DNA of 41,028 nt from Deinococci bacterium (GCA_030149325.1 JASBRS010000036.1:1-41028), one strand, 5' to 3'; positions 1-41,028 are shown, counted from the stretch's first letter. Made by a program: numbers and translations. The notes: generated from the letters alone by a model not told the origin.

Positions 1-1
1 G

Positions 2-820
2 CGGCGCACCCAGATCGTGCGCCTGATCGCCAAGATGCCGACCCTGGCGGCCTTCGCCTACCGGCACGCGGTGGGTCACCCGACCGTCTACCCCGACAAC
101 GACCTGGCCTACGCCGGCACCTTCATGAACATGATGTGGAAGGCCACCGAACTCAAGTACCAGCCGAATCCGGTGTTCGAGCACGCCCTCGACGTCCTCT
201 TCATCCTTCACGCCGACCACGAGCAGAACTGCTCGGCCAGCACCATGCGCGCCGTCGGCAGCTCCCAGGCCGATCCCTACTCGGCTGCGGCCGCGGCCTC
301 GGCCGCGCTCTACGGCCCGCTCCACGGCGGAGCCAACGAGAAGGTCCTGCGCATGCTGCGCGAGATCGGCTCGGTCGCCAACGTTCCGACCTACATCGAC
401 CGCGTCAAGAAGGGCGAGTTCCGCCTGATGGGCTTCGGGCACCGCGTGTACAAGAACTTCGACCCGCGCGCCCGCATCATCAAGGGCATCGCCGACGAGG
501 TCTTCGAGGTCACGGGTCGCAACCCGTTGCTCGACATCGCCCTGGAGCTCGAGCGCATCGCCCTCGAGGACGAGTACTTCATCTCGCACAAGCTCTACCC
601 CAACGTCGACTTCTACTCGGGCATCATCTACCAGTCGATGGGCTTCCCGGTGGAGATGTTCCCGGTGCTGTTCGCCATCGGCCGCATGCCCGGCTGGCTG
701 GCACAGTGGCAGGAGGGGCTGCTCGACAGCGAGCAGCGCATCGCCCGCCCCCGCCAGATCTACGTAGGCGAGACGGAGCGCCACCTCGACATCGGGGCAC
801 GCGCCACGTCGTCGGACTGA
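2..820 (+). CDS. gltA: Citrate synthase, type I (5' end outside the window)
   Basis: Condenses oxaloacetate and acetyl-CoA to citrate at the entry of the TCA cycle; cytoplasmic. The reading frame is open from base 2, and the residues before the first possible internal start (RRTQIVRLIAKMPT) already match the family, so the gene begins upstream of the window; 272 residues are visible. Family hallmarks in order: the LHADHEQNCS segment with the oxaloacetate-binding His, GPLHGGANE with the catalytic His, GFGHRVYKN, and LYPNVDFYSG carrying the catalytic Asp. The tail RPRQIYVGETER is also typical of the hexameric GltA class. The stop is followed within 7 bases by a strong hairpin. The downstream gene is convergent, so this gene ends its transcription unit here. 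Identification is secure. Confidence 0.97.
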   Translation, partial: RRTQIVRLIAKMPTLAAFAYRHAVGHPTVYPDNDLAYAGTFMNMMWKATELKYQPNPVFEHALDVLFILHADHEQNCSASTMRAVGSSQADPYSAAAAASAALYGPLHGGANEKVLRMLREIGSVANVPTYIDRVKKGEFRLMGFGHRVYKNFDPRARIIKGIADEVFEVTGRNPLLDIALELERIALEDEYFISHKLYPNVDFYSGIIYQSMGFPVEMFPVLFAIGRMPGWLAQWQEGLLDSEQRIARPRQIYVGETERHLDIGARATSSD

Positions 821-826
821 AGGCGC

Positions 827-897
827 CCGCCGCGCCGAGCGCGGCGGACCGGACCAGGCAGAGCCCGGGCGCCCCGCCTCGCTGGCAGGGGCGCCCG
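827..897. terminator. Two GC-rich hairpins between convergent genes
   Basis: A 9-bp stem with a 3-base loop lies at 827-847 (arms CCGCCGCGC/GCGCGGCGG). A second, 10-bp stem with a 12-base loop lies at 866-897 (core arms GGGCGCCCC and GGGGCGCCC). They fill the 88-bp gap between the citrate synthase stop and the acylase stop. Neither has a T-tract, so intrinsic termination of the classic type is not certain; GC-rich U-less terminators are common in high-GC bacteria. Their position suggests bidirectional termination. Confidence 0.6.
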
Positions 898-908
898 CTC
901 ACGTCGCG

Positions 909-3038
909 TCACCGTTGCTCGCGACGCTCCAGATGGGCCTCGATCTCGGTACGGTCGCGCCACACCGGGCGGAGGCTCTTGGCGGCGTAGATCTCGAGCT
1001 GATCCCCCACGTGGGGGTCGCCCGCTTGGGTGGCGTTGCCGTAGCTCAGCACGGCCCTTGCCGTGACCGGGTCGCCGAGCTCGATCACCGCGACCCAGGT
1101 GTCGCCCGCGACGGTCGCGAGCGGGCCCTGCGGGGTCGGCGCGGCGAAGTTCGGCGAGAACACACCGAAGGCCTCCGGAGGAGCGCCGAAGCCCTGGAAC
1201 GCCCGCTCGCCCACACGGAAGCCGACGAACGCGCCCCACGGGACCTGCAGCGTCCCGAAGGTGTCCTGCACCGCCCTGGCCGCGAACTCCAGCCCGGCGA
1301 CCGCCCGCGCCGGGTCGGCGAGCCCGTGCGGTGTTCCCAGAGGATCGGCGGGATCGAAGGGGACCGCGTAGGCGTCGGCCGGGAAGGGCGAACCGCCGAG
1401 GATCGAGGCGTCGTAGCTCATCGCCCAGAAGGCGAACACCACGGCGCCCACGCTGTCGGAATCGAAGCGACGATCCCAGCTCGCCAGCACCTCGACGGCC
1501 CGTTGCGCTTGCGGGCTCCCGGCCTGGCGACCGACCTCGAGCACGGTATCGAGCACGGCGTCCGCCAGGCCCGAGCGGGTATCGAACTTCAGGCGCTCGA
1601 CGTCCTCGGCGCTCACCGTCCCGCTCTGCTCGAGCAGCGTCAGCGACCGGCGCGTCCTGGGCCAGGCGGTGGGCTGGGGCCAGTCGGCCGGCGCTCCCTC
1701 GAGCTGAAGGGGCGCCGGACCCGCGGCGTAGTGCGGCGGCTCGTTGGCGCTCTGCAGGTAGCCGCTCTCCGGATCGATCACCACCGGCATCATCGCGAAC
1801 GGTAGCTTGCCGCGCCACAGCGCGGCCGAGGTGTCGCCCGGCAGCGTCCCGCTCCAGTCGTAGGGGCCCTCCGGGCGATCCGGGAAGATGCCGCTCAGGA
1901 CGTAGGCGATATGACCCTCGCGATCGGCGTAGAGGAGGTTGACCGCGAACAGGTTCTGGTCCTGCAGCGAGGCCAGGAAGGAGTCCAGATCGGTGGCCTC
2001 CATCATCCGCCAGAACTGCGGGGTCTCGGCCTCCTCGGGGCCCGGCTCGGGGAAGGCGACCGCCAGCGCGCGCTCGCCCCGAACGGCCAGCACCGGCCCG
2101 TGGACGCTGCGCAGGACCTGGACGGCCTCCTCCCGGAAGGTGCCGTCGTCCTGGCGTACGCGCAGGATCTCGTCGTGGCGGTCGAAGGCCACGACCCGAC
2201 CGTCGAGCAGGTAGCCGCCGTCCGCCAGGGTCAGGACGTAGCTGTCGACGAAGTCGAAGACGGGCGCGGAGGTCACGGTCCAGGCCAGACGGTCGTTGAA
2301 CCCGAAGGACAGCACCGGCAGTCCCACCAGCCCGGCGCCGTACACGTTCATGGCCGGGAGAACGAGGTGCGCCTCGTAGAGCAGCAGATGCCGGGCCTCC
2401 TGCAGCGACGGCCAGGGCGCGTGCGGGTTGGCCAGCAGGAGCGCGTGGCCACGGGCCGATCTGGCCGGACCGATGGCCCAGCCGTTGGAGCCCTTGTCGC
2501 CGCGGTCGGGCGTGACGTCCCGTACCGCCTCCCCTGCCAGGAAGGCGTCGCGCAGACCGGCCATGCTCTGCGGCGTGACCACCATGCCGTTGAAGAACTC
2601 GTCGTAGAGGGCCAGCGCCAGGATGTCCTCCATGGTGATGGGCAGCGCCGCTCGGAGCGCCTCGGGGAAGGCGTCGGGGTGCTCGGCGGCATAGGCGTTC
2701 ATGCCGTCGGCGAAGGAGCTGTCACCGGGGTCGGTCGCCGCCAGCCGGGCCGCCAGCCGCGGCAGGCCCATCGTCCACACGTAGCGGTCGGAGTCGAGGT
2801 ACGCCTCGCCCCAGTACTCGGCGGCGCGACCCCGGACGATGCCGATCTGCTCGAGGAGCAGGCTGCCGTGGCTGTGCATCTGGGCCCAGCCCCACGCCGA
2901 CATAAGGTCCGCCTCGGTCTGGGCGTAGATGTGCGGGACCCCCCAGTCGTCCCACAGGATCTCGGCGCCGGCCGCCGCTCGGTGCGTGCCCATCACCGCC
3001 AGCACCACGAAGAACGCGAGTCCAACGCGTCGCCACAT
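909..3038 (-). CDS. Secreted penicillin acylase / N-acyl-homoserine-lactone acylase family protein
   Basis: Ntn-hydrolase of the penicillin amidase family, 709 residues, which should mature by self-cleavage into alpha and beta subunits. The start at 3038 is chosen because GGAGGT lies 6 bases upstream and a signal peptide (MWRR, a hydrophobic run, then a site near AAAGAE) follows at once; 13 further codons upstream are open but lack these signals. The alpha part carries WDDWGVPHIYA and GWAQMHSHG. The autocatalytic junction is GDKGSNGWAIGP, making Ser184 the predicted N-terminal nucleophile of the beta chain. Substrate cannot be read from sequence: penicillins, acyl-homoserine lactones and other amides are all used in this family. 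No quorum-sensing synthase or receptor is visible nearby, so a signalling role is unsupported. Confidence 0.9.
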   Translation of the reverse strand: MWRRVGLAFFVVLAVMGTHRAAAGAEILWDDWGVPHIYAQTEADLMSAWGWAQMHSHGSLLLEQIGIVRGRAAEYWGEAYLDSDRYVWTMGLPRLAARLAATDPGDSSFADGMNAYAAEHPDAFPEALRAALPITMEDILALALYDEFFNGMVVTPQSMAGLRDAFLAGEAVRDVTPDRGDKGSNGWAIGPARSARGHALLLANPHAPWPSLQEARHLLLYEAHLVLPAMNVYGAGLVGLPVLSFGFNDRLAWTVTSAPVFDFVDSYVLTLADGGYLLDGRVVAFDRHDEILRVRQDDGTFREEAVQVLRSVHGPVLAVRGERALAVAFPEPGPEEAETPQFWRMMEATDLDSFLASLQDQNLFAVNLLYADREGHIAYVLSGIFPDRPEGPYDWSGTLPGDTSAALWRGKLPFAMMPVVIDPESGYLQSANEPPHYAAGPAPLQLEGAPADWPQPTAWPRTRRSLTLLEQSGTVSAEDVERLKFDTRSGLADAVLDTVLEVGRQAGSPQAQRAVEVLASWDRRFDSDSVGAVVFAFWAMSYDASILGGSPFPADAYAVPFDPADPLGTPHGLADPARAVAGLEFAARAVQDTFGTLQVPWGAFVGFRVGERAFQGFGAPPEAFGVFSPNFAAPTPQGPLATVAGDTWVAVIELGDPVTARAVLSYGNATQAGDPHVGDQLEIYAAKSLRPVWRDRTEIEAHLERREQR

Positions 3039-3193
3039 CGGGCCACCTCCCACCGCGGTCGGGACGTCTGTGGCCACGTCGGACGCGGACGGCAGGATCG
3101 CCGAGAACTCGAGGGGGGACGGGAGGGTTCCGGAGGAAGGGTTCCGCGCCGGTGGAGCGCGGCGGCTTGCGACACGGCCCGGACCGGGCGTCC

Positions 3194-3199
3194 AGCCTA
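3194..3199 (-). promoter_or_regulatory. Candidate -10 box for the acylase gene
   Basis: TAGGCT on the minus strand, the same hexamer seen before the MFS gene at 3861. It would give a leader of about 150 bases before the start at 3038. No convincing -35 is visible, so this is a weak call. Confidence 0.3.
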
Positions 3200-3287
3200 G
3201 CGGCGGCCTCCCGGAGTCGGGTCCGTCGATCCCCGACAGGCGCGTCGGAGTTCGGCGGAGGCCGATCGCGACACCGCCGCGTGGCGC

Positions 3288-3689
3288 CTACAACCGCGGT
3301 CGGGGACGCCTCCCCCAGCGGCGCTCCGCACGCTTGGCGGCCTCCAGGGCGGGTCGGATGTCCCCGGCATGGCGCACCCGGATGGTGCGCAGGCGCGGAG
3401 GCGCGCCGCTCTCGGGGTGGTGGCCCCACAGCGTGTCCCCGGCGGCCGCCGGGTCGTAGCCGGTCGCCGCGACCCGGACCTCGATGCTCTCGTTCCCTGG
3501 ATCGCGAACCAACGCCGCGAAGGTGCGTGCGTGCCGGACGTAGTAGCGACCGCGGTGCCAGTAGCGCTCGCAGGAGGGGAAGGTCGCGTCGACCGCGGAT
3601 AGCAGTTGCCGCCAGGTCTCGCGCGGGCAGGCGCGCTCGGCGGCGGAGCCGCGGGACGGGGAGCGGCTGGCGGTGCGGCGTCTTGGCAT
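3288..3689 (-). CDS. Hypothetical protein, 133 aa
   Basis: I do not recognise this protein. The start at 3689 is supported by GGAGGA about 6 bases upstream. After a basic, Ser/Arg-rich N-terminus of about 20 residues, residues 21-133 look like a compact mixed alpha/beta domain (ETWRQLLSAVD, SCERYWHRGRYYVRHARTFAALV, then DTLWGHHPESG). It ends in a charged helix (ALEAAKRAERRWGRRPRPRL). There is no signal peptide or membrane segment. It is transcribed in the same direction as the acylase but about 250 bases upstream of it. The arrangement with the MFS gene on the other side is divergent. Codon composition and the ribosome binding site argue that it is real. Confidence 0.6.
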   Translation of the reverse strand: MPRRRTASRSPSRGSAAERACPRETWRQLLSAVDATFPSCERYWHRGRYYVRHARTFAALVRDPGNESIEVRVAATGYDPAAAGDTLWGHHPESGAPPRLRTIRVRHAGDIRPALEAAKRAERRWGRRPRPRL

Positions 3690-3860
3690 CGTCGGTCCTC
3701 CCTGCTCGAGCGCGCGGCACGGCCGGGCGCTCGGCCTGTGTCGTCCGTGGAGGCATGGCGTAGAGGGGGCGCGACGGACGCGTCCCCAACAGCATGCTCG
3801 AGCTACGTGAAGTGAGCCTTAACGGGCGTCACCGACCGGCCGAAGCGGCCCGCGCTCGGG

Positions 3861-3866
3861 TAGGCT
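3861..3866 (+). promoter_or_regulatory. -10 box of a probable leaderless promoter for the MFS gene
   Basis: TAGGCT ends 9 bases before the ATG at 3876, and no ribosome binding site lies between. The predicted transcript would start within about 3 bases of the start codon. The -35 region is GC-rich and not recognisable. Confidence 0.45.
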
Positions 3867-3875
3867 GGTGGCCGG

Positions 3876-5120
3876 ATGGAACCGAGAGACGAGCGCCGGG
3901 CCGCCGCCCGTATCACCGCCACGCTGTTCGTCGCCCAGAGCCTGGGGTCCGCGGGCGTCATCGCCGCGGCGACCATCGCCTCGATCGCGGGGGCCCAGAT
4001 CAGCGGACGTACCTCGTTGGCGGGCGTCCCGGCCAGCGTCTTCCAGGTGGGTGCGGCGGTCGCGGCGCTGACCTGGTCGCTGGCCAGCGATCGCATGGGG
4101 CGGCGCAACGCCCTGGCGCTGGGGTTGGTGACCGGCGTCGTCGGCGCCGGCGGTGCCGCCGCGGCCGTCGTGCTGGGAAGCTTCCCGCTGCTGGTGGCCG
4201 CCATCGTGGTGATGGGCTCCGGCTCGGCGGCCGTGAAGCTCGGGCGCTTCGCGGCGGCCGAAGCGCAACCGCCCGAACGGCGCGGAAGGGCGGTGGCCTG
4301 GGTGGTGCTGGGCGGCACCGTCGGATCGGTGCTGGGCCCGTCGCTGGTCGCTCCCGCCGGGACCCTCGGTTCGAGCGCCCTGGGGGCATCGCTGGCCGGG
4401 CCCTACCTCGTGACCCTGGCGACCTACGGCGTCGCCGCCGCGGCGCTCGTCGCCTTCCTGCGGCCGGATCCGCAGGCGCTGGGCCGGGAGATCGAGCGCC
4501 GCTACCCCCATCCCGAGGCGCAGTCCGGCCCGGGTCGCGGCTGGCGCGAGCTGCTGCGCGACCCCGGCATCCTCGCCGCCGTCACCGCCATGGTGATCGC
4601 GCACGCCGTGATGGTGATGCTGATGGGCATCACCTCGCTGCACATGAAGCTCGAAGGCATCGGCCTGGGGGGGATCTCGCTGGTGTTCAGCGCCCACACC
4701 TTCGGCATGTACGCCCCGTCGATCGTGAGCGGCTGGCTTGCCGATCGCTTCGGTCGGCTCCCGACGCTGGTGGCCGGAGCCATCACCCTCGTCGCCGCCT
4801 GCCTGGTGGCCCCCCTCTCCCCCCAGGTGCTCCCCCTGCTGGTCGCGCTCTTCCTCCTGGGGCTGGGGTGGAACCTGTGCTTCGTGGCGGGATCGGCCCT
4901 GTTAGCCGACCGCCTGGCCCCCGCCGAGAAGGGACGCATGCAGGGGCTCAACGACCTGCTGATGAGCGGCATGGCGGCCGCGGCCAGCCTCGCCGGCGGC
5001 GTGCTGTTCGCGGCCGCCGGTTACGGCGTGATGGGGGCGTTGGGCGCCGCCGCCTCGGCTTCGTTGGTGGCCGTGGTGTTCGGCCTCGCCCGGCGCCTGG
5101 CGCTACGGCCGGCGGCCTGA
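3876..5120 (+). CDS. MFS transporter, 12 transmembrane segments
   Basis: Major facilitator superfamily permease of 414 residues, the usual family length, with two six-helix halves joined by a cytoplasmic loop (about residues 193-225, rich in charged residues). The A-loop motif appears as SDRMGRRNALALG in the first half and ADRFGRLPTLVAG in the second. Helices are rich in Gly, Ala and Met. A substrate cannot be assigned; proton-coupled export of small organic molecules is the most common role for this shape. The ATG at 3876 has no ribosome binding site but sits just after a -10 box, so translation is probably leaderless. The next gene (VOC family) starts 47 bases downstream with its own ribosome binding site, and the two may be co-transcribed. 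Confidence 0.88.
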   Translation: MEPRDERRAAARITATLFVAQSLGSAGVIAAATIASIAGAQISGRTSLAGVPASVFQVGAAVAALTWSLASDRMGRRNALALGLVTGVVGAGGAAAAVVLGSFPLLVAAIVVMGSGSAAVKLGRFAAAEAQPPERRGRAVAWVVLGGTVGSVLGPSLVAPAGTLGSSALGASLAGPYLVTLATYGVAAAALVAFLRPDPQALGREIERRYPHPEAQSGPGRGWRELLRDPGILAAVTAMVIAHAVMVMLMGITSLHMKLEGIGLGGISLVFSAHTFGMYAPSIVSGWLADRFGRLPTLVAGAITLVAACLVAPLSPQVLPLLVALFLLGLGWNLCFVAGSALLADRLAPAEKGRMQGLNDLLMSGMAAAASLAGGVLFAAAGYGVMGALGAAASASLVAVVFGLARRLALRPAA

Positions 5121-5167
5121 CGCCGGTGCCGCGACGCCCGCAGACCGACACTCGAGAGGAGCGCCTC

Positions 5168-5542
5168 ATGCAGTTCCGCTACGTTGGCATCGATCACGTT
5201 CAGCTCGCCGCCCCTGAGGGGTGCGAGGACGCCGCCCGGCGGTTCTTCGGGGACCTGCTGGGCTGGCCCGAGCTCCCCAAGCCGGCGCCGCTGCGGAGCC
5301 GCGGCGGGGTGTGGTTCCGCTGCGGCCGGCATCAGGTCCACGTCGGCGTCCAGGCCGACTTCGCGCCCGCGACCAAGGCGCACCCAGCGTTCGATATGGT
5401 CGGACTCGACGCCTTGCGAAGCCGTCTCTCGGAACACGGCGTGCCCGTTCGGGACGACGATGCCCGGGACGAGGAGGGCGTGCGGCGCTTCTACGTCGAC
5501 GACCCCTTCGGCAACCGTCTGGAGTTCATGGAACGGCGTTGA
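5168..5542 (+). CDS. VOC-family (glyoxalase/bleomycin-resistance fold) protein
   Basis: A 124-residue single-domain protein with the beta-alpha-beta-beta-beta fold of the vicinal oxygen chelate superfamily. It begins with FRYVGIDHVQLAAPEGCEDAARRFFGDLLGWPE, a metal-ligand His in DHVQL followed by the usual helix. It closes with RRFYVDDPFGNRLEFMER, containing the conserved DPFGNRLEF motif and a metal-ligand Glu. Members act as dimers on small molecules, as dioxygenases, glyoxalases, or sequestering resistance proteins; the specific role is unknown. The start is set by AGGAG at 5157-5161, six bases before ATG. It follows the MFS gene on the same strand. Confidence 0.85.
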   Translation: MQFRYVGIDHVQLAAPEGCEDAARRFFGDLLGWPELPKPAPLRSRGGVWFRCGRHQVHVGVQADFAPATKAHPAFDMVGLDALRSRLSEHGVPVRDDDARDEEGVRRFYVDDPFGNRLEFMERR

Positions 5543-5581
5543 CGCCGAGCGGCGGGGCGCCTCCGGGGTCCGCGCGCCACG

Positions 5582-6565
5582 CTACGGCAGGGCGGTGCGC
5601 GGGGAGAGCCTGCGCAGCATGCGGTAGGCGAGCGGCTCGAACCCCCGCCGCGGCCAGAACCGCGATGCCTCCAGGTTCGGCACGTGCCAATCGGCCAGGC
5701 ATACCCGGTATCCCGCCTCGCAGGCGGCCGCCAGGCCGTACCGCGTGAGCGCCGTCGCCACGCCTCGCCCCCGCGCTGCCTCGGCCGTTGCCCCCACCTT
5801 CAGCTCGATGCACGCCGGCGGAACGAGCAACCCGCGGCCGGTCGGCGGCAACGCTGCGTAGGCCTGGAAACCGACGACCTCGCCGCCGAGCTCGGCCAGG
5901 TAGACGAGGGTCTCGGCGTCATCGGGCAGGCCCCGGTAGCCGGCCTCGAGCTCCTCCAGCATCGCTGCGGTGAGCGGGAACCACGACGGCGCCGCCGCGT
6001 TTGCGCGCGCGATGAGCCCGGACATCGCGCCGAGCGCCGCGCGATCGGCGCCGGTGGCCCGCCGGATCGTCACCTCGCCCGGACCGGTCCACGCCTCGTC
6101 GTCCTGGAGGAGGCGCAGGGCGTAGGCCTGGTCGAGACCGAACCCCAGCTCGGTGAAGGCGTTTCGGCCGGCGCCGTCGGCCGCAGGAACGAGGACGGCA
6201 TGCTCCGTGCACCCCTGCTCGAGCCAGGTCGACCCGGCCAGGGCGTAGAGGTCTCGCAGCAGCTCGGAACCGACGTCCCGTGCCAGGGCATGACCCTCCA
6301 GCGGCACGGAGGCGCGCCGTGCGTACCAGGGGTCGTCCGTCCACGACCCGATGAGGAACCCCACGAGCCGTCCACCGCTCAGCGCGGCCGCACCGCTGGC
6401 ATGGGGCCGCGCCCACGCCCGTTCCAGGGCCTCTAGCGCCGCCGGCGCCGATCCCGGGGCCGCCGGGAGCTCGGGCCGCTCGGCCCGATCCCGCCGATGG
6501 CGGGCCGCCAGGAGCTCGGAGGCGTCCGCCAGGTGCTCGCTCCGGAAGGGCATCAGATCGGTCAC
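5582..6565 (-). CDS. GNAT acetyltransferase with two tandem domains
   Basis: A 327-residue protein with two Gcn5-related acetyltransferase folds. The N-terminal copy (about residues 1-160) has lost the clear acetyl-CoA loop. The C-terminal copy (about 165-327) keeps it as AARGRGVATALTRYGL and ends with the usual NLEASRFWPRRGFEPLAYRMLRRL. The pattern of a degenerate N-domain and an active C-domain is common in this family. The substrate is unknown. The start is taken as GTG at 6565 because TACACT lies six bases upstream with no ribosome binding site, fitting leaderless translation. An in-frame ATG at 6553 would shorten it by four residues. The reading frame stays open for over 100 codons upstream, but that part is Arg/Ser-rich and unlike the family. 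Confidence 0.85.
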   Translation of the reverse strand: MTDLMPFRSEHLADASELLAARHRRDRAERPELPAAPGSAPAALEALERAWARPHASGAAALSGGRLVGFLIGSWTDDPWYARRASVPLEGHALARDVGSELLRDLYALAGSTWLEQGCTEHAVLVPAADGAGRNAFTELGFGLDQAYALRLLQDDEAWTGPGEVTIRRATGADRAALGAMSGLIARANAAAPSWFPLTAAMLEELEAGYRGLPDDAETLVYLAELGGEVVGFQAYAALPPTGRGLLVPPACIELKVGATAEAARGRGVATALTRYGLAAACEAGYRVCLADWHVPNLEASRFWPRRGFEPLAYRMLRRLSPRTALP

Positions 6566-6571
6566 AGCCGA

Positions 6572-6577
6572 AGTGTA
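6572..6577 (-). promoter_or_regulatory. -10 box (TACACT) of a leaderless promoter for the GNAT gene
   Basis: Minus-strand TACACT is separated by six bases (TCGGCT) from the GTG start at 6565. This spacing places transcription start on the start codon. The -35 position 17 bases upstream is not conserved. Confidence 0.5.
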
Positions 6578-6679
6578 CCCGTGGGTCGCGGAGGCGAGCG
6601 GGGCCCGGCCCCCGCCTTCGGGCGAAGCGCGTGCAGAGGAGCCGGGCATCCGCCATCGCGACCGGCGGTCGCCGACCCC

Positions 6680-6685
6680 TATGAT
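6680..6685 (+). promoter_or_regulatory. -10 box (TATGAT) ahead of the TelA-like operon
   Basis: TATGAT matches the sigma-70-type -10 at five of six positions and lies in otherwise GC-rich sequence. It predicts a leader of about 28 bases containing GAGGGAG before the ATG at 6721. No good -35 is visible. Confidence 0.5.
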
Positions 6686-6720
6686 GCCGGTGGAGCGGCC
6701 GTCGAGGGAGTGTCCCACCA

Positions 6721-7902
6721 TGGCGGACGTGAGCACGAGCCCCCTGCAGTACCTGGACAAGGCCCTGGGTACGCTGCGCGATCTCGGCCTGGTGCCGGAC
6801 CGTGCCGAGAGCCAAGAGGCGCCGATCACCGCGCTGCTGAAGCGCATCAGCAGCCTCGACGAGGCGAAGGTCGTCGCCATCGCCCGCACCCTCAACCAGG
6901 CGTCGCTGTTCAACGACGTGGTGCGCCAGCAGGTGGCGTCGATGGACGTGGCCGAGCGCTACGAGCGCATCACCAAGGCCTTCAACAGCATCCGCGACGA
7001 CGCCAAGCGCATGGTCGACCAGATCGAGGACGGCAAGCTCACCACCTTCGAGCGCCTCGCCAACGTGTGGATGAAGGTGACGCGCGGCGATGTGGCATCG
7101 CGCTTCGACGGCATCCGACGCACCTTCCTCGAGGTCACCGACGCCACCCTCGACCAGGTACAGCGGGAGGGCCGGATCCTGGCCGCCTACCACGACTTCC
7201 GCGGCGCCCTGAAGGAGTCGGAGATCCTGGCGCTCGAGGTCCTGAAGGCAGCCGAGGCCGAGCTGGCGGCCGCCAAGCAGGCGGTGGCCGATGCGGGGGG
7301 CCGGGTCGAGGCGGCCACCGGCGACGACCTGACGGCCCGGGCCCGGCTCGAGCTGGCGCGTGACGAGGCGGTCCGCGCCCTGCAGTCGAGCGACGCCCGC
7401 TACCAGATCGCCAAGGACCTCTCCGACAACCTGACCGTCGGCTACCACACCTCCGAGGTGATCATGGCGCGGCTGAACCAGGCCACCAACGCCAAGGAGC
7501 GCCTGCACGCCCAGGCGGTGAGCTTCTTCTCCACCAACGAGACGGTGCTGACGGCCCTGAGCGCGTCGTTCACGGGTCTGTTCGGCCTGCACGAGAGCAC
7601 CCGCACGGTGGAGGCGATGAAGGAGGGCGTGAGTCAATCCCTGGAGACCCTCGCCGACATCGGCGGCAAGGTCCAGGAGGCCGCGCTGGAGGCCGGCTAC
7701 GGACCCACCGTGCGAGCGGACGCGGTGAAGAAGCTCGTCGACTCGGTGGTCGCGTTCCAGACGCGCTCGCTGGAGATCATCGAGGAGATGCGCACGCGCA
7801 GCACCGCCAACGCCCGTGAGATCCGCGAGGCCGTCGAGGACGGCAAGCGCAGATTGGCGCGCCTGGCCGAGCAGGGCATGGCGCCCGAGCCGGTGGCATG
7901 AC
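6721..7902 (+). CDS. TelA-like, all-helical cytoplasmic protein (first gene of a DUF6384 operon)
   Basis: A 393-residue soluble protein predicted to be almost entirely alpha-helical, with no signal peptide and no membrane segment. Helices rich in Ala, Glu and Lys (for example KAAEAELAAAKQAVADAGGRVEAA, about residues 178-201) suggest coiled coil. The C-terminal third, with FFSTNETVLTALSASFTGLFG followed by long amphipathic helices, resembles the toxic-anion-resistance (TelA) fold in layout and length; this is remembered similarity, not a search result. The coding frame ends in GCA TGA, the TGA overlapping the ATG of the next gene, so translation of the two is coupled. A ribosome binding site (GAGGGAG) precedes ATG 6721. 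With its two downstream partners it probably forms a membrane-associated complex of unknown function. Confidence 0.75.
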
Positions 7903-8839
7903 CGACGCGGCCGCGCCCCCACCGGCGCCCGGACCGCAGGCGGCGAACGCACCTCCCTCGGCGGCCCCCCTCGACGACGTCATGCTCGCCATGGACGTGG
8001 TGGACACGCTAAGGCAGCGGCAGGACCTGGTGGCCAGGGAGCTCGCCGAGCCGCAACGCGCTCAGGAGCTGATCGGCCGCCTGCGCAAGATCTACGCCGC
8101 GCAGGGGATCGACGTGCCGGACGCCGTCCTCGAGCAGGGGGTGGCGGCCCTGGCCGAGGAGCGCTTCGTGCACCGGCCGCCGCCCCCGTCGTTCGCGACC
8201 ACGATGGCGCGCATCTACGTGACCCGGCGCCGTTGGGGCACGCTGCTCCTGGCCGCCATCGCCATCGTCGTCGTGGCCATCGCCTCCTACCGCTCCCAGG
8301 TCGTTGCGCCACGCGCGGCCCTGCCCGCGGAGCTGACGGCCGCCTACACCAGCACCCTGGAGGTGGCGGCCGAGCCCACGGCGACCGAGCGCGCCGACGC
8401 CCTCGTGGCGGTGGGCCGTGGCGCCCTTCGCGACGGCGACGTCGCGGCGGTACGCGGAGCGCTGAGCGACCTGGAGCAGCTCCGCGCCACCCTGGAGCAG
8501 AGCTACCAGGTCCGCATCGTCAACCGACCTGGCGAGGCCTCCGGGGTGTGGCGCGTTCCCGACATCAACCCCGACGCCCGCAACTACTACCTCATCGTCG
8601 AGGCGCTGGGGCCCGACGGACGGCCGCTCACGGTGCGGGTCCACGACGAGGAGACGGGGGCCGACGTGGCCGTCCGCAGCTGGGGCCTCCGCGTCGACGA
8701 GGCCACCTACCGGGCGGTCGAACGCGACAAGCTCGACGACGGCATCCTCCAGAACGATCTGGTGGGCCGGAAGCAGCGCGGCAACCTGGAGCCGACCTAC
8801 ACGGTCGCCACCACGGGGGCCGCCATCACGCGCTGGTAG
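7898..8839 (+). CDS. DUF6384-type single-pass membrane protein
   Basis: A 313-residue protein. A Pro/Ala-rich N-terminus (1-24) leads into a conserved helical domain beginning LDDVMLAMDVVDTLRQRQDLV. It runs through KIYAAQGIDVPDAVLEQGVAALAEERF, which I recognise as the DUF6384 signature. A single membrane helix spans about residues 113-131 and is preceded by basic residues (TRRRWG), placing the N-domain in the cytoplasm and residues 132-313 outside. The outer part has a helical stretch and then a beta-rich domain (RIVNRPGEASGVWRVPDINPDARNYYLIVEA). The ATG overlaps the upstream stop by four bases (ATGA), and the third gene follows after 17 bases. The biochemical role is unknown. Confidence 0.75.
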   Translation: MTDAAAPPPAPGPQAANAPPSAAPLDDVMLAMDVVDTLRQRQDLVARELAEPQRAQELIGRLRKIYAAQGIDVPDAVLEQGVAALAEERFVHRPPPPSFATTMARIYVTRRRWGTLLLAAIAIVVVAIASYRSQVVAPRAALPAELTAAYTSTLEVAAEPTATERADALVAVGRGALRDGDVAAVRGALSDLEQLRATLEQSYQVRIVNRPGEASGVWRVPDINPDARNYYLIVEALGPDGRPLTVRVHDEETGADVAVRSWGLRVDEATYRAVERDKLDDGILQNDLVGRKQRGNLEPTYTVATTGAAITRW

Positions 8840-8856
8840 CGCGGAGGGAAGGCAGC

Positions 8857-10278
8857 ATGATCGCGGGACGTGAACCGCTGACGTCGATCGAGAAGGAGCT
8901 GGTCGGCGAGCGCCGGACGGTGGAGGACCTCGACCGCCGCATCTCCGACGGGAGCGCAAGGAGGATCGCGCTGTCCAAGGAGCAGGCGCAGGCGTACCGC
9001 GAGCTCGCCCGTCTCCGGGTGGGCTCGCTGGCGGCCGGCACGGCCGTCGCCGACTCCGTCGCCCGCGAGCTCGACGCCGTGGAGGAACGCGTGACCGCGC
9101 TGCTCCGCGCCCGGGAAGGCTCGGCCCAGGAGCTGGCGCAACGGCTCGCCGACGCCGAGACCCGCCGCACCGCGACGCAGGCGGAGCGCGCCGAGGCGGC
9201 CGCCCGTCTGGAGGCCGCCGCGGCGGCGGTGGACGCGGCCGAGGCGCGCACGCAGGACCGCCTGGAGGCCGAGCCGGCCTACCAGGCGCAGCTCGAGCGG
9301 GCCCACGAGGCCGAGCGCGTGGCGCTGCACGCCGAGGAGAAGGCGACGCGCAGCGAGCAGGAGCTCGAGGAGAAGGGGCGCGCCTACCGCCAGGACCCGT
9401 TGTTCATGTACCTGTGGCGGCGGGGCTTCGCCAGCGAGCGCTACCGCGCGGCTCCGTTGTTCCGCTGGCTCGACGGCGTGGTCGCGCGTCACGCCGGCTT
9501 CCTCGACGCCCGCCTCGACTACGCCCGCCTGCAGGAGATCCCGTTGCGGTTGCGGGAGCACGCCAGCGCACGCCGCCAGCTCGCCGAGACGGAGTTCGCG
9601 GCGCTACGCGAGCTGGACGAGGCCGCGCGCGCCAGCGACGGCATCCCGGCCCTGGAAGCGATCGAGGAGCGGGAGCGCGCGGCGCTCGCGGAGGTCGACG
9701 CGCGGCTCGAGCAGCTCGCCGGCCAGGTCCAGGCCCTGCTCGACGAGCGCCAGCGCCACGCCGCCGGCGAGGACGAGCCCTACCAGCAGGCGATCGAGCT
9801 GCTGGCCACGGGGCTGCGCAGCCAGGAGCTGCGGACGCTGTACCGCGACGCGGCCGCCACGCCGTTCCCCGAGGACGACGTCCTCATCGCTCGCCTGGAG
9901 CAGCTCAACGACGAGCAGCAGCGGCTCGAGGCGGCCGGCCAGGAGCTCCAGGCCGCCCTCCAGCAGCGGCGTGACCACGTTCGCGAGCTGGAGACGTTGC
10001 AGGCCGAGTTCAAGCGCCGACAGTACGACCAGCCCGGCCACGGCTTCGAGGACGGCGCGCTGGTGGCCACCGTCCTGGCCAACGTGCTCAGCGGGATGCT
10101 CGACCGCAACGCCCTGTGGCGCGTGCTCGATCAGCAGCGGCGCTACCGGCCGCCGCGCAGCAGCCCGACCTTCGGGTCCGGCGGCTTCGGACGGGGCACG
10201 CCGTGGGGGGGAGGCGGTCGCCCGCGGGGCGGGAGCGGGTCGCGCGGCGGGGGCTTCCGCACCGGCGGGAAGTTCTGA
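8857..10278 (+). CDS. Coiled-coil protein with Gly/Arg-rich C-terminal tail (third gene of DUF6384 operon)
   Basis: A 473-residue soluble protein. Residues 1-185 are heptad-like and very rich in Ala, Glu and Arg. Next comes a conserved-looking central segment, QDPLFMYLWRRGFASERYRAAPLFRWLDG (about 187-215), then a second long coiled coil to about residue 395. The last 55 residues become Gly/Arg/Ser/Phe-rich and disordered and end with GGGFRTGGKF. Such tails often mediate weak multivalent contacts. The start at 8857 is set by GGAGGGAAGG upstream and a 17-base gap from the DUF6384 gene. The gene ends 3 bases from the convergent TetR gene. No catalytic motif is visible. The fixed order with its neighbours suggests a scaffold within the same complex. 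Confidence 0.72.
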   Translation: MIAGREPLTSIEKELVGERRTVEDLDRRISDGSARRIALSKEQAQAYRELARLRVGSLAAGTAVADSVARELDAVEERVTALLRAREGSAQELAQRLADAETRRTATQAERAEAAARLEAAAAAVDAAEARTQDRLEAEPAYQAQLERAHEAERVALHAEEKATRSEQELEEKGRAYRQDPLFMYLWRRGFASERYRAAPLFRWLDGVVARHAGFLDARLDYARLQEIPLRLREHASARRQLAETEFAALRELDEAARASDGIPALEAIEERERAALAEVDARLEQLAGQVQALLDERQRHAAGEDEPYQQAIELLATGLRSQELRTLYRDAAATPFPEDDVLIARLEQLNDEQQRLEAAGQELQAALQQRRDHVRELETLQAEFKRRQYDQPGHGFEDGALVATVLANVLSGMLDRNALWRVLDQQRRYRPPRSSPTFGSGGFGRGTPWGGGGRPRGGSGSRGGGFRTGGKF

Positions 10279-10281
10279 GGG

Positions 10282-10875
10282 TCAGCCGCGGCTAGAACGC
10301 TCGGCCAGGCTCCGGTGGTGCAGGTCGATCAGGCGCTCGAAGCTGACGTCGAGGTCGAGCTTCAACCCGAAGGCGCCGGCGCTCTCCAGCGCCACGAAGC
10401 CGTGCAGCGAGGCACGCAGGGCGCGCGTCGCGTGCAGGGCGTCCTCGCCCTCGAGCCGATAGCCCCGCAACACGCTCAGCACGACCTCGACCAGCCGGGC
10501 GGCGGCGGCTCCGGCGGCCTCGGCGTCGCGTACGGTATCGGACTCCCCGCCGCCGGCGCCCAGGGTCAGGCCGTAGAGGCCGGGATGCTCGTGCGCGAAG
10601 TCGCGGTAGGCGCCGGCGACGGCCACCAGGGCGTCGCGCCCGGCGCGACCCACGGCGGCACGCTGGAGGCGCTGCTCGAGCATCTCCAACCCCCTCAGGC
10701 GCAGGGCGCCGCGCAGGTCGTCGAGGCCTCCCACATGGTTGTAGAGCGACGGCGTACGTACCCCGAACGCGCCCGCCAGGGCTGCCAGCGAGAGCGCCGC
10801 CGAGCCGTCGGCATCGATGAGATCGGCGGCGCGCTCCACCACGCGTTCGCGTGTGAGGCCCGGCCTAGCTGGCAC
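10282..10875 (-). CDS. TetR-family transcriptional regulator (WHG-type C-terminal domain)
   Basis: One-component repressor of 197 residues. The helix-turn-helix is at about residues 8-50: LTRERVVERAADLIDADG, then LSLAALAGAFGVRTPSLYNHVGGLDDL. The C-terminal ligand domain has ALRASLHGFVALESAGAFGLKLDLDVSFERLI, the pattern of the WHG class. The GTG start at 10875 overlaps the hydrolase stop by 11 bases, and no ribosome binding site is evident, so translation is probably coupled to the hydrolase. The promoter is that at 11828-11856, whose -10 lies in a palindrome repeated over the opposing promoter. Autoregulation and control of the divergent operon are therefore inferred. The ligand is unknown. 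Confidence 0.9.
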   Translation of the reverse strand: MPARPGLTRERVVERAADLIDADGSAALSLAALAGAFGVRTPSLYNHVGGLDDLRGALRLRGLEMLEQRLQRAAVGRAGRDALVAVAGAYRDFAHEHPGLYGLTLGAGGGESDTVRDAEAAGAAAARLVEVVLSVLRGYRLEGEDALHATRALRASLHGFVALESAGAFGLKLDLDVSFERLIDLHHRSLAERSSRG

Positions 10876-11665
10876 GGGGGTCGTCCAGGAAGGCGAGCAC
10901 CGCGTCGGACGTGACGTCCGGCATCTCGCTGTGGGGGTAGTGGCCCGCCCCGTCGACGAGCACCACCTTGCCCCGAAGGCCGGCGGCCAGCCGGCGCGCC
11001 TCGTCGGCGGGATCCCCGAAGTCGGGGTCCTTGGTGCCCATGACCACCAGGGCGGGCGCACGCACCTCGGCCATGCGCTCGGCGATGTCGGGCTCGGCGC
11101 TCGTCATCATGGCTCGCACCGCCTCGAAGCGACCCGGCTCGGCCAGGTTGGCGCGGAGCCGCGCCCGGTAGGCCACGAAGTCGTCGGGCTTGCGGGTCGG
11201 GAAGAGCGTGCCGAAGTAGCTCGCCCAGGCGGCGACCTTCCAGGGCCCGGCGAACAGCACCTTCATCAGCGCCTGCATCCCCGGCTTGCTGGGCTGGGGC
11301 AGCACGAACGGCCCGATGAGCACCAGGCCGGACACGGCCTGGGGGCGCTCGGCCGCGGCCCACACGGCGCCGGCCGCAGCGAAGGAGTTGCCGACGAGCA
11401 CCGCGGGCCCGCCGCCGAGGCGATCGATCAGGGCCAGCAGGTCGGCGCCCAGCGCCTTGCGCGAGTAGTCCGGCCAGCCGACGCTCGAGCCGCCGTGGCC
11501 CCGCAGGTCGACGGTCGCCACGCGGTAGCCGGCCGCGACCAGGCGCGGCGCCAGGAAGCGGTACTCCTGCCGCAGGTCGCCCAGGCCGGGCGCCAGGATC
11601 ACCAGCGGGCCGTCGCCGGCGACGTCGTAGGCCAGCGTGCCGCCGTCGACATGCAGCCTGTCCAT
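10865..11665 (-). CDS. Alpha/beta hydrolase
   Basis: A 266-residue hydrolase with the classic triad. The nucleophile is Ser94 in VGNSFAAAG, the acid is the Asp in GTKDPDFGDPADE, and the base is the His in VDGAGHYPHSEMPD; RGHGGSS at 55-61 lies after strand 4. Esterase, lactonase or dehalogenase-like activity is possible; no substrate can be named. The start at 11665 is supported by AAGGGGG seven bases upstream and coincides with the usual beginning of the fold. The frame is also open up to an ATG at 11821 that sits six bases after the promoter -10, so a leaderless form with a 52-residue polar extension is possible. It is the first gene of a two-gene operon with the TetR regulator. Confidence 0.88.
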   Translation of the reverse strand: MDRLHVDGGTLAYDVAGDGPLVILAPGLGDLRQEYRFLAPRLVAAGYRVATVDLRGHGGSSVGWPDYSRKALGADLLALIDRLGGGPAVLVGNSFAAAGAVWAAAERPQAVSGLVLIGPFVLPQPSKPGMQALMKVLFAGPWKVAAWASYFGTLFPTRKPDDFVAYRARLRANLAEPGRFEAVRAMMTSAEPDIAERMAEVRAPALVVMGTKDPDFGDPADEARRLAAGLRGKVVLVDGAGHYPHSEMPDVTSDAVLAFLDDPRAS

Positions 11666-11824
11666 GGTGGTACCCCCTTCGGCGCGGTCGGACGCGCGCT
11701 CCTCCCCAGGGTTCGGCGCGGCCCGCTCCGAGTTCCTCGGGCGTCGGTCGTGCGAGCCGATGCTCCCGAGGTCCTTGCGAGCCGTGCGCGGAGTGTTTCG
11801 GCGAGGTTCTGAAGTGAACATGCA

Positions 11825-11838
11825 TAGGTTATAGCCTA
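11825..11838. promoter_or_regulatory. TetR operator candidate, copy 1
   Basis: TAGGTTATAGCCTA is a 14-bp palindrome with one mismatched pair (12 of 14 bases symmetric). It covers the -10 of the minus-strand promoter and resembles copy 2 at 11899-11912. Confidence 0.7.
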
Positions 11839-11856
11839 ATCCTCTTAGTTCGTCAA
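11828..11856 (-). promoter_or_regulatory. Near-consensus promoter for the hydrolase-TetR operon
   Basis: On the minus strand, TTGACG (complement of 11851-11856), a 17-base spacer and TATAAC (complement of 11828-11833). This is one of the best sigma-70-type promoters in the window, and its -10 lies inside the palindrome at 11825-11838. Confidence 0.8.
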
Positions 11857-11879
11857 GGGCGGGTCGGCCCCGAGGGGGG

Positions 11880-11908
11880 TTGACGGAACTAATGGCCATA
11901 GTTTATAA
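11880..11908 (+). promoter_or_regulatory. Near-consensus promoter for the divergent three-gene operon
   Basis: TTGACG at 11880-11885, a 17-base spacer and TTATAA at 11903-11908. Together with the opposing promoter this forms a large imperfect inverted repeat: both read TTGACG, then AACTAA, then TAG, then TATAACCTA. The rest of the 314-base gap (11666-11824 and 11913-11979) is GC-rich and holds no other gene that I can support. Confidence 0.8.
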
Positions 11909-11912
11909 CCTA
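11899..11912. promoter_or_regulatory. TetR operator candidate, copy 2
   Basis: TAGTTTATAACCTA differs from copy 1 at two positions and is likewise an imperfect palindrome. It covers the -10 of the plus-strand promoter. The two copies start 74 bp apart, about seven helical turns. Confidence 0.7.
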
Positions 11913-11979
11913 CGTTCGTTAGGGCTTCGCGTCCGGCGACCGCCCGCCCCCGCACCCAGCCTTCCCGGAGGGAATGCCC

Positions 11980-12108
11980 ATGAGCCTCAGCCATCTGATC
12001 GCCGCCAACCACCGCAACCGCGAGCTGCGCCGGCGGGCCACCGCCCACGCGCGGAACAGCGCCGTCCGCCGCGCCCGCCGTGGCACGAGAGGGGTCGAGA
12101 CCCGATGA
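11980..12108 (+). CDS. Small Arg-rich protein, 42 aa
   Basis: The frame from ATG 11980 encodes 42 residues, 12 of them Arg, beginning MSLSHLIAANHRNRELRRRA. It is preceded by GGAGGGA (11967-11973) at ideal spacing. An alternative ATG lies two codons upstream but is too close to the ribosome binding site. Its TGA overlaps the ATG of the next gene (ATGA), as is usual for true operon members. It is the first gene after the operator-controlled promoter. One strongly basic amphipathic helix is predicted. A role is unknown: it could bind nucleic acid or acidic lipids, or mainly couple translation to the membrane protein gene. Confidence 0.6.
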   Translation: MSLSHLIAANHRNRELRRRATAHARNSAVRRARRGTRGVETR

Positions 12109-12821
12109 CCACAGGACACTTCGCCGTCGCCGCCGGCAGCAAGCCGGCGATCCGCACCGCGCCCCTATGGGCGCTGATGCTCAGCACCTACCTCCTCGAT
12201 CTGGTGTTCATGGTCCTCGTCGGGGCCGGGATCGAGGGCTTCGCGCCGCTGCACCCCGGCCACCCCGGCTACGGCCAGGTCGTCATCCACGCCGCCTACA
12301 GCCACTCGCTGGTCGGGGCCGCCATCCTCGCCGGCGCGGCGGGGCTGCTGGCCGGGCGCGCCTGGGGCCGCCGCGCCGGAACGGGCATCGCCGCCGTCGC
12401 GTTCTCGCACTGGCTGCTCGACCTGATCGTGCACCGCCCCGATCTCCCGCTGCTCCCCGGCAACGCCGGCGGGCTCCCCCTGCTGGGGCTGGGCCTGTGG
12501 TCGCACCCGGCCTTCGCCGCCCTCCTGGAGGTCGTGCTCGTCGCCGCCGGCCTCACCCTGTACGGCCGGAGCGCCATGCGCCGGGCCGGACCGTCCCCCG
12601 CCCAGCGGCGACGCGCGACCCTCGCCGTCGCCGTGACCGGCGCACTGCTGGGCCTCCTGCTCATCGTCGACGTAGCGGCCCTGCCCATGCCGACCGCCGT
12701 GGCACTGATGCTGGCGCTGGTGCTGATCCCGGATCGCCTCGATCGCCGCATCGCCGGATCCCGTCGCCAGGGCCACCGCCGTCCCGTTGCCAGCGCCACC
12801 CCGCGCTCCACCCTCCGATGA
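12105..12821 (+). CDS. YdjM-like integral membrane protein
   Basis: A 238-residue protein with about six membrane helices. Two His-containing motifs, AAYSHSLVGAA and AFSHWLLDLIVHRPDLPLLPG, resemble the membrane-bound metal-dependent hydrolase family typified by YdjM, where they lie at the membrane surface. The enzymatic role of that family is not well established, and many members are simply called permeases. After residue about 200 there is a last helix, then a basic cytoplasmic tail (RLDRRIAGSRRQGHRRP). Both ends overlap neighbours by four bases, so the three genes 11980-13156 are one translationally coupled operon driven by the promoter at 11880. Confidence 0.75.
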   Translation: MTTGHFAVAAGSKPAIRTAPLWALMLSTYLLDLVFMVLVGAGIEGFAPLHPGHPGYGQVVIHAAYSHSLVGAAILAGAAGLLAGRAWGRRAGTGIAAVAFSHWLLDLIVHRPDLPLLPGNAGGLPLLGLGLWSHPAFAALLEVVLVAAGLTLYGRSAMRRAGPSPAQRRRATLAVAVTGALLGLLLIVDVAALPMPTAVALMLALVLIPDRLDRRIAGSRRQGHRRPVASATPRSTLR

Positions 12822-13156
12822 CGGTGAACCTAGCCCTGCGCGCCGCCACCGAGCTGGGGATCGTCCTGGCCATGGCGGCGTGGGGCTTCCACGCCGGCAG
12901 CGGACCGCTCGCGCGCGGGCTGCTGGTCGTCGCCGCACCCCTCCTGGTCTTCGGGTTCTGGGGAGCCGTCGACTTCCGCTGGCTCGGACGCGCCGCCGAA
13001 CCGGTGCGCCACGTCCAGGAGCTCGCCCTCACGGCGGTGGCCGTGCTCGCGCTGGCCCAGGCGGGAGCCCCGGCCCTGGGCTGGGCGCTGGCGCTCGTCT
13101 CGGGCGTGCACCACGCCCTGGTGGTCGTCCTCGGGCAGCGCTTGCTCAAGGCCTGA
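12818..13156 (+). CDS. DUF2568 (YrdB-like) membrane protein
   Basis: A 112-residue protein with four predicted membrane helices and short loops, the length and layout of DUF2568. Visible landmarks are ELGIVLAMAAWGFHAG in helix 1, LLVFGFWGAVDF in helix 2, and VRHVQELALTAVAVLALAQAG with a conserved-looking polar start to helix 3. It begins in an ATGA overlap with the preceding gene. The function of the family is unknown. It is the last gene of the operon that faces the TetR-hydrolase unit. Confidence 0.82.
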   Translation: MTVNLALRAATELGIVLAMAAWGFHAGSGPLARGLLVVAAPLLVFGFWGAVDFRWLGRAAEPVRHVQELALTAVAVLALAQAGAPALGWALALVSGVHHALVVVLGQRLLKA

Positions 13157-13233
13157 TCCGCGTGCCGCCGGGCGCGTCGGCGGTGCTACCATCCGATGAC
13201 CCCCGGGCGCGCCCGGGCGGGAGGAGCACGACC

Positions 13234-13809
13234 GTGAACGCCACCCCCCTTCGTATGGGGATCGCCGAGACCCTCGAGACCGAGCGTCTGGTCCTGCGCG
13301 CACCCCAGTGGGACGACGGACCGGCCCTCAACGAGGCCATCCGCGACAGCCTCGAGGACCTCCGCCCCTGGATGCCATGGGCCCAGCAGGCCCCCGCCCT
13401 CGAGGCGAGCCAGGAGAACGTGCGGCGGGCGCGGTTGCGGTTCCTGGCCGGCGAGGACCTGCGCCTGCACATGGTCCTGAAGGATACGGGGGCGTTCGTG
13501 GGATCGTCCGGGCTGCACCGCCCGGACTGGGACGCGCGCCACTTCGAGATCGGCTACTGGGTGCGCAGCGGCTACGGCGGCCGCGGCCTCGTCACCGAGG
13601 CGGTCGCCGCCATCGAGGCCTACGCCGCGGCGCACCTCGCCGCCGACCGCCTGGAGATCCGCTGCGACGCGCGCAACCTGCGTAGCCGCCGCGTGGCCGA
13701 GCGCCGGGGCTTCGTCCTCGAGGGCCGGCTGCGCCACGAGCGGCGCGACGTCGTGGGCGATCTCACCGACACCCTCGTCTACGCCAAGGTGCGCGGCGCC
13801 GAGTTCTGA
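13234..13809 (+). CDS. GNAT acetyltransferase (RimJ/RimL-like)
   Basis: A 191-residue single GNAT domain of the RimJ/RimL type, which acetylates protein N-termini or small amines using acetyl-CoA. Motifs: LETERLVLRAPQWDDGPALNEAI at the N-terminus, EIGYWVRSGYGGRGLVTEAVAAIEAYA with the acetyl-CoA loop, and NLRSRRVAERRGFVLEGRLRHERR at the C-terminus. The GTG start at 13234 is chosen for GGAGGAG seven bases upstream; an ATG at 13255 is less well placed. It lies 77 bases after the DUF2568 gene with its own probable -10 (TACCAT near 13189), so it is probably a separate unit. Confidence 0.9.
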   Translation: MNATPLRMGIAETLETERLVLRAPQWDDGPALNEAIRDSLEDLRPWMPWAQQAPALEASQENVRRARLRFLAGEDLRLHMVLKDTGAFVGSSGLHRPDWDARHFEIGYWVRSGYGGRGLVTEAVAAIEAYAAAHLAADRLEIRCDARNLRSRRVAERRGFVLEGRLRHERRDVVGDLTDTLVYAKVRGAEF

Positions 13810-13900
13810 CCGGAGAACACCGGACCCCCGGCGGGGACATCCGCGTCTGGCTCTCGGCCTTCGAGCGCGGCATCATGGGAGGGGGCGAGGAGGCGCCGCG

Positions 13901-14398
13901 ATGACGCGACTCACGAGCATCCTCCGCTGGACGGCACGCATCTGGAGCCTGCTCAGTGCGGGCCTCGTGCTGGCGATCCTCATCGGCGAAGGGGTATCGG
14001 GCACGCCCAGCGCACCGCTGACCTGGAGCGACGTGGTCGGGCTGGCGCTGTTCCCGACCGGCCTGCTGGTGGGCCTCGCGCTGGGGTGGTGGCGCGAGAT
14101 CGCGGGGGGCCTGGCGGGGCTGGGCACGCTGCTCACGTTCTACGTGTTCCTCACCGCAACGACGGGCCGGATCCCGGGGGGTCCGTACTTCGCCTTGCTG
14201 GCCGCCCCCGCACTGCTGTTCCTGTTGGCAGGGCTGCTCACGCGGGCCCGTGGCGGGCCACGCGACGGCCGGCCGAGGCGCGACCTGAGCACCACCGAGG
14301 ACGCGCTCGTCGAGGCGCTGGAGGAGACCTTCCCGGCCAGCGACCCGATCTCGGTCCATCCGCACCGGTGGCAGGGGCCACGCCGGTCGCGGTCGTAG
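13901..14398 (+). CDS. Four-helix membrane protein with a C-terminal FPASDP motif
   Basis: A 165-residue protein in two parts. Residues 1-115 contain four membrane helices beginning ILRWTARIWSLLSAGLVLAI, like the small DUF7670-type membrane family. After a basic linker (GGPRDGRPRRD), residues 130-152 read VEALEETFPASDPISVH. This short acidic motif is, as I recall, usually found at the end of small soluble proteins of unknown function in many phyla. Their union in one chain is unusual. The start ATG is preceded by GAGGAGG. It is unrelated in sequence to the ABC genes that follow about 190 bases downstream. Confidence 0.65.
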   Translation: MTRLTSILRWTARIWSLLSAGLVLAILIGEGVSGTPSAPLTWSDVVGLALFPTGLLVGLALGWWREIAGGLAGLGTLLTFYVFLTATTGRIPGGPYFALLAAPALLFLLAGLLTRARGGPRDGRPRRDLSTTEDALVEALEETFPASDPISVHPHRWQGPRRSRS

Positions 14399-14538
14399 GA
14401 CCCGCCCGCCGGTGCGACGCCGAGGCCCCGCGCCGACCGCGGGCGCCGGACCTCCGGGGCTGCGGCGCCCGCCGCACCCCCGCTCCGCGGTGGGCCCCGA
14501 CGGCACGCAGCTTCACGCCGGAAGTGCCGGCACCGCGG

Positions 14539-14544
14539 TAGACT
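14539..14544 (+). promoter_or_regulatory. -10 box (TAGACT) ahead of the ABC exporter genes
   Basis: TAGACT ends nine bases before ATG 14554. The same spacing is seen at the MFS gene (3861 to 3876). No convincing -35 is visible in the GC-rich sequence upstream. Confidence 0.45.
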
Positions 14545-14553
14545 CGCCTGCAC

Positions 14554-14598
14554 ATGGCGCCCCTTCCCCGAGCCGCGAGGACCCTACCGTGCTCCTGA
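14554..14598 (+). CDS. Possible 14-residue leader peptide
   Basis: ATG 14554 opens a frame of 14 codons ([14 protein letters not shown]) ending in TGA at 14596-14598, inside the start of the ABC gene (GTG 14589). It begins almost at the predicted transcription start, so it would be translated from a near-leaderless transcript. Its translation would pass over the GAGG at 14577-14580 that serves the ABC gene. A regulatory leader is plausible, but so short a frame may be chance. Confidence 0.35.
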   Translation: MAPLPRAARTLPCS

Positions 14599-16316
14599 GG
14601 ATCCTCCGGACGTACACCCGCCCGTACCGCGCCGTCATGGTGGGGATCGTCGCGCTGCAGCTCGTCGGGACGCTCGCCGCCCTCACGCTGCCCAGCCTCA
14701 ACGCCGCCATCATCGACAACGGCGTCGTCAAGGGCGATACCGCCTACATCCTGCGCGAGGGCGCCTGGATGCTGGCGGTGTCGCTGGTCCAGATCGTCTG
14801 CACCATCGGCGCCGTCTTCCTAGGTGCGCGCACGGCGATGGCCTTCGGTCGCGACGTGCGCTCCGCCATCTTCCACCGCGTGCTGGCGTACTCCAGCCGT
14901 GAGGTCGCCCGCTTCGGGGCGCCGTCGCTCATCACCCGGAGCACCAACGACGTGCAGCAGGTGCAGATGATGCTGATGATGGCGTTCACGCTGCTGCTGA
15001 CGGCGCCGGTGATGATGGTCGGCGGCATCATCATGGCGATGCGGCAGGACGTCGGGCTGTCCTGGCTGATCGCCGTGGCCGTCCCCGTGCTGGCGATCCT
15101 GGTGGGGCTCGTCATCTCGCGGATGGTGCCGGGGTTCCGCCTGGTACAGAAGCGCATCGATCGCATCAACGGCGTGCTGCGCGAGCAGATCGGCGGCATC
15201 CGCGTGATCCGCGCCTTCGTTCGCGAACCCGACGAGCGCCGGCGCTTCGACACCGCCAACACCGAGCTGACCGACGTCACGCTCTACGTGGGGCGCTGGA
15301 TGGCGCTGATGTTCCCCCTCGTGATGCTGGTGACCAACGTCTCGACCGTGGCGGTGATCTGGTTCGGGGGTCTGCGGGTGGCGTCGGGCGCCATGGAGAT
15401 CGGCTCGATGATGGCGTTCCTGAGCTACATCATGCAGATCCTGATCTCCGTCATGATGTCGACGTTCATGCTGGTAATGCTGCCGCGCGCGGCGGTGTCG
15501 GCCGATCGCATCGGCGAGGCCCTCGCCACCGAGCCGTCGGTGGTGCCGCCCGAAGGCGGCATCGAGCGCACCCCGCAGCACGGCCGGCTCGAGCTCCGGC
15601 GGGTCAGCTTCCGCTACCCCGGCGCCGACCAACCGGTGCTCCACGCCGTCGACCTGGCGGCGGAACCCGGCCAGACGGTGGCCGTGATCGGCTCCACCGG
15701 CGCCGGCAAGACCACGCTCTTGAACCTCGTCCCCCGCCTCTTCGACCCCACCGAGGGCCAGGTGCTGCTCGACGGCGTCGACGTGCGCAACTTCGAGCCC
15801 GAGGCGCTGTGGTCGCGCATCGGGCTGGTGCCGCAGCGCGCCTACCTGTTCAGCGGGACGGTCGCCAGCAACCTGCGCTACGGCGACCCGGACGCCAGCG
15901 AGGAGCAGATGTGGGAGGCGCTGGAGATCGCCCAGGCCCGCGACTTCGTGGCGGCCATGGAGGGCGGGCTCGAGGCCCCCATCGCCCAGGGCGGCACCAA
16001 CGTCTCGGGCGGGCAGCGCCAGCGCCTCGCCATCGCTCGCGCCGTGCTCCGGCGTCCGGAGGTGTACCTCTTCGACGACGCCTTCTCGGCGCTCGACGTC
16101 GCCACCGATGCGCGCCTGCGCCGGGCCCTGGCGCCCATCACCCGCGGCTCCACGGTGGTGATCGTGGCGCAGCGCGTCGCCACCATCATCGATGCCGACC
16201 AGATCGTCGTCCTGGAGAACGGCGAGGTGGTCGGGCGCGGCACCCACGACGAGTTGCTCGCGACCTCCGAGACCTACCGCGAGATCGTCGAATCGCAGCG
16301 GCAGGCAGCGGCATGA
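14589..16316 (+). CDS. ABC exporter half-transporter with degenerate ATPase site (subunit 1 of a heterodimer)
   Basis: A 575-residue fused permease-ATPase of the multidrug/lipid exporter type. Six membrane helices lie in residues about 15-310 and the nucleotide-binding domain in 330-575. Walker A is GSTGAGKTT (368-376) and the signature VSGGQ (472-476) is canonical. In contrast, Walker B reads VYLFDDAFS with Asp497 where the catalytic Glu is expected, and the switch position is Gln528 (IVAQRVATI) instead of His. This is the signature of the degenerate half of heterodimeric exporters such as TM287/288 and BmrCD. GTG 14589 is taken as start because of GAGG eight bases upstream and the family-like beginning [13 protein letters not shown]. 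It overlaps the partner gene by ATGA. Confidence 0.93.
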
Positions 16317-18298
16317 CCGGCCCCGGCGGACGTCGCCCGGGCTCGAGCCCGAAGACGCTGCAGCGCACCGAGCGCATCGGGCGGGGCGGCTTCGGCCCCC
16401 ACGCCGGCATGGTCGGCCAGAAGGCCCAGAGCTTCGGGCCGTCGCTACGCCGCCTGGTCGGCAGGCTGCGACCCGAGCGCGGCAAGGTCTCGGTGGTGTT
16501 CCTGGCGGCGCTGGCCGCGGTCGGCCTGAGCGCGGTGGGCCCGCGCGTGCTCGGCCACGCCACCGACCTGCTGTTCGCCGGGGTGATCGGCGCGCGCATG
16601 CCCGCCGGCATCACCAAGGCCCAGGCCATCGCCGCCGCGCGCGCTTCCGGCCAGGGCAAGATCGCCGACCTGCTCTCCGGCATCGACCTGGTCCCCGGTC
16701 GGGGCGTCGACTTCACGGCGCTGGGGCACGTGCTGCTGATCGTGCTGGCGATCTACGTGGCGTCGTCGCTGCTGCAGTTCCTGCAGGGCTACCTGCTCAA
16801 CGACGTGGTGCAGGCCACCGTCTACCGCATGCGCGAGCAGGTCGAGGACAAGCTCCACCGCCTCCCCCTCAGCTACTTCGACCACCAGCCCCGCGGCGAG
16901 CTCCTGAGCCGCGTAACCAACGACATCGACAACATCTCCCAGAGCCTCCAGCAGACCATGAGCCAGCTGCTGACGGCCCTGCTCACGGTGCTCTTCGTGC
17001 TGGCCATGATGCTGTCGATCTCCCCCGTTCTGGCCCTGGTCGCCCTCGTCACCATCCCCGTGACGATGGTGGTCGCGGGGCTGGTGATGCGCCGCTCCGG
17101 CACGCAGTTCATCGCGCAGTGGCGGCGCACCGGCACCCTCAACGCGCAGGTCGAGGAGGCCTACACCGGGCACACCCTGGTGAAGGTGTTCGGCCGCCAG
17201 CGGGCGGTCCAGGAGACCTTCGAGATCGAGAACGAGGCGCTCTACCATGCCAGCTACCGGGCGCAGTTCCTCTCGGGCCTGATCATGCCGATCACCATGT
17301 TCTTCGGCAACCTGAACTACGCCGTCATCGCGGTGCTCGGAGGCCTCAAGGTCGCCAGCGGCACCATCAGCCTGGGGGACGTGCAGGCGTTCATCCAGTA
17401 CTCCCGGCGGTTCACCCAGCCGGTGACGCAGCTCGCCTCGATGGCCAACCTGCTGCAGTCGGGGGTGGCCTCGGCCGAGCGCGTCTTCGAGCTGCTCGAC
17501 GCCGAGGAGGAGATCCCCGAGGACGCCCGTACGGAGCTGCCGGCCACGCCCCGCGGCGAGGTCCGTTTCGAGCACATCAGCTTCCGCTACGACGAGGACC
17601 GGCCGCTCATCGAGGACCTGTCGCTCCTCGCCCGTCCCGGCCAGACGGTCGCGATCGTGGGCCCGACGGGCGCTGGCAAGACCACCCTGGTCAACCTCAT
17701 CATGCGCTTCTACGAGCTCGACGGCGGGCGCATCACGCTGGATGGCGTCGACATCACCGAGGTCGCGCGCGACGACCTGCGATCGCGCATCGGCATGGTC
17801 CTGCAGGACACCTGGCTGTTCCGCGGCAGCATCCGCGACAACATCGCCTACGGCAGACCGGACGCCAGCGAAGAGGAGATCGTGGCGGCCGCTCGAGCCG
17901 CCTTCGTCGACCGCTTCGCCCACATCCTGCCCGACGGCTACGACACCGTCATCGACGACGAGGGCGGCACCGTGAGCGCCGGCGAGAAGCAGCTCATCAC
18001 CATCGCGCGCGCCTTCCTGGCCGATCCGCCGCTGCTGGTGCTCGACGAGGCCACCAGCTCGGTGGACACGCGCACCGAGCTGTTGCTGCAGCAGGCGATG
18101 AGCGCGCTACGCGGCAACCGCACCAGCTTCGTCATCGCCCACCGGCTGTCGACCATCCGCAACGCCGACGTCATCCTGGTGATGGAGGGCGGCGCCATCG
18201 TGGAGCAGGGCACGCACGACGAGCTGATCGCCCGCGGCGGCGCCTACGCGGCGCTGTACCAGGCGCAGTTCCGGGGCGCCGCGACGGTGGCCGCCTGA
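16313..18298 (+). CDS. ABC exporter half-transporter with catalytic ATPase site (subunit 2 of a heterodimer)
   Basis: A 661-residue fused permease-ATPase. A basic, Gly-rich cytoplasmic N-terminus (1-55) leads into the membrane domain. A hydrophilic insert of about 45 residues between helices 1 and 2 ([17 protein letters not shown] and onward) is typical of the larger partner in actinobacterial and clostridial pairs. Walker A is GPTGAGKTT (about 450), Walker [13 protein letters not shown] has the catalytic Glu, and the switch His is present (VIAHRLSTI). Its own signature is altered to VSAGE. Paired with subunit 1, one composite site is complete (Walker A/B and His here, VSGGQ from the partner) and the other is degenerate on both sides. 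It probably exports drugs, lipids or peptides; the substrate is unknown. Confidence 0.94.
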
Positions 18299-18372
18299 GC
18301 GCGGCGATGCCGGAGCGCTGACCCCCCTCGTCGCGCGGCCGCGAACCTGGCCGAGCGAGACCGCAGAGCCAC

Positions 18373-19884
18373 CTACTGCGTGATCAGCGTCATCGCGAAC
18401 GCCGTCGCCGACAGCACCACCGTGTACGGCAGGGCCATGGTGACCATGCGCCCGTAGCCGAGGCGGATCAGTGGCGCCAGGCCCGAGGTGAGCAGGAACA
18501 GGAAGGCGACCTGGCCGTTGGGGGTGGCGACGCTCGGGATGTTGGTCGCCGTGTTGATGGCCACCGCCAGGTTGTTGAACTGGTCGGGGGACACCAGCCC
18601 GGTGTCGAGCGCCGTCTTCACGCCGGTGATGTAGACCGTGGCCACGAAGACGTTGTCGCTGATCATCGAGAGCAAGCCGCTCACGGCGAACATGGCGGCG
18701 AGCTGCGCGCGCCCCTCCATCGCCAGCACGGCGTGGAGCACGGGAGCGAACAGCTCCTGCTGCTGGATCACCGCGACGATCGCGAAGAAAACCACCAGCA
18801 GGCCGGTGAACGGCAGCGCCTCGTGGAAGGCGTGACCGAGCCGCCCTTCGTCGGTGACGCCGGTGAAGGCGGTGGCGAGGATGATGACGGCGAGGCCGAT
18901 GAGCCCCACCTCGGCGACGTGGAACGCCAGCGCCAGGATCAGGAAGACGGCGACCAGCCCCTGCACCACGATGCGGAGCGTGCCGGCGGGGTCACGCCGC
19001 TCGACCTCGCGGAGCTCGAACGCCTCCATGATCTCGCGCACCGAATCGGGCAGCTCGTCGCCGTACCCGAACCACTTGAGGCGCTCGAGGGCCACACAGG
19101 TCAGCAACCCGACCGCCAGCACCGGCATCGAGATCGGTGCCAGGTGCAGGAAGAACTCGCCGAAGTTCCAGCCGACCACGTGGCTGATCAACAGGTTCTG
19201 CGGCTCCCCGACCTCGGTCGTCACGCCCCCCAGGGCCGTCCCCACCGCGGCGTGCATCATCAGGCTGCGCAGGAAGCCGCGGAAGCGGGTCAGGTCGCCG
19301 CGGCGGAAGTCGGTGACGAGGGCGTCGTCGTGATGATCGTGCTCATCGTCGAAGCCCTTGCCGGACGCCACCTTGTGGTAGACGCCGTAGAAGCCGATGG
19401 CCACGGTGATGATCACGGCGGTCACCGTGAGCGCATCGAGGAACGCCGACAGGAACGCCGCCGTGAAGGTGAACCCGAGCGACAGCAGCAGCTTCGACCG
19501 CACCCCGACCAGCAGCTTGGTGAACACGAACAGCAGCATGTCGCGCAGGAAGTAGATGCCCGCCACCATGAAGATCAGGAGCAGGATCACGGGGAAGTCG
19601 GCCACCGCCTCGCGGTACACCGCCTCGGTGCTGGTGAGGCCGATGGCGACCGCCTCCAGCGCCAGCAGACCCCCCGCCTGCAGGGGGTAGCAGCGGAGCG
19701 CCATCACCAGCGTGAAGATGAACTCGGCGACGAGCGCCCACCCCGCCAGGAAGCCGCCGTGGGCACCGCCGAGCAGCAGGAGCAGCGGGTCGAGGACGAG
19801 GAAGACGACGATCGTGCGCTTGTACCAGACGGGGGAGCGCCCCAGGAAGTCCTGGCCGAGCGCGCGTGCGAGCTGGGAACCCAT
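18373..19884 (-). CDS. nhaB: Na+/H+ antiporter NhaB
   Basis: A 503-residue antiporter that expels Na+ in exchange for protons across the cytoplasmic membrane. It follows the Escherichia/Vibrio NhaB sequence closely: [23 protein letters not shown] near the N-terminus, [90 protein letters not shown] and [22 protein letters not shown]. All the conserved membrane-embedded acidic residues of these blocks are present. A hydrophilic loop with DDEHDHHDD is somewhat His/Asp-rich. The ATG at 19884 matches the family N-terminus, with GAGG close upstream. It converges on the ABC exporter operon and stands alone. NhaB is best known from gamma-proteobacteria, so transfer is possible. Confidence 0.95.
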
Positions 19885-20163
19885 CAGACCTCGGGACCTC
19901 CGTCCTCCCGCGGTGACGCGGTGTAGAGGGGACCCACCCGCGCCCGGCCATCGGGCGCGTCCGTGGAGCCGCACCTCCCCGACGGGGCGTGCGGCGGTGA
20001 GCTCAGGACACCTGCGAACCACCATATCGGGGCGAGGGCGCGTCCGCCAAGAGCCGGTCGCGTCGACAGCCCAGGCGCCACCCCCGGTCCCTCGGGTCGG
20101 CGCCATCCCATGACCACGCCCGGCGCGAGGCGGCGAGCTCGCACCCGGCCGACGCCGCACGCC

Positions 20164-20499
20164 TCAGCCCGGCGGTTCGCCGTCCTCCACCAGGCGCCGC
20201 AGGCGCTCGAACGCGCCCGCCCAGTAGGGGGCGTAGCGAGCGAGCCACGGCAGCAGCGCCGCCGCCAGCACGTCCGGCTCGATCCGGTAGTGCCGTTCCC
20301 GCCCGCGCTTCGCGGCCACCACCAGCCCCGCCGCACGCAAGACCATCAGGTGCTTGGAGATGCCGGACGCCACCAGGTCGGGGAAGCGCTCTGCGAGCTG
20401 ACCGACGGTCAACGAGCCGTGCTCGGCCAGCAGGTCGAGGATGCGCCGCCGGGTGGGGTCGGCCAGCACCCGGAACAGGTCGTCGGTGGCGCTAGCCAG
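20164..20499 (-). CDS. ArsR-family regulator, probable CTG start
   Basis: A 111-residue winged-helix protein: DDLFRVLADPTRRRILDLL, then TVGQLAERFPDLVASGISKHLMVLRAAGLV with the recognition helix, and RGRERHYRIEPDVLA in the wing. No metal-binding Cys is present, so it is not a metal sensor of the ArsR type proper. It belongs to the group paired with SRPBCC proteins. Between the preceding stop and residue 11 (GTG, inside helix 1) the frame has no ATG, GTG or TTG. A CTG at 20499, six bases after GGAGG, gives the expected N-terminus and overlaps the SRPBCC stop, so CTG is the proposed start. The GTG alternative would delete the first helix. Confidence 0.85.
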   Translation of the reverse strand: MASATDDLFRVLADPTRRRILDLLAEHGSLTVGQLAERFPDLVASGISKHLMVLRAAGLVVAAKRGRERHYRIEPDVLAAALLPWLARYAPYWAGAFERLRRLVEDGEPPG

Positions 20500-20944
20500 C
20501 GTTCGCCTCCACCAGCTCGCGCAGGCGCTCCACCAGACGATGGCGGTCCGCGCCGCGCTCGTAGGCCTCCTCGGTGCGTCGCCAGCCGGGCTTGCCGATG
20601 CCGGCGAAGCCGTCGTGGACGAGCGAGACCCGGGTCCCGTCGCGGATGGCGGCGAGGGTGACCGCCAGTCGCGCCGGATGCACCCAATCCCCGCCCTCCT
20701 CGAACCACGACAGGACCAGCGCGGACTCCGGGACGATATCCAGGACCACGCCACGGATGGCGGTGCCCTCGCTCGTCAGCACGTAGCCGCCGCCGACGCG
20801 CAGATCGATCTCCAGATCGGGGCCCAGCCACCGACGCAGGCCCTCCTGGCTCGAGAGCCAACGCCACACGACGCTCGGTGGTGCAGCGATCTCGACGGAA
20901 CGTACGACAGCTGGCACAGCCTTCACCTCCGGCGCCTTACTCAT
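20492..20944 (-). CDS. SRPBCC (AHSA1/START-fold) protein
   Basis: A 150-residue protein with the helix-grip fold of the SRPBCC superfamily, which forms a deep hydrophobic ligand cavity. Features: VRSVEIAAPPSVVWRWLSSQEGLRRWLGPDLEIDLRVGGGYVL, the classic AHSA1 opening, and SWFEEGGDWVHPARLAVTLAAIRDGTRVSLVHDGF in the C-terminal sheet. The C-terminal helix ends in RLRELVEANAG. The start at 20944 (MSKAPEV) gives a fold of normal length; no ribosome binding site precedes it, and the transcript leader would be about 13 bases. It is the first gene of a two-gene unit with the ArsR regulator, which overlaps its stop. The reverse order is more usual for such pairs. Confidence 0.88.
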   Translation of the reverse strand: MSKAPEVKAVPAVVRSVEIAAPPSVVWRWLSSQEGLRRWLGPDLEIDLRVGGGYVLTSEGTAIRGVVLDIVPESALVLSWFEEGGDWVHPARLAVTLAAIRDGTRVSLVHDGFAGIGKPGWRRTEEAYERGADRHRLVERLRELVEANAG

Positions 20945-20992
20945 CCGTAAGCAGATATAGCTGACCCTACAGTAAGATATTGAGCCCGTCAA
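20936..20992 (-). promoter_or_regulatory. Promoter and possible operator of the SRPBCC-ArsR pair
   Basis: Minus strand: TTGACG (complement of 20987-20992), a 17-base spacer, and TAGGGT (complement of 20964-20969). The segment is an AT-rich island in GC-rich surroundings. An inverted repeat CTTAC-6-GTAAG spans 20936-20951 across the start codon, and AGTAAG recurs at 20971-20976. These are candidate ArsR-binding half-sites. Confidence 0.65.
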
Positions 20993-21019
20993 GCCCTGGG
21001 GAAGGTCGCGCCGTCATGC

Positions 21020-22543
21020 TCAGGCGCCGACGATGCCGTCGAGGAACGTCGCCAGGTTCGCGCGCAGCGCCAGCAGCGACGGTCGATCGACGTACATCAT
21101 GTGGCCGGCCTCGTAGTAGCTCATCGACAGGTTGCCGCGCAGCGTCGGGTCGAGCGCCAGGTGGCGCACGGTGTGCTCGGTGGCGAAGTAGGGCGTCGCC
21201 AGGTCGTAGTAGCCGTTGGCGACGTGGACGCGCAGCTTGGGGTTGTAGCTGACGGCCCTGCGCAACGTCTCCGCCACGTTGACGTAGCGGTTCTCGAAGT
21301 CCTTGTAGCTCCAGCTCTGGTACAGATTGGCCAGCACCTGGTACGGCAGGTCCGAGGCGAAGCCCAACTCGTTCCGGACGTAGTCGTTGAAGGCTGCGGT
21401 GTAGGCCCCCTGGGTCGCAGCCATGCTGGGGTCGAACTCGAAGCGCTCGCCCGCACGGTCGCGGTCGATGCCCTGGTAGCGGCTGTCGATGCGCCCCACC
21501 GTGCGGCCGGCGTCCCTCAACAGCTCCTTGGCGAAGCGGAAGATGTCGATCCGCAGGTCGGTGCTCTCCAGGTAGGCCTCGCTCAGACCCGTGAACCGCG
21601 CCAGCTCCGCCCGGATCGCCACGCGCTCGGCGTCCGAAAGGTCGGCCCCCTTCAGCAGCGCCGGCGCGTAGCGCTGCAGCGCGAAGGCTTCCACCTCGTC
21701 CAGCACCTCACGCAGCCCCCTGCGCTGCAGCTCCGCGGGCAGCCGGCCGTGGTAGTGCGCGGTGGCGGTGTAGGTCGGCAGGAAGAGCAGCGGCGGCAGG
21801 TCGTTGCCGGTATCGAAGCGCGCCGTCGAGAAGTCGAGGATCGACGAGATCAGCATCAGGCCGGCGGGGAACAGACCGAGCCGCTCCTGCAGGTAACCGG
21901 CGAGGCCGGCGGCACGGGTGGTGCCGTAGCTCTCCCCCGCCAGGAACAGAGGGCTGCGCCAGCGGCCGTTGCGGCTGGTGTACAGACGGATGAACTCCGC
22001 GACGCTCTCGATGTCCTTGTCGAAGGCGTGGTAGGGCTTCGGCTTCTCTCCCTCGACCACGCGGCTGTAGCCGGTGCTGACGGGGTCGATGAACACCAGG
22101 TCGGTGCGGTCGAGCAGGGAAGCCTCGTTGGCGACGAGTCGGTAGGGCGTGTGCGCGGTCAAGCCGTCCTCGCCCATGTCGACACGCTTGGGCCCGAACA
22201 GGCCCAGGTGCATCCACACCGACGACGACCCGGGGCCGCCGTTGAACACGAAGGTGAGCGGCCTCGCCGCGGCGTCCTCGACCCCGTCGAGGGTGTAGGC
22301 GATGAAGAAGACCTCGGCCTTGGGGCGATGGCCCTCGAAGCGGCCCTCGCGCTCGCCCTCCCCCAGCACCTCCTCACGCAGCACCAGGGTGCCGGTGGTG
22401 GTGGTGTAGCGCAGCGCCTGGCCGGCGACCTCCGCCTGGTGCGAGCGCACCTCCAGCCGGTCCTCCGGCGCGCGCTCGGTCGCCGCGGAGGTCCCCCGCC
22501 CCTCCTGGGTGTCGCCCTTCCCACCGCCAAGATCTTCCGCCAT
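21020..22543 (-). CDS. S10-family serine carboxypeptidase-like protein, no signal peptide
   Basis: A 507-residue alpha/beta hydrolase of the S10 peptidase type. The oxyanion region is FVFNGGPGSSSVW (98-110), the nucleophile Ser205 lies in LAGESYGTTRAAGL, the Asp in ANGYYDLATPYFATE, and the His in YYEAGHMMYVDRPS. FIDPVSTGYSR is also diagnostic. S10 enzymes remove C-terminal residues at acidic pH and are usually secreted, but this chain starts with a charged, Gly/Glu-rich stretch and no signal peptide. It is therefore probably cytoplasmic or acts on other substrates. The start at 22543 is set by GGAGGG six bases upstream. It diverges from the methyltransferase gene. Confidence 0.9.
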   Translation of the reverse strand: MAEDLGGGKGDTQEGRGTSAATERAPEDRLEVRSHQAEVAGQALRYTTTTGTLVLREEVLGEGEREGRFEGHRPKAEVFFIAYTLDGVEDAAARPLTFVFNGGPGSSSVWMHLGLFGPKRVDMGEDGLTAHTPYRLVANEASLLDRTDLVFIDPVSTGYSRVVEGEKPKPYHAFDKDIESVAEFIRLYTSRNGRWRSPLFLAGESYGTTRAAGLAGYLQERLGLFPAGLMLISSILDFSTARFDTGNDLPPLLFLPTYTATAHYHGRLPAELQRRGLREVLDEVEAFALQRYAPALLKGADLSDAERVAIRAELARFTGLSEAYLESTDLRIDIFRFAKELLRDAGRTVGRIDSRYQGIDRDRAGERFEFDPSMAATQGAYTAAFNDYVRNELGFASDLPYQVLANLYQSWSYKDFENRYVNVAETLRRAVSYNPKLRVHVANGYYDLATPYFATEHTVRHLALDPTLRGNLSMSYYEAGHMMYVDRPSLLALRANLATFLDGIVGA

Positions 22544-22659
22544 GCCGGGCCCTCCTTCGAGTCGATCCCGCATGGTATCAGCGAACCCCGCGGCAGGGCC
22601 GGGCATCGCGGTCTCGACCAGGAGCAGCGCGCGCGACGGCAAGCCGGGAGGCGACCCCG

Positions 22660-22677
22660 TAGGATGCGCTCGGAGGT
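22660..22677 (+). promoter_or_regulatory. -10 box and ribosome binding site of the methyltransferase gene
   Basis: TAGGAT at 22660-22665 and GGAGGT at 22672-22677, four bases before ATG 22682. This implies a very short leader with the ribosome binding site at its 5' end. Confidence 0.5.
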
Positions 22678-22681
22678 ACCC

Positions 22682-23275
22682 ATGCGCGACGCTCCCTCGT
22701 GCCGTTGCGGGATCGACGACCGTCGCTTCCCGTCCTTCGTGCTGGACAACGTCGTGCGCCGCGTCCTCCAGCCGCCCCGGAGGTTCCTGTCGAAGTACGT
22801 GCGTCCTGGCGACGCCGTGGCGGACCTCGGGTGTGGCTCGGGCCACTTCACGATCCCGCTCTCGCGGATCGTCGGGCGCGACGGCCGCGTGCTCGCCGTC
22901 GACTTCGATGGCAGGGCGATCGCCCGGCTGCTACGGAAGGCCGAGCGCCACGGTCTCGACCACCTCCTCGAGGCGCACACGTCGTCCGCCGCCGAGATCG
23001 ACTTCGTCGAGGCAGGGTCGTTCGACTTCGTGCTCGCCGAAGGCCTGCTCTGCTGCATGACGGACCATGCGGGCGCGATGCGGCAGATCCGGAGGATCCT
23101 GCGACCGACCGGGCGGGCCTACCTCAGCGTGATGAAGGCGGGCCGCGAACGCGACCCCCGCACGGTCACGGCCCGGGAGTGGGCGTCCATCCTGAGCGAT
23201 GTGCAGGTAGTGGAGTCGGGAGAGGGCCCGTTCACCCGCTGGGCCCTGGTGCACCCGCACCCCGCCGCGAGCTAG
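22682..23275 (+). CDS. Class I SAM-dependent methyltransferase
   Basis: A 197-residue Rossmann-fold methyltransferase. Motif I is VADLGCGSGHFTIPLSRIVG (about residues 44-63), followed by the acidic end of strand 2 (LAVDFDGRAI), a motif IV region SFDFVLAEGLLCCMTDH, and RQIRRILRPTGRAYLSVMKAG, the layout of the UbiE-like group. The N-terminus has four Cys/His-like residues in a short stretch (SCRCGIDD), perhaps only incidental. The substrate is unknown. The ATG at 22682 is chosen because of GGAGGT just upstream. A hairpin terminator follows 25 bases after the stop. Confidence 0.85.
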   Translation: MRDAPSCRCGIDDRRFPSFVLDNVVRRVLQPPRRFLSKYVRPGDAVADLGCGSGHFTIPLSRIVGRDGRVLAVDFDGRAIARLLRKAERHGLDHLLEAHTSSAAEIDFVEAGSFDFVLAEGLLCCMTDHAGAMRQIRRILRPTGRAYLSVMKAGRERDPRTVTAREWASILSDVQVVESGEGPFTRWALVHPHPAAS

Positions 23276-23299
23276 ACCCCCGCCTCGTGCGACCCCGAC

Positions 23300-23327
23300 C
23301 GACGGCCCCGCCGGGGGCCGTCGTTTG
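23300..23327 (+). terminator. Hairpin terminator after the methyltransferase gene
   Basis: A 10-bp perfect stem (arms CGACGGCCCC and GGGGCCGTCG, loop of four) followed by TTTG. This is a plausible intrinsic terminator with a short T-run. Confidence 0.7.
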
Positions 23328-23583
23328 CGTTCGGAGTGCGTTGCGTAGACAATGGAGGTGGCGCACGACGAGAGGGGATGGATCCCGTGCTCGAGAACCT
23401 GGATTCTCGCGCGGCTGCGCGGTATCAGGTGCCAACCCTGGGGGGTATCGGTTCGCATCGAGCGGCGGGAGTTCGTGTCCTGACGTGTCGGGGGATGCAG
23501 AACGGAGCTGAGGCAGCAACGGCTGCCGGCGCGGGCGCGGACCGCGCTGCCGCGTCCCTACGCCGACAGGCTTCGACCCAAGC
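23328..23583 (+). other. Long leader region before the GGDEF-EAL gene
   Basis: This gene-free stretch (308 bases in all from 23276) holds the terminator above, a candidate -10 (TAGACA at 23346) and about 225 bases of leader before GTG 23584. Within it are short hairpin arms, CGAGAA/TTCTCG at 23392-23409 and ACCC/GGGT at 23435-23446. I do not recognise a known riboswitch. An 83-codon open frame crosses it but shows no protein-like features. Confidence 0.35.
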
Positions 23584-25566
23584 GTGAGTCCCCGATCGTC
23601 GTGGCTCGTGCACTGGCTCCGAACCTGGGCCCTGCCCCGGCAGAGGTCCGGCCGGCTCGACCCGCAACGCCGCCTCCTCGTCTTCACCTTCCTGCTGGCC
23701 ACCGTCCTCACCCTGTGCGTCGGCGTCGCCGTCGCCCTGGTCCTCGAGGGTCAGGTGCGTTCCCGCACCGAGGCGCTGGCCGCGTCGCTCACGGCGACCG
23801 CCGTCCAGGGACACCTGCGCCCGGCCGGGAACGAGGCAGGGGGCCTCCCCACGGCACCGCCCGCCACCGACGCGAGCTGGTGGCGGAGCTTCGACGGCCA
23901 CCTGGGCACGATGCTCGAAGCGCGCGACGTGGACGTCGTGGACTCCGACGGCGTGGTGATCTTCGGTGACGAAGCCGGTGAGGTAGGGCGACGCGCGCTT
24001 CCCGCACCGACGCTGGAACGCATCCGGGCGGGCCAGGTGGTGCACCTCGTGCGGCCCGACCTGAACGATGCCTCCCGCGTCGCCTTCCTCATCGGCGTGC
24101 CGCTCGCGTTCGTCACGAGCGAAGGCAGCCAGGCCGGTACCGGCGCCGTCATGATCCGCGTGGATGCCGCGCCCATCATGGCAGCGGCGACGTACGTACG
24201 CAACCGCGTGCTGGTCGGCACCTTCGCCATGCTCGCGCTGATGCTGGCGATGCTCTGGTTCCTGATCCGACGCCTGGCCATCCGGGCCTATCGCGATCCC
24301 CTCACCCGCCTCCCCAACCGCCAGCACTTCATGGACTTCGCGACCCGGCTCCTCGCTCAACACCAGCGCTACGCTCGCCACGCGGCCGTGCTCTACTTCG
24401 ACGTCAATCGACTCGGCGACGTCAACGCCAGCCTGGGACAGCCCGCCGGCGACGCCGTGCTGCGGTCCGTGGCACGGGCGCTGCGCCGACGCGCCCGCGC
24501 TGGCGACGCCCTCGCCCGCGTCTCGGGCGACGCCTTCGCCCTGTTCCTCAACGAGGTGTCCTCCCAGCAGGCGCGACTCGCCGCCGAGAGCTTCGCTCGC
24601 GAGCTGGAGACCTCGGTCACCTTCGAGCGGCGCCGCGTCCGCATCGCCGCCAGCGTCGGCGTCGCGACCTTCCCCCAGGATGGGGCCACCGTTCCCGAGC
24701 TGCTGCAGCACGCGGAAGACGCCATGCGGTTCGCCAAGGAGCACCACTTCCCCCTGTTCGTGTACGAGCCCGTCGACCCCCGCGCGACCGGCGAGATCCT
24801 CAGCCTCGAGGCCGACCTTCGCGACGCCCTGCTCGCGAAGGAGCTCGAGGTGCACTACCAGCCCATCGTCCGGGCGCACGACACTCACCCCTCGGCCTAC
24901 GAAGCCCTCGCCCGCTGGCCCCGACCGTCGGGTCCCATCAGCCCCAGCATCTTCATCCCCGTCGCCGAGCGGACCGGGTTGATCCGCCACCTCGACCGCT
25001 TCGTGTACGAGTCCGCGCTCCGCGCCGTCGCCGCGGCGACGGCGACCGACGACGATGAGGGACGGCCGCACGTCGGGATCAACCTGTCCGCCGCCAGCCT
25101 CTCGGACCCGGATACCCCCGAGTTCCTCCGCTCCGTCGCCGAGGACCACGGCGTACCCTTCGACTGCATCACGCTCGAGGTCACGGAGACCAGCGCCATC
25201 GAGAACCTGAGACAGGTGCAGGCCGTCCTGACCGGGCTCAGGACGATCGGCTTCCGCGTCGCCCTCGACGACTTCGGGATCGGCTACTCCTCGCTCGCCC
25301 ACCTGCGCAAGCTCCCCATCGACGTCGTCAAGATCGACCGGCAGTTCGTCCAAGGCATCGGCCGGGAGGCCAGCGACGAGATGCTCGTCCAGTCCGTCAT
25401 CGGGTACGCCCGGACGCTCTCGCTCCGTACGGTCGCCGAGGGCGTCGAGACGGAGGCCCAACACCGCTGGCTCTAGTCCGCGGGCGTCGACTACGAGCAG
25501 GGCTACCTCCACGGACGACCGGCTCCCGGCTTGCCCGCGAAGGTCGCCGTGGCGACGTCGGACTGA
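23584..25566 (+). pseudogene. Membrane GGDEF-EAL protein with in-frame amber codon in the EAL domain
   Basis: A cyclic-di-GMP turnover protein. TM1 is at about residues 30-55, an extracytoplasmic sensor region follows to about 205, TM2 is at about 209-230, and then come GGDEF (238-395) and EAL (405 to the end). The GGDEF motif is degenerate (SGDAF), so cyclase activity is unlikely. The EAL catalytic set is intact: EALARW, NLSAASL, LEVTETSAI, LDDFGIGYSSLAHLRKLPIDVVKID and AEGVETEAQ. The frame then meets TAG at 25474-25476. Exactly in frame behind it, 29 more codons encode the missing family end (SAGVDYEQGYLHGRPAPG) and stop at TGA 25564-25566. The 630-residue product lacks the conserved Gln of QGY. 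A recent nonsense mutation, amber readthrough or sequence error are all possible. GTG 23584 is the first good start. Confidence 0.75.
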
Positions 25567-25661
25567 CCGCGCCCCGGGCGCCCGATCGTGCCGCACGGCC
25601 AGCCGTCGCCCGAGACGATCGCGCCTGGGCCTAGCGCAACGACCCGAAGGGAGGTGGCGGG

Positions 25662-25751
25662 ATGCCGGGTCCGCTGGGCTGCGGCGGCCGCGAACCGCAC
25701 CGCAGCCACCGTAGCGTCCTCGCCGGCGGGACCGGGGGGCCGGCCTCGTGA
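25662..25751 (+). CDS. Small translationally coupled ORF, 29 aa
   Basis: ATG 25662 follows a perfect GGAGGT (25650-25655) at a six-base distance. It opens 29 codons beginning MPGPLGCGGREPHRSHRS, ending in TGA that overlaps the GTG of the EamA gene (GTGA). The transporter's own start has only a poor ribosome binding site, so ribosomes probably arrive through this frame. Whether the peptide itself has a role is unknown; it may only serve initiation. Confidence 0.45.
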   Translation: MPGPLGCGGREPHRSHRSVLAGGTGGPAS

Positions 25752-26635
25752 GCGCAGGCGTACGTACCCCCCGCGCGCTCGCCAACGGCGCGGCCGCCCT
25801 GATGGGCATCCAGGTCGGCGCCGCCATGGTGGGCAGCCGTTACGCGCTGCGGGACGTGGGCGTGACCGATCTGGCCCTGCTGCGCTATGCGCTCGCCCTG
25901 GCGATCCTGGCGCCGGTGGCGCTCAGCCTGGGCCTGCGTCGGTGGCCGTTCCGCGACCTGCTGGCCGTCGCCCTGCTGGGGGTCCTGCAGTTCGCGGTCG
26001 TGATCCTGCTTCTGAACCTGGCGCTCGAACGGCTTCCGGCAGGCCTCGCCGCCCTCCTCTACACCACCGCGCCGCTCCAGGGGCTGATGCTGGCCGTGGC
26101 GTTGCGCCGCGAGCGCCTCACCGGGTTCAAGGTCGCCGCGGCCGTGCTCGCCCTGATCGGCGTGGGGCTGGCGCTGGCCGCTCCGCTGCCGACCGCCGCC
26201 GGGCCGGTGCCGGTGCTGGCCGCGCTCGGCAGCGCTCTGGCGGCCGCCCTGTGCAGCGTGCTCTACCGCCCCTACCTCGCCCGCTACCCGGTCGCGCAGG
26301 TGGGCGCCTTGGCCATGTCGGCTTCGGTCGCCGTCCTATCGGTCGTCGTGCTGGCCGGCGGACGCCTCGCCTCGGCACGCCACCTCCCGGCCGCCACCTG
26401 GGAGGCGATCGTCTTCGTCGGCATCAGCAGCGGTCTCGGCTACCTGCTCCTGTTGTGGGCGCTCCGCCACATCGAGGCCTCGCGCGTGACCCTGTTCTTC
26501 GCCCTCGGCCCCATCGTAGCGCTGTTGCTCGGGGGCGTCCTGCTGGGCGAGGCCATCACCCCGACCGCCGTCGTCGGCACCGGCCTGGTCGTCGCCGCCC
26601 TGGCGCTCGGGGAGCGCCCGACACGGGATCGGTGA
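25748..26635 (+). CDS. EamA/DMT-family transporter
   Basis: A 295-residue permease with ten membrane helices formed by two EamA repeats (about residues 10-140 and 150-288), the normal length for the drug/metabolite transporter superfamily. Landmarks include LRYALALAILAPVALSLG, LALERLPAGLAALLYTTAPLQGLMLAV at the end of repeat 1, and LRHIEASRVTLFFALGPIVALLLGGVLLGE in repeat 2. These proteins move amino acids, metabolites or drugs; the substrate is not predictable. GTG 25748 is the start, in a GTGA overlap with the small upstream frame. Confidence 0.9.
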   Translation: MSAGVRTPRALANGAAALMGIQVGAAMVGSRYALRDVGVTDLALLRYALALAILAPVALSLGLRRWPFRDLLAVALLGVLQFAVVILLLNLALERLPAGLAALLYTTAPLQGLMLAVALRRERLTGFKVAAAVLALIGVGLALAAPLPTAAGPVPVLAALGSALAAALCSVLYRPYLARYPVAQVGALAMSASVAVLSVVVLAGGRLASARHLPAATWEAIVFVGISSGLGYLLLLWALRHIEASRVTLFFALGPIVALLLGGVLLGEAITPTAVVGTGLVVAALALGERPTRDR

Positions 26636-26643
26636 TCCGAGAG

Positions 26644-26658
26644 CGGCCGTTGCGGCCG
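26644..26658. terminator. Short hairpin between convergent genes
   Basis: CGGCCG-TTG-CGGCCG, a 6-bp stem in the 28-bp gap between the EamA stop and the carboxylesterase stop. No T-run. Confidence 0.35.
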
Positions 26659-26663
26659 GCACT

Positions 26664-28232
26664 CTAGGCCGGGGGCAGCGCCCCGGCCGCCCGCATCAGC
26701 TCCCCATCGGGGTCGTCGGCAACGCGGGAGACGTCGTCCAGGAGCATCGTCGCGCGACGATCCACGGTGTAGGCGGGCCACTCCGGGAGCCCCGGTGCAC
26801 TCGGCCTGCCTGTCCTCGCGAAGCTCGCCCAGGCCGCGCTGACGTCGCCCGCGAGAGCGAACGCGGCGCCGTCGCCGCCGGTCGCCTGCGGGACGCGCCC
26901 GACGTTGGCGAAGACGTACGGGATCTCGGCGCAGTGGTACGCCCCGGCGATCCCGCCCATCACCGGCGAGGTCTTGGTGAACAGGTAGCTGTAGACCGGC
27001 GCCCCGGCCTGGGCGGCCTTGGCGTCGGCCCAGCGGATCGTGCCAGGGCGGAACGCCGTGTCCACGAAGCAGGCGTCCGCGATGGGCTTGTCCGGGTAGG
27101 CCTTGGCGAAGGCCTCCGCCACGGCGCCCGCGCGGTCGCCGAAGCGTGCCCGCAAGCGCTCGATCACGTGGGCGCGGCTCCAGGAGCTCCGGTCGCCAAC
27201 CAGCAGGGCCATCGGCGGCGTCGCGAGGACCGTCTCGAACTCGTTGAGCACGCTCCCGATCAGCAGGGGTACGGGCCGGGCCCGCGGCGCCCAGCTCTCG
27301 GCGATGGGAGGACCGGGGATGGTGTCGCCGTCCAGCACAGGCGCCCAGCGCCCCTCGGCGGCGCCGGCCGCGGTGGCCTGCTCGAGCGCCTCCGTACCGG
27401 CGGCGATGAGGTCGCGGTAGGGAACGTCACGCAGGCGGTCGATCCGCTCGCGAGCGAGTCCGAGGTTCCCGAGCGTGAGGCCGGCGACGGACCGCGCCGT
27501 GACCTGGTCCGTGACCGGGGAGGCGTAGGCCCCGCTCTGGATGACCGCCCTCGCGAACAACCCCTCGGCAGCCGGCATGCCCATGAGCGTCGCGACCTTC
27601 GCGCCGCCGCCGGACTGCCCGAAGACCGTCACGTTGCCCGGATCGCCGCCGAACGCCGCGACGTTGTCGCGCACCCAGGTCAGTGCGGCGACCAGGTCGA
27701 GGACGCCGACGTTGCCCGAGCGTCGGTAGTCCGCGCCGTAGGCGGAGAGGTCGAGGAAGCCGAGCACGTTGAGACGGTGGTTGAGCGAGACGACCACGAC
27801 GTCCTCGCTCTTGCTGAGGTTGTGGCCGTCGTAGGCGACGTGCTCGATGGCCGAACCGGAGGTGTACCCGCCCCCGTGGAGCCACACCAGGACCGGGCGC
27901 TGGTCGCCGTCCTCGATGCCGGGCGTCCACACGTTCAGGACCAGGCAGTCCTCGCTCTCCGGCTGGTAGCGGTGCGGGATGAACAGCTCGTCCGCAGGCA
28001 CGGAGTCCATCGGCGGGGTCGGGCAGTTCGGACCGTAGGCCAGCGCCGGCTCGAGCCCGTCCCACGCCGGGATCGGCCTGGGCGGCATGAACCGTTCGGC
28101 CCGTGCGTAGCGGACGCCGAGGAAGCGGTAGACCCCGTCGTACAGGGCGCCCAGGATCTTGCCTCCGGCGGCATGTACGGCGGTACGGTCGGCCGACACC
28201 AGGTAGGCGCTCGGATCCCCTGCTCGTGGCAC
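26664..28232 (-). CDS. Type-B carboxylesterase
   Basis: A 522-residue carboxylesterase/lipase of the type-B (cholinesterase-like) family. Landmarks: FLGVRYARAERF near the N-terminus, ESEDCLVLNVWTP, the oxyanion hole LHGGGY (118-123), nucleophile Ser207 in FGQSGGGAKV (the more usual Glu before Ser is Gln), Glu in GSVLNEFETV, and His in GAYHCAEIPYVF. No signal peptide is seen. The start is uncertain: GTG 28232 has GGAGAGG eight bases upstream, while the frame is open to a TTG at 28301 without a ribosome binding site. It hydrolyses carboxylic esters; the natural substrate is unknown. It diverges from the M23 peptidase gene. Confidence 0.9.
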   Translation of the reverse strand: MPRAGDPSAYLVSADRTAVHAAGGKILGALYDGVYRFLGVRYARAERFMPPRPIPAWDGLEPALAYGPNCPTPPMDSVPADELFIPHRYQPESEDCLVLNVWTPGIEDGDQRPVLVWLHGGGYTSGSAIEHVAYDGHNLSKSEDVVVVSLNHRLNVLGFLDLSAYGADYRRSGNVGVLDLVAALTWVRDNVAAFGGDPGNVTVFGQSGGGAKVATLMGMPAAEGLFARAVIQSGAYASPVTDQVTARSVAGLTLGNLGLARERIDRLRDVPYRDLIAAGTEALEQATAAGAAEGRWAPVLDGDTIPGPPIAESWAPRARPVPLLIGSVLNEFETVLATPPMALLVGDRSSWSRAHVIERLRARFGDRAGAVAEAFAKAYPDKPIADACFVDTAFRPGTIRWADAKAAQAGAPVYSYLFTKTSPVMGGIAGAYHCAEIPYVFANVGRVPQATGGDGAAFALAGDVSAAWASFARTGRPSAPGLPEWPAYTVDRRATMLLDDVSRVADDPDGELMRAAGALPPA

Positions 28233-28398
28233 GTAGGTCGCCTCTCCTCCGACGTCCCCGACGACGTCCTCGCTGTAGGAGCACGCGGGCTCCGCCCTCA
28301 AGCTAGCACCCGACCCCGACGGGACCGCGGCCGGGCGCCGTCGCGACGTCGCGTCGTGGCCCCATTCGAGATCGCGGAGGTGCTACTCCTGGGCTACC

Positions 28399-29076
28399 GT
28401 GACCCTCCGCGCCACCCTCTCGCGGATCCTCGGCTGCGCCCTCGCTCTGACGTCCCTCGCCGTCGGCGGGCCGGCACGTGCCCAGTCGTTGCCCGATCCT
28501 GCCTACCCCGAGCTGCGCCCCGAGCTGGCGAGCCTGGTGTGCCCGGCCCGCGAGCGCACCGCAACCAGCGAGGCCGAGCGCCTGCGCTGGGAGATGCGCG
28601 CGCGCTACGCCCAGGTCCTGCCGCAGTTCCTCGCCAAGGTCGGGCCCCAGGTCGACACCCTCCTGCTCATGCCCGTCGAGGGCGTGCGCGTGTCGCAGGT
28701 CGCCGACACCTGGGGCGCCGCCCGCGCCGGCGGACGGTCGCACGAGGGCGTCGACATCTTCGCGCCCACCGGCACGCCCATCCGGGCAGCCGCACCGGGC
28801 TTCGTGTACAGCATCGAGAGCCTGAGCCTGGGCGGGAACTCCGTGACCGTCGTGGGCGGCGGCGGCCGCCGCTACTTCTACACCCACATGAGCGCCTTCG
28901 CAGGCGACCTCCTGGAGGGGCAGCACGTCACCCCCGACACCGTGCTCGGCTACGTCGGCAACACCGGCGACGCCGCCACCACCCCGCCCCACCTGCACTT
29001 CGGCGTCTACGAGGGCCCGGGCGACGGTTGCCGCTGGCAGGCCGTGGACCCGTACCCGTTGTTGGTCGATCGCTGA
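28399..29076 (+). CDS. Secreted M23-family metallopeptidase
   Basis: A 225-residue exported protein. A signal peptide (TLRATLSRILGCALALTSLAVGG, cleavage near ARAQS at about residue 29) precedes a short helical linker and a C-terminal LytM/M23 domain (about 85-225). The zinc-site residues are complete: His115 and Asp119 in SHEGVDI, and His198/His200 in PPHLHFG, with YTHM at 161-164 supplying the catalytic His. Such enzymes cut peptidoglycan cross-bridges, or act as inactive activators when residues are lost; here none is lost. The GTG start at 28399 gives the complete signal peptide; the nearest GGAGGT is 16 bases away, so initiation may be weak or leaderless. Confidence 0.92.
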   Translation: MTLRATLSRILGCALALTSLAVGGPARAQSLPDPAYPELRPELASLVCPARERTATSEAERLRWEMRARYAQVLPQFLAKVGPQVDTLLLMPVEGVRVSQVADTWGAARAGGRSHEGVDIFAPTGTPIRAAAPGFVYSIESLSLGGNSVTVVGGGGRRYFYTHMSAFAGDLLEGQHVTPDTVLGYVGNTGDAATTPPHLHFGVYEGPGDGCRWQAVDPYPLLVDR

Positions 29077-29238
29077 CGCAGGTCCCGACGACCAGGGGCA
29101 TCTGACACTTCCGCGAGGGCGGTACGCCCCTCCACGCTGGACGCACGACATGCGTGGGGACGTCGTCGGACCCAGCAGCGCTCTCGGCCGCTGGACGACG
29201 CCGGGCGACGCCACCGCGGCAACCGCGAAGGAGGGCGC

Positions 29239-29907
29239 ATGCCGGAGTACGAAGGCGATGAGACCATGGGCGTTCCCGCGAGAAGCTACCCGGCCCGCCT
29301 GCAGGTCGATCCCCCGGAGCGGCTCGACCGGCTCTCGAGCTTCTTCCGGGTGATCTGGATCCTCCCGATCCTGATCATCCTGGGCCTGCTGACCAGCACC
29401 GGCAACGAGACCGTCCTCACGTCGACGGGCCACACCGTCACCCGCAGCACGGGCGGCATCGTCAGCGGCCTGTGGATGGCGACGCTGCTGATGATCGTGT
29501 TCCGGGTCCGCTATCCGCGCTGGTGGTTCGACTTCGCGCGCGAGCTGGCGCGGTTCGGGGCGCGCGTCGGCGCCTACCTCGCCCTCCTGACCGACACCTA
29601 CCCGTCGACGGTCGACGAGCAGGCGGTGCACCTCGAGTTCGACTACCCCGACGTCGCGCACGACCTCAACCGCTGGATGCCGCTGGTGAAGTGGTTCCTG
29701 GCGCTGCCGCACTACTTCGTGCTGGCCTTCCTGTGGGCCGGGGCCGTGATCGCCGTGATCCTCGCCTGGTTCGCGATCCTGTTCACGGGGCGGTACCCGA
29801 GGACGCTGTTCGACTACGTCGTCGGGGTCGGACGCTGGCATGTGCGCGTCTACGCCTACGCCTTCCTGCTGGTCACCGACCGCTACCCGCCCTTCAGCCT
29901 GGCCTGA
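29239..29907 (+). CDS. DUF4389 membrane protein
   Basis: A 222-residue protein with the DUF4389 pattern: YPARLQVDPPERLDRLSSFFRVIWILP at the start, a membrane hairpin, RYPRWWFDFARELARFGARVGAYLALLTDTYPS, then a second half LNRWMPLVKWFLALPHYFVLAFLWAG with IAWFAILFTGRYPRTLFDYVVGVGRWHVRVYAYAFLLVTDRYPPFSL. The two halves repeat the RYP...TDxYP motif, so the fold is an internal duplication. There are four to five membrane helices. The family function is unknown. AGGAGGG lies just before ATG 29239. Confidence 0.88.
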   Translation: MPEYEGDETMGVPARSYPARLQVDPPERLDRLSSFFRVIWILPILIILGLLTSTGNETVLTSTGHTVTRSTGGIVSGLWMATLLMIVFRVRYPRWWFDFARELARFGARVGAYLALLTDTYPSTVDEQAVHLEFDYPDVAHDLNRWMPLVKWFLALPHYFVLAFLWAGAVIAVILAWFAILFTGRYPRTLFDYVVGVGRWHVRVYAYAFLLVTDRYPPFSLA

Positions 29908-30012
29908 TCGGGCCGGCGCGAGCCCGCGCCGCCACCGATCGGGAGGCCAACGCCCCGAAGCCTATCCAGGTCGGCGATGTGCGGCCGTACCCGCCGGCGC
30001 GTCGCCCGCGCA

Positions 30013-30018
30013 GTAGCA
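30013..30018 (+). promoter_or_regulatory. Candidate -10 box for the stress protein / glucan synthase operon
   Basis: TAGCAT lies 122 bases before ATG 30140. No -35 is visible. The rest of the 232-base gap after the DUF4389 gene shows nothing I can identify. Confidence 0.3.
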
Positions 30019-30139
30019 TGAAGGGCGCGCTCCTCGAGCCCAACGTGGCTTCTCGATCCGCATCGTCAGACCGCTTCCCGTCCAGACCTTCGCCACGTGA
30101 GGGCGGGGCGAAGGTGCCACGGCGCGACGGAGGAGCACC

Positions 30140-31108
30140 ATGTTCGAGCACATCCTGGTCCCGCTGGACGAGTCGCTGGCCGCCGAACGCGTCCTGCCTC
30201 ACGTCACGGCGATCGCCGTGCTCACCGGCGCACGCATCACGCTCATGCGCGTGCTCGAGATCCCTACGACAGCCGGGCACGTGCAGCCGACCGATCCGGT
30301 CGCGTGGCAACTGCACCAGGACGCCGCCGCCTCGTACCTGACGGGCGTAGCCAAGCGGCTGAAGGCACGGGGGCTCACCGTCGACGTCAGGATCCTCGAA
30401 GGCAGCGCGGCCTCGTCCATCATCGCCTACGTCCGGACCGGGGCCATCGACCTCGTCGCCCTCGCCAGCCACGGGCGAACCGGCGTCACGGGGCCGGAGC
30501 TCGGCGCGGTGGCCCACAAGACCATCCTGGGGGTTCACGTTCCTCTGCTTCTGGTCCGGGCCTTCGGCGATCGACCGGGCGAGGAAGGCGACGCACACTA
30601 CCGGAAGGTGCTCGTCCCGCTCGACGGCTCGAGGCGGGCCGAGTGCGCGCTTCCCATCGTTCATCGCATCGCCGACAAGCACGCAGCATCGCTGTTGCTC
30701 AGCCACGTGGTGCGGTTGCCCGAGGTCCCCCACCGGCTCCCGCTCGCCGAGGACGAACAAGCGATCGTCGACGCCGTCGGCGCTCTCGCCCGCCGACACG
30801 CCTCGGACTACCTCACGGCGCTGGGTGGAGACCTGGCGAACGCCGGCCGGCAGGTGAGCATCCACGTTCTCAGCGGCGACGACCCCGCCGCCGAGCTCGA
30901 GGAGCTCGCAGAGCACGAAGATGTCGACCTGATCGTGCTGAGCGCCCACGGCGCTACCGGCAGCACCCGGCGCCCCTTCGGGGCGATCACCGAGAAGTTC
31001 CTTCTCTACGGGAGCCGGCCGATCCTGGTCGTGCAGGATCGCTCGTGCGAAGAGATCGAGCCCAGCCCGGCCCGCTCGGCCGCGCATGAGCAAGCCGGTC
31101 ATACGTGA
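30140..31108 (+). CDS. Tandem-domain universal stress protein
   Basis: A 322-residue protein with two UspA folds (about 1-150 and 155-307) and a short polar tail. Each domain opens with the family strand-helix (FEHILVPLDESLAAERVLPHV and YRKVLVPLDGSRRAECALPIV). The nucleotide-site loops are ASHGRTGVTGPELGAVAHKTI and SAHGATGSTRRPFGAITEKFLLYGSRPILVV. The second matches the ATP-binding G-x2-G-x9-G-S pattern better than the first. Universal stress proteins respond to starvation, osmotic or redox stress and often bind partner proteins. GGAGGAG lies four bases before ATG. Its stop overlaps the glucan synthase GTG by four bases, so the two are made together. Confidence 0.92.
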   Translation: MFEHILVPLDESLAAERVLPHVTAIAVLTGARITLMRVLEIPTTAGHVQPTDPVAWQLHQDAAASYLTGVAKRLKARGLTVDVRILEGSAASSIIAYVRTGAIDLVALASHGRTGVTGPELGAVAHKTILGVHVPLLLVRAFGDRPGEEGDAHYRKVLVPLDGSRRAECALPIVHRIADKHAASLLLSHVVRLPEVPHRLPLAEDEQAIVDAVGALARRHASDYLTALGGDLANAGRQVSIHVLSGDDPAAELEELAEHEDVDLIVLSAHGATGSTRRPFGAITEKFLLYGSRPILVVQDRSCEEIEPSPARSAAHEQAGHT

Positions 31109-34100
31109 CCGAAGGCGCCTCCGTACCACCGGTCGACATCGACACCCTGACGCGCCACGCCGAAGCCCTCGCGGCGATGCACACCTTGGCACCCTGTCGC
31201 GGCTCGCCACGCCACATGCGCCGGCGCATCGAGGTAGTGCGGGAGCGCATCCACGCGCTCAACGAGAGCTTGCCGAACGACGAGATGCAGGCAACCAGCG
31301 GCCAACGCTGGTTGCTGGACAACGAGTACCTCGTGCTGCGTGCCCTGCGACAGGCGAGCGACGACGTGTCCGACGCCTTCTACCGGGCGCTGCCGTGTCT
31401 GGCGCAGGGCACCGGGACGCCCCTTCGCATCATGGAGTTGATCGAGGCGTTCCTGGAGCGACGCCGTGGCCGCGTGCACGTCCCCGTGCTCGAACAGTTC
31501 GTGGCAGCCTACCAGCGCATGGCTCCCCTCACGCTGGCCGAGCTGTGGGCCCTACCGGCGCTGCTGCGCGTGGTCTCGCTGGAGCGGCTCGCCGAGGCCG
31601 GGAGCCGGGAGCTCCTCCCGCAGCGCCGAATCGCCGGCGAGGACGAGACGATCGCCGGCATCGTGCAAGGCCTGCGGGAGATCGAGCAGCAGGACTGGAC
31701 GGTGTTCGTCGAGTCCCTCAGCGTGATCGAGCGTTGCCTGCGTGACGAGCCCGCCGGCGTGTACGCCCACATGGATCCCGCGACGCGGGATTCCTATCGC
31801 CGGATCGTCGAGGCCGTGGCGCGACGGAGCGGCCGCTCCGAGGCCGAAGTCGCGGCGGCGGCCGTGCGCATCGCAACGGAGACGGCGGACACCGAACACG
31901 TGGGGGCCGTCCTGTTCGGACAGGGTCGCCGCAAGCTCGAGCGGCGTCTCGGCGTCCGCGCAGGGCTCGGAGAGCTCCTCCGCGACTCGGGTCGACGCGC
32001 TCGGGCCCCTGCCTACCTCCTCGCCATCGGCACGCTCACCGGTATCGTCCTGGCCGGCACCGCACTCCTGGCGGCGCGGACCGGAGCCTGGGCGTCGCTC
32101 CCAGCGCTGCTCATCGCCCTCCTCGCGCCCGCGGCGGTAGCGGCCGAGACGCTGGTCCACTACGCCATCACGCACCTGATCCCGCCCCGGACGCTCCCCA
32201 AGATGGACTTCTCGGAGGGCGTTCCCGATCACGCCCGCACCCTGGTCGTGATCCCAGCCCTGGTCGCCACGGAGCATGACGTTCCGTCCCTGTTCGCGCA
32301 GCTCGAGCGCCATGCCGTCGGCAACCCGGACCCCAATCTAGGCTTCGCCGTCCTGACGGACTTCGCGGATGCACCGGAACGAGTCCTGCCGGAGGACGCC
32401 TCGCTGCTGGCGTCGCTCGAGAGGCACCTGGAGGCGCTCCGTGCGCGCCACCCCGGCACGCGTTTCCACCTCATGCACCGGGAACGGCGCTGGAACCCAG
32501 CCGAGGGGTGCTGGATGGGGTGGGAGCGCAAGCGCGGCAAGCTGGTCGAGCTGAACGCCTGGATCGACCGCGGCGAACGCGGCACCTTCGTCCTTCCGGC
32601 GGGCGCCCCCGATGATGCGAGCGACGGACCGACCGGCTATGCGTTCATCCTCACCCTCGATGCCGACACCGTGCTTCCGCCAGGTGGCGCCGCCCGCCTG
32701 GCAGGCACCCTGGCCCATCCCCTCGTGCGCCCCCAGGTCGGGAAGGATGGCGCGCTGACGCGTGGCTATACGGTCCTGCAGCCGCGCGTGGACATCCTCC
32801 CGACGCACGAATCGAGGAGCCCCTTCAGCCGGGTCTTCGCAAGCAGCTCCGGCGTCGACCTGTACGCCCGGGCGATGTCGGACCCGTACATGGACCTCTT
32901 CGAGGAAGGGATCTTCGTCGGCAAGGGCATCTACGACGTCGCCGCCGTCACGCGGGTCGAGCGCGGCAAGGTGCCGGAGAACGCCATCCTGAGTCACGAC
33001 CTGTTCGAAGGCGGGCTGGGCCGGGTTGCCCTGGTGAGCGACGTGGTCGTGCTGGAGAGCTACCCCGCCACGTACCCCTCCTTCGTGCGCCGCCTGCACC
33101 GGTGGGTGCGGGGCGACTGGCAGCTGTTGCCGTGGCTGGGTCGCAAGGTCCCCACGGCCGGCGGCACGCGGGACGCCAACCCCTTGACCTGGCTGACCCG
33201 GTGGTTGATCCTCCAGAACCTCGTCCGCAGCCTGTCGAAGCCCTCCTTGGCGGTGGCGCTCGCTCTGGTCTGGACGGTCGTGCCCGGCCCGGCGTGGGCA
33301 TGGACGGTGCTGGTTCTTGGCGTGTCCGCGGTTCCGTTCCTGTTGGGCCGCCTCACCCGCCTGACGCGCTCGATCCGGCGGCAGGAGCGTGGTGCGTCGA
33401 CATGGTTGCGTGATGCGCGGCGCTGGCTCGCCGAACTGATCTTCTTGCCGACCACGGCCAGCGCCTCCATCGCCGCCATCCTCGTCACGCTGTGGCGCCT
33501 GACGGTGTCGCGACGCCACCTGTTGTCGTGGCACGACGCGGCTCGGACCGCCCGAGACATCGAGACGAACGCCGGTCCCCTCGCCACCTGGCGCGAGATG
33601 GCGCCCGCACCGCTGACGGCCGTCGCCCTCGCCGTGGTCGTGGGCTGGCATCGACCCGACGCACTGCCACTGGCCCTGCCGGTCGTCCTGGCATGGTTGG
33701 GCTCCCCGACGCTCGCCTACCGCATGGGCCGCGTCGAAGAGCCTTCCGAGCCGACCCTGACCCGCCAACAGAGGAGCTGGCTCACGACCGTCGCGCGGCG
33801 GACCTGGTTCTACTTCGAACGGTTCGTCGGCCCGGGAGACCACTGGCTCCCCCCGGACCACTTCCAAGAGGCGCCGCGCGGCGCGATCGCGCACCGCACC
33901 TCGCCCACCAACATCGGACTGTTGATGACGTCCACGCTCGCAGCGCACGACCTGGGTTTCCTCGACGCGCGGTCGGCCCTGCATCGGATCGGCAACACCC
34001 TCGCGACGATCGCGACACTCGAGCGCTCCCGCGGTCACCTGTTCAACTGGTACGAGACGCAGACGCTGCAGGTCCTCCAGCCGAGGTACGTGTCGTTCGT

Positions 34101-37100
34101 CGACAGCGGCAATTTCCTGGCCTGTCTGGTGACCGTGAAGCAGGGTTGCCTGGAGATGCTGGGAGAGCGGCCCGTGGACCGCTCGGCATGGAACGGCGTG
34201 CTGGCCCTGCTGGACCTGCTCGCAGAGAACGCCCGCGCCCTGGAGGGCGACACGACGGCGATCGAGGCCGTCGTGGCCGACCTGCACGCAAGGGTCGAGG
34301 CCCTGACGGATGCACCGGAGCGCTGCTCGGATGCCATCGACAGGCTGCTGGCCGAGGACCTCCCGCTCCTGGACGAGCGCCTGCTGGACCTCGTCCACGC
34401 GACCGCCCCCGACGTCGACAGGGACGTCCTGACCGAGCTCGCGACGTGGTCCGGACGCTTGCACGGTCATGCCGAGAGCCTGCGCCGCGAACGCGATCTG
34501 TTCCTCCCGTGGTTGGCCCCCGCGTTCCGCGCGCCCCGCTTCGACGCTCACGCGCCCGCCTGGCCGACCTCGCCGACCTTCGCTGAGCTGGACGACATCT
34601 ACGCTCGTATCCTGGCATCCCTGGGGGGTGCGAACGGAACCACCGGGGAGCCGCAGGCCGACGCGGCCGTCCGAGCTGACGACCTCCTGCGTGGCGCTGT
34701 GGTCGCCGCCGTCGCCGCACTCGCCGACTTGCGCAGCGCGGTGCAGTACGTCGCCGACGAGACCGAGCGCTACCTCCGCGAGGCCGAGTTCGAGCCCCTC
34801 TACGATGCCCGCCGCAAGATCTTCCGCATCGGCTTCGATGTGGACACGGGCCGACCCGACGAACACGCCTACGATCTGCTGGCGTCCGAGGCCAGGATCG
34901 GCAGCTTCCTGGCCATCGCACTCGGGCGCGTGCGTCCGGAACACTGGGTCCACCTGGGGCGGCCTTTCGCCCTCGCTGGCGGGCAGCGCGTGCTGCAGTC
35001 GTGGAGTGGCACCATGTTCGAATACCTGATGCCCTCGTTGATGGTTCGCACGCCACCCGACAGCCTCTTGGGCAGGGCGAGCCGCGCCGCCGTGCAGCGC
35101 CAGATCGCGTTCGGCACGGAGCACGCCATACCGTGGGGCGTGTCGGAGTCCGGCTATGCCCGGACCGACGCGCACGACAACTACCAGTACCGGGCCTTCG
35201 GGGTCCGCGACCTGGCCCTCTCCCGCGTCGACGAAGAGGCGCGCGTCGTCGCGCCCTACGCGACCTTGATGGCGTTGCCGTTCGAGCGGCAGGAGTCACT
35301 CCGGAATCTCGAACGCCTCGCCAGGGCTGGAGCGCTCGGGCGTTACGGCTTCTACGAGGCCATCGACTACACCCCCAAACACCTGCCCCTGGGACAGCAG
35401 GACATGGTGGTCCGGTCGTTCATGGCGCATCACCACGGGATGTCCCTGCTCGGGCTGTGCGCCGTACTCGACGGACCGAGGTTCGTCGACCGCTTCCACG
35501 CCGATGTGCGGGTCCAGAGCTCCGAGATCCTGCTGTACGAGGAGGCCGTCGACGCGCCGGTGCTGCCCCTGGAACGAGGCAACGAGAGGCCCTCCGCCCG
35601 CCGGCCGGCCCCCGAACCGGCGTTCGTGGGCCCGCTCCAGGTCCCGCTCCGGACGGCGACACCGCTGGTGAACGTTCTCTCCAACGGCCGCTATACCGTC
35701 TTCCTCAGCAACGCTGGCGGCGGCGGCGCCCGCTGGGAAGGACTGGATCTCACGCGTTGGCGGGCCGACGCGACCCGCGATGCATGCGGGACATGGACCT
35801 ACCTGCAGGATCTCGAGTCGGGACGCCTGTGGTCCGCGACCCGCCAGCCGACAGGGGTCGAAGGCCAGAACGAAACGGTGTCCTTCCAACCCCACACCGC
35901 GCGGTTCGGCCGGCGCGTCGACGCCATCGACACCCGTCTCGACGTGGCCGTCGACCCCGCAGAGGATCTCGAGATCCGGCGGCTGACCGTCACGAACCAG
36001 GGCGAGGGATCGCGGAGGCTGGCGATCACGAGCTACGGCGACGTGGTGCTCTCCCCCCACCAGGCCGACCTTCGCCACCGTGCCTTCGGGGGCCTGTTCG
36101 TTGAGAGCCGCTGGCTCCCCGACGTGCATGGCCTCCTGTTCCGCCGCAGGCCACGAGACGAGAGCGAACGGACCCAGCTGCTGCTCCACCGGCTGGTCGT
36201 CGAAGGAGGCCGACCCGAGAGCGTGGAGTACGAGAGCGACCGCGCCCGCTTCCTCGGGCGGCACGGCAGCGCGGAGCAGCCATCGGCTCTTCGGGCCGTC
36301 GCTCTGTCCGGAACCAGCGGCGCGGTGCTCGATCCCGCGTTCGCGCTTCGCACCACCCTCGTCCTTCGGCCCGGCGCCACCGTTCGGCTGGCCTTCCTGA
36401 CCCTGGCAGGCCACGACGAAGCGACGATGCTGACCGTCGCTCGGCGCTTCGATCCCTGGGATGCGATCGAAGCGGCGTTCCGAGATGCCCGCGCACTCCA
36501 GACGACGGCCCTCGAACAGCTCGGGCTCGGGGGATCGGAGTGGTGGACCGTCGAGCACCTGCGTTCCCACCTCGTCTACCCGAACCACGCGATGCGCGCA
36601 CCAGCGCGGATCCTCCGCCAGAACACGCTGGCCCAGAAGGATCTGTGGGGCTTCGGGATCTCCGGGGACCACCCCTTGGCTCTGGTACGGGTGCGCGAGC
36701 CCGAAGACCTGGACCTCTTGGTGCTGCTGCTCAAGGCGCACCGCTACTGGCGCGCGCAGGGGTTCGCGGTGGAACTCGTCGTGCTCAACGAGATGGACGA
36801 CGGCTACCTACAGACCGCGCACGGTCGCATCCGAGCCCTCGTCCACGCCAGCGGCAACGACGCCTGGCTCGATCAGCCGGCCGGCATCTTCGTGGTGGGA
36901 TCGAGTCGGCTGGACGACGCGCAGAGGGGTCTGCTGCTGGCGGTGGCCGGGGTGGTGGTGGGTGCCGGCGTTCCGCTCGAGGGCGCCTTGGCCCTGGCCC
37001 GCGACCGCAGGGAAGGGCGCCTACCGGCGCTGATGGCCACGCGCAGCGTAACGGACCCGGCCGAAGCGGGGACGCCGCCGCGGTCGCAGGAGGCGTTGCA

Positions 37101-39546
37101 GTTCGACAACGCCCTCGGCGGCTTCGCCGAGGAGGGCCGCGAGTACCGCATCGTCCAAGACGGGTCGCCGACGCCGGCACCCTGGATCAACGTGCTGGCC
37201 AACCCCGACTTCGGTTGCCTCGTGAGCGAGTCCGGCTCGAGCACCACCTGGTCGGTCGACGGCAGCGAGAACCACCTCACGCCCTGGTCCAATGATCCGG
37301 TAGCCGATCCAAGCGGTGAGGTCCTCTACCTACGCGACGAGGAGACCGCCGAGGTGTGGACGCCGACGCCCCAGCCCATCCCTGGAGGCACGCCGTACTA
37401 CGTGAGTCACGCAGCCGGCTCCACGCACTTCGACCATCGCAGCCACGACCTCGATCAGCAGCTGCAGATGTTCGTCCCGACCGACGCCCCCCTGAAGGTG
37501 ATCCGGCTGCGCCTCGCGAACCGCCTCGGGCGCCCACGGCGGCTCACCGTCACCTACTACGCCGAATGGGTGCTGGGCAGCACCCGCGACGGCACGCAGG
37601 CGTTCGTGATCCCCGAGTACGACGGCGAGCTCGAAGCCCTGCTGGCCCGCAATCCGTACCACCCCTCCTTCCCTTCGCAGGTGGCGTTCCTGGTCGCGAG
37701 CCGGGTCCCGCACGGACTCACCACGGACCGGGAGGAGTTCCTTGGCCGGGAAGGGAGCGTGCGCCGACCGGCCGCGCTGACGCGGGTCGGGCTGGCCGGG
37801 TGCGTGGAGGCCGGGCGGGATCCCTGCGCCGTGTTGCAGATCCACATCGACCTCCCCGCCAACGGCCAGGATGAGGTCTTCTTCCTGCTGGGCGCAGGCG
37901 CCGATCGCACGGCGGCCCGCGACCTGATCCGCCACTACCGAGATCCCGCCCAGCTCGACGCCGCCTGGACGGCGCTGCGGCATGCCTGGGACGAGCGGCT
38001 CGGCGCCATCCAGGTGCGCACGCCCGATCCCGCGATGGACGTGATGCTCAACCGCTGGCTCCCCTACCAGACCATCGCCTGCCGGCTGTGGGCCCGCACG
38101 GCCTTCTACCAAGCCGGCGGCGCCTTCGGCTTCCGTGACCAGCTGCAGGACGTCATGGCCGTGCTGCACACCTCTCCCGAGCTGGCCCGCAGCCAGCTTC
38201 TGCGCGCGGCTCAGCACCAGTTCGAGGAGGGCGACGTCCTGCACTGGTGGCATCCGGGTGGGACCCGGGGCGTGCGCACGCGCATCTCCGACGACCTCGC
38301 CTGGTTGCCGTTCGTGATCGAGCGCTACCTCGATCACACCGGCGACGATGCCGTCCTGGACGAAGAAGTGCCGTTCCTGCGGGCCCCGCCGCTCGAGGCC
38401 GAAGAACACGACCGCTACGACGGGTTCCCGGAGGCTGAAGGCAGCTTCTCCCTGTACGAGCACGCCTGCCGGGCGCTGGACCGCGCCTGCACGGTGGGCC
38501 GACACGGGCTGCCGCTCATCGGCGGTGGCGACTGGAACGACGGCATGAACCGGGTCGGGATCGGCGGAACCGGCGAGAGCGTGTGGCTCGCTTGGTTCCT
38601 CATCGCCACGCTGCGGAGATTCGCGCCCCTGTGCGGCGCCCGCGACGACACCACCCGCGCGGAGCGCTACCTGCACCTGGCGGATGCGTACTGCACGGCG
38701 GTGGAGACCCACGCCTGGGACGGCGACTGGTACCTGCGAGCCTTCTTCGACGATGGCACTCCGCTCGGCTCGCATCGCAACGACGAGGCGAGGATCGATT
38801 CCATCGCACAGTCCTGGTCGGTGCTCTCGGGAGCGGGCGATCCCCAACGGTCGGCACGGGCGATGGCGTCGGTGGCCGAGCACCTGATCCGTCCGGATGG
38901 CGGCATCGTGCTGTTGCTCACACCGCCGTTCGACCACGCCCCGATGGACCCCGGGTACATCAAGGGCTACCTTCCCGGCATCCGCGAGAACGGCGGTCAG
39001 TACACGCACGCAGCCATCTGGACCGCCTGGGCCCAGGCGGAGCTCGGCGACGGCGACGGCGCGTACTGCCTGTTCGACATGCTCAACCCGGTACGGCACG
39101 CCGACACCCCGGAGGCCGCCCGACGCTACAAGATCGAGCCGTACGTCATCGCGGCGGACGTGTACGGAGTCCCGCCCCATGTCGGGCGCGGCGGATGGAG
39201 CTGGTACACCGGGTCGGCCGCCTGGATGTACCGCCTGGGTATCGAGGCGATCCTCGGCCTGCGCCGCCACGGCGCCTTCCTCGACGTTCAACCGTGCATC
39301 CCCCCCAGCTGGGATGCGTTCCGGGTGGACTACCGTCACGGCGCGAGCTCCTACGAGATCCAGGTGGAGAACCCCCACCACGCCGCACGCGGGGTGGAGA
39401 TGGTCACGGTCGACGGCCGCGCTCAGCCGAGCCCTCGCGTGGCCCTGCTCGACGACGGCGGTGCCCATACCGTGGTCGTCCGGATGGGTCGGCCGGAGGT
39501 CAGCGGATCCCGGCGCGCCCAAGATCCCCGCGAACCCCAGGCGTAG
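31105..39546 (+). CDS. Cyclic beta-1,2-glucan synthase
   Basis: A 2813-residue membrane enzyme that builds, cyclises and trims cyclic beta-1,2-glucans from UDP-glucose; Brucella Cgs and rhizobial NdvB are of similar size. Order: helical N-domain (1-295); two membrane helices (300-362); GT84 glycosyltransferase with TLDADT (Asp519/Asp521), LSHDLFEG and RLHRW at 663-667; a membrane block (700-875); a glucoamylase-like domain (about 900-1420) with the motifs PTNIG and SGNF; then a GH94 phosphorylase-like region with two N-terminal sandwich modules (near 1520 and 2026) and a catalytic (alpha/alpha)6 barrel containing FRDQLQDVMAVLH and GGGDWNDGMN (Asp2479 as predicted acid). All domains are complete. 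GTG 31105 overlaps the stress-protein stop. The glucan normally serves osmotic adaptation or host interaction; no dedicated glucan exporter is adjacent. Confidence 0.93.
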   Translation: MTEGASVPPVDIDTLTRHAEALAAMHTLAPCRGSPRHMRRRIEVVRERIHALNESLPNDEMQATSGQRWLLDNEYLVLRALRQASDDVSDAFYRALPCLAQGTGTPLRIMELIEAFLERRRGRVHVPVLEQFVAAYQRMAPLTLAELWALPALLRVVSLERLAEAGSRELLPQRRIAGEDETIAGIVQGLREIEQQDWTVFVESLSVIERCLRDEPAGVYAHMDPATRDSYRRIVEAVARRSGRSEAEVAAAAVRIATETADTEHVGAVLFGQGRRKLERRLGVRAGLGELLRDSGRRARAPAYLLAIGTLTGIVLAGTALLAARTGAWASLPALLIALLAPAAVAAETLVHYAITHLIPPRTLPKMDFSEGVPDHARTLVVIPALVATEHDVPSLFAQLERHAVGNPDPNLGFAVLTDFADAPERVLPEDASLLASLERHLEALRARHPGTRFHLMHRERRWNPAEGCWMGWERKRGKLVELNAWIDRGERGTFVLPAGAPDDASDGPTGYAFILTLDADTVLPPGGAARLAGTLAHPLVRPQVGKDGALTRGYTVLQPRVDILPTHESRSPFSRVFASSSGVDLYARAMSDPYMDLFEEGIFVGKGIYDVAAVTRVERGKVPENAILSHDLFEGGLGRVALVSDVVVLESYPATYPSFVRRLHRWVRGDWQLLPWLGRKVPTAGGTRDANPLTWLTRWLILQNLVRSLSKPSLAVALALVWTVVPGPAWAWTVLVLGVSAVPFLLGRLTRLTRSIRRQERGASTWLRDARRWLAELIFLPTTASASIAAILVTLWRLTVSRRHLLSWHDAARTARDIETNAGPLATWREMAPAPLTAVALAVVVGWHRPDALPLALPVVLAWLGSPTLAYRMGRVEEPSEPTLTRQQRSWLTTVARRTWFYFERFVGPGDHWLPPDHFQEAPRGAIAHRTSPTNIGLLMTSTLAAHDLGFLDARSALHRIGNTLATIATLERSRGHLFNWYETQTLQVLQPRYVSFVDSGNFLACLVTVKQGCLEMLGERPVDRSAWNGVLALLDLLAENARALEGDTTAIEAVVADLHARVEALTDAPERCSDAIDRLLAEDLPLLDERLLDLVHATAPDVDRDVLTELATWSGRLHGHAESLRRERDLFLPWLAPAFRAPRFDAHAPAWPTSPTFAELDDIYARILASLGGANGTTGEPQADAAVRADDLLRGAVVAAVAALADLRSAVQYVADETERYLREAEFEPLYDARRKIFRIGFDVDTGRPDEHAYDLLASEARIGSFLAIALGRVRPEHWVHLGRPFALAGGQRVLQSWSGTMFEYLMPSLMVRTPPDSLLGRASRAAVQRQIAFGTEHAIPWGVSESGYARTDAHDNYQYRAFGVRDLALSRVDEEARVVAPYATLMALPFERQESLRNLERLARAGALGRYGFYEAIDYTPKHLPLGQQDMVVRSFMAHHHGMSLLGLCAVLDGPRFVDRFHADVRVQSSEILLYEEAVDAPVLPLERGNERPSARRPAPEPAFVGPLQVPLRTATPLVNVLSNGRYTVFLSNAGGGGARWEGLDLTRWRADATRDACGTWTYLQDLESGRLWSATRQPTGVEGQNETVSFQPHTARFGRRVDAIDTRLDVAVDPAEDLEIRRLTVTNQGEGSRRLAITSYGDVVLSPHQADLRHRAFGGLFVESRWLPDVHGLLFRRRPRDESERTQLLLHRLVVEGGRPESVEYESDRARFLGRHGSAEQPSALRAVALSGTSGAVLDPAFALRTTLVLRPGATVRLAFLTLAGHDEATMLTVARRFDPWDAIEAAFRDARALQTTALEQLGLGGSEWWTVEHLRSHLVYPNHAMRAPARILRQNTLAQKDLWGFGISGDHPLALVRVREPEDLDLLVLLLKAHRYWRAQGFAVELVVLNEMDDGYLQTAHGRIRALVHASGNDAWLDQPAGIFVVGSSRLDDAQRGLLLAVAGVVVGAGVPLEGALALARDRREGRLPALMATRSVTDPAEAGTPPRSQEALQFDNALGGFAEEGREYRIVQDGSPTPAPWINVLANPDFGCLVSESGSSTTWSVDGSENHLTPWSNDPVADPSGEVLYLRDEETAEVWTPTPQPIPGGTPYYVSHAAGSTHFDHRSHDLDQQLQMFVPTDAPLKVIRLRLANRLGRPRRLTVTYYAEWVLGSTRDGTQAFVIPEYDGELEALLARNPYHPSFPSQVAFLVASRVPHGLTTDREEFLGREGSVRRPAALTRVGLAGCVEAGRDPCAVLQIHIDLPANGQDEVFFLLGAGADRTAARDLIRHYRDPAQLDAAWTALRHAWDERLGAIQVRTPDPAMDVMLNRWLPYQTIACRLWARTAFYQAGGAFGFRDQLQDVMAVLHTSPELARSQLLRAAQHQFEEGDVLHWWHPGGTRGVRTRISDDLAWLPFVIERYLDHTGDDAVLDEEVPFLRAPPLEAEEHDRYDGFPEAEGSFSLYEHACRALDRACTVGRHGLPLIGGGDWNDGMNRVGIGGTGESVWLAWFLIATLRRFAPLCGARDDTTRAERYLHLADAYCTAVETHAWDGDWYLRAFFDDGTPLGSHRNDEARIDSIAQSWSVLSGAGDPQRSARAMASVAEHLIRPDGGIVLLLTPPFDHAPMDPGYIKGYLPGIRENGGQYTHAAIWTAWAQAELGDGDGAYCLFDMLNPVRHADTPEAARRYKIEPYVIAADVYGVPPHVGRGGWSWYTGSAAWMYRLGIEAILGLRRHGAFLDVQPCIPPSWDAFRVDYRHGASSYEIQVENPHHAARGVEMVTVDGRAQPSPRVALLDDGGAHTVVVRMGRPEVSGSRRAQDPREPQA

Positions 39547-39912
39547 ACCGGCACGGCACCGGAAGGGCTGCCCGAGGGCCCCATGGAGTGCCGCTGCACC
39601 CGACGGGCTGGGGTCCACGCCTCTGCCCTTCGAACGGCAACCGCCCTAGGATGGGTTCGTAGGCACGTCAGCCGGGTCCGCGGGGATCGGGAGTGTCGCA
39701 CGGACCCGACAACGCCAGCTGCGCCGTGCGCGGGCGCCGGACAGCCACGACGACCCTGGCCCGGTCGACTGAGCCGGATCCGTGCCCGCCCGGCCCACGG
39801 CGCGAGCGCCCCTCGCCGAGGCGGGACCGCCCACGTCGGACCCTGGGCAGGGGAGCGGACCGTCGAGTGTTTCGCCCGGGTGGGAAGCGGCACCCCGGCG
39901 CAGCGCGACACG
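39547..39912. other. Gene-free stretch, nothing supported
   Basis: 366 bases after the glucan synthase. It contains an isolated TAGGAT (39647-39652) that leads into no credible coding frame. Both strands have long open frames here, but their Arg/Pro/Ser-rich products look like chance reading of GC-rich DNA. It may be decayed sequence. Confidence 0.5.
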
Positions 39913-40140
39913 CTAGTGGCAGCCGCGCGAGCTCGTGCACTGGCAGCGGTCGCCGGCGCGCCTCAGGGCCTCGCGCTGGGTGGCCGCCGAGAAGGCCTCG
40001 GGGATAGGGCCCGGCATCCCGAAGAACGGCGTCTTCTCGACACAGGGACGGCAAAGCACGATCGCGTTGGACAGACGGTTCCCCTTGCCGCGCCGCTTGG
40101 GGTGGACTTCGAGCTGATCGCGTCGCTTGCATCTCGCCAT
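39913..40140 (-). CDS. Small HNH-like protein with degenerate catalytic motif
   Basis: A 75-residue protein beginning MARCKRRDQLEVHPKRRGKG. AGGAGG six bases before ATG 40140 fixes the start. It follows the HNH-nuclease pattern in which the core reads LEVHHKRRGG, then NxLSNAIVLCRPCHEKT, then a Cys-rich end. Here the second His is Pro14 and the third-motif His is Val34, so only the Asn of NAIVLC remains of the triad. Six Cys (4, 30, 33, 66, 68, 74) could still hold zinc. The C-terminal half, AFSAATQREALRRAGDRCQC, also fits the group. It is either a non-catalytic zinc protein or a decaying nuclease. It stands alone, next to a pseudogene. Confidence 0.6.
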   Translation of the reverse strand: MARCKRRDQLEVHPKRRGKGNRLSNAIVLCRPCVEKTPFFGMPGPIPEAFSAATQREALRRAGDRCQCTSSRGCH

Positions 40141-40298
40141 GGGCGTCCTCCTGCCCCCGGTCGACCTGACCGGAGGAGTCCCCTCATCATCCATGCCGAT
40201 CGCCACGTCGGCCCCTCACGGCGCACTCCCCACCGTTGCGAGGCCATCGTCCGCGCCGGCCGCGCCGACCCAGCGGGACGTCGTCCCACCCCTCCTGC

Positions 40299-40304
40299 TA
40301 GGCT
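40299..40304 (+). promoter_or_regulatory. -10 box left in front of the MFS remnant
   Basis: TAGGCT, identical to the box before the intact MFS gene at 3861. It lies at the leaderless distance from the position where the remnant's start codon is missing. Confidence 0.35.
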
Positions 40305-40578
40305 GGCCGGCACGGTTACCCGTGCCTGGCGCGTCCTCGCGGTCTTCGCGGGCGCCCACTTCCTGCCCTACCTCTTCCGATCGGCCAACTCCGTCATCGC
40401 CGGCGACCTGACGGCGCGCATGGGTCTCTCCCCCGGCGCAGCTAGGGTGCACGCGCGTCCGTTCCTCGGCTCCTTCGCCCTCGGCCAGCTCCCGTTCGGC
40501 CGCGCACTCGCCCGCTCCGGCGGCTCGCCCACGCAGCCACGGCCAGCTCACCGGGCCTCGTCCGGTCGGCTGGGTGGC

Positions 40579-40608
40579 GTCACCCCGTCGGGTGACGACA
40601 CCTCACCC
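40579..40608. repeat. Overlapping dyads upstream of the 48-aa gene
   Basis: GTCACCC-4-GGGTGAC (40579-40596) and GGGTGA-7-TCACCC (40590-40608) share an arm, and a further GGGTG-4-CACCC lies at 40572-40585. They end 10 bases before TACCTT (40619-40624), covering the -35 area, and look like a multi-half-site operator or mutually exclusive RNA hairpins. Confidence 0.5.
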
Positions 40609-40618
40609 GGTCGCCCCC

Positions 40619-40624
40619 TACCTT
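40619..40624 (+). promoter_or_regulatory. Candidate -10 box (TACCTT) of the 48-aa gene
   Basis: TACCTT lies 55 bases upstream of ATG 40680 and directly after the dyads. The same hexamer appears inside a dyad at 40996-41001. Confidence 0.4.
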
Positions 40625-40679
40625 GACTCGGTCGACGCCAAGTCGCCCTGGGTGCCGTCGCACCCACGGAAGGAACCCG

Positions 40680-40826
40680 ATGACTCAAGGACAGATCGCA
40701 ACCGTGCTGGCTCTCGGGGCCGGACTCCTAGCCGTGCTCATGGTCGGCTTCTTCACCGGATTCGTGAACACGTGGCCCGTCATCGTCTTCGTCCTGGCGG
40801 GCGCCTTCCTCCTCAACAGGACGTGA
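40680..40826 (+). CDS. Small membrane protein, 48 aa
   Basis: ATG 40680 follows AAGGA at a good distance and encodes 48 residues: two hydrophobic helices (about 6-24 and 31-45) joined by a short turn FFTGFVNTWP, and a basic end LLNRT. This is a two-helix membrane hairpin, the shape of many small stress-related or regulatory membrane proteins. I do not recognise the family. Hydrophobic content, ribosome binding site and a clear upstream promoter region support a real gene. Confidence 0.65.
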   Translation: MTQGQIATVLALGAGLLAVLMVGFFTGFVNTWPVIVFVLAGAFLLNRT

Positions 40827-40985
40827 GCGCCAGGCACCGCCTGCCGCCCCGATGGAGGATGGCGTGGCGGTCACCAGCGCGGGGTGGGGTGGGGGCGGCC
40901 CCTCCACGATACCCCCCGAACGCCGCGACCGCACCGCCGTGACCGCAGCCGCAGCCTCGGGCCGTGCTGCGGGTGCGGTCGACGG

Positions 40986-41009
40986 GCACGCCGCCTACCT
41001 TCGGCGTGC
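40986..41009 (+). promoter_or_regulatory. Dyad symmetric operator around a -10 box at the window edge
   Basis: GCACGCCG (40986-40993) and CGGCGTGC (41002-41009) form a perfect 8-bp inverted repeat. The eight bases between are CCTACCTT, holding the -10 candidate TACCTT (40996-41001). A repressor bound here would block the promoter of a gene that lies beyond the window. The 202 bases from 40827 to the end hold no other supported gene. Confidence 0.5.
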
Positions 41010-41028
41010 GAATCCACCGGCTCATCCG

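Follow-up and report, generated by a model that had tools for sequence, protein, structure and literature searches.

The operon described here codes for a protein of DUF6384 (PF19911), a Pfam family of unknown function. In the open literature (subscription titles were outside the search), we found neither a paper mentioning DUF6384 nor a published account of the role of the three genes. Several described systems are suited for comparison. Eukaryotic-like Ser/Thr kinases with extracytoplasmic sensors are one of them, as one kinase of Lamprocystis bears a DUF6384 ectodomain on its outside. The PspA and flotillin scaffolds, helical proteins assembled at the membrane, provide a possible working analogy only. 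TelA (PF05816) and the first gene product are alike in length and in their all-helical layout. Finally, BON-LysM, LemA and DUF533 proteins (YebE type) are encoded by recurrent neighbours of the operon in several phyla, and are not homologous to its products.

The analysed DNA (GCA_030149325.1 JASBRS010000036.1:1-41028), the whole stretch of 41,028 nucleotides being called the window, belongs to a genome of the Trueperaceae (Deinococcota). It contains three open reading frames, g1, g2 and g3, which lie in this order on the same (+) strand. While g1 and g2 overlap by four bases (ATGA), g2 and g3 are separated by 17 bases. The three-gene operon of the original prediction was thus recovered with the spacing given there, and the same gene order recurs in relatives of the class where the contigs allow. 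The features of the operon are:

6680..6685, + strand: -10-like sequence TATGAT upstream of g1, matched by GATGAT or TATGAT in 15 of 17 relatives
6720..7901, + strand: g1, all-helical cytoplasmic protein of 393 aa, orphan family (ORF, predicted structure, family searches)
7898..8839, + strand: g2, DUF6384 protein of 313 aa, bitopic, predicted N-in/C-out (PF19911, E=1.1e-118; model with pLDDT 90)
8857..10278, + strand: g3, coiled-coil-like protein of 473 aa, orphan family; core conserved at residues 177-236, tail rich in Gly (ORF, alignments)
10246..10275, + strand: C-terminal peptide GGGFRTGGKF of g3, abutting the stop codon (C-termini of 76 homologues)

A single promoter had been proposed for the three genes. 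A strict sigma-70 consensus scan of the window did not disclose any promoter, and the -35 region belonging to TATGAT is poor. However, 16 of the 18 Trueperaceae loci have the sequence [GT]ATGAT ahead of g1 (mean of shuffled sequences 0.2), and in most of the Trueperaceae loci TTGc precedes it by 17 bases. The motif comparison supports a shared promoter of the trio and falls short of proof, since the Trueperaceae relatives are non-independent samples. A universal fourth gene of the cassette was not found, the flanks differing by lineage.

Searches of Pfam, NCBIfam, PADLOC and PHROGs assigned none of the three proteins to an enzyme family, as had been anticipated. Neither g1 nor g3 gave any match above cut-off in these collections. 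The weak matches of g3 are mainly coiled-coil proteins, and g3 is a putative coiled-coil protein itself. Sequence searches of the PDB yielded nothing significant, and the models of g1 and g2 did not match any PDB fold at E<=0.001. A homology between g1 and g3 was also considered and rejected, the hhalign value of only 13% corresponding to coiled-coil background.

To what extent the genes belong together can be seen from their distribution. Among 111 genomes of the class, 18 contain g2 above cut-off, and g1, g2 and g3 are adjacent in every class relative whose contig allows. With a g1 profile as query, at least 495 stretches were reached, from which 80 loci were kept; 74 of them harbor the complete trio and the other six stop at a contig edge. 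Seven phyla possess the cassette (Pseudomonadota, Deinococcota, Thermodesulfobacteriota, Nitrospirota, Campylobacterota, Planctomycetota and Hydrogenedentota). In the order of Thiocapsa marina (127 genomes), 23 genomes contain g2. Exactly these have g1, and g3 was detected in all of them as well as in one further genome, where the copy is broken. The distances between loci, calculated pairwise for each of the three proteins, correlate with values of 0.87-0.91, which none of 999 permutations reached. Across the loci, g1 and g2 frequently overlap and the median spacing between g2 and g3 is 10 bases. The gene-neighbourhood survey accordingly revealed near-perfect co-occurrence, the opposite of genes that are found apart. 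On the basis of these sequence comparisons, it is well supported that the trio constitutes one functional unit. As a side observation, a genome of the Thiocapsa order carries only a g3 gene broken by a stop (G479:C391:1447-2780), possibly the relic of a lost cassette.

The distribution across the sampled groups is patchy. About a quarter of the Hyphomicrobiales genomes (80 of 297) contain the cassette, compared to 2 of 299 evenly drawn Pseudomonadota (centre genome included) and 8 of 294 genomes of the planctomycete's phylum, three of which have the short inner-domain form only. In the g1 tree, whose midpoint root serves for drawing only, the Deinococcota group with part of the Pseudomonadota and Thermodesulfobacteriota, suggesting a horizontal transfer that is as yet unproven. 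Cultivated carriers are Methylorubrum extorquens AM1, Pleomorphomonas and Thiocapsa.

The assignment of g2 to DUF6384 was confirmed by a score of 396 bits (cut-off 25) over the full length of the profile (positions 4-308 of 308). The protein can be divided into the following parts:

7970..8161, + strand: cytoplasmic helical domain, residues 25-88 (AlphaFold model)
8234..8290, + strand: transmembrane helix, residues 113-131, preceded by RIYVTRRRW (positive-inside; hydropathy)
8303..8497, + strand: helical stalk, residues 136-200, differing in length among relatives (model)
8504..8836, + strand: extracytoplasmic beta domain, residues 203-313 (AlphaFold model)

Residues 113-131 form the single hydrophobic stretch of g2 (mean hydropathy 2.23). 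The topology predicted from hydropathy and the AlphaFold model agrees with the layout suggested before, i.e., a conserved inner domain, one membrane helix and an external beta domain. The length of the stalk differs widely among g2 homologues.

The inner and outer halves of g2 also occur separately. In Lamprocystis purpurea (G114, L169:6604-8304, - strand), one ORF combines a membrane Ser/Thr kinase (PF00069) with the DUF6384 ectodomain, an independent use of this domain. The protein begins with a Zn-ribbon-like sequence, and the g2 stalk and beta domain make up its outer part. Genes for vWA-FHA, PP2C and FHA proteins adjoin this fusion. Hence, the ectodomain is found as the outer part of another signalling protein, as is expected of a receptor. 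There is one clear case of such a fusion and one possible remnant. Since the same domain is reused on a Ser/Thr kinase, the ectodomain is probably sensory. The remnant of a lone DUF6384 ectodomain in Thiocapsa (G116, L170:5895-10473) is situated near vWA genes and, as judged by eye, near an RtcR-like regulator and a patatin/CD-NTase-like pair. The inner half was encountered in genome G822 of the planctomycete phylum (L239:8009-10053), where g1 is divergent from a short g2 comprising only the inner domain and the transmembrane helix, with no g3 nearby. Two more genomes of the phylum of planctomycete G126 contain a short g2 alone (L237, L238). As both g3 and an ectodomain are missing beside the planctomycete g1, a sensor is not required in every form. 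The simplest reading of g2 is that of a receptor, the outer part of which senses and the inner part of which talks to g1. A lone DUF6384 protein was also seen on a Rhodanobacter plasmid (L044:8987-11049), without g1 or a recognised g3 and adjoining PRTRC-system genes.

The C-terminus of g3 is highly conserved. In the window, the final residues of the protein are GGGFRTGGKF, as originally noted, and nearly all of the 76 homologues end with FRTGGGF, FKTGGKF or a near variant. The proteins of Campylobacterota terminate with SDTFQTGGGF, those of the phage and Pseudomonas with FSSSDSF, FRTTDSF or FSTSDSF. We searched 15 carrier genomes for a codon pattern encoding glycine, F, a K/R-like residue, TGGxF and a stop. 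Exactly one match per genome was obtained in 13 of them; in the two genomes without a match, g3 ends with a variant (L106, L122). Because of this single occurrence, the tail peptide is private to the cassette in those 13 genomes.

The highest conservation among the three proteins was determined for g1, whose median pairwise identity is 67% (71 loci), indicating that it is under strong selection. Its model is all-helical (pLDDT 76) and the protein has no hydrophobic segment. Residues 289-331 are conserved, yet poorly modelled.

We tentatively favor the reading that the trio is an obligate membrane-anchored machine composed of the transmembrane receptor g2, which reads the state of the envelope, and a cytoplasmic g1/g3 assembly. 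It probably plays a role in envelope stress. The beta domain of g2, standing on its helical stalk outside the inner membrane, would read stress of the cell wall, osmotic stress or membrane stress, and the small inner helical domain would hand the signal to g1. Together with g3, the long, helical and strongly constrained g1 might form a cytoplasmic assembly at the membrane, in which the C-terminal sequence [GS]xF[RK]TGGxF of g3 would dock either on another component of the system or on g3 itself. The assembly may then strengthen the envelope or recruit further factors. The physical complex of the three proteins, the direction and nature of the signal and the output are what we infer in this scheme. 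A broader version, possible and held with more reserve, describes a horizontally spread transmembrane module, in which DUF6384 would be an interchangeable envelope sensor (also used by a kinase) that drives a two-protein cytoplasmic assembly by way of a private FRTGGxF code. The whole module is also cargo of a jumbo phage, possibly for control of the host envelope during infection.

Some of the genes in the vicinity of the cassette point to the envelope. Of the 80 loci, 13 have a BON-LysM gene (Kbp/YgaU type) no more than 5 kb away, on one flank or the other and pointing either way, whereas 67 lack it. The gene was found in Chromatiaceae, Ectothiorhodospiraceae, Pseudomonadales, Desulfobulbaceae, Desulfofustis and two alphaproteobacteria. 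Further neighbours within 5 kb are genes for DUF533 (6 of 80 loci), LemA and HU proteins (4 of 80 loci each). YebE is a DUF533 protein. It has been described as a target of the envelope-stress system CpxRA (PMC11633387). The neighbours in Hyphomicrobiales are different, including a BMP-type transporter and recA. Our assumption of a role in envelope stress is mainly based on the BON-LysM, LemA and DUF533 neighbours, a signal present in a minority of the loci. Together with the ectodomain on a kinase, these recurrent envelope-type genes corroborate the link to the envelope that the original prediction had drawn.

The scaffold complex of the original prediction is conceivable. A structural scaffold without any signalling is a rather unlikely explanation. 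In this case g2 would anchor a polymer or condensate of g1 and g3, while its ectodomain grips the cell wall, and the system would serve cell shape, polarity or the protection of the membrane in the manner of PspA or flotillin. In favor of it, g1 and g3 are both long and helical, weak Foldseek matches connect g1 to long bundles of helices and to F-BAR domains, and the Gly/Phe tail of g3 resembles a sticker-and-spacer sequence. However, the transfer of the ectodomain onto a kinase suggests sensing, and the exact C-terminal motif has a higher precision than a generic sticky tail.

Mobile elements are relevant to another explanation. The lytic giant Yersinia phage phiR1-37 harbors the whole cassette as g190-g191-g192 (L133:7983-11814). 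The match of its g3 is weak (19 bits), the call being mainly based on position and tail. PHROGs gave no informative match, phage copies included, and g190-g192 are absent from the main text of the RNA-seq paper on phiR1-37. Since the cassette of IMG/VR contig L130 is located beside an integrase and may belong to a host flank, contigs L128-L130 and L132 were left out of the phage evidence. On L130 (4944-11699), a divergent cassette lies beside genes for a tyrosine integrase and repressor-like proteins at the contig end. The cassette is also carried on megaplasmids. On the Pseudomonas aeruginosa plasmids L041 and L045, g1 homologues are annotated as 'merozoite surface protein 3b', a label that is apparently spurious and carried over from Plasmodium; in the open literature, no papers connecting it with Pseudomonas were found.

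The patchy spread, the presence on megaplasmids and the complete copy in phiR1-37 might be reconciled with an anti-phage defence system, which we nevertheless regard as improbable. PADLOC yielded only weak coiled-coil matches, JetC and LmuB (best E 0.016, for g3). Moreover, an effector enzyme is absent, the neighbours are non-defence genes, and the conservation of g1 is unusually high for a defence protein.

It had been claimed that g1 resembles TelA, which would make the trio a system for tolerance of toxic anions or tellurite. Apart from the similar length and helical layout of g1, StiP-domain and peptidyl-tRNA hydrolase genes precede the cassette by a few kb on two Pseudomonas megaplasmids (L046, L047). 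However, the TelA profile PF05816 (30-bit cut-off) matched neither g1, g2 nor g3 at E<=10. Profiles of the three proteins were also compared by hhalign with an alignment of 23 TelA proteins, taken from carriers and from further Pseudomonadota, giving 1.5% (local) and 2.0% (global) for g1 and at best 2% for all three. TelA was not detected in the genome of the window, and in 6 of 18 carrier genomes it is a separate gene elsewhere. Membership of g1 in TelA was ruled out by both the HMM and the profile-profile comparison; length and helical layout are insufficient to call it TelA. A role in toxic-compound stress, founded solely on the likeness to TelA, is thereby left without support, and this type of system is very improbable. 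It is hardly credible that the trio is a multi-component membrane-inserting system with g1 similar to tripartite alpha-pore-forming proteins, because, although several top Foldseek matches of g1 are of the AhlB, SmhB and XaxA type and its tip (residues 289-331) is poorly modelled, all these matches have E>0.01 and low TM-scores, and g1 lacks a hydrophobic segment.

The membrane-anchored machine with g2 as receptor thus remains our preferred, tentative reading. From the original prediction, the membrane-anchored multi-protein unit was retained by virtue of co-occurrence and predicted topology, while TelA was not. The data reveal an obligate trio in seven phyla and a lytic giant phage, two of whose three proteins are outside any curated family, and add two partners, a domain split and a distribution to DUF6384. 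With an invariant tail, a g2 that can be split into halves and hosts in culture, the function of the trio is open to direct testing. Compared to the Ser/Thr kinase systems, the operon is devoid of a kinase, a phosphatase and an FHA domain. TelA is a distinct gene within the same genomes, and PspA and flotillin differ from the trio in that no match to their families was obtained in Pfam or NCBIfam. No described system fits the trio, the mechanism of which may yet prove familiar in type.
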